A stretch of DNA of 64,000 nt from Styela clava (lineage: Eukaryota; Chordata; Ascidiacea; Stolidobranchia; Styelidae), in NCBI RefSeq assembly GCF_964204865.1, contig NC_135262.1, positions 11,408,001-11,472,000 on the forward strand, written 5' to 3'. The position numbers and the translations under genes were made by a program. Shown here piece after piece: positions 1 to 64,000 of this stretch (positions are counted from its first letter, which is position 1; every line of letters begins with the position of its first letter). The notes under the pieces are model-generated. The model saw nothing but the letters and a program-made list of their open reading frames with translations, was not told the origin of the DNA and did not search any database.

Positions 1-92
1 GTACTAATACTGTCCCCGTCTGAAATCAGTAAATTCCTCTGAATATTATTTTATCGATGTTATTATTTGACACAAGTTTTGTTCTTTTATAG

Positions 93-3000
93 TTCGTATA
101 GTAAGCGGCAATGGAATAAATGAAGGAAGAGTAGAAATATACCACGGAGAAATATGGGGAACAATATGCGATGATGGTTGGGATATTAAAGATGCGGAAG
201 TTGTGTGTAGAATGATGGGATTTCCCGAAGCAAAGTCTGCTCCTGTTCGAGCTTATTATGGGAAAGGGGTTGGTCAAATATGGCTGAGTAGCGTCTCTTG
301 CTCAGGGGATGAACAAAGGTTGGAAAATTGCAATCACGGTTCTTGGGGATCACATCATTGCAGCCATGATGAAGATGCTTCCGTGCATTGTCTTCCTACA
401 GGTTAGTAGGCGAATTAAGTATATAGAAAATAAATTGAATGTCCTGTAAAATTTGGGTTCTCGATATCGAATGAAACTAGAATTAAAATGAATCAATGTC
501 GGTTGTCTAATGCGCTGATAAGCGGGAAAATAACTAATATATATTTGTAAAATGCTAATCGAGAACAACCTGATGATATTCCAGATTCGTAAGTTTGAAA
601 TATTTTTTAATATTTATAAATACTTATTACAACTAGGTTTGGGATTTCACGACCAGTTTTTGAAATCCCGCTATCGGGATATCCCGGGATTTTTCGGGAT
701 TGAGTAAAAGATTGAAACAACTTGCATGACAATAAAATCGCGTATTTATTTCATGTAATATCGGCGCAGAAATATTAAAGAATCTATCAGTAATCAGTAA
801 GTTTATTCTTCACCATACTAAAAATAGGCACAAACATACAAATTGCGATAAATTATAAATAGGCCGTATTTCAGGGCGGAGGAGACTCGGGAAACCAATA
901 CTGGTTATCGAGCACCGGCACGCAAAAATTAAGTCTAATACTATATTATGAAGAAGAAAAAGTCGAACTAAGTATAATTATGTAAATTGAAAAAAATCTA
1001 GGTTGTGGTTCCCAACCTTTTTTATATCGCGGCACACTATTTAGCTCTTTCAATTTTCGCGGCACACCTATCACAAAACACGAACATTATCCATTCATAA
1101 AGAGTGCGATAGTCCAACGCGAACAAATGGTTAATAGTTACCGATATTCCAAAGTTTTCTTACATTAGAGTAAACGAGAGCGTCTTCGGAGCACCTCACA
1201 TTATTGAAAAAGTCGCGCGACCTCACGGGTAATACGTGGTCGTCTTCAAACGCACCGCCGATCAGGCGCTTCGGTTTTGCTCGCCAGTTCCACGTTACGC
1301 CCTTATTATTATCACACGTATTCTCACTTTTTCACAACCCAATTCAATTTTGTTACAATTCCATACGTTTCTCCCATTGCCAAAATCGTTCAATAGTGTG
1401 AGTGTCTGCTATTGCGAGATAATTGAAAGAGGCAAAACAAACTGTATTTTATAACAACAATTAATTATTATCGTTAAAAACACGAAATAGGTTTGAAGTT
1501 GTTATAAACAATTTTCACCGCTGGATGTATCTTTTTACGTTATGAATTTCGTGCAAGGCCCGAGCATAAATTGATGTCAAATATCATTTACTATGTCGAA
1601 AGGCTTATTCGACTTTTCAAACCGCAGAAACTATCCAAAAAAGATACCCGTTTTGGTGTTCAAGATATGAAATAATCGTCAATTCCACCACGATTTCGCG
1701 AAGTAGTGCAATTTACTAAAATTAATGAAGGTTTTATTAAGTTTGATTGCATCAGTGTTTGGATTACCACGCGTTTCGCCGGATTACTGGCATAGTAACA
1801 TATCGCAAGGGTGTGGAAAATATGGTATTTCCCGGCGAATAAGTCTACCCGGTAAATAGGACGAGGCCCGTTTTTAAGCCTGAAAAAATGGGTTTTAGCA
1901 TATAACCTGCCAATAAGTTGGGGTAGTGAAATCGCATCAACATCGGAATCTCAAATTACCATGCAATGCCTTTTTAGCGGTCGCCGCGTTCGCGCATTGG
2001 TTAAAATAGCCTTTAATGACATTTTCTTGTAGCGTAATAATTAATCCATAATAGCTATGGGAATTCAAACTGTCTTTAAATTTGAATTTAATTGTGTTCA
2101 ACTCGCGATTGCGTCCACCATAAAAGAACATTACCTGATACATAATGAGGCGACACCAAAAAAATGAAAATTATCATACTCGACTAATAAGACGACCCCC
2201 CCCCCCCCTCCAAAAAAAAAATCAGGCCAAAAATTTGGTCTAGAAACGCCATTTTTCAGGCTTAAAAACGGGCCTCGTCTTATTTACCGGGTAGATTTAT
2301 TCGCCGGGAAATACGGTAGTATATTTTTTTCGAATCAAATAATTTTAACGAATTGTCGAATATCGGGTTGAACTCGGGATTTTATTCCAATTTTTATCTT
2401 TTGGGTTGGCTTTGATCTTCCTTGCCACCGTTTGTAAATTTACTGTCCCAATTTTAAGCTAAAAATATTATCATTTCTGACGCCGGAATGCGGATATTTA
2501 TGAAGACGATAGTTGACCTTCTGGATTTTACTTTTCTATTGTGGCTGTTTTATTTTCGTATTCAACAGTGAATGAAAACAATGCAAAGTCATTGCGTGAA
2601 GCCGTGAATCCTGAATGCTATTTTGAGTTCAAATTATGCTTAAATAGGTCGGCAACAATGACAATTCTACTAGTCGAATAATAATTTCTTTGTAAAATTT
2701 GAGAAAAATTTTGCACATTAATTCCACTTAGTCTGACTTACTCAAACTGTAAGCGTGGACGGTTTTTTTCTCAAAATAAGTATTAAATAAAATGGTATAA
2801 CCCAGGGCTACTCAATTATTTTTACCTAAGATTCGCATACACAACTTCGAAAATATTTCAGTCCGGTCTTTCCAGAAATTATATTTCGGCATCTTGAACA
2901 CGCACTTTTTTGGCCGACTAGTGATTATTAGCTAATCAAGATTGTTTATTATGGCGTTATAGTTATTTTCATATATATTTAAATCTATAAAAGTGATTTT

Positions 3001-6000
3001 ATAAAAAGAAACTTTAAAAATGAGGCTAATGAAACAAAAAAAAGAATTAGGCGCAGTCCGAATCGAATACCCGAAAGGTCCGGATTCGGACCGCGGTCCG
3101 CCAGTTGAGTAGGCCTGGTATAACCTATCATTTGTTAAAATATCTATATGTGGATAACGCTCTTGTGTTTGCATTGAGATGGCTCCACAAATTACTGGTG
3201 TTTTTCTATTTTAAATCAGCAGAACCTTGACTTAAAGGTGGTTTATCACGCGAGCATTTTTGTGGAAAATTTGAATCTTTATAATTTTTTAGGATTTTTG
3301 ACGTTTACCACTTGCATAAAGTGGGCTTAGTCTCTACTTACGAATTTTCAAAAACCGCTTCAGCGAAAATTTACTGCAGTTCGGAAATGGCCTTTGATGA
3401 CGTAGTATTGAGAACTCATTCCAGAATGTGCATTTATCGCCCATTGGCGAGTGAGGTGTTTAATTTGCTTTGAGCGTTTAAATCTAGTTTCTCATAGCGT
3501 AGTAAAGATTGAAACAATAATGTATTGTTAAACACAAATGTTAATGCATGAGAAGTTCTGACTGTAAGCCACGGCGTTTTAAGCAATGATCGTACCGCTA
3601 CTGAACGTCCGCCGAAAGGCTTTGAAGAACTGATTCTAGAGTAAGTGTTTACCACTATTGTATGAACCAAATAAAATTGGTACATTTACCAAAAGAGTAA
3701 TAGTTTACCAGATAAACGTAGAATCCCAATAATGTCGCCTTATTAGTTTCCGCTTTGATGGGGTGTTAAAATGGGTTATTTTGTATTGTGCCGTTGGCTG
3801 TACGTATAGACAACGAAATGGATCTTCACTTATATTCCATTGTTTTCAAAAGACCCGGAACGTCGCACAAGGTGGATATCATCTATTGGGAGGACTGGTT
3901 GGTGTCCCAGCCATCTCGCTGGTGTTTGTGGACAGCACTTCGTAGGTGGTGGGTGATGATGTGTCGTTATTGATTTTTTTTAAGTATTCATAAGCCTCGT
4001 CATTTTAAATCACAGATATAAAACCCGGAAACTTTTGGATCCTTGGAATTGAATTGGGAATTATGCTGATCTTGTTGTTAATTCCCATGTGCATGTATAG
4101 AGGTTCATTACGTGAGTAATAACTATAAATACCAGCCTAATATAAATGTGTTTGATGTCATTGTAAACATAAGTATATCTTTACAAAAATTACTAAAGAC
4201 GGTAATAACAGGTCTTCTTCCACAAACAATTTAGGTTAGAACCATTGGCACGTCTCGGGTATGGCTGCCATTGCCAGTGCAGTTGGCACCGTTTGAACTA
4301 GGGTTAGTTCGGATACCTATAATTCATACTATCCGGATAACGGATATATCCGGGTATTTCGTATTTTAACTATCCGGTTAACCGGATAGTTACTGCTAAC
4401 TTCAGAAAACCGATTTCACAAGATTTTTGCGGCGAATTGACTAAAAACCACCACACAATTTTATTGTAAATACGTACATATGTATTATTTAGCTCGAATA
4501 AAAATGATTGTGCATTTTGATGTTGCATGTGTCAATAAATAAAAATTTGAGCTCTGTAATCGTACAAAAGTACATCTGAATAATATAATGGAACATTTTT
4601 TTAAATACTGTGTCCTAGTTGTCTTTCCCTCGACTGCTAAGTCATTTTCTCATATTCGAATCCTTTGTCAAAATTTATATTATTATTTTTTTTATTGTTA
4701 AATTTTTTGGAATTTATTTTTGTGTCTTGAGCATATTTCATTTAAATTTTGACTCGTACTAGATTTTGGTGTCGCAGACTTACGATGACCATTTCTTTAA
4801 GCTTTTAAGTTCAATTAGTTTAGAATAGATTTATTTCGGCTGGTATATCTATTGATTCGGTTGATACATAGAAATTTGAAAATACATATATACCAAAGTT
4901 AAAAGCAAGCACATAACATTTGGTCGTGTACTCAAAATTTTGAAATGCTACACAGATTACACGGAATCGGAAGTGTTGTGAAATAAGTCCTCAAAATTCA
5001 AACTGGTTTACATCATGATGAAATGCGTTCCTTCAATACACGCAACAACTAAAAGCCACACCTGACGAAAAAGCAACAAACTCACACCCACCCAACCAAT
5101 GCTTTTCAACTGAATTCGTTTAAGTTGGTCTTGCTTAAACTGTACCTCCAGTTCAAATCTAACTTTATAAAGCAAATGAGCTCTTCTAATAAGCGCAGAA
5201 TTCACATTTGTTCTGCGTGTTTTGTGATGTAATAGTGAAGTTCACTCCAGCATTCTACGGATGGCTAAAATATAGGCAGATTAGAGTGGAAAGAGTTGTT
5301 ATTATATGCTCTGGGAGATGTCAGTCGCCACTCAACAAAAAATATAAAAATCGCTAATGCGCATATGCATTATTCATACTTCTTCATTATCCGGTTAACC
5401 GTCACAATAATATCCGGATATCAGATAGCAAAATACCTCTCGGTTAACCGGTTATCCGGTTAACCGCTATCCGGATAATCCAACCCTAGTTTGAACAGGG
5501 GCCTAGAAGATGAAAAATCTCAATCGTAAAATGTTTCAATAAAATAATTTAAGAAAACGGAATGATTGAAACTTGTTTTTTACTTAATAATACCGTATAA
5601 GTATCTAATTTCAACAAAAGTCGTTATAAATTGTTAGTCAACGGCCAAGGGGGCGCATTTTCAAACTTAGCCATGGGCGCAATTTTACGTAGATACGCTA
5701 CTGGTTAGAATTGAGTTCTTATGATATGTATTCCAAATAAGTATATAACTTACCCACTACATCAGCTCCGTCCATTTCATTTGCTCAAGTTGTGTCGTTT
5801 TTGCTATTTTCAATGTGTATGTTGCTATTACTGCAATAGTATAGCCCATACTATTTGATTAATAATTGTGCACTGTCAGATACTTTACCAATCATCTTTT
5901 TCAGAGAAATTGCTCATGGATATTGTTGAAACTACTTGTGATGGTACGTAAGATTTTCTTTTGTTTCAGTATGCAAATGTAGTGAAACATCTGGAAAATG

Positions 6001-7255
6001 TGGGTGTCAAAATGAACGTTCTGCGTTATTAAATGTCATTTAACGTTTATACAACATGTGGTACAGTATCTTTTTTGCTGCCTTGCGAGTGGAATTATGA
6101 AATTCTCTTCCAAAACTGTATTCAAACTTACACGGCAGATGTTATTACATTTGTTTTTATACTTTCAGGTTTGATATTTTGCCTATGCTACCATACAGAA
6201 CTTATAAAGCTTGCTGTAAGAGTAAGATTCATTGAATTATTGATATTTCATTACCTTGTCAGTGCTAGAATTTAGCCTTTATTTCTATCATTCTCAATAC
6301 AGCCTACTGTACTGTCCTTTAATTCACTACCAGCAATGTCAAGGTATCTATGTTCATTATTCCCAATAGGTCATTGGGAGTTTATGCGATAGATCCACAA
6401 TATCGTCTTCAGTAATGAACAATGTGTTGTGGAGTTTCCTTCCTTAACTAAAGTGCTTCACAGATTCTATAGTTACATTATACGATTTAACAGAAGACGA
6501 TAATCGAGTCAATTTGATTCCTGCGCAACCACGACAGCTGACACGTGCATCCACGGCATCAGAAATGAACATTGACCATGTGTATTGTGAGTATGAAGTT
6601 AGAAATGACCTTCAATGAAATATCGAGTAGTGATACCAGGGGAGTAGCCAGAAATTTTTAAATGGGTGTTCTGAAATTTTTAATTGCTAAGTTGGACCGC
6701 CCCTGACTGATTCTTTGATTTTTTTTCGTGAAAATACCAATGTAGAGCGATCAATTTCTTCTGAATTTAAATTTTGAAATTTATTCCGATCCCTTTTCTT
6801 TTATACGCCAACCAAGTTGAATGTAATATTTGTTACAATCTTATTTTTCAGAAATTTTACTTTACATATAAATAAATCATGAATTGTTTAATTGTCTGTT
6901 TTTATTGAATCTGATCTCAAATAATTTTGTAATTCAGATATCCAACCAAGTCGAGAACCGGTAGCATCCTCGGCTCCACCTGTAACAAACAATACTCAGG
7001 GTATGGAATAATAAATATTTCAATCGAAGTATTTTCAATTCTACATGCTTTCTGTAATAGTTGTTGCTAATAGTTTGCTTTTCAGAAATTTCAGAAGACA
7101 GACTTTGTGTTATCTGTCTATCAGAAGAAAAGAATGTTTTCTTTGGGCCTTGTGGTCACGTGTCTTGTTATAATGACTGCCGAATGAGGAGTGATGTAAC
7201 AGATTGTCCGGTTTGCAGAAAAAAAATTGAGCAACGACAAAGAACATTTTTATGA
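93..7255 (+). CDS. SRCR-transmembrane-RING receptor (5' end outside window)
   Basis: Phase-1 exons at 93-401, 4016-4111, 5905-5943, 6464-6586, 6938-7000 and 7086-7255 (stop) join in one open frame. An optional exon lies at 5970-6043. Exon 93-401 is one whole SRCR domain, with the WGTICDDGW and VVCRMMGF motifs and closing Cys residues. Exon 4016-4111 encodes a roughly 20-residue hydrophobic helix followed by an Arg-containing stop-transfer stretch. The middle exons encode an acidic, then Pro/Ser-rich, linker. The last exon is a RING finger of the IAP/MUL1 kind: CVIC, then PCGHVSCYNDC, then CPVCRKKI. This predicts a surface receptor whose cytoplasmic tail is an E3 ubiquitin ligase module. SRCR domains bind ligands and RINGs recruit E2 enzymes (family knowledge). 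The H-x2-C-x3-C spacing is slightly unusual. The single-gene model is inferred from phases; two adjacent genes remain possible. More SRCR exons probably lie upstream. Confidence 0.68.
1823..2318. mobile_element. TIR/foldback MITE with about 70-bp inverted ends
   Basis: The left end (GGTATTTCCCGGCGAATAAG, then an arm ending in AAGCCTGAAAAAATGG) is mirrored at the right end (CCATTTTTCAGGCTTAAAAA... to CGCCGGGAAATACGG). The arms match over about 70 bp with few differences. The outer bases suggest a TA target. The middle contains a run of 13 C (2196-2208) followed by an A tract. No transposase is visible, so the element is non-autonomous. Confidence 0.8.
2803..3117 (-). mobile_element. Non-autonomous hAT element, family 1 (copy A)
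   Basis: The ends read CAGGGCTACTCAATT and AGTTGAGTAGGCCTG and are inverted repeats of each other. The element is flanked by a perfect 8-bp target duplication, GTATAACC (2795-2802 and 3118-3125), the hallmark of hAT transposition. A second copy in the opposite orientation is at 53384-53690. Internal sequence is shared, including the segment TCCAGAAATTATATTTCGGC. It lies in an intron of the SRCR gene. Confidence 0.88.
3775..3945 (+). pseudogene. THAP zinc-finger fragment with a frameshift
   Basis: One frame reads YCAVGCTYRQRNGSSLIFHCF. A shift of one base near 3846 continues it as KDPERRTRWISSIGRTGW and ends with VCGQHF. Together these show the C2CH layout of a THAP domain: Cys-x4-Cys, the KDP-x-R and W motifs, then Cys-x2-His-Phe. 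THAP fingers are found in P-element-like transposases and in chromatin proteins. The frameshift and the surrounding repeat-filled intron suggest a transposon relic rather than a gene. Confidence 0.6.
4299..5488. mobile_element. 1190-bp non-autonomous hAT-like element, family 2
   Basis: The ends are TAGGGTTAGTTCGGAT and ATCCGGATAATCCAACCCTA. A perfect 8-bp duplication, GTTTGAAC, flanks the element at 4291-4298 and 5489-5496. Subterminal zones at both ends (4326-4392 and 5389-5478) are packed with CCGGTTAACCGG and ATCCGGAT palindromes, probably transposase binding sites. No transposase frame survives. It sits in the intron between the TM exon and the tail exons of the SRCR-RING gene. Confidence 0.87.
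5970..6043 (+). CDS. Optional exon giving a RING-less tail of the SRCR receptor
   Basis: The acceptor TTTCAG at 5964-5969 opens an exon in phase 1 with the preceding exon 5905-5943. It encodes a short Cys-rich tail (VCKCSETSGKCGCQNERS) and then a TAA at 6041-6043. If it is included, the receptor ends here without its RING. If it is skipped, 5943 joins 6464 in frame. A weak internal phase-1 donor (after GAAC, near 6018) could also rescue the frame. This is an inference from splice phases only. Confidence 0.35.
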
Positions 7256-7449
7256 AAGCAGAGTACAAAAACACAGAAACGTTTTACTTCACATCATAAC
7301 AGAAATTCTATCCTTTGTGTTATGTTATTATATGATATTTTCGAGCAAAATCGCTAATAATGTACATACAAAGTTTTCACATACGGTTTTATAACTTTTC
7401 GTATATTACTTTCAAGGCAGTGAATTATGTTGCGATATTCTTTCTAGCT

Positions 7450-7455
7450 AATAAA
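7450..7455 (+). terminator. Poly(A) signal of the SRCR-RING gene
   Basis: An AATAAA hexamer lies about 195 bp after the RING stop codon. It is the first canonical signal downstream. Confidence 0.45.
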
Positions 7456-7459
7456 AATA

Positions 7460-10400
7460 TATCCAACGTTTGAAATATCTAAAGTATTTATTCGAATATA
7501 ATAATACAGGCACAATAACAGCGTATTTATGTTATGAACGTCTATGGTTACAGGCACGAGCAAGATTTTCGTCCATAATCCAATGATCAATCAACATACA
7601 TTTTGTTTATAATTTAGTGGAACTTTTTATTGGGACTATGATCGCGCGCTATCTGCCTTACGATTCAGTTGCCAATTGCACCCTACAGTAAATAGAATTG
7701 GCATTCATTATCATTCTGGATACTGACCGTGTAAATCAGTTCCATCAGTTTGCGACCAATCCCAAACGATCGGGTTGATAACGTCATATACAAATACAGC
7801 CAACTCATTTACGAATAGCGCCAATGCAATATGCATATACAGCCAATTTTAGATACCGTAACATGCATTCATTCTAGTAATGTACAGACATCATTACCGA
7901 TTACCAATACCAACAAAAAACGCTAATACTGATAAGCCGATATTTCAAGTTACCTATATCCCGATATAATTTGTAAGTATCAACAACGTAGTTACAATGT
8001 CCTTGAGTGTCAACTTGAAGAGATCGATATTTGTGATTTAGATGCATGCATGACGTGTCTCCTTGGACTGACCACTTACTGATGGTTTAATGAAATACTT
8101 GAATTGTTTTCTCGGAAATTCCCTTCTAACTCTGTTCGCATGCAAAGATGGGCCTCGTCACTTCTGCTAAATAATAATGGGAAGTTCTGCAATCATTTTT
8201 TTTGCACAGATGCTGGCAATAGCGCTGTTCAATGTGATATTTGATTGATATTTTTCTTCGTGATTACCGCCTTTCATTCTAAAGATGACAACGCATTTGC
8301 TTTTGCACCTATAAAGACCTACTCGAATCCTCAAACACGCTTGGTTTTGAAACATATACTGTATAGTGAAATTCGACGAGAGTTGTAAAAACTAAACTGA
8401 AGTAAATAAAATATGAGTTTTGTGAAACCAAATAATTCAAACAAATGCAGAGACTAAATAATTTAAAAAAATAACCCTAGGTAATTACATTTTAACTTTA
8501 ATCTTCAAACTTACCAGTCATACTGGAGCCAGAACAATCAATATGAAAGCAGAAACAAACAAGTTTAGCATTTTTTTGTTCTCATTTCACGAGGACTACG
8601 ATTGTGAATAATATTTATTGTACTGCTAAAGGTTCTTTTGTTATATAAAACATATGGAATTAGAACATGTGAAACATTGCATTATGAATAGTTGGTCTAT
8701 ATTCATCTTTTCAATGAGAACCTATTTCCACTACTTCAAATAATGCGAAGAATTCCGAAAGTGCATTGCTTTTTTAGCATTGAACATGCAATGTTGGACT
8801 TTTTTTTACTCGTTTTACCGTTAACTGAATCAGTATGGTACATTTTGAGTAGTTGCATTATTATTATAACACATAAATTAACAAAATAGAGTAATTCCTA
8901 ACTTGGTTTACAAAAACACTATTCAAAGAATTGAATGCTCGATTTGTGGCTTAGTTATGCTCATTGTTTTTTTTACAATTAAAACACATGTTTTAAAATG
9001 CCGTGTTCATCAAATACCATTAGTAAAAATATTAGATAAAATAAAGAAATGAAATTATGTGATATTTCGAAAATGATAATTAAGATAAACATTTCCCATT
9101 TCACACATATTGAATATAAAACTTAGAACTTAAAATCCGTATCTTCAGTCTTTTATAGCATTATTACATTATAGGATGATTGACCAGTGCGAAAGAATAA
9201 GGGAAGAAAAAGTTCAAAGAAAATTATAATTATGAACAATTTTGCCCTTGTGCTTCAGACAAAAAGTTGTGCTGAAATATATGTACTTTACATAACACAA
9301 TTAAATTAATGAACACTTACACTAGGATTCGGCAACGTACAGCGCATGGAGCAAAATAATCTATATAAGTTATTTAGCCCGCTTAGTTTAATTAATTTCA
9401 GAAGAATGAAATTGTTTTGTTGAACTACTTCCATGTGAAACTTTGGAATCTTGTTTTTATTTTTGCCCATCTACGCAATTCCAGACTACTACACCACAAT
9501 TTTGGTTTCGAAATATGTGACCTAACTTTTTTTTATCCTTCGGCTTCAATGTTCTATTAATCTATTATATGGCAATGTTCTATTATCTACGCATATGGAA
9601 CATAATACAATTTAATCCCCACATAAAATTTCAAATGAAGTAAAAAAAAAAGAAAAAATTGGCTGTTAATATTTTATGACATGAAGAAATTTTATTACTT
9701 GATATATTCCAAAACTAAACGAAGTAGTGAATTGAACACAAAAAAATGAGTGACGGTGCTGTGTTGCAAGTTAATCGCAATGAAATTATCATTTTATTAC
9801 TGAATCGTTTTAATGCTGTATTTCCTGAACAAATAAAGATATGTTATTCGCGAACAGGTTTTAAAAATACTTACTTCGTCGTTATAAGTAGTAAGTAGCC
9901 ATGATTGTATGTGCGTTGATAACAAACATTAGTCTCTGGACAAAACATCCAGGTGCATCTGACAAATATTGTTTGGTTCAACCGCTGTGAGTGATTGTAA
10001 TCACTAATCAATAAAAAATAAGTGTTCATTCCAGATGACCTATATATTTTTGTACTCTTCCCTGTATTCTCCTCGTTACTCCGATATTTTTAATAATCAT
10101 GCTTGATACATAGATATTATCCTTGTTGAAATATGGGAAACCCGCGGCGTTGATCTTGAATAATCTTTTAATCTGTGTAAATTAGAAACGGAATTTTTTT
10201 GAAATGTGACAAATGCAGTTTTCCTCGTGTTTATATTTTTCAACCCTGTCTCGCATGAATCCATTTTAATGTATGAGTCGTCGAATACGGTAGAAAGAAG
10301 CAAGATTGAAGAACGTCCGTCTTATTATTAATCACGTGTGTGAGTTTGGATCTAATGTCATCCATGTAGTATCTCGAGGGAGAGGAAAGCCGATAAGACA

Positions 10401-10820
10401 GCTTTTAATCATCCAACATTCATTTATATAGATAGTGTAAATTTAGAACAGGGTGATTTTGATTAAATTGAAGTAATATTTGTATTGTATTATATTGTAA
10501 TATTTGTATTGTATTAACAATATAACAACCAACAGCTGACCTTTATAAAAGGCCAGAGACAAAAAGCCAGTGAAATTCATAAAAGTGTGAGAACAAACAT
10601 AATAGCAACTACAGATTCAGCAATAATTTTCGTTTACTTCTATGAGCCAATCTAAAATTCAGTCTTGTCCTTGAAATTCCATGTGAAAAATACATTATGA
10701 GTTATACATATTACTCGATTTGAAATCCATTTTAATTATTCATTTAGGTGAAAGAAACTTTAGTTCAAAAAAAAAATATTCAGTTTCCTAATTAGGAGAG
10801 GTATCTGAAAACTAGTGACA
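7460..10820. other. Intergenic stretch without recognisable genes
   Basis: AT-rich sequence with only short chance frames on both strands. I see no exon chain, RNA gene or complete mobile element here. The promoter of the guanylate cyclase gene must lie towards its right end, but no clear core element stands out. Confidence 0.45.
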
Positions 10821-10822
10821 AT

Positions 10823-13800
10823 ATGTATGGGATAATACTAGACAGCATGACTGACTGTATCAAACAGTTGTATGGCGAAGAAGTTTGGAAAAGCGTCGTT
10901 GGATCGACTGATATATCAAACACAGTATTTGTAACTCATAAGGTAAAAATGATTTGAAACAAAATATTTAATATTTATTTTAAAATATACGTTTATTTCA
11001 TTATTTTTTTTTTAGATTTATGATGAACAGCTGATTCCCATGATAGCAAATGCAGTAGTTGAAATAACGGGAAATGATATTTGCACGATCATGGAACAGG
11101 CGGGAAGACATTTCATTGATTACATTGATGATATTAGGTAATAATTGTCATAGGTTTGTTATTTTTAGAAAAAAGTGATATTGGTGTATCGATGGTGTGA
11201 ACCTTGACCCATTGTATCAACATGGACGCCATGCTGTTGTTGCTGGTCCTGTGATTTTGAGAATAATAAGTACTCCTGTGCTATCTCAGTCATCGTGAAG
11301 TTTATAGGTAGGCAAATATACTAAATGAATTTTATTTTAACATTTTAGGAATGACAGGATTGCAAAGGTTCTTGGAAGAACGTTCAAAGATTTTTTGAAT
11401 GGATTGGATTGCATGCATGAGTACTACAGACTGACATTCCCAGAATTGCAGCCACCCAGGTAATTTCAATTTATGAAAAATCGGCAAGTGGAAATAAAAT
11501 AATACGTAATCTTTTAAAGTACGAGTTGCCAAAATAATAGGGTTCAAAGATCGAATCTGTTTACATATTGAATAATTACGCTAATGAACAAAAAACGTAA
11601 AATAAAACTAATATATATTTAGAGGTGATTTACACAAATTCATTTTGCAATGCGCGGATTGGTTGGCATCGCTCATATATATATATATATATTGTTTAAC
11701 TGAGTTGTAAAGAGAAATTGGAAAACTATGACTGATGATCTTCATCCATTCTGTTATTATTGAATTGCTTACATTCAATCATGTCTTTACACATGGTGAT
11801 CATAAAGCCATGAGAACTTTGATGTGCTTCGTGCAACTAATAGTGGTAATATGAAGTATTAAATAAAGTAAAAAATTAAAATAAACACTGAACCAAATAA
11901 AACAAACTTGGTTTAAAGATATTTCGAGAACTGATTTCATAACAAAATTTTTACAAAAAACTTTTATGAACACTTTGTAAAATGTTTTTGCATTTATATT
12001 CTTAATTCGTGATTACTAGCTTCATCGTTGAACGTGAGGATGAAAATGGTCTAGAACTTCACTACCGATCTAGAAGAACTTTTACTGGCTTTATGCACTA
12101 CGTAAAGGGAATACTTCTAGAAATTGCAAAAAATTTCTTCTCGATGGAAGTTAAAGTCGAGATCACACAGCAAGGTTTCAGTGGCGATGTATTATGCGCT
12201 GTTTACAGGTGAAATATAAAATAAGTTATTAACAAGTGTGCGTTTTGTTATCATGTTGTTTTTGTTGGTATAATCTTTTTATTGTTGTTAAAATAATCAC
12301 TTATCTTAGTAACTACTGAAATAATTGCTTTAAAATTGTCAGCGATTAAAGATTGTATTTTTTGCTATGAAGCTATTTTATTTATCATAAAAATTTATGC
12401 GAGCTCCATGGAATTCGTTTTTTGTGTTTCATGATTTCATAAAAACTTGCTCATCTAGCGGCGCTTTCATGTCCATATATTTGAGCATTGCTTTCTTGAA
12501 TATTCAAATGAAAGTAATACTATAGAATTTAATTCTCAGAATGCGAAGTTTGAAATGCATTGTTTCAGTAATAATAATCACTAGTAATTTAAATGAATAA
12601 TCGCGTTGGGTCCGGTGAAATAGTGGTTACAGCGTTGCGATAACTAAGTTTGTTATATAGTTTATTAAAGCCATTTCATTTTATTTACTCAACAAATTAT
12701 GTTTGAAACCATTGATCAACTGATAGCCTGCAATAAAGTATTGCAATCAACAATAAGTCCAATCCTTCCTGAATTCGTATTTAATATACTCAGTCTTCTT
12801 CTGTAGTTTAGCAATCAGTTGCATATCATGCTGTCGATATGATATTTCAAAATAAATAATGCATTTATTCTACAGACTCGACTTTCGAAATGAAGAATAC
12901 ATTTCCAGACAGGAGAAAATCCAGAGAAAACGAAAATTACGGAAAGAAAACAGTCTCAACTTTCCGTCTCATGTCGTATTCGAACTGTTTCCTTACCATA
13001 TTGTCTTTGATGAAAGGTAATTTCGAGGTTATTTTTATGATGCGCAAAGAAATGGATAAATTTGAGCTCGGAATTGTTATCGGAAGTAAAATATTGAACA
13101 GTTTATCTGATTAAATAAGATAAATTTCATATATTTTTATTATGAAGAAGAGGAAAACCAACAACACCTTTTTCTACTTTGTTATCTACCTTGATACTCA
13201 CTAAAATGTATATCACATTTTAGACTGACCATCCAGAGTACTGGTCATGGATTGGACGAGCTTTACTCTGGATTGCAGGGGAAAAGAATAAATGAAACTT
13301 TTTTCATGACTCGACCCTTGGGTTATGATTTGACATGGGAAAACGTAAGATGATTTTTCACAAATTTGTTAATATATATATATATTTACTATTTCCTCGC
13401 AAATTATTTATCATGATATTGATTTTTCGGCAAATATTATAACATTTTCCACATTTCTAGGTTATCATTCATGGAAACAATGTATTTGAACTGACTTCGG
13501 TCAAAGCAGCTGGAAGGCGTCGGAAAACCGATAACTGTAAGTAAAAATGATATTTTTTGGTCAGATACTTAAATACTTTATAATACCATTTTTATGTGTT
13601 TAGCATCTGGTTTTCGCCATCAAATGGCTACAAATCATTTCATCAAACTACGCGGACAGATGCTGTATGTTGAGGAATGGAACTTTGTCATTTTCCTGTC
13701 TACCCTCATGTGAGTATAAAACATATATTAAAAATTTAATACGATCAAATTGCAATTATTTCATTGTCAAGTCTTCTACCATTTTGAGTTTAAAACAAAG

Positions 13801-16800
13801 TTTGTGCACGGCAACGTTTCACATACTATCAGCATGATTTGCAGGAGTAGTTACATACAAATATAAAGATATAATAATGAACAACAGACGTTCGAACCGG
13901 CCTGAGAAATAGACCTCATTATGGCGAAATACCAGATTTTCTGTTACAATATTAAAATTTTAAAGGTTGGATGGTCTGAACACGCTGTACGAAATGGGGA
14001 TCTATGTGAACGACTTGACATTCCACGATTTGAGTAGAGACTTGGTATTGCATGGACCTCAACAAACAACTGAATACAAGTTGGCATTGGACCTGGAACA
14101 AGTATATACTATTTATAAATAGTTTTAACATGATAAATATAATTTTTATTTTATTAATACTAGAAATTTCGTAATTAATATGATGTAGTTGCCATAGCGA
14201 GATAGCTGAGACATGGCTTAAACTCTATCAACGTTTTTCAGGGAAAGAAAACGAGATTAGAGGAGATGATTGAAACGTTGGGAACCGAAAGACGAAGAAC
14301 AGATGACCTTCTATATAGCATGATACCAAAAAAGATTGCAACCAGTCTACGACATGGAAATACGACTGTTAGTTTATGCGAGGTAAATTTACACATACAT
14401 CACCATTACGAGGATTTCAAAATGAGAGTCCTATTTGTAAAAAAAATCATTCAATTCATTCACTTAAAAGTCTTGCCCCACTCTCAAACTAGATTCATTT
14501 AGTTATCACAAACTAACCTGTGTACATATTTATTTTGCAGAAATATGACGACGTTACTGTTCTTTTCAGCGACATTGTTAACTTTGCCTGCATATCAAAG
14601 CATATCGCACCTCACGAGATTATGATTATACTCAACATGATGGTAAGTCGAGCACACGTGATTTGAACAAGATAGACTTCATATAAATGTCGTCGGCTTA
14701 ATTTGAGTAAACGCTACATAAGAATTTTTGTTCACTAAAACGTCCAGTGTGTACAGCCAGGTAGACGACAACATTATAAAATCTATTCTATCCAATTAAA
14801 GAGTCTCTGTAACGTTTCGTCCGACCAAAGTCGAACTTCCTCAGACAAGCAGTTTACAACAATTATAAAAGCTGTTCGGTAAACCAGATACTTTGTTTTT
14901 CCTGCAATATTCCTACCGTGTTTCCCCGAAAATAAGACACTGTCTTTTTTCAATCTTCTCTCAGAAAATAACACTAGGGCTTATTTTGGGGGGATGTCTT
15001 TTATTTTTATTTATTAAAAACAAAATTACAAAGTGGAGAATTACGAGATTTTCAAATATACAAATTACGAAAACCGATATTCAATTACTTATAAATAACA
15101 CGTTTTTATTTGAAATAACTGCCAATCATAGATTATTAATCATTTTAAACGAGCAGTAAAGATTTCTTGCTATCGACTAGGTCTTATTTTAAGGGGTCTT
15201 ATATTAAAATCATTTTTAAAATTCAGGCTATGTCTCATTGTCGGGATAGGTCTTATTTTCCGGGAAACACGGTGGCACCGACCTACTCAGGTCCATTGAC
15301 ATTGGTTATATCGCAGTCTCAACAAAATTCGGTCTTATAAGTACTTTATTTCGACATATCGCTCACCATAACATTAAGCACCGGTATTGATGCTAGTGAC
15401 AGACTCTCCACTAAATAATCATTTGCCTGATTCTCATCACATAGAAGCGGGTTGTGCAGCCTTTACTTCAGGAGGGCCAGATACAAATAACTGGGTGAAA
15501 CCACGGGCCGTATCGAATTTAAAATAGGCCTAGTAGTTGCAGACACCAAGTAGTTGCAAACACAAATATTATGGGTATTGATCTTATGACATACGTTGTT
15601 CGCTTCGCACAAGCTAGCTGTTAGGGCATTGTAATGTCTTGGGCATAGATAATAAATTGGATGCAATGCAAAAGGATTTGGATTACTCGCATTTACCAGA
15701 TTAAACTGAATTCAATCGCGGGACGCACACCATTCAAAATTGGCACTTCTTCGCGCGTCACACAATTTTGTTCCTTTATGTGTCAGTGTTTGCGACATTT
15801 GCCTAATTCAAGTATTACTGCTTTTACACAATAATATTTAACAACTTGCCGGTTGAAATCATGAATGCTAACGTACTCTTAGATTATTCAAATTAGATGG
15901 ACGAATGCGTTACCTATAAAAGTCGATGCATTTTTTCGATATCGTACTAATTTTTCAACAATGCAGTTGATTTGGCACTTCCACACTATCCTAATTAAAG
16001 CTAATTATGTGTTGTTTTCTAAGGTCAGCGTCTTTGACATCTTATGTGACAAGTTTGATATATACAAAGTGGAAACTATTGCCGATGGATTCATGGCAGT
16101 ATCTGGTGCCCCCACCTACAATAAATACCACGCTCGTAATATGGCTGACATGGCGTTTGAGATGCTGAAAGGAATAAAAACTGTCAAAGATCCAAACACT
16201 CGTGATCCTATTGAAATACGTATAGGTAAACAACCATTTTAGAAGTCTATTTCAGATTTTGTTTAATATATATATATATATACAAAGATCGGACAATTGT
16301 AATATTTTTCAGGACTCCACTGTGGTGATGTAATTGCGGGACTTGTTGGACACAAAATTCCACGATATTGCTTGTTTGGAAATACAGTCAACATAGCATC
16401 TAAAATGGAAGCTACGGGAGAGGTATTTTTACTGAAGTTTATTTGCTACCAATTAATACGTACGCATGCGTTTATATTGCCACTGAGAATATATATTCAA
16501 GTTCAATTTTTCTTGGAAAATACTAACTACAAATAATATAGTAATTTAAACTTTGAAAATTGGTATATTTATAACCACTATACTGAAACGGAGGTCATAG
16601 GCAACAACGAACTCTAATATTCCAACTTCACACCTCCGCTTTTAATTATGACTGGGCGATAAAGTAACTTATGTGTAGGTAACCATCAAAGCCAGGAGAA
16701 AAGGCTTATCGATTTAGCGAACTTTACGCAATTCCTTATACCCAAAGTAGTATGGTACTTGAGATCTTTTACCAGCAGTTCAATATAGTTAAGCCAGACC

Positions 16801-19204
16801 CAACAACTACTAGAAAGTTGAAATGAAAATTGACCTGGGAAAATTGATTTTATTACCACCTGGGCGACGTTCAGTAATGAGTAAATAGTTAGAATAAATA
16901 TATAAAATATTTTATAATAGGGAATGAGAATACAAATAAGCCAGACTTGCAAAGATAACTTGGATCAATATGGCGGAATATATATTGTCGAAGACAAAGG
17001 TTATGTTGATATCAAGGGATGCGGTGACATTATGACATACTGGCTTAATGGTAAGTGAAATAATAAAACAAAAATATTCACAAATAAGTTTCATTATTTA
17101 TACCATAACTTTAGTGCAATATATTCTAAATTCCAGGTAAGACAGAAGACGAGAAGTTCGACTATATATCTGACGCAGGAAGAAGGTATGTGTGTGAAGA
17201 TATTTACTATCAGGTTATGACTAATGTAACCAGTTATGTTTTTTGCCTGTTATTATGTTGAATTATGTTGCATAATTCTATTTGCATCTAAATATCTGAC
17301 TGTCTGGCCACATCTTGCTTCAGAATTTCATATAAATACTTTCCAAGTTTACAACTGGTTTTGAGTTGCATTTTTGGTTTCTATTAAAGGAAGTCAGCTA
17401 TGTTACAATTTGTTTCATGTGCTAGTTGGAAACAAAAAAGAACTATTTTTTGATAATTCAAGACATATTATATTATAGATTGAAATTATATGATCCATAA
17501 TGCAAATACTAGTGAAAATATGAAATATATACTTTTAGTAACTTTCTAGAAAACACTTTTTACACAAACCGATACAGAAATCTTTAAATTCTGCATTGAA
17601 TCAATCTCGCAAACACAGTATTTTAAAAAAAATATTTCAGAGAGTTTTACGGGGAAGACGAAGGTGAACCAGATGATGAAGTGGAAGGAGACGATGCTGA
17701 TTACGAGGAGGAAGAAGAAGAGGGACAAAACGAAGAAGAAGAGGAGGGAAAGGACGAAAAGGCAAAAGAAGAGGAAGAATTTGATGAAGAATCAGGTCAG
17801 TTACTAATAAACAGTAACGAAACTCTTGACTCGTGAGAGATCAGATTTTGTAAATATCACAAAGTTTTCTTCAGGTGTACAAATTACATTGGAATACTTT
17901 TCATACAATTTTTCTAGTATTCAGTCAAAGTAACATTGTTTGCGATCCGCATTTAATGTCTTAAGTGTTTTTTTTTATCTACAACGTTTAGATTTGCAAT
18001 TGTTTTAAGATGCTTCGGCGCCATCGGCTGATATCGAAAAAGAAGATAACGACACGGAAGTAGAGACACAAACTATAACGGGTTCACAACAAAGTAATCC
18101 AGCTAATGGAAAAAAAGGTAATTTTACCTACTTAATAATAATATATAAAAAAAGGTAATTTTAAAACTTTAAATAAGTTATTTTCAGAATAGATTTTGTA
18201 TATTTAAAACTTGTTTAGCGAATTGAAACGATTTTAGGTATTGACAGTAGCTGAAAAGGTGTTAACAACTGGTGTGGTCAAAACTTGGTATCCTAACTGA
18301 TTTAGATCAAGAAGTGGATACGTCAAACTAAGCCATAACTCAAACTACTTCAACTAAGTACTGGACGGTTAGTTATGAAAGGCATTCTTTATATAATCTC
18401 TATCTATATGTGGTTCTAAATAAGAGAGCGATGTCTAAATATATGGACACGAAAGCCAAACCGAAACAGTAGTCTGTCTACCTTACCTTATACGGTACCT
18501 TACCCAGTCTACAGTACAGTACGATGAAAAATAATTTTGACTTTCGCATAGCACGACAGTACCACAAGAGAGATAGAGGAATAATACATATAATAAGCAA
18601 TTTATTCACAAATAACTTTTATAATTTTGAAGAAGGTAATCGCACAAAAATTCGAAGTGAAAAACATATTGCACAGAACTCACAGGAAATTTTGAAATAA
18701 ATAAAAGTAATAGCCTTCTAGCAAAGAATATTATTTTTAACCAATGAATTTCGAAGCAATTAGTCCATTAGTTTAAGCGGGATAGCGATTTTTCACAGAA
18801 GAACATGACAATGGAAAATAAGAACAACAACTACCAAACGATCCAGATGTACATTCCGTGTCCAATAAAGACTACTTTGAAGCAAATGTGGAAACTTGAA
18901 AAAAAAAGTGGTTAAGTTCGTCGAACTTGTGGCTAATATAGTCATCTGTTGGTTAATACAACCTGAACAACGTTTTCTCAATTTTATCACAGGTTCTGAA
19001 TCGAACTCATCCACGGAGGGAAAGTCGAGTATCGACCGCAGTGATGAGCCTCGACCTTTTCAAAAGCTGCCACAATTGCTGAAGCCACCAAAAAGAAAAC
19101 CGGGACGAGATTTTGCTTCAAACAGAGTACCTGAAATACGAAAGCTCTATCCACAGAATTCAAGCATGTTTGGAACTCGTTCTACATTGGGAGCAAAAAA
19201 ATAA
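10823..19204 (+). CDS. Atypical soluble guanylate cyclase (Gyc-88E / GCY-31-like)
   Basis: Eighteen exons: 10823-10942, 11016-11137, 11349-11459, 12020-12208, 12876-13016, 13224-13344, 13461-13536, 13604-13709, 13966-14101, 14242-14382, 14541-14642, 16024-16225, 16313-16422, 16921-17050, 17137-17185, 17641-17795, 18010-18117, 18993-19204. All phases agree and give 776 residues. The start is MYGIILDS, as in sGC beta-type chains. The H-NOX domain (about 1-185) keeps the proximal haem His104 and the Y133-x-S135-x-R137 haem-propionate motif. A HNOBA region and coiled-coil linker follow. The cyclase domain (about 422-590) has metal Asp432 and Asp476, guanine-selecting Glu472 and Cys542, and Asn549. 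The usual transition-state Arg is Lys553. [12 protein letters not shown] and LHYRSRR resemble the O2/NO-sensing Gyc-88E class more than NO-only beta1. It is a cytosolic cyclase making cGMP from GTP. An acidic Glu-rich tail (exon 17641-17795) and a Ser/Lys-rich end are unusual. Confidence 0.93.
14915..15272. mobile_element. MITE with CCGTGTTTCCCCGAAAATAAGAC-type ends
   Basis: The left end CCGTGTTTCCCCGAAAATAA is mirrored by the right end TTATTTTCCGGGAAACACGG. A second inner pair, around GGGCTTATTTTGGGG and CTTATTTTAAGGGG, extends the symmetry. MITEs with this end are widespread in invertebrates (general knowledge). It lies in the long intron between the cyclase exons 14541-14642 and 16024-16225. 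No coding capacity. Confidence 0.8.
18418..18870 (+). repeat. Interspersed repeat family 4 (full-looking copy)
   Basis: Segments of this block recur in the window. AAATATATGGACACGAAAGC also occurs near 61700 and, diverged, near 62490, and inverted near 12470. The part around GAAATTTTGAAATAAATAAA through GCAATTAGTCCA recurs at 42164-42260. The part around AACGATCCA..GT(G)TCCAATAA recurs near 36655, 42310, 58635 and 61965. It lies in the last intron of the cyclase gene. The origin (SINE or MITE) is not resolved. Confidence 0.55.
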
Positions 19205-19432
19205 ATTATCAAAGAAAATTTTTTACTTTTGACATTGGGATAATTTATGTAAATAGACGTGGCTGAACAGTAATCATTAGTATACCAATTATTGTGTGTA
19301 TTTTGTTTAACAATTTTTCAACGATGTGTTTAACATATTTGTAAAGGGTATTCCTTCACCTGCTTTTTCCATTTCTAGATACCAATTGTAAAACGTTATC
19401 GTGGAATGTATCACACGGAACATGGTGTTATA

Positions 19433-19438
19433 AATAAA
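19433..19438 (+). terminator. Poly(A) signal of the guanylate cyclase gene
   Basis: AATAAA lies 229 bp after the cyclase stop codon, before gene-free sequence. Confidence 0.55.
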
Positions 19439-20389
19439 CATTTAGTTAAAATCAGGCTTTCGATGTTATTTGTCTTTTGTTGATACAGAAATTAATTTTT
19501 GACAACATACCGATGTTTTATTTGTCATAATTCATTCCATGCTATTCGATTACTTCATCTTCATTCTTGGGATGGAAATCAGATGTAACGTTTCTATACT
19601 CTTAGACTTTTGTATACACGTATTCGAAAAGCATGAATAGTAAAGCAGTTTCTTAAGAACTTTTGATTCAAAGTTCAGCTTCATAAATATTTCATTTATT
19701 TGGCCAAATAAAATACTGAAAAAATGATCCATCATTCAATAAACTATATTATATATAATTATTTGTAGGTAAAGAACCATATATATTTTAAACATATGAA
19801 ATAGGTCGGTTGTGAATATTGAATTCCTTAACCTGTCCTCTTTCTTATTTTCAAGTATTAAACGTTGTGTGATGTGAGGTTACATGTTTTGTTACACTCA
19901 TTTTTTCCAGGGATTACAAGTAATTTCGTAATAATACAAAAACATTTAAAGACGCTTGTAGTTTTTTATTATATTTAAAGTGCTTGGGCGGAAAAATAAA
20001 TTTGACTTTGTAATCTACTATGAATTCTAAAACTATACGAATCCTAAACTTGATAGCCAAACAGGTTTGAATTGGTCTCGTTTTCATGCCAATTTCCCAA
20101 CACCAGTTTCCTATAGAGCACAGCATATATTTTAGGGCGCGAAATTCCCCTACACCACATTCTTGGCGTTGCAGATATGCAGTCGTCCCTTAAACGTACC
20201 AGCACGTGCTTGACCAAATGGATCATATAAAAATGCATGTGGTAACTCAAGTTCCCAAAATCAGCGAGATTTGAGGGAAACATCGGGCGACCTAATTTAG
20301 TATGACACACGGACGTTTTCTTGATAAGATATTATGACTTAATTTGGACCATGTTGCGACTTCAATCGCAATGATCCGCTAAACTCAGC

Positions 20390-21470
20390 AAGGGTCGCCA
20401 ACCTTTTCGAAGCCGAGGGCTACTTTCTGGGTACCGATTAAGCTGATGGCTACAAGTTTGCTCGATTAACAAATATTGATAATTACTGGTATTCAGTCAA
20501 GTAAAAACACTGATAAACTTTAGGATTCTTCAGGAAATTGAACGATTATCACAACGTAGCTATTATATTACTAGCAATGACACTTCCATTTTCAAACTGA
20601 GTGTTTTTTAAATTGATTTTAAAGTGATCACTACAATAATATTCTTAGAAACCACGTCCAACCATGTCCACAATGTTTCTACTTTTTTACAAACACCCTG
20701 CATAACCCAAAGATGAAATTAACTTGACAGTTGTACTGCCGAATGTTACATTTACAAACACAATTCAACTAATTATGAATATCTTGTTTTCAACAAGGAG
20801 AAAAACCAAAATCGAACGAATGTGGTCTAATGCTCTCCACCAGTGTGTTGTACTCCGGCGTGTAACTTGACACTGTAACTTTGAGCTGATCTTGCAGATT
20901 TTCATCAGTAAGGCGTATTCCGTGCTTAGTTCCTTGTGAAGTTCATGTCAAAAAATGTTGATTCACAAAGATAGCTTGAACCAAACACTGACGTCGTAAC
21001 AAAGGATTGCTGTTTGATTTAAAAGACGAGCTGCAACACCCTGCATAACCCTAAGATGAAATGAACTTGACAGTTGTACTGCCGATGGTTACATTTACAA
21101 ACACAATTAACTAATTATAAATATCTTGTTTTCAACAAGGAGAAAAACCAAATGTGGTCTAATGCTCTCCACCAGTGTGTCGTACTCCAGCGTGTAACTT
21201 GACACTGTGTAACTTTGAGCTGGTCTTGTAGATTTTCATCAGTAAGGCGTATTACGTGCTTAGTTCCTTCCGGAGTTCATGTCAAAAAAAGTTGATTCAC
21301 AAAGATTGCTTGAATCGCAACCCCATGTAACTCCGGAAAGTTGGTCCCGGTGTTGAATTCGCCCGTCACGCTTGACTTGGTGCTGACAGATTATTATTGC
21401 TTCGAAAATCATCGTGCGACTTCCTGCGTTTTCCTGTGTTCTGACGGCGCTGTCTCGCGTCAAGATTAAG
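20390..21470 (-). pseudogene. Decayed hAT-type transposase, C-terminal part
   Basis: Read on the minus strand, 21260-21463 ends in CESTFFDMNSGRN, the start of the hAT dimerisation motif. After a frameshift, the equivalent part of the other repeat copy continues with RLTDENLQDQLKVTVSSY and TPEYNTLVES. These are typical of the C-terminal domain of GTF2IRD2/ZBED-like hAT transposases. The end at about 20387, CAAGGGTCGCCAACCTTTT, looks like a hAT terminal repeat. Stops and frameshifts make it non-functional. The partner TIR was not found. Confidence 0.65.
20693..21330. repeat. Tandem duplication inside the hAT remnant
   Basis: Two direct copies, starting at about 20693 and 21036 with ACACCCTGCATAACCC, run side by side for about 300 bp at high identity, with small indels. 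For example, the second copy lacks a few bases after GGAGAAAAACCAAA. Both hold the same fragment of the transposase C-terminus. Confidence 0.85.
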
Positions 21471-21900
21471 TGAGTGACTTGTAAATATTCAAGTTAGTTG
21501 TGCACATGGAATATTACACGATATACTTGACTATAGAACAGATAGAATGCAGATTACAAAACAAAATAGAGGAACAATCAATTGAGTGGGAAGGCCCTAG
21601 GACCGGTTCAGCACTCGAAAGCACATTGACAGTAAGATTTTAAATTCACTTTAAAGCTCCCATGAGTAGATGTACCAAAGGTAAATCAATCCTACTTACT
21701 AAATTTATATCAAAACCAAAAACTGGATTGTTCGGGTTAATAACTTTTTGATGCATCTCTTTGTAAATATTTTCATCTAAAAGTCTTCAATAACAGACTA
21801 CTTTTTGAGTGCGGCAAGAAATCTATCTATTTGCCATGCTTTTTTCACTCACTCTATAGAAGTATTTGTACTTACGTTTCGAATAATATTCAATTTGAGC

Positions 21901-23619
21901 CTAGCATTCTCGTCCGGGAATTCCAGTCCCCACAATATCATGCGAAGTACCAAAATCTTCACTTTCCGCTAAAATCAAATTTCCTTCCCCTCCTGCGATT
22001 TGAATCACATTTTTCTCATTAAAACATGACTCTGACAGAGAAATAGCAACGACAAATACCTAGTTATCTAAAACAAAAAAAGAAAAGTGCTTTTGTTAAT
22101 AGGACCAGAAAAAATATTGTGACATACAGAAACAATCTTTAGCACTGAGTGGTATTATCTTGTACAATTGGGATCCTGCCAATATCCAGAGTCTTTCACT
22201 AATTTTTTGGTCCGTTGCGTCAAAATGGTTACTATGGGGAGACGATATTGGACTTAGCTTGCTCATATCGCGGCATATATGGTGGAAGAGTTTCACTGCG
22301 GCAGTGAAGTGCGGATACATAGTAATACCAGTAGAATGTTGCATAATTATCTCCATGGCAGCAGTCACCCGTTAAAATCCAACTATATCGCGACAAAAAC
22401 ACGAATAGGTAAGTTACCAGAATCACATCATATCGCAACTAAGTCTTCTTGGACATGGTTAGAATATCTAAATTCCATATTAAGACCCCACGAGAATGAC
22501 TATTGTCTATTATCATAAAGAATGAAACCATGTAATATTAACAAAAAAATTTTCATTTGCACAAACTATTACGTTTTTATGGTTTTAAACCCGCAACAAA
22601 GACTCATTGATTTTGTGATGTTTTTATTTGACAAAAACAAATCTTACAAAAGCTCCGCTTTCTCTTAATTCCCTCAATGCTTCAGAAAAATCATCATCAA
22701 ATTTTTTTTATGAGAATACGAAAACGAAGTCCAGTACAATGATGGGATTACCAGATTCTTTGTTCATCATGTTATTGACAAGAGACCGGGGTACAAATTT
22801 TCGCAAGTGCAATCTATATGCGGTTGCTGAAATCTATGGGTGGAAACGTCCGTGGGTGCAAATGTCGGTGGGTGCAAAAGTATGCAGGTGCAAATGTGCA
22901 GTCACCGTTTAACTCTAAACCGGCGTTGCATAATTTACGCTTGGCGCGAACCACGTTTTTGCTATTGCATCACCGAAGGCCTCATGTAGTAGAAACAGAG
23001 TGGTATTGTAATTTCATGGCAATAGTATTTAAACATGACAGTATCATGATTAGTCCAATTAGCAATTGATTCAATCCAAGCTGATTAGAAAAATACTTAA
23101 ATGTTCTTAACGCTTAGCTTCATTTTGACAGCCGATTCATAAAAACGAGGAATTCTAAAGTATGGCTTACTTACGACCACAACATAGTATTTTCCCGCTT
23201 CATTGATAAGCCTCTGATTGTTCTCGTGGAAGATACCATGTATCCTGGTTTTAAACATTTGAAATGACATACAGAAGTGACTTCATTTGTTCTGGAACAA
23301 GTCACGAATTTGCCCGGAACATGCATGTCAATCTTTGGTTTGCAACGATTGGCTGAAAATTATACATTCAATATTACAACTTAGACTATTGAGATATTTC
23401 CCACTTATCATACTAATTTCATTTATAAGTTTATCATATACTGAATTTTTTTTTTAGATCACACACATCATTGGTAATTCTCGGGAAAACATCACATAGA
23501 CCTTTCTAGAATTGTATAACAACAAATATATTTACGTTTGCATAAAACCACAGTTGAATTCGACCATTTCAATCTAGATGTCGTTTATAAACATTTAATT
23601 TTACTTGATCCTACTAACT
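21901..23619 (-). pseudogene. Broken tandem copy of the CCP-VWA gene
   Basis: Minus-strand exons match those of the intact gene at 26730-30195. The last VWA exon (21901-22059) has the same length, 159 bp, and is open. The VWA exon 22648-22795 has lost its 5' part (the GSNTGK turn) and carries an in-frame TAA. The second CCP exon (23175-23352) is 8 bp shorter than its counterpart, so it is frameshifted and loses the W-S-G-x-x-P-C end. The first CCP exon (23536-23619) is cut off. The first VWA exons were not found. The copy therefore cannot make the full protein. It is in direct orientation to the intact gene and about 5-6 kb away. Confidence 0.75.
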
Positions 23620-26600
23620 TTTGCGATCTCGGAATTAGAATATTTTTAACGATCGGCGCGATTTTTTGCTGATATCATGGAAACGAAAAATCAATTCGGA
23701 TTTTCGGTAAAACGCACACTACTAGGGTGACAGCATTACTCACATGAAAAATTTCAAACAGACCTACTCAGCAGTTTAGACGCTGCAGCTAAACACTCGG
23801 ACAGACAAACAAACAGGTATACAAACAGACACAACAACTAAGAATAAGGCTCTCTCTTTTAGAGTGGAGATCCAATATCTAATCACACATTTTGAATTGA
23901 ATTGTCATTATGAACGACGGAGAATGCAAGTAATCTGCTGTTTGACATCTAAGCAACAGAAATACACGCAATTTCACAATGACAAAGTGAATTTTGTGGC
24001 AAAATATCGACTTATCCGTTTTGCAACTGACTTGGCGAAAAATATACCATTTTTTCATTTAAGCATGTGAGCTACTACTTTCAATCGAGCTAAGTATAAT
24101 TATGATATTCAATCACTCGAGTTTTATCAAGACATGTGAGTAAAATAAATATTTGTAATCGATGAATGTCTGGGCTGTGCAAGGCAATGAATAGTTTTCC
24201 AGGGAACGCTTATCTATGATAATAATTAGTTTTTGAAGCAAATCACATATACGTAGAAAAAAGACACGAGATTTATGTTATTTATTCATCTACAAAAATC
24301 TTACAGGATATTACTACGCGTCGTAAGCAGACAGTAGCCTAGTTGTGCAATCATATGCAGAACAATGAATAATTCCCCGGGAGTCAATTTCCCAATTAGT
24401 TTACTGCCGTAACATTAGCTAATTAGCAAGATGTCGAAGATCGCATAACAATGGAAATTTAGCAGCCCTTAAAGAATCTTTTCATCCAAACAGATTTTCG
24501 GGCATGATTGTAAACATTAGTATACCTCGTTTAGTGTACATGACGAACGTTTCAATATTATGTTGTTGTTCTTGTTAGTTTTCTCCTTCGTCACGATAAA
24601 ATCGCCTTTCTCTTCGAATACCGGACCAATTGCTTTATAATTTGAGGTGGTTGAAGATTGATTTTTTTGTCAGAGAGCTATTACTTTTATTTATTCTTAA
24701 ATTCTCTATGAATTCTATGAGATCTAATATTTCATCCAAAATTTTGCTGTATTACTTTTGATTAAGGGAACACGGTTTTTAATCCACCAAGCGTGACGGC
24801 TGGATTTCGCAAATTGTTGCTACTAGAAAATCGGAAGTTTTTTGAGGTCATGGTACCGGTAAAGCTAAATGTAAGGTAAACTACGGTACTGCATCGCTTG
24901 GTGTCATTATATTTGTAGACTGTGATATCTGCTGTTATAATACCGGCTACCAACTGTCCGGATCATCTTGCAATTTCAGACTGGCACAAAACAGGAACTG
25001 GTAAAGTGAGGGCTGTTGGAGTTCCGGTACCGTAACACAGCACGGTACGGTAACGGTTTGAAATAAGGTATTTTTTTTTTTCGACAAGTTACACTTCCGT
25101 AACTAGACCATTGTTGTATTATAAATTGAAAACATATAAAAAATTTCAGTTCTAGTACCCGACTACCCGTACCGTAAAAGTGCCTTCGGACAACCTCGGA
25201 CGGTTCCAACTTCGGACAAAAATTTCAAACGGTCATATCTCGGCTAAAAATTGCAGTATTTCGCCAGTTTTAATTCTTATGGCTAGCGCTGTTACGTGTA
25301 TTTCTTAACTTTTTTTTCAATTTTGCATGATTATTTTTTATTGAAAAAACGGAATTTATGCCAAAAAATGACTACCCGCTATTCAACGGAGCTTCTACTG
25401 AGGCTATCATCGTCAAAATACCATCATTCGATAGAGGGCGATAACAATGAATATAATTTATCAGAGTGATCGCAAGATGTCGTACAAGATTTGAGTAAAA
25501 CCTAAAATTCCGAATTGTAAATTCCGTAAAATATTGAGATTTCACGCTGCGTCAAAAGTTCCGTTAACCTCACATAGATCATTTTTCGTTCACTTCCGAA
25601 ACGACGTCACACTGCGTCGCGGAAAAGAATTTTGACGCGCGACACAACAGCTCCAAATTACCAATTTTCATTCAGATAAGGATCGCGTTCTAGTGTAACC
25701 TTTCTTCTTTTTTTTCAAAAAATTTCGAGCTTAAAACCTATATTAACAAGGAACTCGAGAATGAACCGAAAAGGCCTGGTCAGGAAGTTTCTTTCAGGAA
25801 AAAAAAAACATATTAATACGACGGCTATTTCAGTACTATTTCGATGTCTATGTTTACATCTCACTCCTATAATTTAAGCTATGCGTTGTTATAAGGGTAG
25901 ATCAGTCCCATTTCCTAAATATGTATCAAAAACAAAAACTGGGTTGTTCACCGAAAATTCGCATTAAAAATAAATTTTTGGATGCATTTTTTTTCATTTT
26001 TTCTTCAAAAATCTCCAATAACAGACTATTTATTGAATGCGACAAATAATCCATTTTTCTCATTTAGTTAGTCTATGCTTATTTCACCCATTCTAAACAC
26101 ACTCCAGTCATAAAAGTCATTGTTTAAAAAAACATTTTTTAAAGTTTACGGACGTATAAAAATATTTTGATTTCGAAACATTGCTTCAGACTTCATTTTA
26201 ATCGATTGTTTAATAATTATTTCTTAACAAACTTTTGCGATACCTACGGAATACTCGATAATGAAAAAGTTAATATTGATTCAATAACGTCTTACAATTC
26301 AATATTTGCATGCTCTCGTCTATATTCAGCTGATATTCTGTGACCTTATATTTCTATGGCTAATAGTTCAGAGACAAAACGTACATAAACTGGCAAGCAG
26401 AATGCGTATTTTTTGTTTATTTTAGTCACAGTTGAATTAATATTACCTATGCAATGTACATTTTGACACATTAACGCTTTTTACGTTAACCTTCTAACGC
26501 ATTACGTTGAATAAAAATATATTATTAGAGAAGTGGTTTTTGAAGATATATAGACAAATACAACTCTAGCATATGTTTGTAAAAGGCTATAAGTGAATGT

Positions 26601-26729
26601 TTAGGACCTAACATTTGATGAAAAATGGAATCTTACAAGTGACCCATGCAGAATGACCTCAGGGGAAGAGACGCAAAAACTTATGTAGAATTTCTTGTAT
26701 TTATGCGCCAAATAATATTCAATCTGAGC
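23620..26729. other. Gene-free spacer between the two CCP-VWA copies
   Basis: I see no exon chain. It contains a microsatellite-linked repeat at 23760-23880, a patch rich in GTACCGTAAC/GTACGGTAAC motifs at 24850-25170, and A/T-rich filler. TTTATT at 26416-26421 (AATAAA on the minus strand) could serve as poly(A) signal for the CCP-VWA gene, about 310 bp after its stop. Confidence 0.4.
23760..23880 (+). repeat. Interspersed repeat family 5, copy A
   Basis: The block around GTTTAGACGCTGCAGCTAAAC, a CAGACAAACAAACAG tract and GAATAAGG(C)TCTC..GAGATCCAATAT is shared with 32680-32795. That copy reads GTTAAGACGCTACAGCTTTG, GACAAACAAACAGAACGAC and GAATAAGGGTCTCC. It is a short interspersed element of unknown class. 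Confidence 0.6.
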
Positions 26730-29700
26730 CTAGCATCCTCGTCCGCAAATTCCAGTCATCACCAAGTGATGCATATCACCAAAATCATCACCTTTTGGTA
26801 TAAGCCAATTTTGTTTATTTCCTGCAATTTGAATCAACTTTTCCTCATTAAACCATGGCTCTGATGAAGAGCTAGCAATGACAATTACCTATTTATTCAA
26901 AACAAAGAAAGAAAAGTGTTTTTGTTAGTACTGCCCGGAAAAACATATTTTGACCTACAGAAACAATTTTTAGCATTAGGTTTTATGAGGAATTATTTCA
27001 CCAAAACATAAATGAATGTGTGTTGTTTTGGGCGGGTTACATCTTTTACAATTTGGACCTTGATTTGGAATTTAGCTATTCTGGGCTTTTCACTAATTTT
27101 TTAGTCCGTTGCGTGAAGTGGTTACTATGGGAAGACGGTATTGGACTTAACTTGCTCATATCGCGGCATAGCTGGTGGAACATTTCTACTTCTGAGGTGC
27201 GGGTGCATAGTGACACCAGTAGAATGTTTTATACTTGTCTCCACGGCTGCAGTGACCTGTGGAAATCCAACTATATCGCGACAAAAACACGAATATATAG
27301 GTTACCTGAATCTAACCATGTCGCAAGTCTAGCAAAAGACTAAGTCTTGCTGGGCATGGTTGGAATGTCAAAATTACATATTACAGCCCACGAAAAATGA
27401 CTATTGTTTTTATCAAAAAATGGAAAAACGCAATATTATTGAAGAATTTTTCCGTCGGTCGAACTATTGATTAATCTATTGCTATATTTATTTTTTTATT
27501 TAACAAAACAAAACTTACAAAAGCTCCACTTTCTCGTAATTCCCTCGATGCTTCAGAAACATCGTCATCAATTTTTCCTGATGATAACAAAATAACAATG
27601 TCCACCACATCAATGCGATTACCAGATTCTTCGTTCATCATGTTATTGACAAGATACCGAATTGCTTTACCCGTATTTGATCCTAAATATATACAACGGC
27701 ATTCAAATTAATATAGTACTTATTGCTAATAAATTGTGAGTAAATATATTTAAACACAAATTTAAAACACACCATGATGAGATACAGTTAGTTTGTGATA
27801 TAAAAAATCTATAGCATTTTTTGTATAGGCTAGAAATGTGTTCCCGGAATTCGACTTCTGTATAATAAGAAAGATTGTAAGAATAACATGTATTCTCGGA
27901 TATTGTTTTTACTTGGTATAAAATTGCTGAATTACTATTTACATATTAAAACTACATTATACCTCTTCCATCGTGAGGCAGTCTATCAAATTTATACCAG
28001 AATTCAGATTTTTTATTCAGATAATCATCCATTCGAATAATGTTGTCGGTGTCCACATCCTTATTGAATCGTATCGCAGAAATCTTTAATGAGTCCGAAG
28101 ATATTTCATACCGCCTAAACGTGTTAATGAAATAATACTATTATCTACAAAAATTGTTTAATATTTATTTGTATAAAAATAATGTTAGACACAAATGCTT
28201 TCAACAAAAATTGTATTATAACGAATAAATTTTGAACTGACTGTTACTGTATTGAGAGGTTTGTTTGTTTGATTTTATGTATTGTAAAAGTATACTATTT
28301 TGTAGGTATATGCAATAAAATTCACAAAATATTTCGAATTGTATTTAGACCGTTAAAAGATTAATGTTCGTACCCCATCGCATTCTTGATTAATTCCTTC
28401 ATTTCAATCCAAATATTCACTCCGATGTATTCAGAAGATTCGAAAATTATATAAACATCCATATTTGTGAACAGACTGCAAGAACCTTGAAAAAGTGATG
28501 TTAACAATCCGCAACTATTTTAAAAGTTATTCTAGAATCAGTCAATATAAAAAAATTAATTCCATGATTTTATAAAAAAACGAAAACTATAATATTTCAA
28601 TTCAAAATCATCAATTTCTCTTATCGCGGTACAAAAATATAGTCAAAATCCGACTTCAAATAATTTATGCTTGGCTCGGACCAAATTTTTGCTATTGCAT
28701 CACCGGAGGCGACTTGTGTAATTTCATGGCAAAATTATTCAAACATGAACGAATCATGATTATTCTAACGAGCAACTAATTCAATTCAGAATGATTGTGA
28801 ACATAATTAAATGTCCCTAACGCATAGCTCCATTTTGAGGTTGATTCATAAAAACGAAGAATGCTAGACTAAAGCAGGGGTCGGCAACATTTTGTAGCTC
28901 GCAGGCCCAAATTAAGGGTTGCAACTATTGGCGGTCCGCACATATTGCCGATGAATCACAATTCTCCCACACAGATCAGAAAGTCGAAATATTAAGATGC
29001 GCGCGAAGACTTCGACAACTCGTGAACTCAACTTTATTTGAACTTATCAAGCATTATTTTTTTTTAAATCTCGTTGCCATTTGTCTACCTATAATTAAAT
29101 TATAGGCTCGTATATACTTGTTAGATTACAATATAATGTAGTCTACACATGCCTCACAATAAATTCTGTTACATAAAGAATATAATCGTCAAAACAGCCG
29201 TTTCAATACTATAATTCAGTGAAGCGTCGCGGGTCGGATTATTTAACTCCGCGGGCCGGATCTGACACGCGGGCCGTAGGTTGCCGATCCCTGCTCTAGA
29301 GTGTGGGTTACTTACGACCACAACATGGTACTTTCCCGCTCCATTGTTGGTTTGGTAAGCATTTGATTGTTTTCGTGGGAGATACTGTGTACCCTGGTTT
29401 CAAACATTTAAAATGACATACAGAAGTGACTTTATTTGTTCTTGAACAAGTCACGAATTTGCCCGGAACTTGCATGTCAATCTCCGGTTTGCAACGATTA
29501 GCTGTAAATTACGATTTCAATATTACAATGAAAGACTCGACTATTAAAATTTCTTCCCACTTATCATACTGGATTCATTCGTTGGTGCGAATTGGATGTA
29601 AAATATAGATATATGTTTATGATACACAGAAAAGTTTTCTTCAATCACACACAACATTGAAAATTGTAGGAAAGAACATCATACAGAAACTTGCCGGGTT

Positions 29701-30195
29701 GTATAACAAATTTACTTACGTTTGCATAAAACCACAGTTGAATTCGACCATTTTAATCCAGATGACGTTTGTAAACATTTGATTCTACTTGATCCTATCA
29801 ACGAATGATAAGGCTCACATGCAAATAAACATTCAGAACCAACTTCGTTGCCATTTCTACAATACATTTTTCCATTCTTCGGAGTTGAAAGTGGATCACA
29901 TCGTGTTTCTTGTTAGCGCGTAAATATGAAACAGAAAAAGTATTGCGCTAACAATTATTACACATGAATTCCGTAATTAGCTTTCTCTATATAAAGTACT
30001 TTTCATTCCAGATAACTAAGATATTTTCAAATTTGTATGATTGATGCCGCATTCATTATTATGTGGTTATAAAAAAATAACTAATATAATATATTTCGAA
30101 TCACCTTCTGCAATTTGTTCACATTTTGAAGCTTCGTGACATGCATGAATATACAAGCAAATGTAGAGGTATTTTTTCAATTTTCCTTGAAGCAT
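26730..30195 (-). CDS. Secreted CCP-CCP-VWA protein (complement factor B-like, no protease)
   Basis: Seven minus-strand exons, in transcript order: 30195-30105 (ATG), 29908-29720, 29501-29316, 28485-28374, 28114-27963, 27682-27519, 26888-26730 (stop). All phases agree and give 350 residues. Exon 1 encodes a probable signal peptide (LKKYLYICLYIHACHEAS). Exons 2 and 3 are two CCP/sushi domains, each a single 1-1 phase exon with the six-cysteine selectin-type pattern. The rest is a VWA domain, with MDVYIIFESSEY as first strand, GRGSNTGKAIRYLVNNMM as the middle loop, and VDIVILLSSG. The metal-site motif DxSxS is changed to E-S-S-E-Y, and the later Asp is Ser. Only the Thr of SNTGK remains, so metal binding is doubtful. 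CCP-VWA is the core of complement factor B/C2, but here translation stops right after VWA. An adhesion or complement-regulating role is inference. Confidence 0.85.
28875..29293 (-). mobile_element. Non-autonomous hAT element, family 3 (copy A)
   Basis: The ends CAGGGGTCGGCAACATTTTG and GTAGGTTGCCGATCCCTG are inverted repeats. Flanking 8-mers GACTAAAG and CTCTAGAG match at 5 of 8 positions, so the target duplication is degraded. It lies in an intron of the CCP-VWA gene, between the second CCP exon and the first VWA exon. The equivalent place in the broken tandem copy lacks it. Confidence 0.8.
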
Positions 30196-30926
30196 TTCTC
30201 CTGCAATATAATCAGTACTTTGTTCTTTCAATTATATATCGTTATACCATACATATATGAGAAGTAAATTTCAGTATAGCACTTTGACAATTATAGACTT
30301 TCAAAGTGAGTAGTTAAATTTCAAACTAACTGTAGAACTTGACGTATAAATAACTACTATTTTGTAATCATGCTTATCCTAGCTTCCACCCTAACTTAAC
30401 GACAACCGGAAACTTGATCAATACATATTCATAACGAAGTTCATACATGAAAGTAACAATAAATTCTAGCTTGAATTCCATTACGGCATGCGCTGTGTAT
30501 TTTTTCATTATTGATCTACTTAGGGCGAATCATTTGACTATTATATTTTTGCAGCTATCCACTAAAAGCTATTAAACGTGCATGTGTCAGAAAAATATAA
30601 CTTTTTATTTTATATGTTCTTTAAAAAAAATTTCTATCACTTGTCTATTTAGACACAATAATGACCATGATAATTAACCTTTTGCAAAAGCATTGAATTT
30701 GTGCGATACTCATTCATGAAGTGATCCATGAATATATATTTAAACACCCATTTTGAAATAATAATTTAGTACTAACAACGAATTGCCATAACCAAAGGTT
30801 TCACAACTAATGTGCTGTTGGCCATTCAAGCATTGTGGCCACAGAAATACAATTTGTTTGAAATTAAAATCAATCTTCAAGGTTTTCATTAAATAATTTT
30901 AAGGGAAATATTAATCAAAACTTAAA

Positions 30927-31231
30927 AACGAGAATATCGGTCAGAGACCGAAGACTTATCGATCGAAAGTTAGGGGATCCCCCAAAACCCCCCATATTCC
31001 ATAGTGACACCTTGTGTCCCATCACTAATTAATTAATAACTCGCTAATTATACGACATAATTAGCCCAAAATCAATAGACTCCTGGTCCGAGATAAGATG
31101 AATGCACATGCAAAATCTGGAGCAGATTCAATCTCGCTTTCGTGAGATATCGCGTGCATCTAACAGACATACACACAGACAGACAGACAAATACCTATCA
31201 ACATACTTACCGATTAAAATCGATAAGTAAC
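30927..31231 (-). repeat. Interspersed repeat family 6, copy A
   Basis: The block runs from ACGAGAATATCGGTCAGAGACC through AGTTAGGGGATCCCC, ACACCTTGTGTCCCATCACT and GAGATATCGCGTGCATCTAA, to a CAGACAGACAGACAAA tract and CCGATTAAAATCGATAAG. The same block, inverted, occurs at 41397-41721. It holds no coding frame. Confidence 0.85.
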
Positions 31232-31285
31232 AATGCATGATGTATTGTTACTGTACCACTTGTTATTTCCTTCATATTTCTGATG

Positions 31286-31360
31286 CACCAAATATACAAA
31301 CAAATGTAGAAGCACCTATTTATCGTTTTGGAGTCATAACTGCTAAAATCTAATAGAGTA
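31286..31360 (-). pseudogene. Degraded duplicate of the CCP-VWA leader exon
   Basis: On the minus strand this stretch resembles the leader exon at 30105-30200: a start codon, then similar codons up to CTTCTACATTTGTTTGTATAT and GGTGCATCAGAA. The frame is broken by TAA after five codons (MTPKR). It is probably an unused relic of a further duplication of the gene's 5' end. Confidence 0.45.
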
Positions 31361-32679
31361 CTTTCTCAGAAAATAAATGAATTTAGCGAAATAAGACATT
31401 ATTTTGTATAATTTTTATTTGGATGTATAAGACTTGTTTGTTTCACAGAACTATGAACTCTGCATTTTGAAAGCCAATATACAAAAGCCTTTAGTGTAGA
31501 GTTTATTTTGGACGGTCAGAAACATAATAAATACTTCAGTATAGAACGTGGACATTATGGAGTTCGAATTAATTGCCTATTACATGGAACGTAATAACGT
31601 AAACAAACGGAAAAAGATGAGTAAAGAAGAAAAGTTTCAGTTTTAATCAGCAGCACAACTGATAAAAACGTGTTCTTGAAACTGAAATGGTTCTTGACTG
31701 CTTATCTTACCCTCCAAAATGATCAAACAACAACCAAAATTTGAATCAATGCATTGTACAATAATTCCCATTCCCTTTTTCCAGGTATTGTGCATCAATA
31801 TGAGATAGGAGAACAAAACTGGATTTCTTGAAAGCAACCAGAAAGCTAGAAATAAAACAGGCCGGTACTCGCCCAGGATCTCCGCTGATAGTTGAGGTCC
31901 GCACTCAAGCGACCGGTTACCATTCATAGAAACTTGCGGACCTATAACTGCAGCAATTTTATGTCAGTGTGTTACCAAAACTGCATAGCTGAATCGAACG
32001 CTTAGACAGCACAACGCACTGCGGATTTCTGACGAACACGCGAAAATCTGTACACACTTTTCACTAACGGACAAAATCAAAATTGAGTGTTATATTTGCG
32101 TTATAATTCTTTTTATTTATTTGTTTCCAGTAGCTATGATATTGTTCTAATTCCTAAATGAGAATAATGTGCGCCAATGTCGCGTGAATTTTAACGACGT
32201 TTTAGTAGGCCGTTTTGTAAATTTCGACAGACCAATACAAGTTTCTAATAAAGTAACATTTCTCCGCTATCTGAACGGATATATTAATTTGAATATGTAG
32301 AAATGCCTTTTAATTTATTTTATCAGAAATTTTTACTGATTCGCAGTGACGATATTTCATGAGTTTTATTCAACGCAAAATAACATAGACACGACAGAAT
32401 AATACAACGAATCGCAAAGATATTGTTCACTTTTTATTTCACGGTGACGATAATAACGATCAAAGCCAACACGAGATAATAATCAAAATGAAGCCAATTT
32501 GGAAATTTGGGTTGCGAATTCATTCCTATAATTTTCCTCAGCGTCTTGTCGCCGATGATCGCACAGTAGCTTTCGAGTTTGTCGAACAGAACGCGCAGTT
32601 CCACGAAATTTAAAAAAACTTCTATGTCCACCAAGAAGTGCATGACTTGATACATGCGTGATAAAAAGAACCGACATTT

Positions 32680-32795
32680 GGGTGTAGATGCATGTAGATC
32701 GGCTCAACCGTTAAGACGCTACAGCTTTGACACATAGAAAGACAAACAAACAGAACGACCGAGAATAAGGGTCTCCTATAGCAGAGATCCAATAT
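32680..32795 (+). repeat. Interspersed repeat family 5, copy B
   Basis: It matches 23760-23880 in order: GTTAAGACGCTACAGCTTTG, the GACAAACAAACAG tract, GAATAAGGGTCTCC and GAGATCCAATATA. Confidence 0.6.
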
Positions 32796-33212
32796 ATATA
32801 CCGCCATATAAGTATAGCAGTATTGATGATGCCACAGTTTCATTGCTCATAGCTTATATATTTTCGATCTCATTTTCTTATGTGAAGAACAAGATATTAC
32901 TATTGATCCTCATATAGGAATTAAATCAAAATTTGGCTTGTCTATCTTCCTTCACGTTTGAATCATAGAGTGAGACATCAATTTAACAAAATGAGTAATT
33001 TTGGTAAATAGCAGTAAATCAGTTGTATGATAAAAGCATATTGTGTATTGAATGTGTGCGTAAAGTCATGTGTATCGGAGCATGGTTTGTTACGTCAATT
33101 TAACTTGTTATTAGTTATACACATCGTTTTTTACATTTTAGCATTGACATTCCAGTATAGTTTTTGGACAATAGATGTTCAGTCGTCTGTGATACTGTAA
33201 CTCTTTCTTCGC

Positions 33213-33283
33213 AGCGTTGAAATGATAAGAGATTTTGGAGAGTTCATTCTAGGTAAAGGCAAATACGATAGCCCTCAATTTGG
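33213..33283 (+). other. Exon-like block, possibly a 5' UTR exon of the HHATL-type gene
   Basis: It has a good acceptor (TTTCTTCGCAG) and a good donor (GG|GTATGT) around 71 bases. Joined to the acceptor at 34329 it does not keep a frame into the ATG at 34355. It would form a short upstream reading frame that ends before it. A non-coding leader exon is the simplest reading. It could also belong to an unrecognised gene. Confidence 0.25.
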
Positions 33284-34354
33284 GTATGTAATAACTGTGA
33301 TCGAATAAAATTACATCGGTATGCTTGGCCGTGATGTGTTCCATACATGTCAACTTTTTAGTCAGACGAAATCGCGATTACGCCCGAATTAGAAAGTACA
33401 GTACTTTAACTGCTGTCTCGCCAAGGTGACAAAAGCTTCGACCATCATTCTCACTAAGCGTGACAGCTTTCCCAAGAGGGGAACATTAATAGCACCAATC
33501 GTTCCTCGAGTAAACGTGGTAATGGCTGCATTAGAAATCTACCAGATGTAAATGCAAGACATCGATTATATTATTAAAAGCTGTCAATATTTAGTATTGA
33601 CAAATATTGAAAGACTATAGGTGCGTAAATTCAATCGTCGAACCGAGATTAGAAATTTGGCGAGGCGTATCTGCTGTGTAATATGGCAACGCAGGGTCTT
33701 TTCGTAGATAGTTATCAGCGAAGAAGCATTTCTACTATAAGAAAGTGTATTTTAAAAGTGTTTTGAGAAAGTCAGGAAAAATAGACTATAGGTTAACAAT
33801 ATATAATTTGTACAATTTTTATAACCCATTGGTGTTTCTCGTAATGATTATGCTTGAGCAATTGACTAACTGGGAACGGTATTGAAACATCCGTAAATTT
33901 GAAAGTAGTACAATAATATCAATAAAAGTATTAAGTTTATTGAAAAAGCGCTTAATGCCATACAGACCAGCATTCTAACTAGTTTATCTCCACATCTAAA
34001 GTTCCATCGCGATTGAAATTTATATATACTCTAAATTATTTTATCGCTATGAACCTTCACTGTATATATATTTGTTCGAATGACAATTATACCTCGCGAT
34101 TGCCAGTAAATTCACAGGCTAAAGTAATGAAATGAGCTAGATTTTCCTGATGATACTTCCAAGCTTACACTTCCATGAGAAGACATTCCGTTGGTCTGTT
34201 TAATTGAATTGACACGTAAATATCATTCCCAGAATTGTGTTTTGTAGTTAGAAAATATATTTTTAGCGTTTGATAAAAGCAAAAGTAATAAACGCAAAAG
34301 CAATTCAAAGTCATAAATTTCTTTATTTAGCCTAAATTTGCGTCAGTCCTAAAA

Positions 34355-37300
34355 ATGACGCCAAATGCAGATCAAAGTTATGACAAACGGAAAAGGTCAA
34401 TCAATCACAACGTGGATTTCAAGCAGAAGCTGTCAAAAGCTTTCACGGATTTATCGTTCGAACGAAAAATTTACCTCGTTTTATTGCTTACCACCGCCGT
34501 GGCATCTGTGGCAAACATTTTTTTCGAATCAGTCGAAATAGAAGCCAAATTGAAAAATGGAAAATTGAACCGAGTCCTGGGACTTGGCTGGCGAACATTG
34601 AGTCGTAAACAAGATATTGCTGATTTTGAATGGACTTTTTGGTTTTCTGATCTTCGTGAAAGTATTATTGCAGCCTTGGTTGGACACGTCATCATCAGCT
34701 ACTTTGCATCACGATATCTGAAGCCGGTAAGTTATGAATCACCTAACGCTTGACAATTGCCATGCAGCTTATATAAAATATAGGTATTACCTATAATAAC
34801 CTATGATATAGTATTGAATATTGATTGATATGTACAGTCACAGGTCGACCACTCATTAATGAATCATGCTCGTCTTAATATGGTAATGAAGACATATATA
34901 TATGACTTGTGAGTCTGATGGTGAATATCTATAGATTATAGGTATATTGAATACTGACAAATTTCATTTGATGCCAACATTATGCATTTGATTTATAACA
35001 TCATAAAACATACTTATTCCGGGTTGGGTTAGGGTCATATGAGTTTCAAATCAACAAACAAATTAGTTCAGACTTTGAACCATTTAAGGCAGGGGTCGGC
35101 AACCTTTTGTCGCTCGCGGGCCAAAATTGAATTTGCAAGTCATTGGCGGGCCGCACATATTTTTGGAAAGTTAAAAATCGAATGGATGACCGATGAATCA
35201 CATTTTATCACACAGATCAGAAGTTAAATTTTAAGCAGCGCCCGTAGACTGATCATTTGAATATTTTTTGCGCCAATAAACCATTTGCACTTAGCATCAA
35301 CTTTTCTGCGTTTTGTTGCCATTTGTCTAAATTATAATTAAATTATAGGCTCATTAAACGAGTAATTGTGAATTATATACTTGTTACGTTATAATAACAT
35401 TTAGTCTACAAATAAATTCTTTTGCGTAAAGAAGATAATCGACAAAACAGCTATAATTTGTTACTATAATTCAGTGAAGCGTCACGGGCCGGATTATATC
35501 ACTCCGCGGGCCGAATCCGGCCCGCGGGTCGTAGGTTGCCGACCCCTGATTTAAGGGGATATTGGAAATTTGCTTTAAAAATTGCTGAGGATAAATAGAA
35601 AAGCATATAATGTATCTACATGAGAAACAGAAACTTTTTCGTTTTGGCCGATTCATTGTTTAGAATCTCGACACACTTATATTGCGACATCGATATGATT
35701 ATGTGCAATGTTTCGTTACTGAACTTTTAGATCCGGGATTTTTTGGGCTTAGCCCAGTTCAATCCCGAACAAAAAGGCTCACTAAAAATTGAGAACATCA
35801 TACACAACTTTATTACCTGAACTTATTATTACTAAGACTGAGTAGGCCTGCTATAATGTAATTTTAACGGCTAAGCTTAAGGTATTTATTAACATAACGA
35901 TAATATTGTTTCACAGGTTCGACATACATTACAAGCGTTGTATTGCATTTATTGGGTGAGAGCCGCTCTCGGACCAACATTCATTCTAATCGTCGTCTCA
36001 TACTGCGCAACTTTCTACGTCGTTTCAGCACTTTCTAAATCCCGATTGATGTGTTGGATATTGACTATTACAAGCATTCTACTTCTTCATTTTGATAGTT
36101 TTTACATGGAAGTACGTGGTTTATGTTAATATGACTACTACTCTTTACCATTAAATTTGTTTCCGATATCCTAATTGTTGTTTAAAATTGAAGCCGACTA
36201 ATTTGTCGTGTCATATTAGCATAAGTATATTCATAATTGGCTTCAAAAATATAATAAATAGAATGTGACTTTGAAAATATTACCTTCATAACTTTTTTTT
36301 AACTTGACTTTACTCTTTATTTTTGATAACATTGTAACCGAAATAGTAACATTCTGGGCGACTTGGTCGTGATTGCTTTGAATAAACAAATGATTATATT
36401 TTGTGGACTTTTTTATATTGGAGTGTTTCTGATTTATAAACCCAGAAAAGACAAACATCTGAATTGTGCTCATATAATCGTCAGAAAAGTTTGTGTTTGG
36501 AAAACTGTAATACATCATGATTAAAGAACCAAAAAGGCGACCACATTTTAAAATAAATAAAACCCTTTTAGCAATCTTGAACCATTGGAAGTAATTGACC
36601 AAGTAGTTAAAGAGAAGAGCGATTTTATCACAACAACAATAAAAACAAGAATTCTAACAACAAGAACATGATAACAAAACGATCTGTATGTTCATTTCGT
36701 GTTCACTAACGTTCACCTCGTATAAATTAATTCATTTATATTTTTCTATGTCTGTCTTGAAAATTGTATTATTTGTCTCACATTTTCTGTGTTTAAGGTT
36801 CTTCCATCAACAATCGAAGTCGATGGCACATTTTTATCTCTTGCATACGTGTCTTTGGGATTCGTTACACTCAGATGCTGCAGTTATGCATTTGAAAGCA
36901 TTGATGATCGAAGTTCGAAAAAAGGTCAACAGTACGGATTCCACAGGCTTCTACAATACAACTTCTATTTACCATACTTCTTTTTCGGTCCTGTCATGAC
37001 ATACGATGTCTATATAGATGAGGTAATTTTTTGCATCTTTTTCTAATTTGTAACGTCTGACTTGGTGATCTTGCCAAGCACGTCTTAAGAAGTGGATGTT
37101 TTTTCTATGTTGCAGGCAGAGAGTATCTAAAATAGAGCAGTAATTTTATTGGCATGTATGATTTCTCAAATCATGCTCGAAGCACAAAATATCAATGACA
37201 TTAGCGTTACAATAAGCTGCCACTCTCCAATGATCCGATTGTAGAGTTATTTCTGTCCTAATTACGCTCTTATATAGGAAATTAAGGCAAGTCCTCCAAT

Positions 37301-40300
37301 CCCACATTATTTGGGGATCGCTATATAGGAGTAAATTCCATAAAAATAAGGAATTTCTTTAAAAAAATATTTTTTTGAAAAATTTGTGAACAGGCAAATG
37401 ACTCTATGCAAAATCGATGAGAACTTGTTACTGATTATCTCTTTTAACTTCCCTACGGCAGACCAGGGAAAGAGAACCGCTAGATCAAAATACTGACCAT
37501 GTAATAGGTCTTATAAAGAATGATTTATTACATTTGAACTTGGTGTAGAAAGGGTGTCGAATTACGGTTGGCTCAGAGTTTATCAGCCGACATTTCTGCA
37601 TTTTATCCAGGTCACACGGATTGCTTCGAATTCTATGGACGTGTAAAAATAGTCTACCGAAAGTCATTTATAAGAATGTTGTTGTCAGTGTTGCAGTTTC
37701 AACTGCTCATTGATTGCGCTAATCTTTCAGTCTGTTTTGAATTCTGTGGTCATTTTGTTGTTTGTTCACGTTTAGTATAAAATGTATACACCAGTTGTAT
37801 AAAGTTGAAGATTGTTATTGAGGACGATGTAACACCTAGAATGCCCGTGACAATACGTGCCTTGGTATCTCTTTGTTATTCATATTTGCACTGCACCTAC
37901 GTGTCAGTCACCGACAAGTATTTTCATAATGATCTCGAGCTTAAAGCCCGTTTAGAAGTATCTGGTCCTGTTTTGTCTTGTGTGTTTGTTTTTTGTACAA
38001 TAGCGAATATATTATTCATTCATTTTTCTTTTCAATCCGTGTCAGTGATCCGTAATATATATTCAGTTACCAGTTTGTTATAATCCTTAATTAGATATTT
38101 TAATTCTCAGACAATGCCAACACATTCAAAAGACAACTTGCTCAATATTTTCAAAGAAGTTGCAAAAACCATGGCTGGGATCGCCGTTATTGATTTTCTT
38201 CTACATTTTGTTCACGTATCGTCAGTTGCGTTGGATTTGGAGTATATGCAAACTGGACCGGTCTATGTAGTAGGTTAGACATTTTAAAACGAATATTTTG
38301 CCTCAAAATATTTATTTATAATATTAGGTGTATTATTTGTTGCTTCTTTGGCCAAACAAAACTTATGATAGAAAAGGAGAGGTACGTCAACAAACCTCAG
38401 GTGCGCAATCATGGGTGTTATCCCAGCTGACAAGCGGTGTCCTGAAGTGTATTGTAGCAGAACGCGTTAGCTCTGCCATAGCTACCTTGGGATCCCCGAG
38501 TAAACAGCGAATTTCGCTGAAAATTTTACCAGTTTTGAAGAAAGCTTAATCGACTCGTTTCTGAAGTATTTAATCTTGGCTAAACCATTTCCATCACCTG
38601 CTTTACGAATATATATATTTACTAGTTTCTGGTGTGATATGAAACAACTTATGATTCAATTGTTTTTAGGTTTTCTACTATTTGCAAACGTCATGCTAGA
38701 CTGGATGAAAGCTTGGGTATTATACGGAGTGACATCTAATGTTTCCAACGTTGTTGATGGATACAAAAGAGCACCTCAAGGCCCGAAATGTCTAGCAACA
38801 ATTTGTACATTTGCTGATACATATTTTGACAGAGGAATACAGCATTGGGTATGTAGGTAAGAGAATATTTCACTTGTTTTGATTTCTATCTGAAATATCA
38901 GTTTGTGTTTACTAGCAAAGATTAGATTATTCAAATATATATGGTCGCCATATGGGCGTTCTGTATATTTTGTAATACGCTCAAATAAAAGGGTATTGAT
39001 TTCTTTATTCAAACTGGTCAGATGATTCAACTACTGCTATTCTCAACGCATAAAAGGTGTTTTGTATGGGGTTTGCCGAAACTATAGTTTCATGATAAAT
39101 GACCTGCTTGTATTATGCCAAGAGAAAATCTTTTGATATACTTTATACATTACAATTACGAATAAAGTTTTTCCGATTTCGCTTGTGAACAAAGTAAATC
39201 CAAGAAGTCATACTTTATTTATCTAAATTCCAAAACTTTTACAGATATATTTACGATCCAGTTGGAGAACACCACTCAAATGTAACAAAAGAAACTATAG
39301 CTTCAGTTCTCACTTTTATATTCGTGACTTTGTGGCAAGGACCTGGCATACAGGTTATTATTTGGGCCACATTAAACTGTCTTGGCTTGACTTTTGAATT
39401 TTTCCTTGGAACTATTACACCACAAGAAGACAAATCAAAAAAGGTAAATTAGAGATTTATATTACTTCACTAAACACTTTTATCAAACACAATGCTTCAC
39501 TTTATCCAGAATAATTTCACTATGTTGCTTACTCCAGACACTTAAGTTCCGTATCAAAAACATAAATAAATAAACAAATACAAAAATAGTCTCATTAAAT
39601 ATTAATAAATGTGTACACGCTGCCATGGAGGAGGGTTTCCATGGAAATAAATTTATAAAAAAAAAACAGCCTAATTTTGGATTAGATACCGGCCCTGTAA
39701 AACTCTATATTTACTCAAATATACCTGCGCCCTCGTCCATCTTAAAGTAGTGAAAACGTGGATTCAGTAGGTCCAGTTGTTGATAGAAGAATCGATTTTG
39801 TTTTGACACAATTTAGTATACAAAAGCAAAGGTCCACTTTGTGTTCAACAAGCTAGGTAGTAATCATATAATTCCCAGATATCCAGTCTCAAAAGGTGTA
39901 TGGGAATCGAATTATGATTAAAAAATGATATCTCTGGAATTTCTGCATCTTCCCAGAAACAACCAAAGAGTTTTTCTACGGAGTGCTTCAAATAATAGAA
40001 CTTCATACTCTGGCTTGCTTCTTTGTTATTGTTGTATAAACAGTACAGACTCAAGCCGTTTACATATATAACTATTACTAATTTAAATTTGAATGTGCTT
40101 TTTTAGAGATTGGTTGCATTCATTTTGGGATTGAATTACTGGTGCATACTTCTCTTCAACACTGTAGGAATTAGTGGAATGGAGACGGCGAGAATAAGCG
40201 CAAAAGCTATGTTTTTCAACGGTGGGTATAAATAACCAGGGAAAAGTGGCTTCCTATTATGCATTAACTGAGTTCATCTGCGCCAATAGACTAATATACA

Positions 40301-40944
40301 GGTAGCTTAATCGTGTATTTATCACATAGAATAGCTACAAACCGCTCAGTAGCATGATGTCTTTCTCTCTGAGGAACGAACATTTACTAATGTTACATAT
40401 ACACACGACTACTGTCACATTAAGATTGTCCTAGTTTTTACAAAAATACGATGTAGGGGTGATCAAACCATTAAATATGTCTTTTGTGGTACATAATATC
40501 GTTATAGCATTTTTAGTTGATGCTCTGTATCGCCACCTTGCAGACTATTGATTAGAATTGACTGTTGTCCGAGCGTAAAACTGAAGGCTGCTTTACGAAT
40601 ATTTTGATCATCAATGAAAATAGTCTACGCAAACAAGCATCAAGAGCAATATATTTTTTTTCAATTTCTGGCTAATGGTAAAATCACACCCACACTACAA
40701 TTGTTAGTAACAGAAGGTAGGTCAGCTTCACGCTGGCTGCCATCACTTCTTACTTGCCCAAAATTTGTGTTTCGTTTGGTATTTTTAGTAAAAGTTATAC
40801 ATATCAAAGTTACTCATACTTCAATTTTATTTTTTTGTTTTTTTAACAGGTAGCTTATGGAATTTTACTGTTGCTGTTGTCCTGGGTTATTGCTACGCAG
40901 CTTTCATCACATTATCTCCAACATCTAAAGATAAAACAGAGTAA
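34355..40944 (+). CDS. HHATL: HHAT-like MBOAT membrane protein (HHATL/GUP1 type), probably non-catalytic
   Basis: Eight exons (34355-34726, 35917-36111, 36798-37022, 38111-38273, 38670-38856, 39245-39443, 40107-40221, 40850-40944) join in frame to 516 residues, close to the usual length of HHAT and HHATL. Many hydrophobic helices are seen. Family landmarks are YNFYLPYFFFGPVMTYDVYI (the conserved loop after the middle helices), YFDRGIQHWVCRYIYDPVG and LWQGPGIQVIIWATLNCLGL. In active HHAT, the Hedgehog palmitoyltransferase of the ER, the catalytic His lies in a WHG motif. Here the aligned residue is Gln412 in LWQGP. Vertebrate HHATL also lacks this His (LWLGP), which supports the assignment. 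Substrate transfer is therefore unlikely, and a regulatory role in palmitoylation is inferred from the family. The start is the first ATG after an acceptor at 34328-34329, with an in-frame stop just upstream. Confidence 0.9.
35090..35548 (+). mobile_element. Non-autonomous hAT element, family 3 (copy B)
   Basis: The ends CAGGGGTCGGCAACCTTTTG and GTAGGTTGCCGACCCCTG are flanked by a perfect 8-bp duplication, ATTTAAGG (35082-35089 and 35549-35556). It is 459 bp long and shares CGGGCCGGAT and GCGGGCCG segments with the other copies. It lies in intron 1 of the HHATL-type gene. Confidence 0.93.
37023..38110. other. Intron 3 of the HHATL-type gene
   Basis: Open frames at 37568-37780 and 37805-38083 look hydrophobic. 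However, exons 36798-37022 and 38111-38273 join directly in phase 0 and align with the family without a gap, so no extra exon is needed. Confidence 0.5.
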
Positions 40945-41396
40945 AGAAAATTTCACGACCGCGGAGGGAATATAATATTTCACATGCTTATAACTTGAAA
41001 GGCATAATACCTGGCACAACATGTTTTAAGTTGACGACTGGTTCATCTATTCTATTTTATTGGTGCCTTCAATATAGTCTCAAATAAGTTGATATCGGGT
41101 TCTCATTTTTATTTTGTTGTTGTTATCTTTTAGAGGAGAAATTAACAGGCACAAGGCTCAAACAGAACTGGTCGTATATAAATGTTTGGAATCGATTTGC
41201 CAAAGAAACAGCGAATAGTTTCCATTTCTTTATTTTATGCTTACCTGATATATATATATATATATGCATAAACGTTGTATGTTAAAATATATATATTTTA
41301 TCATTGTGGAATCTTGTTTATAATTTACGTCATTGGTATATAACATGAAGTGTAACTAGAAATACGTAGCAAATCAGTCTCTTTAATCTCATTAAT

Positions 41397-41721
41397 TACT
41401 TATTGATTTTAATCGGTAAATATGTTGGTGTTTGTCTGTTTGTTTGTCTGTTTGTTTGTCTGTTTGTCTGTCTGTCTGTTAGATGCACGCGATATCTCAC
41501 GAAAGCGAGATTGAATCTGCTCCAGATCTTGCATGTGCATTCATCATATGTCGTACCAGAAGCCTATTGATTTTGGTTGAATTATGTCGAATTATTAGCG
41601 AGTTATTAATTAATTAGTGATGGGACACAAGGTGTAACTATGGAGTAGGAGCGCTGTTTTGGGGATCCCCTAACTTTCAATCGATAAGTCTTCGGTCTCT
41701 GACCAATATTCTCGTTTTGGT
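41397..41721 (+). repeat. Interspersed repeat family 6, copy B
   Basis: It is the inverted counterpart of 30927-31231: TTGATTTTAATCGGTAAATA, then a long GTTTGTCTGTTTGTCTGTCT tract, TTAGATGCACGCGATATCTC, GAGATTGAATCTGCTCCAGA, and ending in TCTCTGACCAATATTCTCGT. The microsatellite tract is longer here. Confidence 0.85.
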
Positions 41722-42163
41722 TTTGTTAGCTTATATATATATATATTTTAGATATGATTAGCTGGCCGACGGATCGCGTTAAATAACGAATCTTTTTCAA
41801 ATAAGGCATAATTTCATGCGGTGAATTTTCCTAAAACGAATGGAGACATATCTGCAAGTGAAACAATTGCGAACATTCCACACATATCACATACCATGAT
41901 GCATGGTTTGGTATACATGTTACATTTATATTTATTACAAAAGTGAAATGGCCTTGAAATCATTAATAAATCGTATATGGCACTTCTGTTGCGGGTATCA
42001 TAGCATGTCCAACATGTTAACAACAAATAAATTCGTTACAAAATGTATTTTAGATAGAACAGAGTTGAACTTTTGGACTAAATTAGAAAATCTGGCCGGA
42101 TTCAAATTTGCCAAGCGGATTCTGTACGCCATCGCGCACAAAAACGAATTCCCTAGAGCCCAC

Positions 42164-42330
42164 AGAAATTTTTGAAATAAATAAAATTAATACCTTTCTA
42201 GCAAAAATGCAGTCTTTGACCACTGAAAATTTCAGAGCAATTAGTCCAGTAGTAGTCCAGTCATTTCATAAGAATAGGATAAAGAATTCTAACAACAGCA
42301 ATATTAAAACGATCTATATACCCATTGCGT
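42164..42330 (+). repeat. Interspersed repeat family 4, 3' part
   Basis: It matches 18680-18850: AATTTTTGAAATAAATAAAA, CCTTTCTAGCAAA, GCAATTAGTCCAGTAG, then TAAAACGATCTATAT. Confidence 0.5.
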
Positions 42331-45300
42331 GATCATCTAGCGGAAGGAATTTGTTGCGAAATTCGGGAAAGTCCAACAAGATAATTTAAGGATAACTACA
42401 TTAGATACGCCAGGCGGTTTTATCGGAAGGTTAATACCTTTAGATGAAAGTTTCCCATGGTGAGGCAACTGCCGATTTCAACAGTTGAACATTGCGAATT
42501 TGAATACAAAATCAGATTTTTTTGTATATGGAAATACACTTTTTGTTTTATATATATTATACAACTACAGACAAATGATATTCATTCATGGCAATTCGAC
42601 ATGACGATGATCTATGAACAGAAACTTTGTAGGTGATAGTTGTTTCCTGCAGGAATTTACTTTTTGAACCATTGCAATAGCAGCATTTTCATAATAGTTA
42701 TACAAAACAGTAAAATTTATTATTGGTGGGGAAAGTCTCACCAGATTCCCCAAGACATTAACAATCTTATTTATATATTAGGTTTGTAAATTGGATCTAA
42801 TTTGTGTTAATAATTCATAAAATATAGATATAAACCGGTTGATAGCTACATCTTCTGTATTGCCACTCGTGTTTACAATATATTTCAGAATTTGAATGAA
42901 AACTTCCACGATGGAGTAGTATAACTTCCGTTAAAATCAACTGACTCATATCCTTAAATCCATAGTGCTTCACACCTATATATAATAAATACTAAATATA
43001 GGAAGTAAGGACAGGAAAATGAAACTAGAACCCAAATGTAAAATGATGTTGATCATTCTTAATATTGAAATTGTTTGCATATTAGGCACCACTAGTATTA
43101 AATTTCATCGACAATCGCCAGTCATTGTTTTTTATATTATATATACCTTAATAACACTCTGTTTAGCGTAGTTCATAGCGGATAATAGAGTAGAAACGAC
43201 CCGATTAGGTAAACAATATGGTTTCCGAGCAGCACCAGATCCGTTCACAGCGTTCGTGAAATCGTGAAAATCTATGGCCGTTATATTTTTTCAAACTATT
43301 AGTTCTAAGGAAACAGGCCAGACAAACACAGGTAACACAGTGGAGCAAAGATATTATTGGGATTGTTTTAAATTTGAAATAATCCTTGACTCAACTAAAG
43401 TGTGTAAACAATTGTCGAATTATCATAAAAGAATTAACGGTTAAATCAGTGAAACAGAAGCGACAAGACTGTTGAATAACAAATTGATTCAATGCCAATT
43501 TCATCAAAACTGAAATAAATACGGAAACTTTCAAGCATTTGTTGCCAAAGCTTTTAGTCATAGATACCGATTCAACTTAGAGATACGCGAGTCCAAACCA
43601 AGTGAGATAAATGAATGTCATAGCCACGGAAGCAATATTGACTATAAACCACACAAAATAAGTAAAAAAGTATTGGAAGTCATGCAATATTCAATGCTTA
43701 GTTCGATTTGATTTCATACTATGCGATACTAGCTTTGTGGGAAACGCTTCCTGAAATTATCAAAATAAAATTTGTGTCAAATGATGCCAATAACCATTAA
43801 ATTAGAGCGTACCTGCTTGCTTGCAATTCCTATGCTTGTCAGCCTTTATGTGCCGTAGTTGTGAAAATTTCATAGTTTTAATCTAGCTTTTGGATCATGC
43901 TTGTACATCGAATGGTCATTTGGTAATCTATTAGAACAGACACCACCTCTCTGTTGAGTAGCGCTTATCATGGGTAATTAGTCTAGGTATTTATCAACAA
44001 AATTAGGCAGACGCCGGCTGTCATTTTGGTGATAGAAAACAAACATACGCTCATCAGTGTGCTGATTTCCTGATGCTGGGTTGTTGAGCAGCAGGGTTGC
44101 CCGTTTTCCGATAGCTCAGTTGAAACTTGTGTAAGTAATTTAAAACGAGCATAAGGCCAGCATAGATCAGGATGTATTTATTTCTTTGTTATGTGGTATA
44201 TTTCATTTTATTAATGTTCATATCGCAGAATAGGGTTCCACACTTCTTCCAGTGAAACGCAAATCGAATAAGCGGCTTAGTCATATCACGAACGGGTAGC
44301 TCGACCACGAATTAAATAGAACAAACCATTTAATGCTCGCGTCATATAGTTAATAAGTCTACGTTAGTATAATATGATACTATATTGCTTGATTACCTAT
44401 ATTGAAATAGCATTCTTCATAGAAATTTGAAAGGTGATATTGAACGCTGCTTTTGCGCTGGTGCTACATTTATCTTACGTTTGCGTATTATGCGAGAAAC
44501 TCTGTGTCAAGCGGAATAATTTCTCAGCCTCGGATCATAGATAAGCCAAATAGTATATCACTAATATATGTATAATGTCTGATCTACGTTTTTGTTTAGT
44601 GTAGAAGAGCGGCAAAAATACATTCTTTCGATATAGAGTAGGCGATCTTGGTTATCATTTTTGTCGCTGTCTTACTGTTTTTATAAATAGTCTCCAAATA
44701 ACATTTCGTTCAGGTTAGGTAGTACAGTAATATATTTCTGTTCTGGATCCCATATTATGTGTCAAGGTTTTTTTGGCAGTATTGCACGACGACCTATCGT
44801 ATTTAGCTTTATTAGTTTTACTTGTAGGCCCAAAATATGCTGGTGTACAATGCAATATTGTTATTTTAAAAAGCGAATTATTACACAATCGAAATATGAA
44901 TAACTAAAATTGATGATATATTCTCTGCGAAAAATACATGATTTTTGGTCATAATTCACGTACAAGCAAAAAAAAAAAACAGTCAATTCTGAAGTCAATT
45001 CACATGTTTTGTCTGAATGTATATACGGCAGATTGTGATCATTTTGACCATCACATCTGTGAACTTGAAAAGATCGTTGAATACCCTAACATTTGTTATA
45101 GGCTTTTAAAATGAGGAAAATTTCGAACTATTTTACAGTCTTGCTAATACGACACCGCCAGTGTTCAGGGCGAGGGCCGAAGGAACTTAGGGTTCATAGA
45201 GTTCATGCAATCCGTTGAAAAACCGTCTTTACTCACCTAATTCGTTTGCTACAATTTCATTGGCTTATTTACAGAACTGGTTGTTTTTGTTTGATCACTC

Positions 45301-45621
45301 TGAGGCGTAGTAATATCTTTAGTCAATATTATGTTGTGAAATGTGGGGTAGGGGGTGTGCAACACATCGCTGCTTTTAAGTGGAACAATTCCTTTGACAA
45401 ATATTTGAGTTGTGCTCTGTTTTCCGTGAGGCAGCAATAAAAATGAAAAAAACGCCTTTCTGTAACTGTTATGGTCATTTTAGTAGGTAAAACTTTTGTA
45501 GATATAATTTGATAATTCTGTCTTAAAATTGCTATAAACACAAATGAAGGTTGGATTATTTACCTATTTTCGTATTAAATTCTATTTTCTTATGTAAAGT
45601 TTATGAACGCTGTTTAAATAT

Positions 45622-45651
45622 ATCTATATATATATATATATATATATATAT
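45622..45651. repeat. TA dinucleotide microsatellite
   Basis: An almost pure TA run of about 30 bp, directly left of a foldback element. Shorter TA runs occur at about 11679-11694, 16266-16282 and 41251-41266. Confidence 0.9.
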
Positions 45652-45656
45652 GGGAC

Positions 45657-45768
45657 GGCGCTCCGGAATTATTCGTACCAAGATGACGCACAACCTGAAC
45701 AACCCTAACCTGGTACACATACTATGTTAAGGTTGTGCACCATCTTGGTACGAATACTTCGGGAGAAC
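45657..45768. mobile_element. Foldback element, copy 1
   Basis: The left arm (CCGGAATTATTCGTACCAAG, ATGACGCACAACC) is mirrored by the right arm (GGTTGTGCACCATC, TTGGTACGAATACTTCGGGA). The centre has AACCCTAACCTGGTACACAT. The same arms occur at 46833-47031, 56518-56621 and 60009-60111. Confidence 0.85.
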
Positions 45769-45776
45769 CTATAGGA

Positions 45777-46072
45777 CAGGGGTCGGCAACTTTTTGTCGC
45801 ACGCGGGCCAGATAATGGTTGCAAGTCATTGGCGGGCGCACATATTTTTAGAAAGTTGAAATCCGAACAGATGATACCTTTTTATAATAAAAATCAAGCA
45901 GTGATACATCTCTCGAATATAATATAAATTTATTTCCTCATTGCATTGAATCTAAAAAAATTCCGAAACAGCTGTTTTGTTACTATAACTCAGTGAAGCG
46001 TTGCGGACCGGATTATATTACTCCGCGGGCCAGATCCGGCCCGTGGGCCGTACGTAGGTTGCCGAACCCCTG
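45777..46072 (+). mobile_element. Non-autonomous hAT element, family 3 (copy C)
   Basis: The ends CAGGGGTCGGCAACTTTTTG and GTAGGTTGCCGAACCCCTG are flanked by a perfect 8-bp duplication, CTATAGGA (45769-45776 and 46073-46080). It is 296 bp, the shortest of the three copies, and abuts the foldback element on its left. Confidence 0.93.
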
Positions 46073-46339
46073 CTATAGGAGATGTGGTTTTTACAATATA
46101 TGCACTTGTTCAGGATATTTAGTTGTCCCATGTTCGAGTGATTCACAGCTTATAGAACACAACGTTTTGGGGTTTAACTGCTGAGACCATCACATTTATG
46201 CCAATGCCTTTCAAAATGCTGTTTCGAGTTTTCACGTTCAACTATATTCTTCATTAGAAATACGCAGCTGGAAATTTCATTTTGATAAATTCAATAGATC
46301 GTTATATTCACTTCATTCCTATACTATTTGTTAAAACCA

Positions 46340-46540
46340 CAGGAACATATGAAAAGGTTTTCAAGCGTTATTATATTTACTTTTTAATCGTCGCTACTAG
46401 ATGTATTCAGTAAAATTATGTGTAATTTTATTATGTTCATCTCCACAAGAGGATATGGAAAGATTTTCAAACTTTATTATATTTGCTTCTTACTCGTCGC
46501 TACTAGCTGTATTCAGTAAAATTATATGAAATTTATTTAC
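46340..46540. repeat. Direct tandem duplication of about 106 bp
   Basis: Two head-to-tail copies share TTTTCAAGCGTTATTATATT / TTTTCAAACTTTATTATATT, then TCGTCGCTACTAGATGTATT / TCGTCGCTACTAGCTGTATT and CAGTAAAATTAT. No coding capacity is seen. Confidence 0.85.
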
Positions 46541-46832
46541 GTTTACTTCAAAGTGCACTTTTGTCAAATGAACGATCTGCCGTTAACAAAACTTAAAATG
46601 GTGTACCTATTTACATAAAGCATAAATTCGAAGTCTTCTTATAAAATAACTAAAGGTACAGAAAATTCTTACGAGTTATAACTTTCGAGGTTATTTTGAC
46701 TCACGCCCAAACTGTGTTATGCGTTCAACGTTATGCGATATATCATGCTATTTGTTTAGCATAATATATTATACGTTGTAAGAAGAACTCGCAATATTAT
46801 CTGACATTTGAGAGTTATTCCACAGGGAAAAG

Positions 46833-47031
46833 GGTACTTCTGGAGTATGCGTAACAAGATGGCGGACACCGGAAGGGTTCGGCCATAATTTTAGGTACAA
46901 ATGGCTAGTCCCCAAACTCGTAATAGTACTAAAATAGAGAAAATTGGAATAAAATTATGGCCTAACCCTAACCTGGTACACCCGCTACGTTCCGGTGTCC
47001 GCCATCTTGGTACGCATACTTCAGGAGCACC
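46833..47031. mobile_element. Foldback element, copy 2 (longest)
   Basis: The left arm (GGAGTATGCGTAACAAGATG, GCGGACACCGG) is mirrored by the right arm (CCGGTGTCCGCCATCTTGGT, ACGCATACTTCAGGAGCACC). The centre has CCTAACCCTAACCTGGTACA. The loop is longer than in the other copies. Confidence 0.85.
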
Positions 47032-47680
47032 GGGAAAAGTACCAGTTTTATTTCAGTTGATAAATATGTACGGACGACGTTTGATCCATGTGATATCTTG
47101 AAATCGATATGATATCTTATTGTCGAAAGGTTTCTAGTCGATGCCAGACGACATAGCAACCATAGCGTTGTTTTCCACTCAAGCCACGTGGTCCATATCT
47201 GTAATTGTGGATCCCCTGTTAATGTAGGATTATGTATCTTATAAGTCTGAGTGATAAAATTTATCGCCACAGCATTTTAAGATGTATCTTAGAAAATTTT
47301 TAGTGAAAGAAACCAAACGAGGAAAGGCTTTTTTGAAAGTGTTAAGTACCATTTAGTCTATTATTGAACTCGTTAGAATATCTTGAAAGAAGCTGTTCAT
47401 CGCTTAGCTCTGATCTGTGTTGCTTTGTTACTGTATCGTATTTTTATAGACTTTCATTGAGTTGGTATCACAGCATCAATAGCATATTAGAAGCATACGC
47501 TTTGTAAACGCCAGGCGTTGAAGCAACGTTTACTTTATTTCTTCGGATGTGGAGTATCCTTTATGAGGCTATGCTACTGCGTTCAAGTAACCATTGTTAC
47601 GTGTTTTGTATAGTGTGAACCGAATAGGTTTCGATTAATTCCTGTAGCGTCAAATTTAGAGTTTGATGAATAGCATGATT

Positions 47681-47701
47681 GTGTGTGTGTGTGTGTGTGT
47701 G
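47681..47701. repeat. GT dinucleotide microsatellite
   Basis: About ten GT units, 140 bp before the SLC6 start codon. Confidence 0.95.
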
Positions 47702-47839
47702 AGAGCTGTCATATATTTTTGTAATTTTGAAGGAGTCCACCATATGAAATGTAAAATTCAATATTGAAATTTCAATATTATTAATATATTGTGTCTACTA
47801 TATGAATTATATACAGATTGTGCATAGTTATATTGTAAT

Positions 47840-50800
47840 ATGACTGGAGAGTCGACTTCAACATCTATCAAGCCTCGGGAAAAGTGGCGAAGTAAAGTTG
47901 ACTTCTTTTTTGGGTTAGCTGGTGGATCAGTCGGACTTGGAAATGTATGGAGATTTCCATATCTTTGTTACAAAAATGGAGGAGGTAAATATAGAAACAA
48001 TCTAAGAAATCGTTTCTACTGTCGGAAACAAAAATCTTTTTGTGTGTTAACTATACGCATTTCTGCTAATGAATTCATACTCAACACTATAATGACAGCG
48101 CATGAACTTTAGGTACTTGCTAGAAACCATGGTAGAGAGTACTCATGATGACAGGTTTGCGGTTTTCGACATTGACTTGAAGAAATTCTTTTCTACCGAT
48201 TAAACAGCGGAGCAGTTCTAAACGTATTTCAACACAGTTTGAAAATCAACTAAATTGATAGTGTGCTTGTGACGTATATATTTCACAAAATTATCAATGG
48301 AAATTTAGTCACCTTAATCCTTCAATTAGTTGAAAATTTTAGACAACCAATTGCTATGAACATTATACAGTCGCTGGCTTTGAATATTGGATTAAGTTAG
48401 GACAGGTTTTGCTTATTATGTTCGAAGGCACCGTTACTTGATAAAACGTGATAAACTTTATATAAATGTATGTTACATAAAAGGTAGGACTAGAACTAAA
48501 AAACCAGGTTCTTTGAAACATTATTCTTGAAACCATGTACATTTGCCACTTTGCTACATGGGAGATAAGTGAATAAAAACAATTATCGGTACAATACATA
48601 GGCGATACATGGCAATATAATTCATTAATAGACCACGAGAGTTCTATACAAAACTAATTGGCATTCGTGGGGTTTGGTTTAGCTATGCAAAATCGTCTCT
48701 TGTAACCATCATCAGCTGTTTTAACATTTAATTTTGGTCGCGGGTAGAGCCGTTGTGGTGCAATAATTAAATTACAAACGTTATGTGAATATATGTATAT
48801 CGATATATGGAAGTTTCCGCAATATTCCAATTAAGCGTGTGCCACAGGTAGCCTAAGATTCGGGGAGTCCTCTGTATGCAAGTCATATATGAATGTTGAT
48901 AAGTTTTATGATCATATTGCCTTGTTACCTCGACCAAAAACGGTTGAGCAACCACACATTTCGAAATTCCAATCCCCAAGTGTGTTGGTAAATACATGAA
49001 TGTAAATTGAACTGAATGTCTTCACTTTCAACCCGAACACTGAATTAACATGAAGCTAAAACAGTCAAATCTCTGATACAAGGTAAAATTGCATGCAATT
49101 CAATAAAACAAGTCCTCTGGCTATCTGTTATTTCACTTCTGTTTTTTTTTTTATAAATTTTTATACCAAACAGATTTTTGCTTTAGAAGTCTTTATAGTC
49201 ACAAGTTTGAAATCGAACCATTTTCGTGGTTAAGGATAAACCTAAAAATAAAGATCATACGTTCAAAATTCCGATTCTACTTGCCAGAAGCCACTTCAGT
49301 TATTTGTTTCGAACTCTGTGCCTCCCCCTGTTTATTTCCTTTCAAAATAATTTGTTTTTGATTTCATTCAGGTGCATTCCTCATTCCGTATTTGATATTT
49401 CTTCTGGTATCTGCTCTTCCAATTTTCTTCTTGGAGGTCACTCTTGGTCAATTTACAAGCAGGGGTGTAGCAAGAGCTTGGGAAATGGTACCAATTATGA
49501 AAGGTAATATGTTCAAAATAGTTTTAAATGATCGAAGTGCACATAACTTTTTAATTCAAGTCTTTATTTTGCAGGTATTGGATATGCGTCAACAGTTATA
49601 ATCGTCAATTTGAATACTTACTACATGACTGTTCTAGCGTGGGGTCTTAGATATATGGTTGCCAGCTTTTCTGCAACTCTACCATGGTCAACCTGCGACA
49701 ATGAATGGAACACAGAAAACTGTTTTGATTTTGAGAATTGGAATAAGACTTCGAATTTGGGCAATCTTTCCACCACCCAAAGCCCATTGTACCCAACAGT
49801 AGAACCTGGCAACTGGATATCGACGACAGGAAATACAAGTAGCGGAAAAAATGAAAGTGTGCGCGTTTCTTCTGTCGTCGAGTTTTGGGAGTATGTTGGC
49901 TAGTGTGTCGAAGAAAGCAAATTTTTTTATTTGCTTTGCGAACAATAAAATAAAAATTTTAGGTTTTAAACTTGGTATTGGATACTGTACACATATAATT
50001 TTAGCTGCGTGTCTGACCATTACATTTGGTTTACATTTATTCTATTGTTTACACAATAAGCTTTTTTTGATAGCATAACCAACTATTTGAATTTGACAAA
50101 TTATACGCAAAAAGAATTTTGAGTTGGAAATCTTCCTCGAGTAATTGCATTTTGGAATAATAGCCGTAGTAATAGTTCTTATAGATATTATTAAAATAAT
50201 TTATCTGTTCTTTGTCAAATCTTTTCCACTAACGTTAGTTTCATCAATTTTTCACTTAAACAGGAGGGGAGTACTTGGACTTTCAAGTGGAGTTCACGAA
50301 TTGGGATCTGTTCAATGGGAACTATTGCTCTGCATGTTGGTCGGATGGATTGTTGTTTATTTCTGTATTTGGAGAGGCATCGCCTGGACAAGCAAAGTAA
50401 GAAAGGGGGTTATGTATTTTTTATTAATCAGTTCGGATCATTTAACTCCCGTGTCTCGAATCTCTTTTAAAATCTTGATCGATTTAACTCATTACGAATA
50501 ACCGTTTTTTTTAATATTAGGTGGTGTACTTCACCGCAACTTTTCCGCTTTTAATGCTGTTTATCCTGTTTGTTCGGGGGATAACACTGGACGGGGCAAT
50601 CGACGGAATCGAATTTTATCTTAAACCAAACGCAACTAAACTGAAAGAACCACAGGTATGTCATATTTATCAAGTTTACGCTGACCTCTGTATAATATTG
50701 CTAATGATATTATTAACGAGTCGTGGTCATAGTAAAAGCAAAAACACATAAGAAGAACACGTACGAAAAAATACAAAAATCTTCGATCCATAGAGTAGGT

Positions 50801-53800
50801 TTTTGATAATGAGGCCTTTTAGATTGAGTCGCAATCTTTTTACAATATATATTTTTTTCATGATTTTATCACCTTCAAATTTATATATAGATTTGCATGT
50901 ATCGTTGGTATAAATATTTCAATTGTAACTTGCAGCTACTGTATTTGTTCGAATTCATTTTGAGATTCATATTACAATTCTGACAATAAATTTTCAGGTA
51001 TGGGCAGATGCAGCAACTCAAGTCTTCTATTCTTATTCTTTGTGCAACGGAATTTTGGTGGCGCTTGGAAGCTATAACACTTATCATCATAATACTTACA
51101 GGTACGCAGAAACATATCATTCTAAATATTATCTTTCAGAATGAGTTCAGCACTGGCAAGTACCAGTAAGAGAATTCAACAAAAAAGACATAAAAAGACA
51201 TAATTCCACAGAATTCCTTGATACAACTTGTTTTAAAGTTCCCATTACTGTTTTTTTTTTCAGAGATACGATATTGTTAGCCGTTCTCAACAGCGGAACC
51301 AGTTTCTTTTCAGGATTTGCTGTTTTCTCTGTTCTTGGGTATATGGCAAAAGAACAGGTACAAATCTTTTACTTATATATTTTAATACACACGTTTCAAC
51401 AAGGGCGATCATAGACTACAGAATTAGAGAAAAAGCAGGGCTGTTACCAGGGCTGAAATATAAAATAATACTCAACCACACACTACTTACAAAACCCAAG
51501 AAGCCACAAACATAAATAGGTTTATACATCACAAGTCAAATTAGCACTGACGATCTTATTATATATAGTTCTAGAATAAACATTTACTCTTTTAAACAAA
51601 CTCTTTTAAAAAAGGATAATGAGCAAGCCTTATGTAATCATTTTCTCTTTTAAACGAGCGATCATTTATATTTTTATGCAGAAATTCAATATTGCTTAAC
51701 GGTAAAAAAGTTTAAAAACTTATGATTATCAAAATAAAAAAACATTCGACCGTAACACATAAGTATATTGACGATATTCCATCCTCGATCACAAGCACTA
51801 TTTGGAATGTAAAATTCTTGGTGGGGACGTTTGTGAAAATTGTTTGACATATATACCGCCCAGTATTAAATTTTATACAGTATTCATGAAAGCACACACT
51901 TTTTATATCTCATTGCATTACAGAATGTTAATATTGACTCGGTTGCGGAATCGGGACCCGGATTGGTGTTTATTGCATACCCGAGAGCAATTTCTCTTTT
52001 GCCACTCCCGCAATTGTGGGGAGTTTTATTCTTCTTGATGTTATTTTTTCTGGGATTAGACAGCCAGGTGAATTAGTTTAATGAAAACTAAATATTTGTT
52101 AACTTTATATTGTGTGGTACTTTAATATGAAATGTATTTGACTACACCCGCATTATTATTGAGCTCTGAATGACTGTGAGATTTCAATAAAGAGTAACGT
52201 TGATTCTATCAATCAACGTTACTGTTTATTTTGAATTTATTCATATTTCAATAAATCATTCCTTTAGATTTTAATGTTTCAATATTTGAATATTTCAAAT
52301 GCAGATGTGAAATGATGCAATTTCATCGTTTCTTAAACTTCAGTTTGTAGGTCAAGAAAGCTTTATGACGTCATTAATAGATATGCGACCCAGGTTCTTT
52401 CAGAAGCCATGGAGAAGAGAAATGGTTGTCGCAGTTGTTTGTGGTGTACAATTTCTTATTGGAATACTAATGGTAACGCAAGTACGTTGTTTTCCAAATT
52501 TTTACACAATTATTTGGACTATAGATAGAGAATAGAATTGTTTGTGTAGGCTAAATATTTTATGAATTGTTTTACCCTGTCTTCCAAATAGGATTGTGGA
52601 CAAACCATCACTCATGCATATACAGTTACAATGTTTTTAAAATATTTCCCAGCTATAGTTTTAGGGAATCCGATATTTTGACTACAACTGATTTCAAAAA
52701 TCTACACCCAAACTGTGTTGGGAATTGCATGTGACTCAAACTTTCTCTTTTTTTTTTTTTCATATATACTTGAATTCATATACTTGAATCACCCTCAATT
52801 TAATTTTTTCAGGGCGGAGTTTATATTTTCAATATGTATGACAACTATGCAGCCGCGGGATGGTGTCTCTTCTTTATCGGGATATGTGAATGCGTAACAA
52901 TATCATGGCTTTTCGGAATCAACAAATATTGGGATCGAGTTATACATATGCTTGGGTTCAAACCTCGGATTCCCTGGTTTAAATGGTGCTGGGTGTTTGT
53001 GGCTCCAACTTCAACATTGGTAAGAATTGTTGCTAAAAGCATGTCACTTTTTAAAATTTGATTGGGGTATTTTACTACTTGATTTTGTCGTTTTATTGGT
53101 CACTCCATTCTGCTTATCTCACCGTGTTTTGCATTTAATATTTCCTCTGCTTTCCAGGCCGTTTTTCTTTATAGCTTGATCAAATACACACCACTGTCGT
53201 ACAACAAAATCTACATTTATCCTTTATGGGCTCAATTCTTAGCTTGGTGTCTGGCTCTTTGTGCAATATTGTGGATCCCGGGATACGCAATATATGCCAT
53301 ATGGAATGCCAAAGGTAGTCTATCAGAGGTAAGAATTTTGGGCTTTGGTACATTGGTACATTGTTCATTTCAGTCGTATAGAGCAGGGCTACTCAGCTGG
53401 CGGACCGCGGTCCGAATCCGGACCTTTCGGATATTCGATTCGGACCGCGTATAATTCTTTATTTTGGATCATGAGCCCACTTTTGAAATTTCTTTTCATA
53501 AAATCACTTTTATAGATTTGAAATATAAATGAAAAGGACAATAACGCCATACCAAACAATCATATCATTAGTCGGCCGAGAAATTGCGTGTTTAATAAGG
53601 ATGCCGAAATATAATTTCTGGAAAGTCCGGACTCAAATATGTTTGAAGTTTTGTATGCGGACCTTCGGTAAAAATAGTTGAGTAGCCCTGATATAGAGTA
53701 TAGACTCATAGAGTAATCGAAAATAAAAACCATTAAATGATGTTCAACGGTACAGAAAATAATACATACCCGATACAAACAGAACATACTTCTTGACATG

Positions 53801-54461
53801 TTAATTCATTATTTCGATACTAACACTTTACTTTCTACAATTGAAATATCCGACTAGCGCATCGTTCTTTGATTTTCGTGAAGATCAATTGTGACAAAAT
53901 ATCGACATTTTGAGCACAATTTATGTCTACTCAGTCATGTCCCTTCGTTGACTGTGTTAGGTCTCCATCAAACAATAATTTATAGTATTATTAATTATAT
54001 ATATAAATAAAAGATGTAAATTCTCGATTACTTTTCCAGCGTTGGAAAGCCGTAACAAAAATGCCAGCGGCAATTGAGAAACGACTCTACGGAATGGATC
54101 CCAAAGATGATATAGACGAGAAGCCGTCCCAAGCGGGTGAGAACCCTAACATAATACACAAACTTAACACGACAAAAGCAAAATTATTCCTCATTTAATT
54201 GTATGCATTGTTATCTCAGTATGAAACAAATGCTTAGAATAACTTTCTGTTAAAAGGCACCATTGGCGGCAGAGTTGATAATAGAAATGACACAAATCTA
54301 ACGAGAATTAATACAAGTATATATCTTTTATTTCCATGGGTCGTGATTATTTTTCTTTTTGTGTTTATCAATGTATTGATGTTTACTTAGGTGTACTTAT
54401 CGATGACAATGACAAAGAAGACGAATGCGAAGTTCCAGAATATTCATCCATCAGACTTTAA
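47840..54461 (+). CDS. SLC6 neurotransmitter/osmolyte:sodium symporter (GABA-taurine-creatine group)
   Basis: Thirteen exons (47840-47984, 49372-49503, 49575-49890, 50264-50396, 50521-50655, 50998-51101, 51264-51357, 51924-52067, 52344-52481, 52813-53019, 53158-53328, 54040-54136, 54391-54461) give 628 residues in consistent phase. TM1 carries [18 protein letters not shown], with the Na+/Cl- site residues, at 32-49. TM2 has [11 protein letters not shown]. The extracellular loop after TM3 has the usual Cys pair and several N-x-S/T sites. Further family blocks are [36 protein letters not shown] and LGLDSQFV. The sequence is closest in feel to SLC6A1/6/8/12/13 rather than monoamine or glycine carriers. 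It would couple uptake of a small amino-acid-like substrate to Na+ and Cl- at the plasma membrane. The exact substrate cannot be told. The cytosolic C-terminus is acidic and short. Confidence 0.95.
53384..53690 (+). mobile_element. Non-autonomous hAT element, family 1 (copy B)
   Basis: The ends CAGGGCTACTCAGCTGG and AATAGTTGAGTAGCCCTG are flanked by 8-mers GTATAGAG (53376-53383) and ATATAGAG (53691-53698), which match at 7 of 8 positions. It is inverted relative to copy A at 2803-3117. It lies in the SLC6 intron between exons 53158-53328 and 54040-54136. Confidence 0.9.
54257..54316 (+). CDS. Possible cassette exon near the SLC6 C-terminus
   Basis: Sixty bases between an AG (TTAAAAG|G) and a GTATAT donor are open in phase 1 to phase 1, exactly the phase of the flanking intron. 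They would add 20 residues ([19 protein letters not shown] plus a junction residue) to the cytosolic tail. The acceptor is weak. An alternative exon is inferred, not demonstrated. Confidence 0.3.
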
Positions 54462-54469
54462 ATAATGAT

Positions 54470-55960
54470 TTAAATGAAACAAATTCAAATCACCTCATAT
54501 ATTTATGATGAATCTGCCACAGTAATCATTACAGTTTACTGTGTAAATTAATGGTGAATCACCAGCATGACACTCAAAGATACAAAATATATAATAATAA
54601 AAACAAGAATAATTGACGTGCAGTTCAATACCTAATTTTCTTATACACACTGAATCAATAAATTTGCTATGCTTTCCTATATGCACGTGCAAACCAGCTA
54701 CGATACCATTAAAAATAAAGCAGTGAGCATTTTGTATTTGTGATAGAATAATTATTTTTGTAAGATTTAACTTATGAATACCTCCCATGCTGTTTACGAC
54801 CTTAATTGTTTGTAGTAAAATGCCGTGTATATTGGAATAATTGCTCTCTGATCAAACAGGATTTACAATGTGATAGCTAAGTTCTATTCAAATCTTCACC
54901 TTTTATTTGAAAAATGAAGAATATTAATCTAATAACGTCTTCCTGATTGATACCTTCTCAACTTTCGGGTATCTTTTCTGAAAAACACATCTGACTATCC
55001 ATGATCATAATGTCGCGTTGTATCGGAAATATTTTCAAATTTCCTACGTCAATACCCTTATTGTTGATCAAATAATTGTTTATTAGTTTGATATTGAAAT
55101 TCTAGCATGTTTTGTTACAGGACCTCGACTCCTTTGTTTCACCGAAGATAACTGTTCATTAGTAATTGTATCTGTGTAACTGAAGCCGTTGTTGATTTTC
55201 AATAAACCTATTTTTCATGATTTTTATTGTGGTTATTTACAATTGTGTGATATTGGAAATCAATACTGCAGCGGAGAACAATAGGCTTAATAAAATTACA
55301 AGGCTATACAGTAATTAATTACTGGCTTCGAATTTTATTGGAATTCATTTCAAAAAGACCCGAAAAAAACAGCCCATCTTTAACACGATGTGACGGATAA
55401 TATAACAACGCGACGTGTCTGTGGATCGTCAGAAGAAGTCGCAATGTCAAACTGACATGGCATAGTAAGGGTTTGTCTTATCATATGGGTGGTTGGTATC
55501 ACCTAATTTTTAAGCAAGTTTTATTTCAATTAATGATCTCGTGGACTGATTTTAGTATAAGAATCCCCGACTCGATGCAACGAAAGGGATGATTATTGTA
55601 TTCTAATAGTTTAAAAGCGAAGCCTCATTTAGTAAAAATTCGAAGATTAATAAAAAAGCTTGTCCAACACAAACATCGTCTCAGCTTAGGGTCTAAGTCT
55701 CTAAGACATGGAAGAAAACATTGTCTAATAAAATAAAGTGGTGAAAAAATTTTTGGGATCCATTTCTCTTACCGATTTATATTGCGACAGTCCAGATTAA
55801 TAATAGCGATTGGTGACGAGTAAAATTTGACACTTCACGAAAGAGCGTCTAGTTTCGCAGCAATATGAGTTAAGCTTCGATTATATATATACTTTCGATT
55901 CAGTATTTACAAGTTATGGTTCATATTAAGTACAACCAGCTAATTAAGGCCTAGAAAAAA
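54470..55960. other. Intergenic region between the SLC6 and lectin genes
   Basis: I see no gene. AATAAA at 55201-55206 could end the SLC6 transcript. A TATATATATA stretch at about 55882-55891, some 80 bp before the lectin ATG, could be its TATA box. Confidence 0.35.
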
Positions 55961-55967
55961 TAAAACC

Positions 55968-57701
55968 ATGCGACTGCTGCTGGTAGTTTTGCTATTTACT
56001 TTGCTCGTTGGAACTGGAAGTGAGGACCCAAATAAGTTTATGGTATGTAAAGAAATGGAGTCTGTTTTTAGCGACGAACACATTGCTGCATCTAATAGAA
56101 GAGGTGTGCAAGGACCTCCAGGGAAAAAGGGTCCTCCCGGAATAAAGGGTCAACGTGGACTTCCGGGTGTTGCTGGCCAATCAGATGAAGTGGACTACGA
56201 TCGCGTAGAGCAAATCGTCAAAGTTGCAATCAATTCAGGTTAATGTACAAAATATGAACATTGTATAGGCATATATACATACTTGTACATATATGTATGT
56301 CGCTTGTATTTATGCATATAAACGTTGAAATTTATATATTTTGAATGTAACGATTATGAATGATTTTTTTACCGAAGTTATATTATCATCATTATAAAAC
56401 TGTTCACAGAATTAGATTCAATCACTGAACGTTTACGATCAATAGAAAGAAGAATAACAAACATTACTCTTTTACCAGAATGTGAGTAAGAGTGTGCTTT
56501 ATATATATCTGCTAACGGAGCTCCCGAAGTATGTGCACCAAGATGGCACACAACTTGAACATAGTATGTGTACCAGGTTAGGGTTCAGGCTGTGCGCCAT
56601 CTTGGTGCACATACTTCGGGAGCTAACGAACGTTTGGTTGAATTTTTCTCAAGGTGTGGTTGCTCCTATAGCTATTTGGACGCGACATAATTCTCATATA
56701 AGTATATTAAAATCAAGTGTTGACAGTCAGGATTCGAGAATTTTTGTAGGGAAGAATATTCTACTGAAATCATAATGAAAAGTTTTTGAGAAAACAATAT
56801 CGACGCAATAATAAAAAAAAATGAAACCACATTCTAACCTTTTTGCTCTGTGATATTAAAAAAAAATAATATTTTGAAATAGAAATCTCATAAATTGATT
56901 TTTCTATTATGTAAGAAATTCATAAAAACCGTTTTTTTATCAGATTTACGGAGTTTATATTTTTTAGTGAAATGTGTTGCAATTAATGGAATGATGTACG
57001 ACGGAAAATGCTATTGGGTAGAAATAAGTTTTTCAATGAATACCAACATCCCCGAAGCTAAACAGATTTGTGAGAGAATTGACTCCAGATTGGCTGATCT
57101 TTACAGCAGAACACATTACGATAATCTAATGAAATATTTGAGAATGAAATTACCCGAAGGAAATTCTGATATGTTTGTGTGGACTGGGATGCAGAGAAAC
57201 TCGGTTTGTATCTCAACTTCTTTGTTTACTGCTGGTGAATGCCAAAAGTAACATGTTTTTCAAACAATGAATACGTAAATCAAAACGCTACATAATTTTC
57301 TTCTCCGATTCCCTTTTAAGTTGAAAAAAAAAATATATTCAGTGACAAAATAGTTTCTAAAACTCAATTGTCCGGTCCGAATGTGCTACCAAATTCTGCC
57401 GCTCCCAAATACCATTTATTAGACCAATATTTAATAGAACTTCAAATAACCTTAAGTAGTATATCGACGAAGCAAGATAATTGAATGTTTATTTTTCTAG
57501 GCAAGTCAAGCGACACTTTCAACTGGACAGTTGGCTCCTTACATAAAAGCAAGATCTGACAAAACGAAATGGGAAAATGCGGAAGCACCAAGAACACATG
57601 CATATTTACGCGTTTTACGTGACACGACGTCAACAGATCAAGGATTCGGGTCGATTTGGCCGTCATGGGAAGCCAATGGAGTGTTGTGTCAAACCCTTTA
57701 G
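55968..57701 (+). CDS. Collectin-like protein: signal peptide, collagen stretch, neck, C-type lectin-like domain
   Basis: Four exons (55968-56238, 56410-56481, 56968-57203, 57501-57701) join in frame to 259 residues. Residues 1-17 form a signal peptide (MRLLLVVLLFTLLVGTG). Cys27 could link chains. Residues 46-72 are nine Gly-x-y collagen triplets, and about 79-114 form a helical neck for trimerisation. The rest is a C-type lectin-like fold, with KCYW, PEAKQICERIDSRLADL and FVWTGM, ending in GVLCQTL. Collectins with this order bind microbial sugars and can trigger complement (family knowledge). Here no EPN/QPD or WND calcium-sugar motif is seen. Only one cysteine lies in the last exon, so the usual C2-C3 disulphide is missing, and sugar binding is doubtful. 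The exon 3 acceptor could instead be at 56943, adding eight residues. Confidence 0.88.
56518..56621. mobile_element. Foldback element, copy 3
   Basis: The left arm (CTCCCGAAGTATGTGCACCA, AGATGGCACACAAC) is mirrored by the right arm (GTGCGCCATCTTGGTGCACA, TACTTCGGGAG). A 7-bp direct repeat, GCTAACG, flanks it (56511-56517, 56622-56628) and may be the target duplication. It lies in intron 2 of the lectin gene. Confidence 0.87.
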
Positions 57702-57844
57702 TAGCATACCGAAGATTTTAAAAATATTTATTTCATTTTTGATGTAGCCTATTGTTTGTTCAATGTACATACCACAATCTCCGATATTTTAACTGACGCA
57801 AACTTTATTTCTTATTCATACAATACCGGCTAACTTGTATTTTG

Positions 57845-57850
57845 AATAAA
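57845..57850 (+). terminator. Poly(A) signal of the lectin gene
   Basis: AATAAA lies 144 bp after the lectin stop codon. Confidence 0.55.
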
Positions 57851-57859
57851 AGTTCTATT

Positions 57860-59143
57860 GGCTTTACAGAGACAAATAACAAACTTTCAAAATATCTCCA
57901 GGACAATACAGTGACGTGACATAAGTTGAAATGATATCATTATTTTCATTTTAATATATATGGTGAAAACATATTGTCATCTCATTTATTTCTATCATAC
58001 TACAAATCTTTAGCGCTTGCTTAACTGTACTTTTATCACACACCCAAAAAATCCGAGCCCTTTAGCTAGTCAAACTGTGGTATCTAACCAATGTGTAAGG
58101 AAGATACACTTTCTTTGATATACGGAGCAGTTTCTCAAGCAAAGTTGTAAAACACTCTATTAAAAACAGTACCATTCTGGTAGTTTCAATGATAAGACTT
58201 TAATTAGAAAGAAATTGTACAAGTGACCATGGTCCGAACCCTGATAGCCATTGGCCAGCGTTCTTGGGTTAGAAAGCATCCAAAGTTTTTCGCTTTAACA
58301 TTAATAAGGGGCAAAATTTATCTGTCATTTTGCAAAGTGCTCTCTCTTGTTTTTCAGTCCTATATCTACGTTTCCCTATATGCATTGTACCGCGTTAGTC
58401 TATTTAAACGCTAGAAACTTCTAAAATAAAACCATTGCTTGGCACCCAGTGTGCAATCAACGGACAGTCTGACGGAATGCCACGTGGTCTCTCAATATAC
58501 TCAAAATCAGCCGAACTTGGGATAAAGTATCGGGTCTCAAAAGACTCACGAAAAATTGAAATGAAACTCGATTTTTCCCAAAAACAACAATCGCGCTAAC
58601 AACAACAACAGCGCGACAACAGTAACTTAGCTAAACGATCCATATGTACTCTTCATGTCAACCTAATGTCATGCAAAATGAGAGGCAGTCAATCACAGTT
58701 ATAGGTAATAAGTAGGTGCTAAAGTTTATTCGAAGACTAAAAATCTCTCTACTGCTGGATAAGTATTCATAAAATTATCAATATGTAAACGTCCGGGTAT
58801 TTCTAAAGAACGATACTTCAGTCGCCTAAAATCCTAATCGTTATACGGCGGAAACTTCTGATAGGCATTTGTTGCACACGTGTACTGGTACAACTTACAG
58901 ATAGGAATAAGAAATGAAGGTAGCGGTTCCATAGATAGTCAGTGGAATAAAATTCATGCAAATATATCAGTTGAATCAATACCCTGTCTGTGCTTGCCGT
59001 GATGGCAATTGCACGGAAAATTTAATAATAAAAATATATTGTTGTACTGTGAGATGCATTCGACCGTTTGATTCTACGTCATTGTTGGTTATTACCTTGG
59101 TGATGAAGTCAAAAGTGTTGAGACGTAGTTTATTTCCTCAAGT
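57860..59143. other. Intergenic region between the lectin gene and the minus-strand PPxY gene
   Basis: I see no gene. A fragment of repeat family 4 lies at about 58560-58660 (AACAACAACAGCG..., AACGATCCATATG). Confidence 0.4.
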
Positions 59144-60659
59144 CTAATTGTGAGAATAATAAGGTGCTATTTGAGGTTGTTGATTTTCGAATTTATATCC
59201 AGGTGGAGCAAGTGCGGTTGGATATGGCGGAGGATTCGTTGAGTATGCTGGCATCGGAACGGTTGACACTAAATTGTAATGCAAAATTAATATATTTTCT
59301 AGAGAAAGTAAATCGAAGGCTATTAATATTTTTTTTTATGATTTAATAACTCAGTTTTTCATTTGGTACCTGAGTGATATATTTTTTGCAATTTGACTTA
59401 ATTAACCCTATTTATTATTTTTTACTTCTTAATCTTTGTGACAGATAATTCTTAAAAGTGTATTACTTTTTGCGTGATCAAACTATAATTACATTTTGTT
59501 TAGAATATTTATACCTGATGGCTGATTTTGAAAGGTATATGTCTGTTGGGGTATGTTACTTTGATGCTTCTTGAAGCAACAATATCCAAACATGCAGATT
59601 GCTAACCAAATTAGCATAACGGCTACTGATGAACCGAGTGATATCCCAATCCAAGCCCAATAACTGTAAAATGAAGTTGGTAATAAAAATTTACGTTGAA
59701 AACTGTTCAACATGCCTAATTATTTTTTTGAAATACCCAGGATTTATTTGCATGTTGTTTTATTTCGGTTCAGAACATTAAAAACATTTTATGTATATTT
59801 TGTTTTTCAACAGCTGAATGTCAAGCTCCCTGTATTACTCGGAAGAATCACCTTAGTTTAAAATTGTGCTCTATAAGAATTTAAATTAAAACACTAATAT
59901 TTTAAAATTAAGGGAATTTTATTGTGATATTGCCAAGAGTATATTATGTTATCTTCACTATCTCCTGTTTGCAATTACATATTTTGGTCAGATTATAATT
60001 TCAATTTGGACAAGTATGCGCACCAAGATGGCGCACAACCTGAACTCAGGTTGTGTACCAGGTTAAGGTTCAGGTTATGTGACATCTTGGTGCGCATACT
60101 TCAGGAGCACCTTCAATTTATACTTACTCGACTTTATTCACATGTGTCACACAGGAAGTAGAGACGCACATAAAAATAAAATGATTTTTTTTAATGCTAT
60201 TTGTTTATATTGCAAACAATATGAGGATAATGGTAAGAGTACGAATTGTTTCAAGTTATACAGGGGTGTAAAAGTCTCCAATTACATAATCTAGTCTAAT
60301 TCAAGTATGTGCTACTATTGAGGTAGGAGGAGCTTTACTGTATTTTAATAAAAAATTGGAAACCTTTCTACATCAGCGTTTGCTAATCGAAGAAGATTTC
60401 CACTTGCAGTATAATCATGTGTCAAAGTTAGGGTAACTTTAAACGTAATGTTGTGGATTGTAATTTATTTTGGTCTATTACAATTGAATTCGATTTTGTT
60501 AATCTTCCTGGTCACACAACATTCAAACTTAACAAAAGGTGTTACATATATACATTTGACATGGGGAAATAAATAACATAATATTGTATTACGTGCAAGG
60601 CAGCTGTCAACACAGAAAATCACAAATATCAGGATGCAAAAACTTTTCATTGTTTCCAA
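59144..60659 (-). CDS. Single-pass membrane protein with PPxY tail, with an in-frame stop in exon 1
   Basis: Three minus-strand exons are proposed: 60659-60364, 59663-59515 and 59268-59144 (stop). Their phases (2, then 1) agree. Exon 1 starts with a clear signal peptide (MKSFCILIFVIFCVDSCLA) and a Cys-containing stretch. It then meets TAA at 60467-60465, after which the same frame goes on (ITIHNITFKVTLTLTHDY) to a donor whose phase fits the next exon. Exon 2 is a transmembrane helix (WIGISLGSSVAVMLIWLAIC) followed by Cys/Lys residues. Exon 3 is Pro/Tyr-rich with NPPPYPTA and APPGYKF, two PPxY motifs that bind WW domains, for example in NEDD4-type ligases. The layout recalls Shisa/WBP1/VOPP1-like proteins, but I cannot name the family. 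Either exon 1 is mis-modelled, or the TAA makes this copy a pseudogene. Confidence 0.6.
60009..60111. mobile_element. Foldback element, copy 4
   Basis: The left arm (AAGTATGCGCACCAAGATGG, CGCACAACCTGAAC) is mirrored by the right arm (GTTCAGGTTATGTGACATCT, TGGTGCGCATACTT). It lies in an intron of the minus-strand PPxY gene. Confidence 0.87.
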
Positions 60660-62725
60660 TGCTGAACTACTTTTCTTCAGTTTTAATGAATACTAATCTA
60701 AAAAGATATACAATCTCTGAAATTGAAAATTTGTTTTCGTAGTTATTTTCAACTGTATTGTATCATCTAATCCGAATAGCAAAAATGTACCTATAAGCTT
60801 TATGTCTAACTGAAAGTAAGGTGAATACTTGCGTTTAAAATGGCTTAGAGTCCTTTTCTAAATTAGTTACTGCATTCTAGTATAACACATATAAGATGCA
60901 GACTGATTTCGCGTGTTATCTATTTCTGCCATTTAATAGTAGACTCAGTTTTAAGAATTAAAGTCTTAACAGCATTCTTGTTCTGTATGTTTTGAGAAAT
61001 AATCTCTAAAACTTGGTAGCTTGACTAGAGTTATTTTTTGGCGGAACCAATTGTAAATATGCTCACAGTTATTGAGCAACTTAATTTACTAAAGTTTACA
61101 TACATACTCTTCTAGGTATACTGACATCTACAAAATCCCAGACAAATTTTCTTTGCGATATCACAAACAATAAAACGACCACAAACGTTTCTAAAATAAA
61201 CAATGGATTGAATTGTCTGTAAATTTTAAAATAGATATACACATACTTGAATTCTTTGTTTCATAATGAGCTATTGAGTAAGTATTCACACATCAGCTCA
61301 TCTGAAAACTAGTTTGACAATAGGAACGTATAGGAATCGTGTGATTTATTATTTGGCCTTTTGTTTTCTTGGTATCGATATGGAATGCCAGCATTGTGGC
61401 GTTTCTAGGAAGTCCACCTTTGTCGTAAAACGTACCTACCTAGTTTCATCCCTACAAGACAATGCTGATCGACTACTATATTTCGTGTCATATTGAGGCA
61501 TATAAATTCGACTGCGTATAATTTTTTTATTATCTATAATCGACTAAAGATTGGGAAACATTATCCTTGAAGTTTCATATACTAGGCATAGGCTTGTATT
61601 GTTGTACCAGGGGCATGGAGTAGGTTTATAATTTAAGCTAAGATAATTCAGGTGCTCATCTCCATTTCAGATCACACCAAACATAAGATAACAATGCTCA
61701 AATATATGGACACAAAAGCCAAAACGGAGTTGTACGGGTGTGCAATCTTTTATGGCAGACTACTGTACCACAGTCTTTACAGTCGTCACGAATGAGAACG
61801 TGGAACCGCCACAAGGTGCGAAATTTTTAATTTTGATTACGTCATCGCACACGAAAAACTGATCACATTGAGACCACAAGAATTTTTGAGAGAAGAGCGA
61901 TTGTTTTGAAAAATAGAGAAGAAAAATACCAAGAAGAAGATGAACAACAGCATAATAACAGAACGATCCATAAGTCTATTTCGTGCCCAATAACCAAGAA
62001 TCTCTGACCAAGCCTTTAGTTTAGATGAAATTACAGATGCGTTATTGCACGTGTAGAAGGTAAAATGCTCCGAGATAAATCTAACCTAAAAATTATCTGG
62101 ATTGTCAGACCGGTTAGGAAAAAGATAAATCGGCTAAAGTTTTAGACCCAAGCATAGCTAACCTGGCTCAAAAATCTTGACCAGACTAAAATATCTCAGT
62201 TCTAAGAATAAATGATTAAATTAAACTATTCTGGGATTGTGTGCTAAAATAAAAGAAGTAAAATTTATTTGTTGAGTCACTCAATGATTTTAAAATAAGT
62301 TATCATACAATATAAAAATATAGTTTTCAAGTGTTTTTTGTTAGCACATTTTCCCCGCATGTTTAGTTATTCTACATTAACGTATTTCATTTTGAATAGC
62401 CAATTAAAGAAGAACACTTTTAAAACGCCCTGTATCTTTTGTACGTATCAGATCAAAGTCTCCAGTTAAAAAAGGGAGAGAAATGCTAAAATATATGAAC
62501 ACGTAAGCCAAAACGAAGTATTATCAAATCTTTTACAATCGGATATTCTCACCACCAACCAGATCACTGAGATGTGATCACGGAACCACGGCACGCAATT
62601 CTTAGTTTTGGTTACGTCATTACACAAAATTTCGTAGTGAAAAACGGAATCTAATTGATTCTATTTTCTTGGTAGTGGCTCAAAATGTTCAAGTCCGACT
62701 CTTTTAAAAAGAGAGAAATGACTCT
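60660..62725. other. Intergenic region between the two PPxY genes
   Basis: I see no exon chain. Repeat family 4 fragments lie at 61690-62010 (CAAATATATGGACACAAAAG, AACGATCCATAAG, TTCGTGCCCAATAA) and at 62480-62520. Confidence 0.4.
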
Positions 62726-63493
62726 TCAGTGATATCGGTTAACATTGTTCTCTCTTTCTTCGTATATAGGAGGTTCTGAATTCGGAATATTATTGTTTTG
62801 GGGAAACATGTCTTTATATTTGGGCAGTGGTGGCCATTCGTTGTCCTGTAGGATGCCGACCGTCGGGATTTGTTGATTTTGATGATTTCGCTGCCCCGGC
62901 CCCACTGTATCAGTCTCTACATTGTACATGATTATTGTCGATGACGTACCCAAAACCGTAGTTCCGTTTGAATGACTACCAACTACATCTGTAAATGCAA
63001 GCATATATTACATCTATGGATGGCGTTTTTGAGAATTTTTAATGGTATTTTATTAATTTTACAATTAAAATCAAGCTATAAAATATGAAGGCAAAAAGTC
63101 CTAGAAGAACACTTTTGGACACTAAATAGCTATATAGATCTTTTTGTCCCCTCGCTGTTGTTTTAGTCTTGTTATTGATGGGGAGAATTTTTGGTGACGA
63201 AATATTGCTTTTCTCTAGATTCTAGAACTAATAGACCATCCTATTTCAAATTTTCAGCACTCAAGAATTGAAATAGTACTAATATCCTTTCGTTGCTTCA
63301 CATTTTTGCATGTTTCAATAATGTTGGCTCACCTGAAAAAGTTGGCGGTGGATCATTTTCTTGCGTTGAAGTATTAATTTCATTATCATTGCGGCATTTA
63401 TGACATTTTCCTGCTCGGAACATAGCGACCGCAAAAGAAACCAAGGAAATTATTATCAGTGAAAAACCGAGAATTGAGAAAGCATATATGATC
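62726..63493 (-). CDS. Second single-pass membrane protein with PPxY tail (5' end outside window or unseen)
   Basis: Two minus-strand exons join in frame: 63493-63333 (phase 2 to 1) and 62988-62726 (stop). The first encodes a transmembrane helix (AFSILGFSLIIISLVSFAVA), then a basic, Cys-containing juxtamembrane stretch (FRAGKCHKCRND). The second encodes a polar tail rich in Asn, Gln and Pro, with WPPLPKYKDMF and PPIYEERE; the latter is a PPxY motif. The exon phases equal those of the TM and tail exons at 59663-59515 and 59268-59144, which suggests a tandem paralogue with a strongly diverged sequence. The ectodomain exons would lie above 63493, and I could not recognise them in the last 500 bases. 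Confidence 0.6.
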
Positions 63494-64000
63494 CTGAAAT
63501 ATAAAATAAAAGCTATGAGTTAAAATTAATCAACTTTCAAAAGTATTTTTGATATAGGGACTGAAATCAACTCCTCCCAACTCCCAAGCATAATAGTATG
63601 TATTCATATGAAAAGACATACAAATTTAATAGCACATTCAGAGCAGAGCATTGGGTTGCTGGTAAAGTTCTGAGCCAACTCTCATTTAGATTTAAGAACT
63701 TACAGAGCCTTCTTAAATTTATTGTAATCATGTCTGCAAAATTAACTACTTTTTCGTTAGTATTCAGAATAAATTTTACAATTTCCGGAGTAAACAAACT
63801 CCCGTAAATCTAAACTTGTTTATGAACGGCATACTCAAGAGATGCAAACACATGGTGTGTATTTAGCTCATCCCTTTGAATTTATGTGTCTTTAACAACA
63901 ATTCAGTTTATGTAACTTAGAATCAGACATAGTTCTTAATAAGATAAGTTTCTTTTCTTACAACGAAGACTGTTAAGTGCTTTTTTTACCGTATGGAGTG
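63494..64000. other. Right edge, presumed intron of the second PPxY gene
   Basis: Overlapping frames of 69-76 codons exist on both strands (63567-63807), but neither has family signatures nor fitting splice signals. I see no supported exon. Confidence 0.35.

Follow-up and report, generated by a model that had tools for sequence, protein, structure and literature searches.

The question raised by this locus is whether an SRCR domain and a RING finger, read from neighbouring exons near the start of a 64,000-nucleotide stretch of Styela clava DNA (the window, the whole stretch analysed), belong to one membrane receptor and, if so, whether such a receptor would carry its own ubiquitin ligase.

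Exon structure of the window gene and its upstream paralogue

The first-pass annotation had joined six exons, all in phase 1, into a chain of SRCR, transmembrane (TM) helix, linker and RING. Coordinates, AG acceptor and GT donor borders, phases and the in-frame join of 265 aa agree with that description, every intron being of phase 1 and the join stop-free up to the TGA at 7253-7255. The chain was confirmed at the sequence level, but the exon placed at its head is the last of those encoding SRCRs, in a gene whose model begins outside the window. This gene is referred to below as copy B and its tandem paralogue upstream as copy A. The copy B model starts at C17:11401706, 6.3 kb before the window, and comprises 11 exons encoding 645 aa with all introns in phase 1 and no internal stop, the six window exons being its 3' half. 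The order encoded is a candidate signal peptide, a Cys-rich module, four usable SRCRs, one TM helix, three linker exons and a C-terminal RING.

All six window exons lie on the forward strand. The last SRCR exon (c', 93..401, phase 1-1) has 87% DNA identity with its counterpart in copy A, SRCR exon c, and encodes all six group-A cysteines; its domain was recognized by Pfam at residues 4-99 of the join (PF00530, 6.1e-32, 110.3 bits against a cut-off of 26.1). The TM exon (4016..4111, phase 1-1) has a top 19-residue window with a mean Kyte-Doolittle value of 2.51, while the rest of the modelled protein is everywhere below 1.6, and each full model has a single internal hydrophobic peak in this hydropathy window. 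The candidate signal exon occupies matching places in copies A and B, and its peptide also lies below 1.6 on the 19-residue window. Three putatively cytoplasmic linker exons follow, namely t3 (5905..5943, phase 1-1), t4 (6464..6586, 9 bp longer than its paralogue) and the Ser/Pro-rich t5 (6938..7000, 54 bp shorter than its paralogue). The final exon (7086..7255) encodes the RING and the stop, the RING matching zf-C3HC4_3 (PF13920) at residues 213-259 with 1.3e-11 and 44.5 bits against a cut-off of 27. A candidate polyadenylation signal, AATAAA, was noted by eye at 7450..7455 (+), about 195 bp past the stop.

Copy A lies about 20 kb upstream and follows the same plan, with 14 exons, 975 aa, seven SRCRs, all introns in phase 1 and no stop. 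Pfam recognized seven SRCR stretches in the full model of copy A and four in that of copy B, together with zf-C3HC4_3 in both (3.1e-13 and 4.5e-11, respectively). The linkage had originally been drawn from phase agreement, and it is strengthened by the finding that all six exons recur in copy A with identical junctions and phases; chance agreement of the phases was rejected, since the tandem paralogue repeats every junction. The stretches DDSIVTLYDLTEDD (the end of t3 together with t4) and DSIVTLYDLTEDD are common to both copies.

All junctions of the tail exons are conserved between the copies, and the net changes in tail exon length (-9 and +54 bp) both keep the frame, the difference in t4 consisting of two gaps (8 and 1) that are in frame only jointly. 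None of the 22 intron indels between the copies is a multiple of three, compared with five of the 12 indels in the 3' UTR. When indels were simulated at the non-coding rate (20,000 runs per variant, with each tail exon required to be in net frame), 168 of 20,000 runs based on the intron indels kept the frame in every tail exon, as did 157 of 20,000 once a further intron block and the 3' UTR had been included. Given the proportion of multiples of three in the 3' UTR, the indel pattern by itself is no proof, and the simulation does not shift the odds for the architecture, as most weight is placed on the conserved junctions. The tail has a dN/dS between copies of 0.53, or 0.79 under another codon alignment, and its dN (0.14-0.15) is about level with intron divergence (0.12-0.16), suggesting weak amino-acid constraint. 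On these gene models the union of SRCR, TM helix and RING in one protein, with the splicing predicted from the DNA, is well supported.

Signs of wear in the window copy

The full set of six cysteines is present in nine of the 11 SRCRs of the two models, including the window exon, while B2 and B3 have five; a frame-broken SRCR exon was left out of this count. That exon, of 125 bp, belongs to copy B, would break the frame if included and is skipped in the model. None of the signs of wear, which are the loss of a cysteine to tyrosine in the RING, the SRCR cysteine losses and the broken exon, was seen in copy A. The window copy may be partly worn out.

The same evidence could be taken to mean that the architecture is as described but that the window copy, as a pseudogene derived from the upstream receptor, is in decay and makes no working protein. 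The need to skip the broken exon, the cysteines lost from SRCRs 2 and 3 and the substituted zinc ligand, all confined to copy B, speak for this reading. However, the 11 exons of the model carry neither stop nor frameshift, their AG/GT borders are intact, the ectodomain dN/dS between copies is 0.31, and symmetric phase-1 exons would tolerate the skipping of the broken one, so that a pseudogene appears somewhat unlikely, though it is the strongest of the alternatives considered here.

RING type and catalytic potential

The RING, a C3HC4 finger, is of the IAP/MYLIP type and shows two features of dimeric RINGs, a linchpin Arg and an Arg-x-Phe tail. That of copy A scores 49.7 bits against PF13920, and its closest solved structures are MYLIP (2.2e-10) and cIAP2 (1.2e-9). 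Over the linchpin Arg and the Arg-x-Phe tail, CPICRNRIEQRKRIFL of copy A and CPICRGIIKGTVRTFL of BIRC2 align with no gap, and a comparison by eye found the same Arg and Arg-x-Phe in the window copy (CPVCRKKIEQRQRTFL), which also retains the R-T-F-L end. In cIAP1, roles have been described for Arg606, Arg614 and Phe616 (PMC6349121), and the same spacing of Arg, Arg and Phe is seen by eye in both copies.

The copies differ in their zinc ligands. All eight are retained in copy A, which matches the pattern C-x-H-x(2-3)-C-x2-C, whereas copy B reads H-x2-C-x3-C with Tyr at ligand 5 (CGHVSCYNDC), a substitution found only in copy B among the 23 RINGs compared. The built-in E3 ligase proposed in the first-pass annotation is therefore plausible for the upstream twin, in which ligands, linchpin and tail are intact, and doubtful for the window copy, in which ligand 5 is Tyr. 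Copy A is probably the catalytic copy, and for the window copy weak activity, a role as decoy or regulatory partner, or decay is more likely.

It may also be asked whether the RING has no ligase role and instead helps receptors to cluster or partners to bind, as a module for dimerisation or scaffolding. The zinc ligand lost from the window copy would fit such a module, as would the RING dN/dS of 0.74 between copies, a value based on few changes, but copy A argues the other way, having kept its eight zinc ligands, the linchpin Arg and an R-x-F tail spaced as in cIAP1, and we consider a purely structural RING improbable.

Uniqueness of the pair and comparison with known systems

When the genome was searched with the TM exon, with t4 and with the N-terminal Cys-rich exon, each query listed two places, all of them in the A/B pair. 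Only two of the 47 RING places, those of copies A and B, have one of the 81 SRCR places within 20 kb. Among 49 zf-RING_2 places there is one so placed, on C14, the next nearest being 130 kb off. The RING and SRCR places on C14 are 3.5 kb apart; they were rejected as a second SRCR-RING family, since the RING belongs to one 218-aa ORF that has an ATG and a stop of its own. This protein has a CCCH-like stretch and is makorin-like by eye. The order of SRCR array, TM helix and RING was found in both copies and nowhere else in the genome searched. On C9 of this genome a GT2 and a GH6 domain lie about 2.1 kb from each other on the same strand, which indicates a tunicate, as the animal cellulose synthase with GH6 is known only from tunicates; COX1 gave no match to a named species.

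A promoter and ATG belonging to the RING exons themselves, named earlier as a result that would speak against linkage, finds no support in the sequence, the one in-frame Met that both copies have ahead of the RING lying where the TM helix ends. The exons might alternatively belong to two adjacent genes whose phases match by coincidence, one encoding an SRCR protein that is soluble or ends separately, the other a small TM-RING or cytosolic RING of its own. That Met, the 3.6 kb length of the SRCR-TM intron, the TAG at 404-406 when the SRCR donor is read through and a linkage taken from DNA with predicted splicing would fit such a pair of genes. It is very improbable, given that the phase-1 acceptor of the TM exon is conserved in both copies, that the intron before it has no common sequence detectable by BLAST (E up to 1e-8) until 12 bp before that exon, that the domain order was found only in the pair, and that the neighbouring genes on C14 look different.

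As a single receptor, the protein can be compared with known ones. The PA-TM-RING ligases (GRAIL/RNF128, RNF13 and Goliath) and ZNRF3/RNF43 have the type I plan predicted for it, of signal peptide, folded ectodomain, one TM helix and cytoplasmic RING. Unlike these ligases, the receptor pair has SRCRs in place of a PA domain and a C3HC4 RING of IAP/MYLIP type at the extreme C-terminus in place of RING-H2; no PA match was found, and zf-RING_2 on the window join fell under its cut-off. The IAP family and MYLIP/IDOL resemble the pair in RING sequence and its very C-terminal position, and the IAPs also in the Arg-x-Phe tail, but the pair would span the membrane with an ectodomain and neither full model has a BIR or FERM match (E up to 0.001). 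The tandem SRCR ectodomain and single TM helix are shared with CD163/M130, CD6 and CD5, and CD163/M130 chains head the list of solved structures for the window SRCR. The tails of the known multi-SRCR receptors carry phosphorylation or adaptor motifs.

No multi-SRCR membrane receptor with a RING was found in the literature searched. That literature, mostly titles and the beginnings of abstracts, also held no SRCR-RING protein of any kind, in agreement with the earlier statement that no standard family has this architecture; such a protein could sit in supplementary domain tables. The main text of a paper on SRCRs in 29 metazoans contains none of the words 'ring', 'ubiquitin', 'ciona' and 'tunicate' (PMC10855680). 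Amphioxus SRCRs are combined with a greater diversity of domains, tabulated in a supplement, and 'ring' and 'ubiquitin' have no occurrences in the part of that paper covered (PMC2575513). In the sea cucumber, many other domains, unnamed in the passages concerned, are carried by SRCR proteins, and the zf-C3HC4_2 case is a THAP protein (PMC13228809).

Taken as they stand, the models make it quite probable that both genes encode a type I receptor with an SRCR ectodomain, one TM helix, a cytoplasmic linker of about 75 residues and a dimeric RING of the IAP/MYLIP class, that is, a receptor-type E3 that would be analogous to the PA-TM-RING ligases. After secretion into the membrane in type I topology, with the SRCRs outside and the RING inside, the SRCRs would bind a microbial, self or matrix ligand, and clustering driven by that ligand would bring the RINGs into pairs, whose C-terminal Arg-x-Phe tails would act in trans on E2~ubiquitin. 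The targets might be the receptor itself, which would then be taken up by endocytosis and degraded together with its cargo, or its neighbours in the membrane. More tentatively, this would be a tunicate receptor-type E3 with a RING switched by clustering, the catalytic and RING-impaired twins forming a tunable pair, and it could have originated when a portable RING exon, 3'-terminal and in phase 1, was captured, an exon that may also stand behind fibronectin III and PDZ exons in the same genome.

SRCR receptors are a family of innate recognition proteins that has expanded in several invertebrates, in which their signalling and cargo clearance are poorly known. The tandem pair, one RING intact and the other damaged, offers a ready comparison. 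If the reading is true, a receptor with its own ligase would unite, within a single molecule, recognition and the degradation of itself or its neighbours, and would be nature's equivalent of the chimeras engineered to degrade receptors.

The proposed receptor gene and its tandem paralogue

In the first-pass annotation, six phase-1 exons at 93-7255 led from an SRCR domain through a transmembrane (TM) helix and a linker to a RING, and the join was borne out: all six are present, each bordered by AG and GT and each in phase 1, giving an open frame of 265 residues that ends at 7255 and matches SRCR (6.1e-32) and zf-C3HC4_3 (1.3e-11) in Pfam. At least 81 SRCR places were found in the 376.6 Mb animal genome searched, and since they run on upstream of the window (C17:11408001-11472000) as far as C17:11384774, reading was extended 30 kb upstream. 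A tandem paralogue, copy A, lies there at C17:11381729-11393772, and its counterparts of all six window exons have the same junction phase. Exon lengths are identical for SRCR (309 bp), TM (96 bp), the first linker exon t3 (39 bp) and RING (170 bp), and differ for the linker exons t4 (123 bp in the window vs 114 bp) and t5 (63 vs 117 bp).

The copy A model comprises 14 exons and 975 residues without a stop, in the order candidate signal peptide, Cys-rich module, seven SRCRs, TM, three linker exons and RING. The window copy, copy B, starts at C17:11401706 and has 11 exons, 645 residues and the same parts but four SRCRs. Pfam returned seven and four SRCR stretches, respectively, and one zf-C3HC4_3 apiece; the Cys-rich module (copy A C17:11383167-11383313; copy B C17:11402429-11402572) had no Pfam match. 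The start exon is a candidate in both copies, with ATG, hydrophobic stretch and phase-1 GTAAGT at matching positions, but no 19-residue hydropathy window in it reaches 1.6.

Six cysteines are kept in all seven SRCRs of copy A. In copy B, the first conserved cysteine of the second SRCR is Trp and the last of the third is Arg. A further SRCR exon of this copy (C17:11405246-11405370) measures just 125 bp. Its inclusion would disrupt the reading frame, but leaving it out does not, as the neighbouring exons are phase 1-1. Elsewhere in the window are soluble guanylate cyclase-like exons (14206-16239; HNOBA 4.3e-9, Guanylate_cyc 5.7e-15), an N-terminal SLC6-type transporter fragment (47828-48109; SNF 1.4e-15) and a short collagen-repeat ORF that opens with a hydrophobic stretch (55944-56240; PF01391 4.1e-5, under the cut-off).

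RING type and zinc ligands

The closest solved structures to the copy A RING are MYLIP (2.2e-10) and cIAP2/BIRC3 (1.2e-9), the match being gap-free from the last zinc pair through the terminal residues. In cIAP1, PMC6349121 describes the linchpin Arg606, Arg614 and Phe616 as touching donor ubiquitin, the latter two from the other protomer. Arg, Arg and Phe occur at the cIAP1 spacings in both copies.

Around zinc ligand 5, copy A reads CGHVCCCNGC vs CGHVSCYNDC in the window copy. Thirty loci (L013-L042) of the 47 RING places were taken for comparison; a RING was extractable in 23, and the other seven (L029, L030, L031, L035, L037, L038 and L039) were left out. H-x3-C-x2-C was found in 21 of the 23, copy A among them, H-x2-C-x2-C in one, and H-x2-C-x3-C in the window copy only. 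The ligand-5 column is a zinc ligand in XIAP-type RINGs, and this fits its holding the sole Cys that the MYLIP and cIAP sequences of the alignment share there. A neighbouring Cys might replace ligand 5 in the window copy, but the spacing is abnormal. It was also observed that three near-identical RING exons (L030, L031 and L038, C4:18219649-18224135) look truncated after CGHVCCC or CGHVWCC, adjoined by an apparently full copy at C4:18226225.

Linkage and frame of the RING tail

Between the two copies, 1,144 intron bases could be aligned in five blocks. These showed 139 mismatches and 22 indels, and no indel had a length divisible by three; of the 12 indels in the part of the 3' UTR compared, five did. 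A rate equal to that of the introns would place about 10 indels in the five tail exons (TM to RING), where two net length changes occur, -9 (gaps of 8 and 1) and +54. Net frame was held in all five exons in 168 of 20,000 simulations, and in 157 of 20,000 once the indel rate also took in another intron block and the 3' UTR. Absence of stops alone is a weaker test, 7.7% of simulations being stop-free.

Tail dN/dS was 0.53 or 0.79, depending on codon alignment, with dN near the intron divergence; the ectodomain gave 0.31, and the RING exon alone 0.74 from just 3 synonymous and 9 nonsynonymous changes. By its values the tail is weakly conserved at the amino-acid level, which counts against constraint. 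Taken with the net frame held, this suggests a frame that is kept while tail residues change fast, as in relaxed or fast-evolving duplicates.

As to whether the RING could be a separate gene, a short cytosolic product may start at the Met closing the TM helix, one of two common to both tails (the other is within the RING). In the SRCR-TM intron, the first sequence that the copies have in common (BLAST, E up to 1e-8) begins 12 bp ahead of the TM exon, so no alternative first exon common to both was seen. As genome queries, the TM, t4 and Cys-rich exons each listed two places, always copies A and B, these queries being short enough for diverged relatives to escape. Likewise, only two of 47 IAP-type RING places, again copies A and B, lie within 20 kb of any of the at least 81 SRCR places; the next nearest is 320 kb away. 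For zf-RING_2, one of 49 places is near an SRCR, 3.5 kb away on C14 (next 130 kb), and its reading as a fused protein was rejected, the RING lying within a self-contained 218-residue ORF. This C14 protein (L057, C14:7400594-7401247, minus strand), which adjoins SRCR exons, combines the RING with a CCCH-like stretch in its single ORF, and is makorin-like by eye and apparently intronless.

Other RING exons, class and proposed action

At C10:10831501-10841500 (L048, minus strand), a row of fibronectin III-like exons (one tested in Pfam, fn3 1.5e-9) precedes a pair of short exon-like pieces, after which comes a C-terminal RING exon of the copy A/B type whose acceptor is phase 1 by eye; no TM was seen between the fibronectin III-like exons and the RING. 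This is possibly a second shuffled RING exon. At C4:16056001-16066000 (L050), two PDZ-like pieces (one tested, PF00595 1.9e-10) lie about 2-3 kb ahead of a RING exon of this type on the same strand, a candidate linkage. On C9, a GT2 and a GH6 domain lie about 2.1 kb apart, a pairing that points to a tunicate.

By the tests applied, the SRCR-TM-RING pair belongs neither to PA-TM-RING nor to the IAP and MYLIP families. No SRCR-RING protein was found in the literature searched, mostly titles and abstract openings. The architecture and key residues of the pair are read from the genomic sequence. With the predicted receptor topology, the SRCRs would bind ligand, receptor clustering would pair the RINGs, and these would activate E2~Ub, leading to ubiquitination of the receptor or its neighbours.
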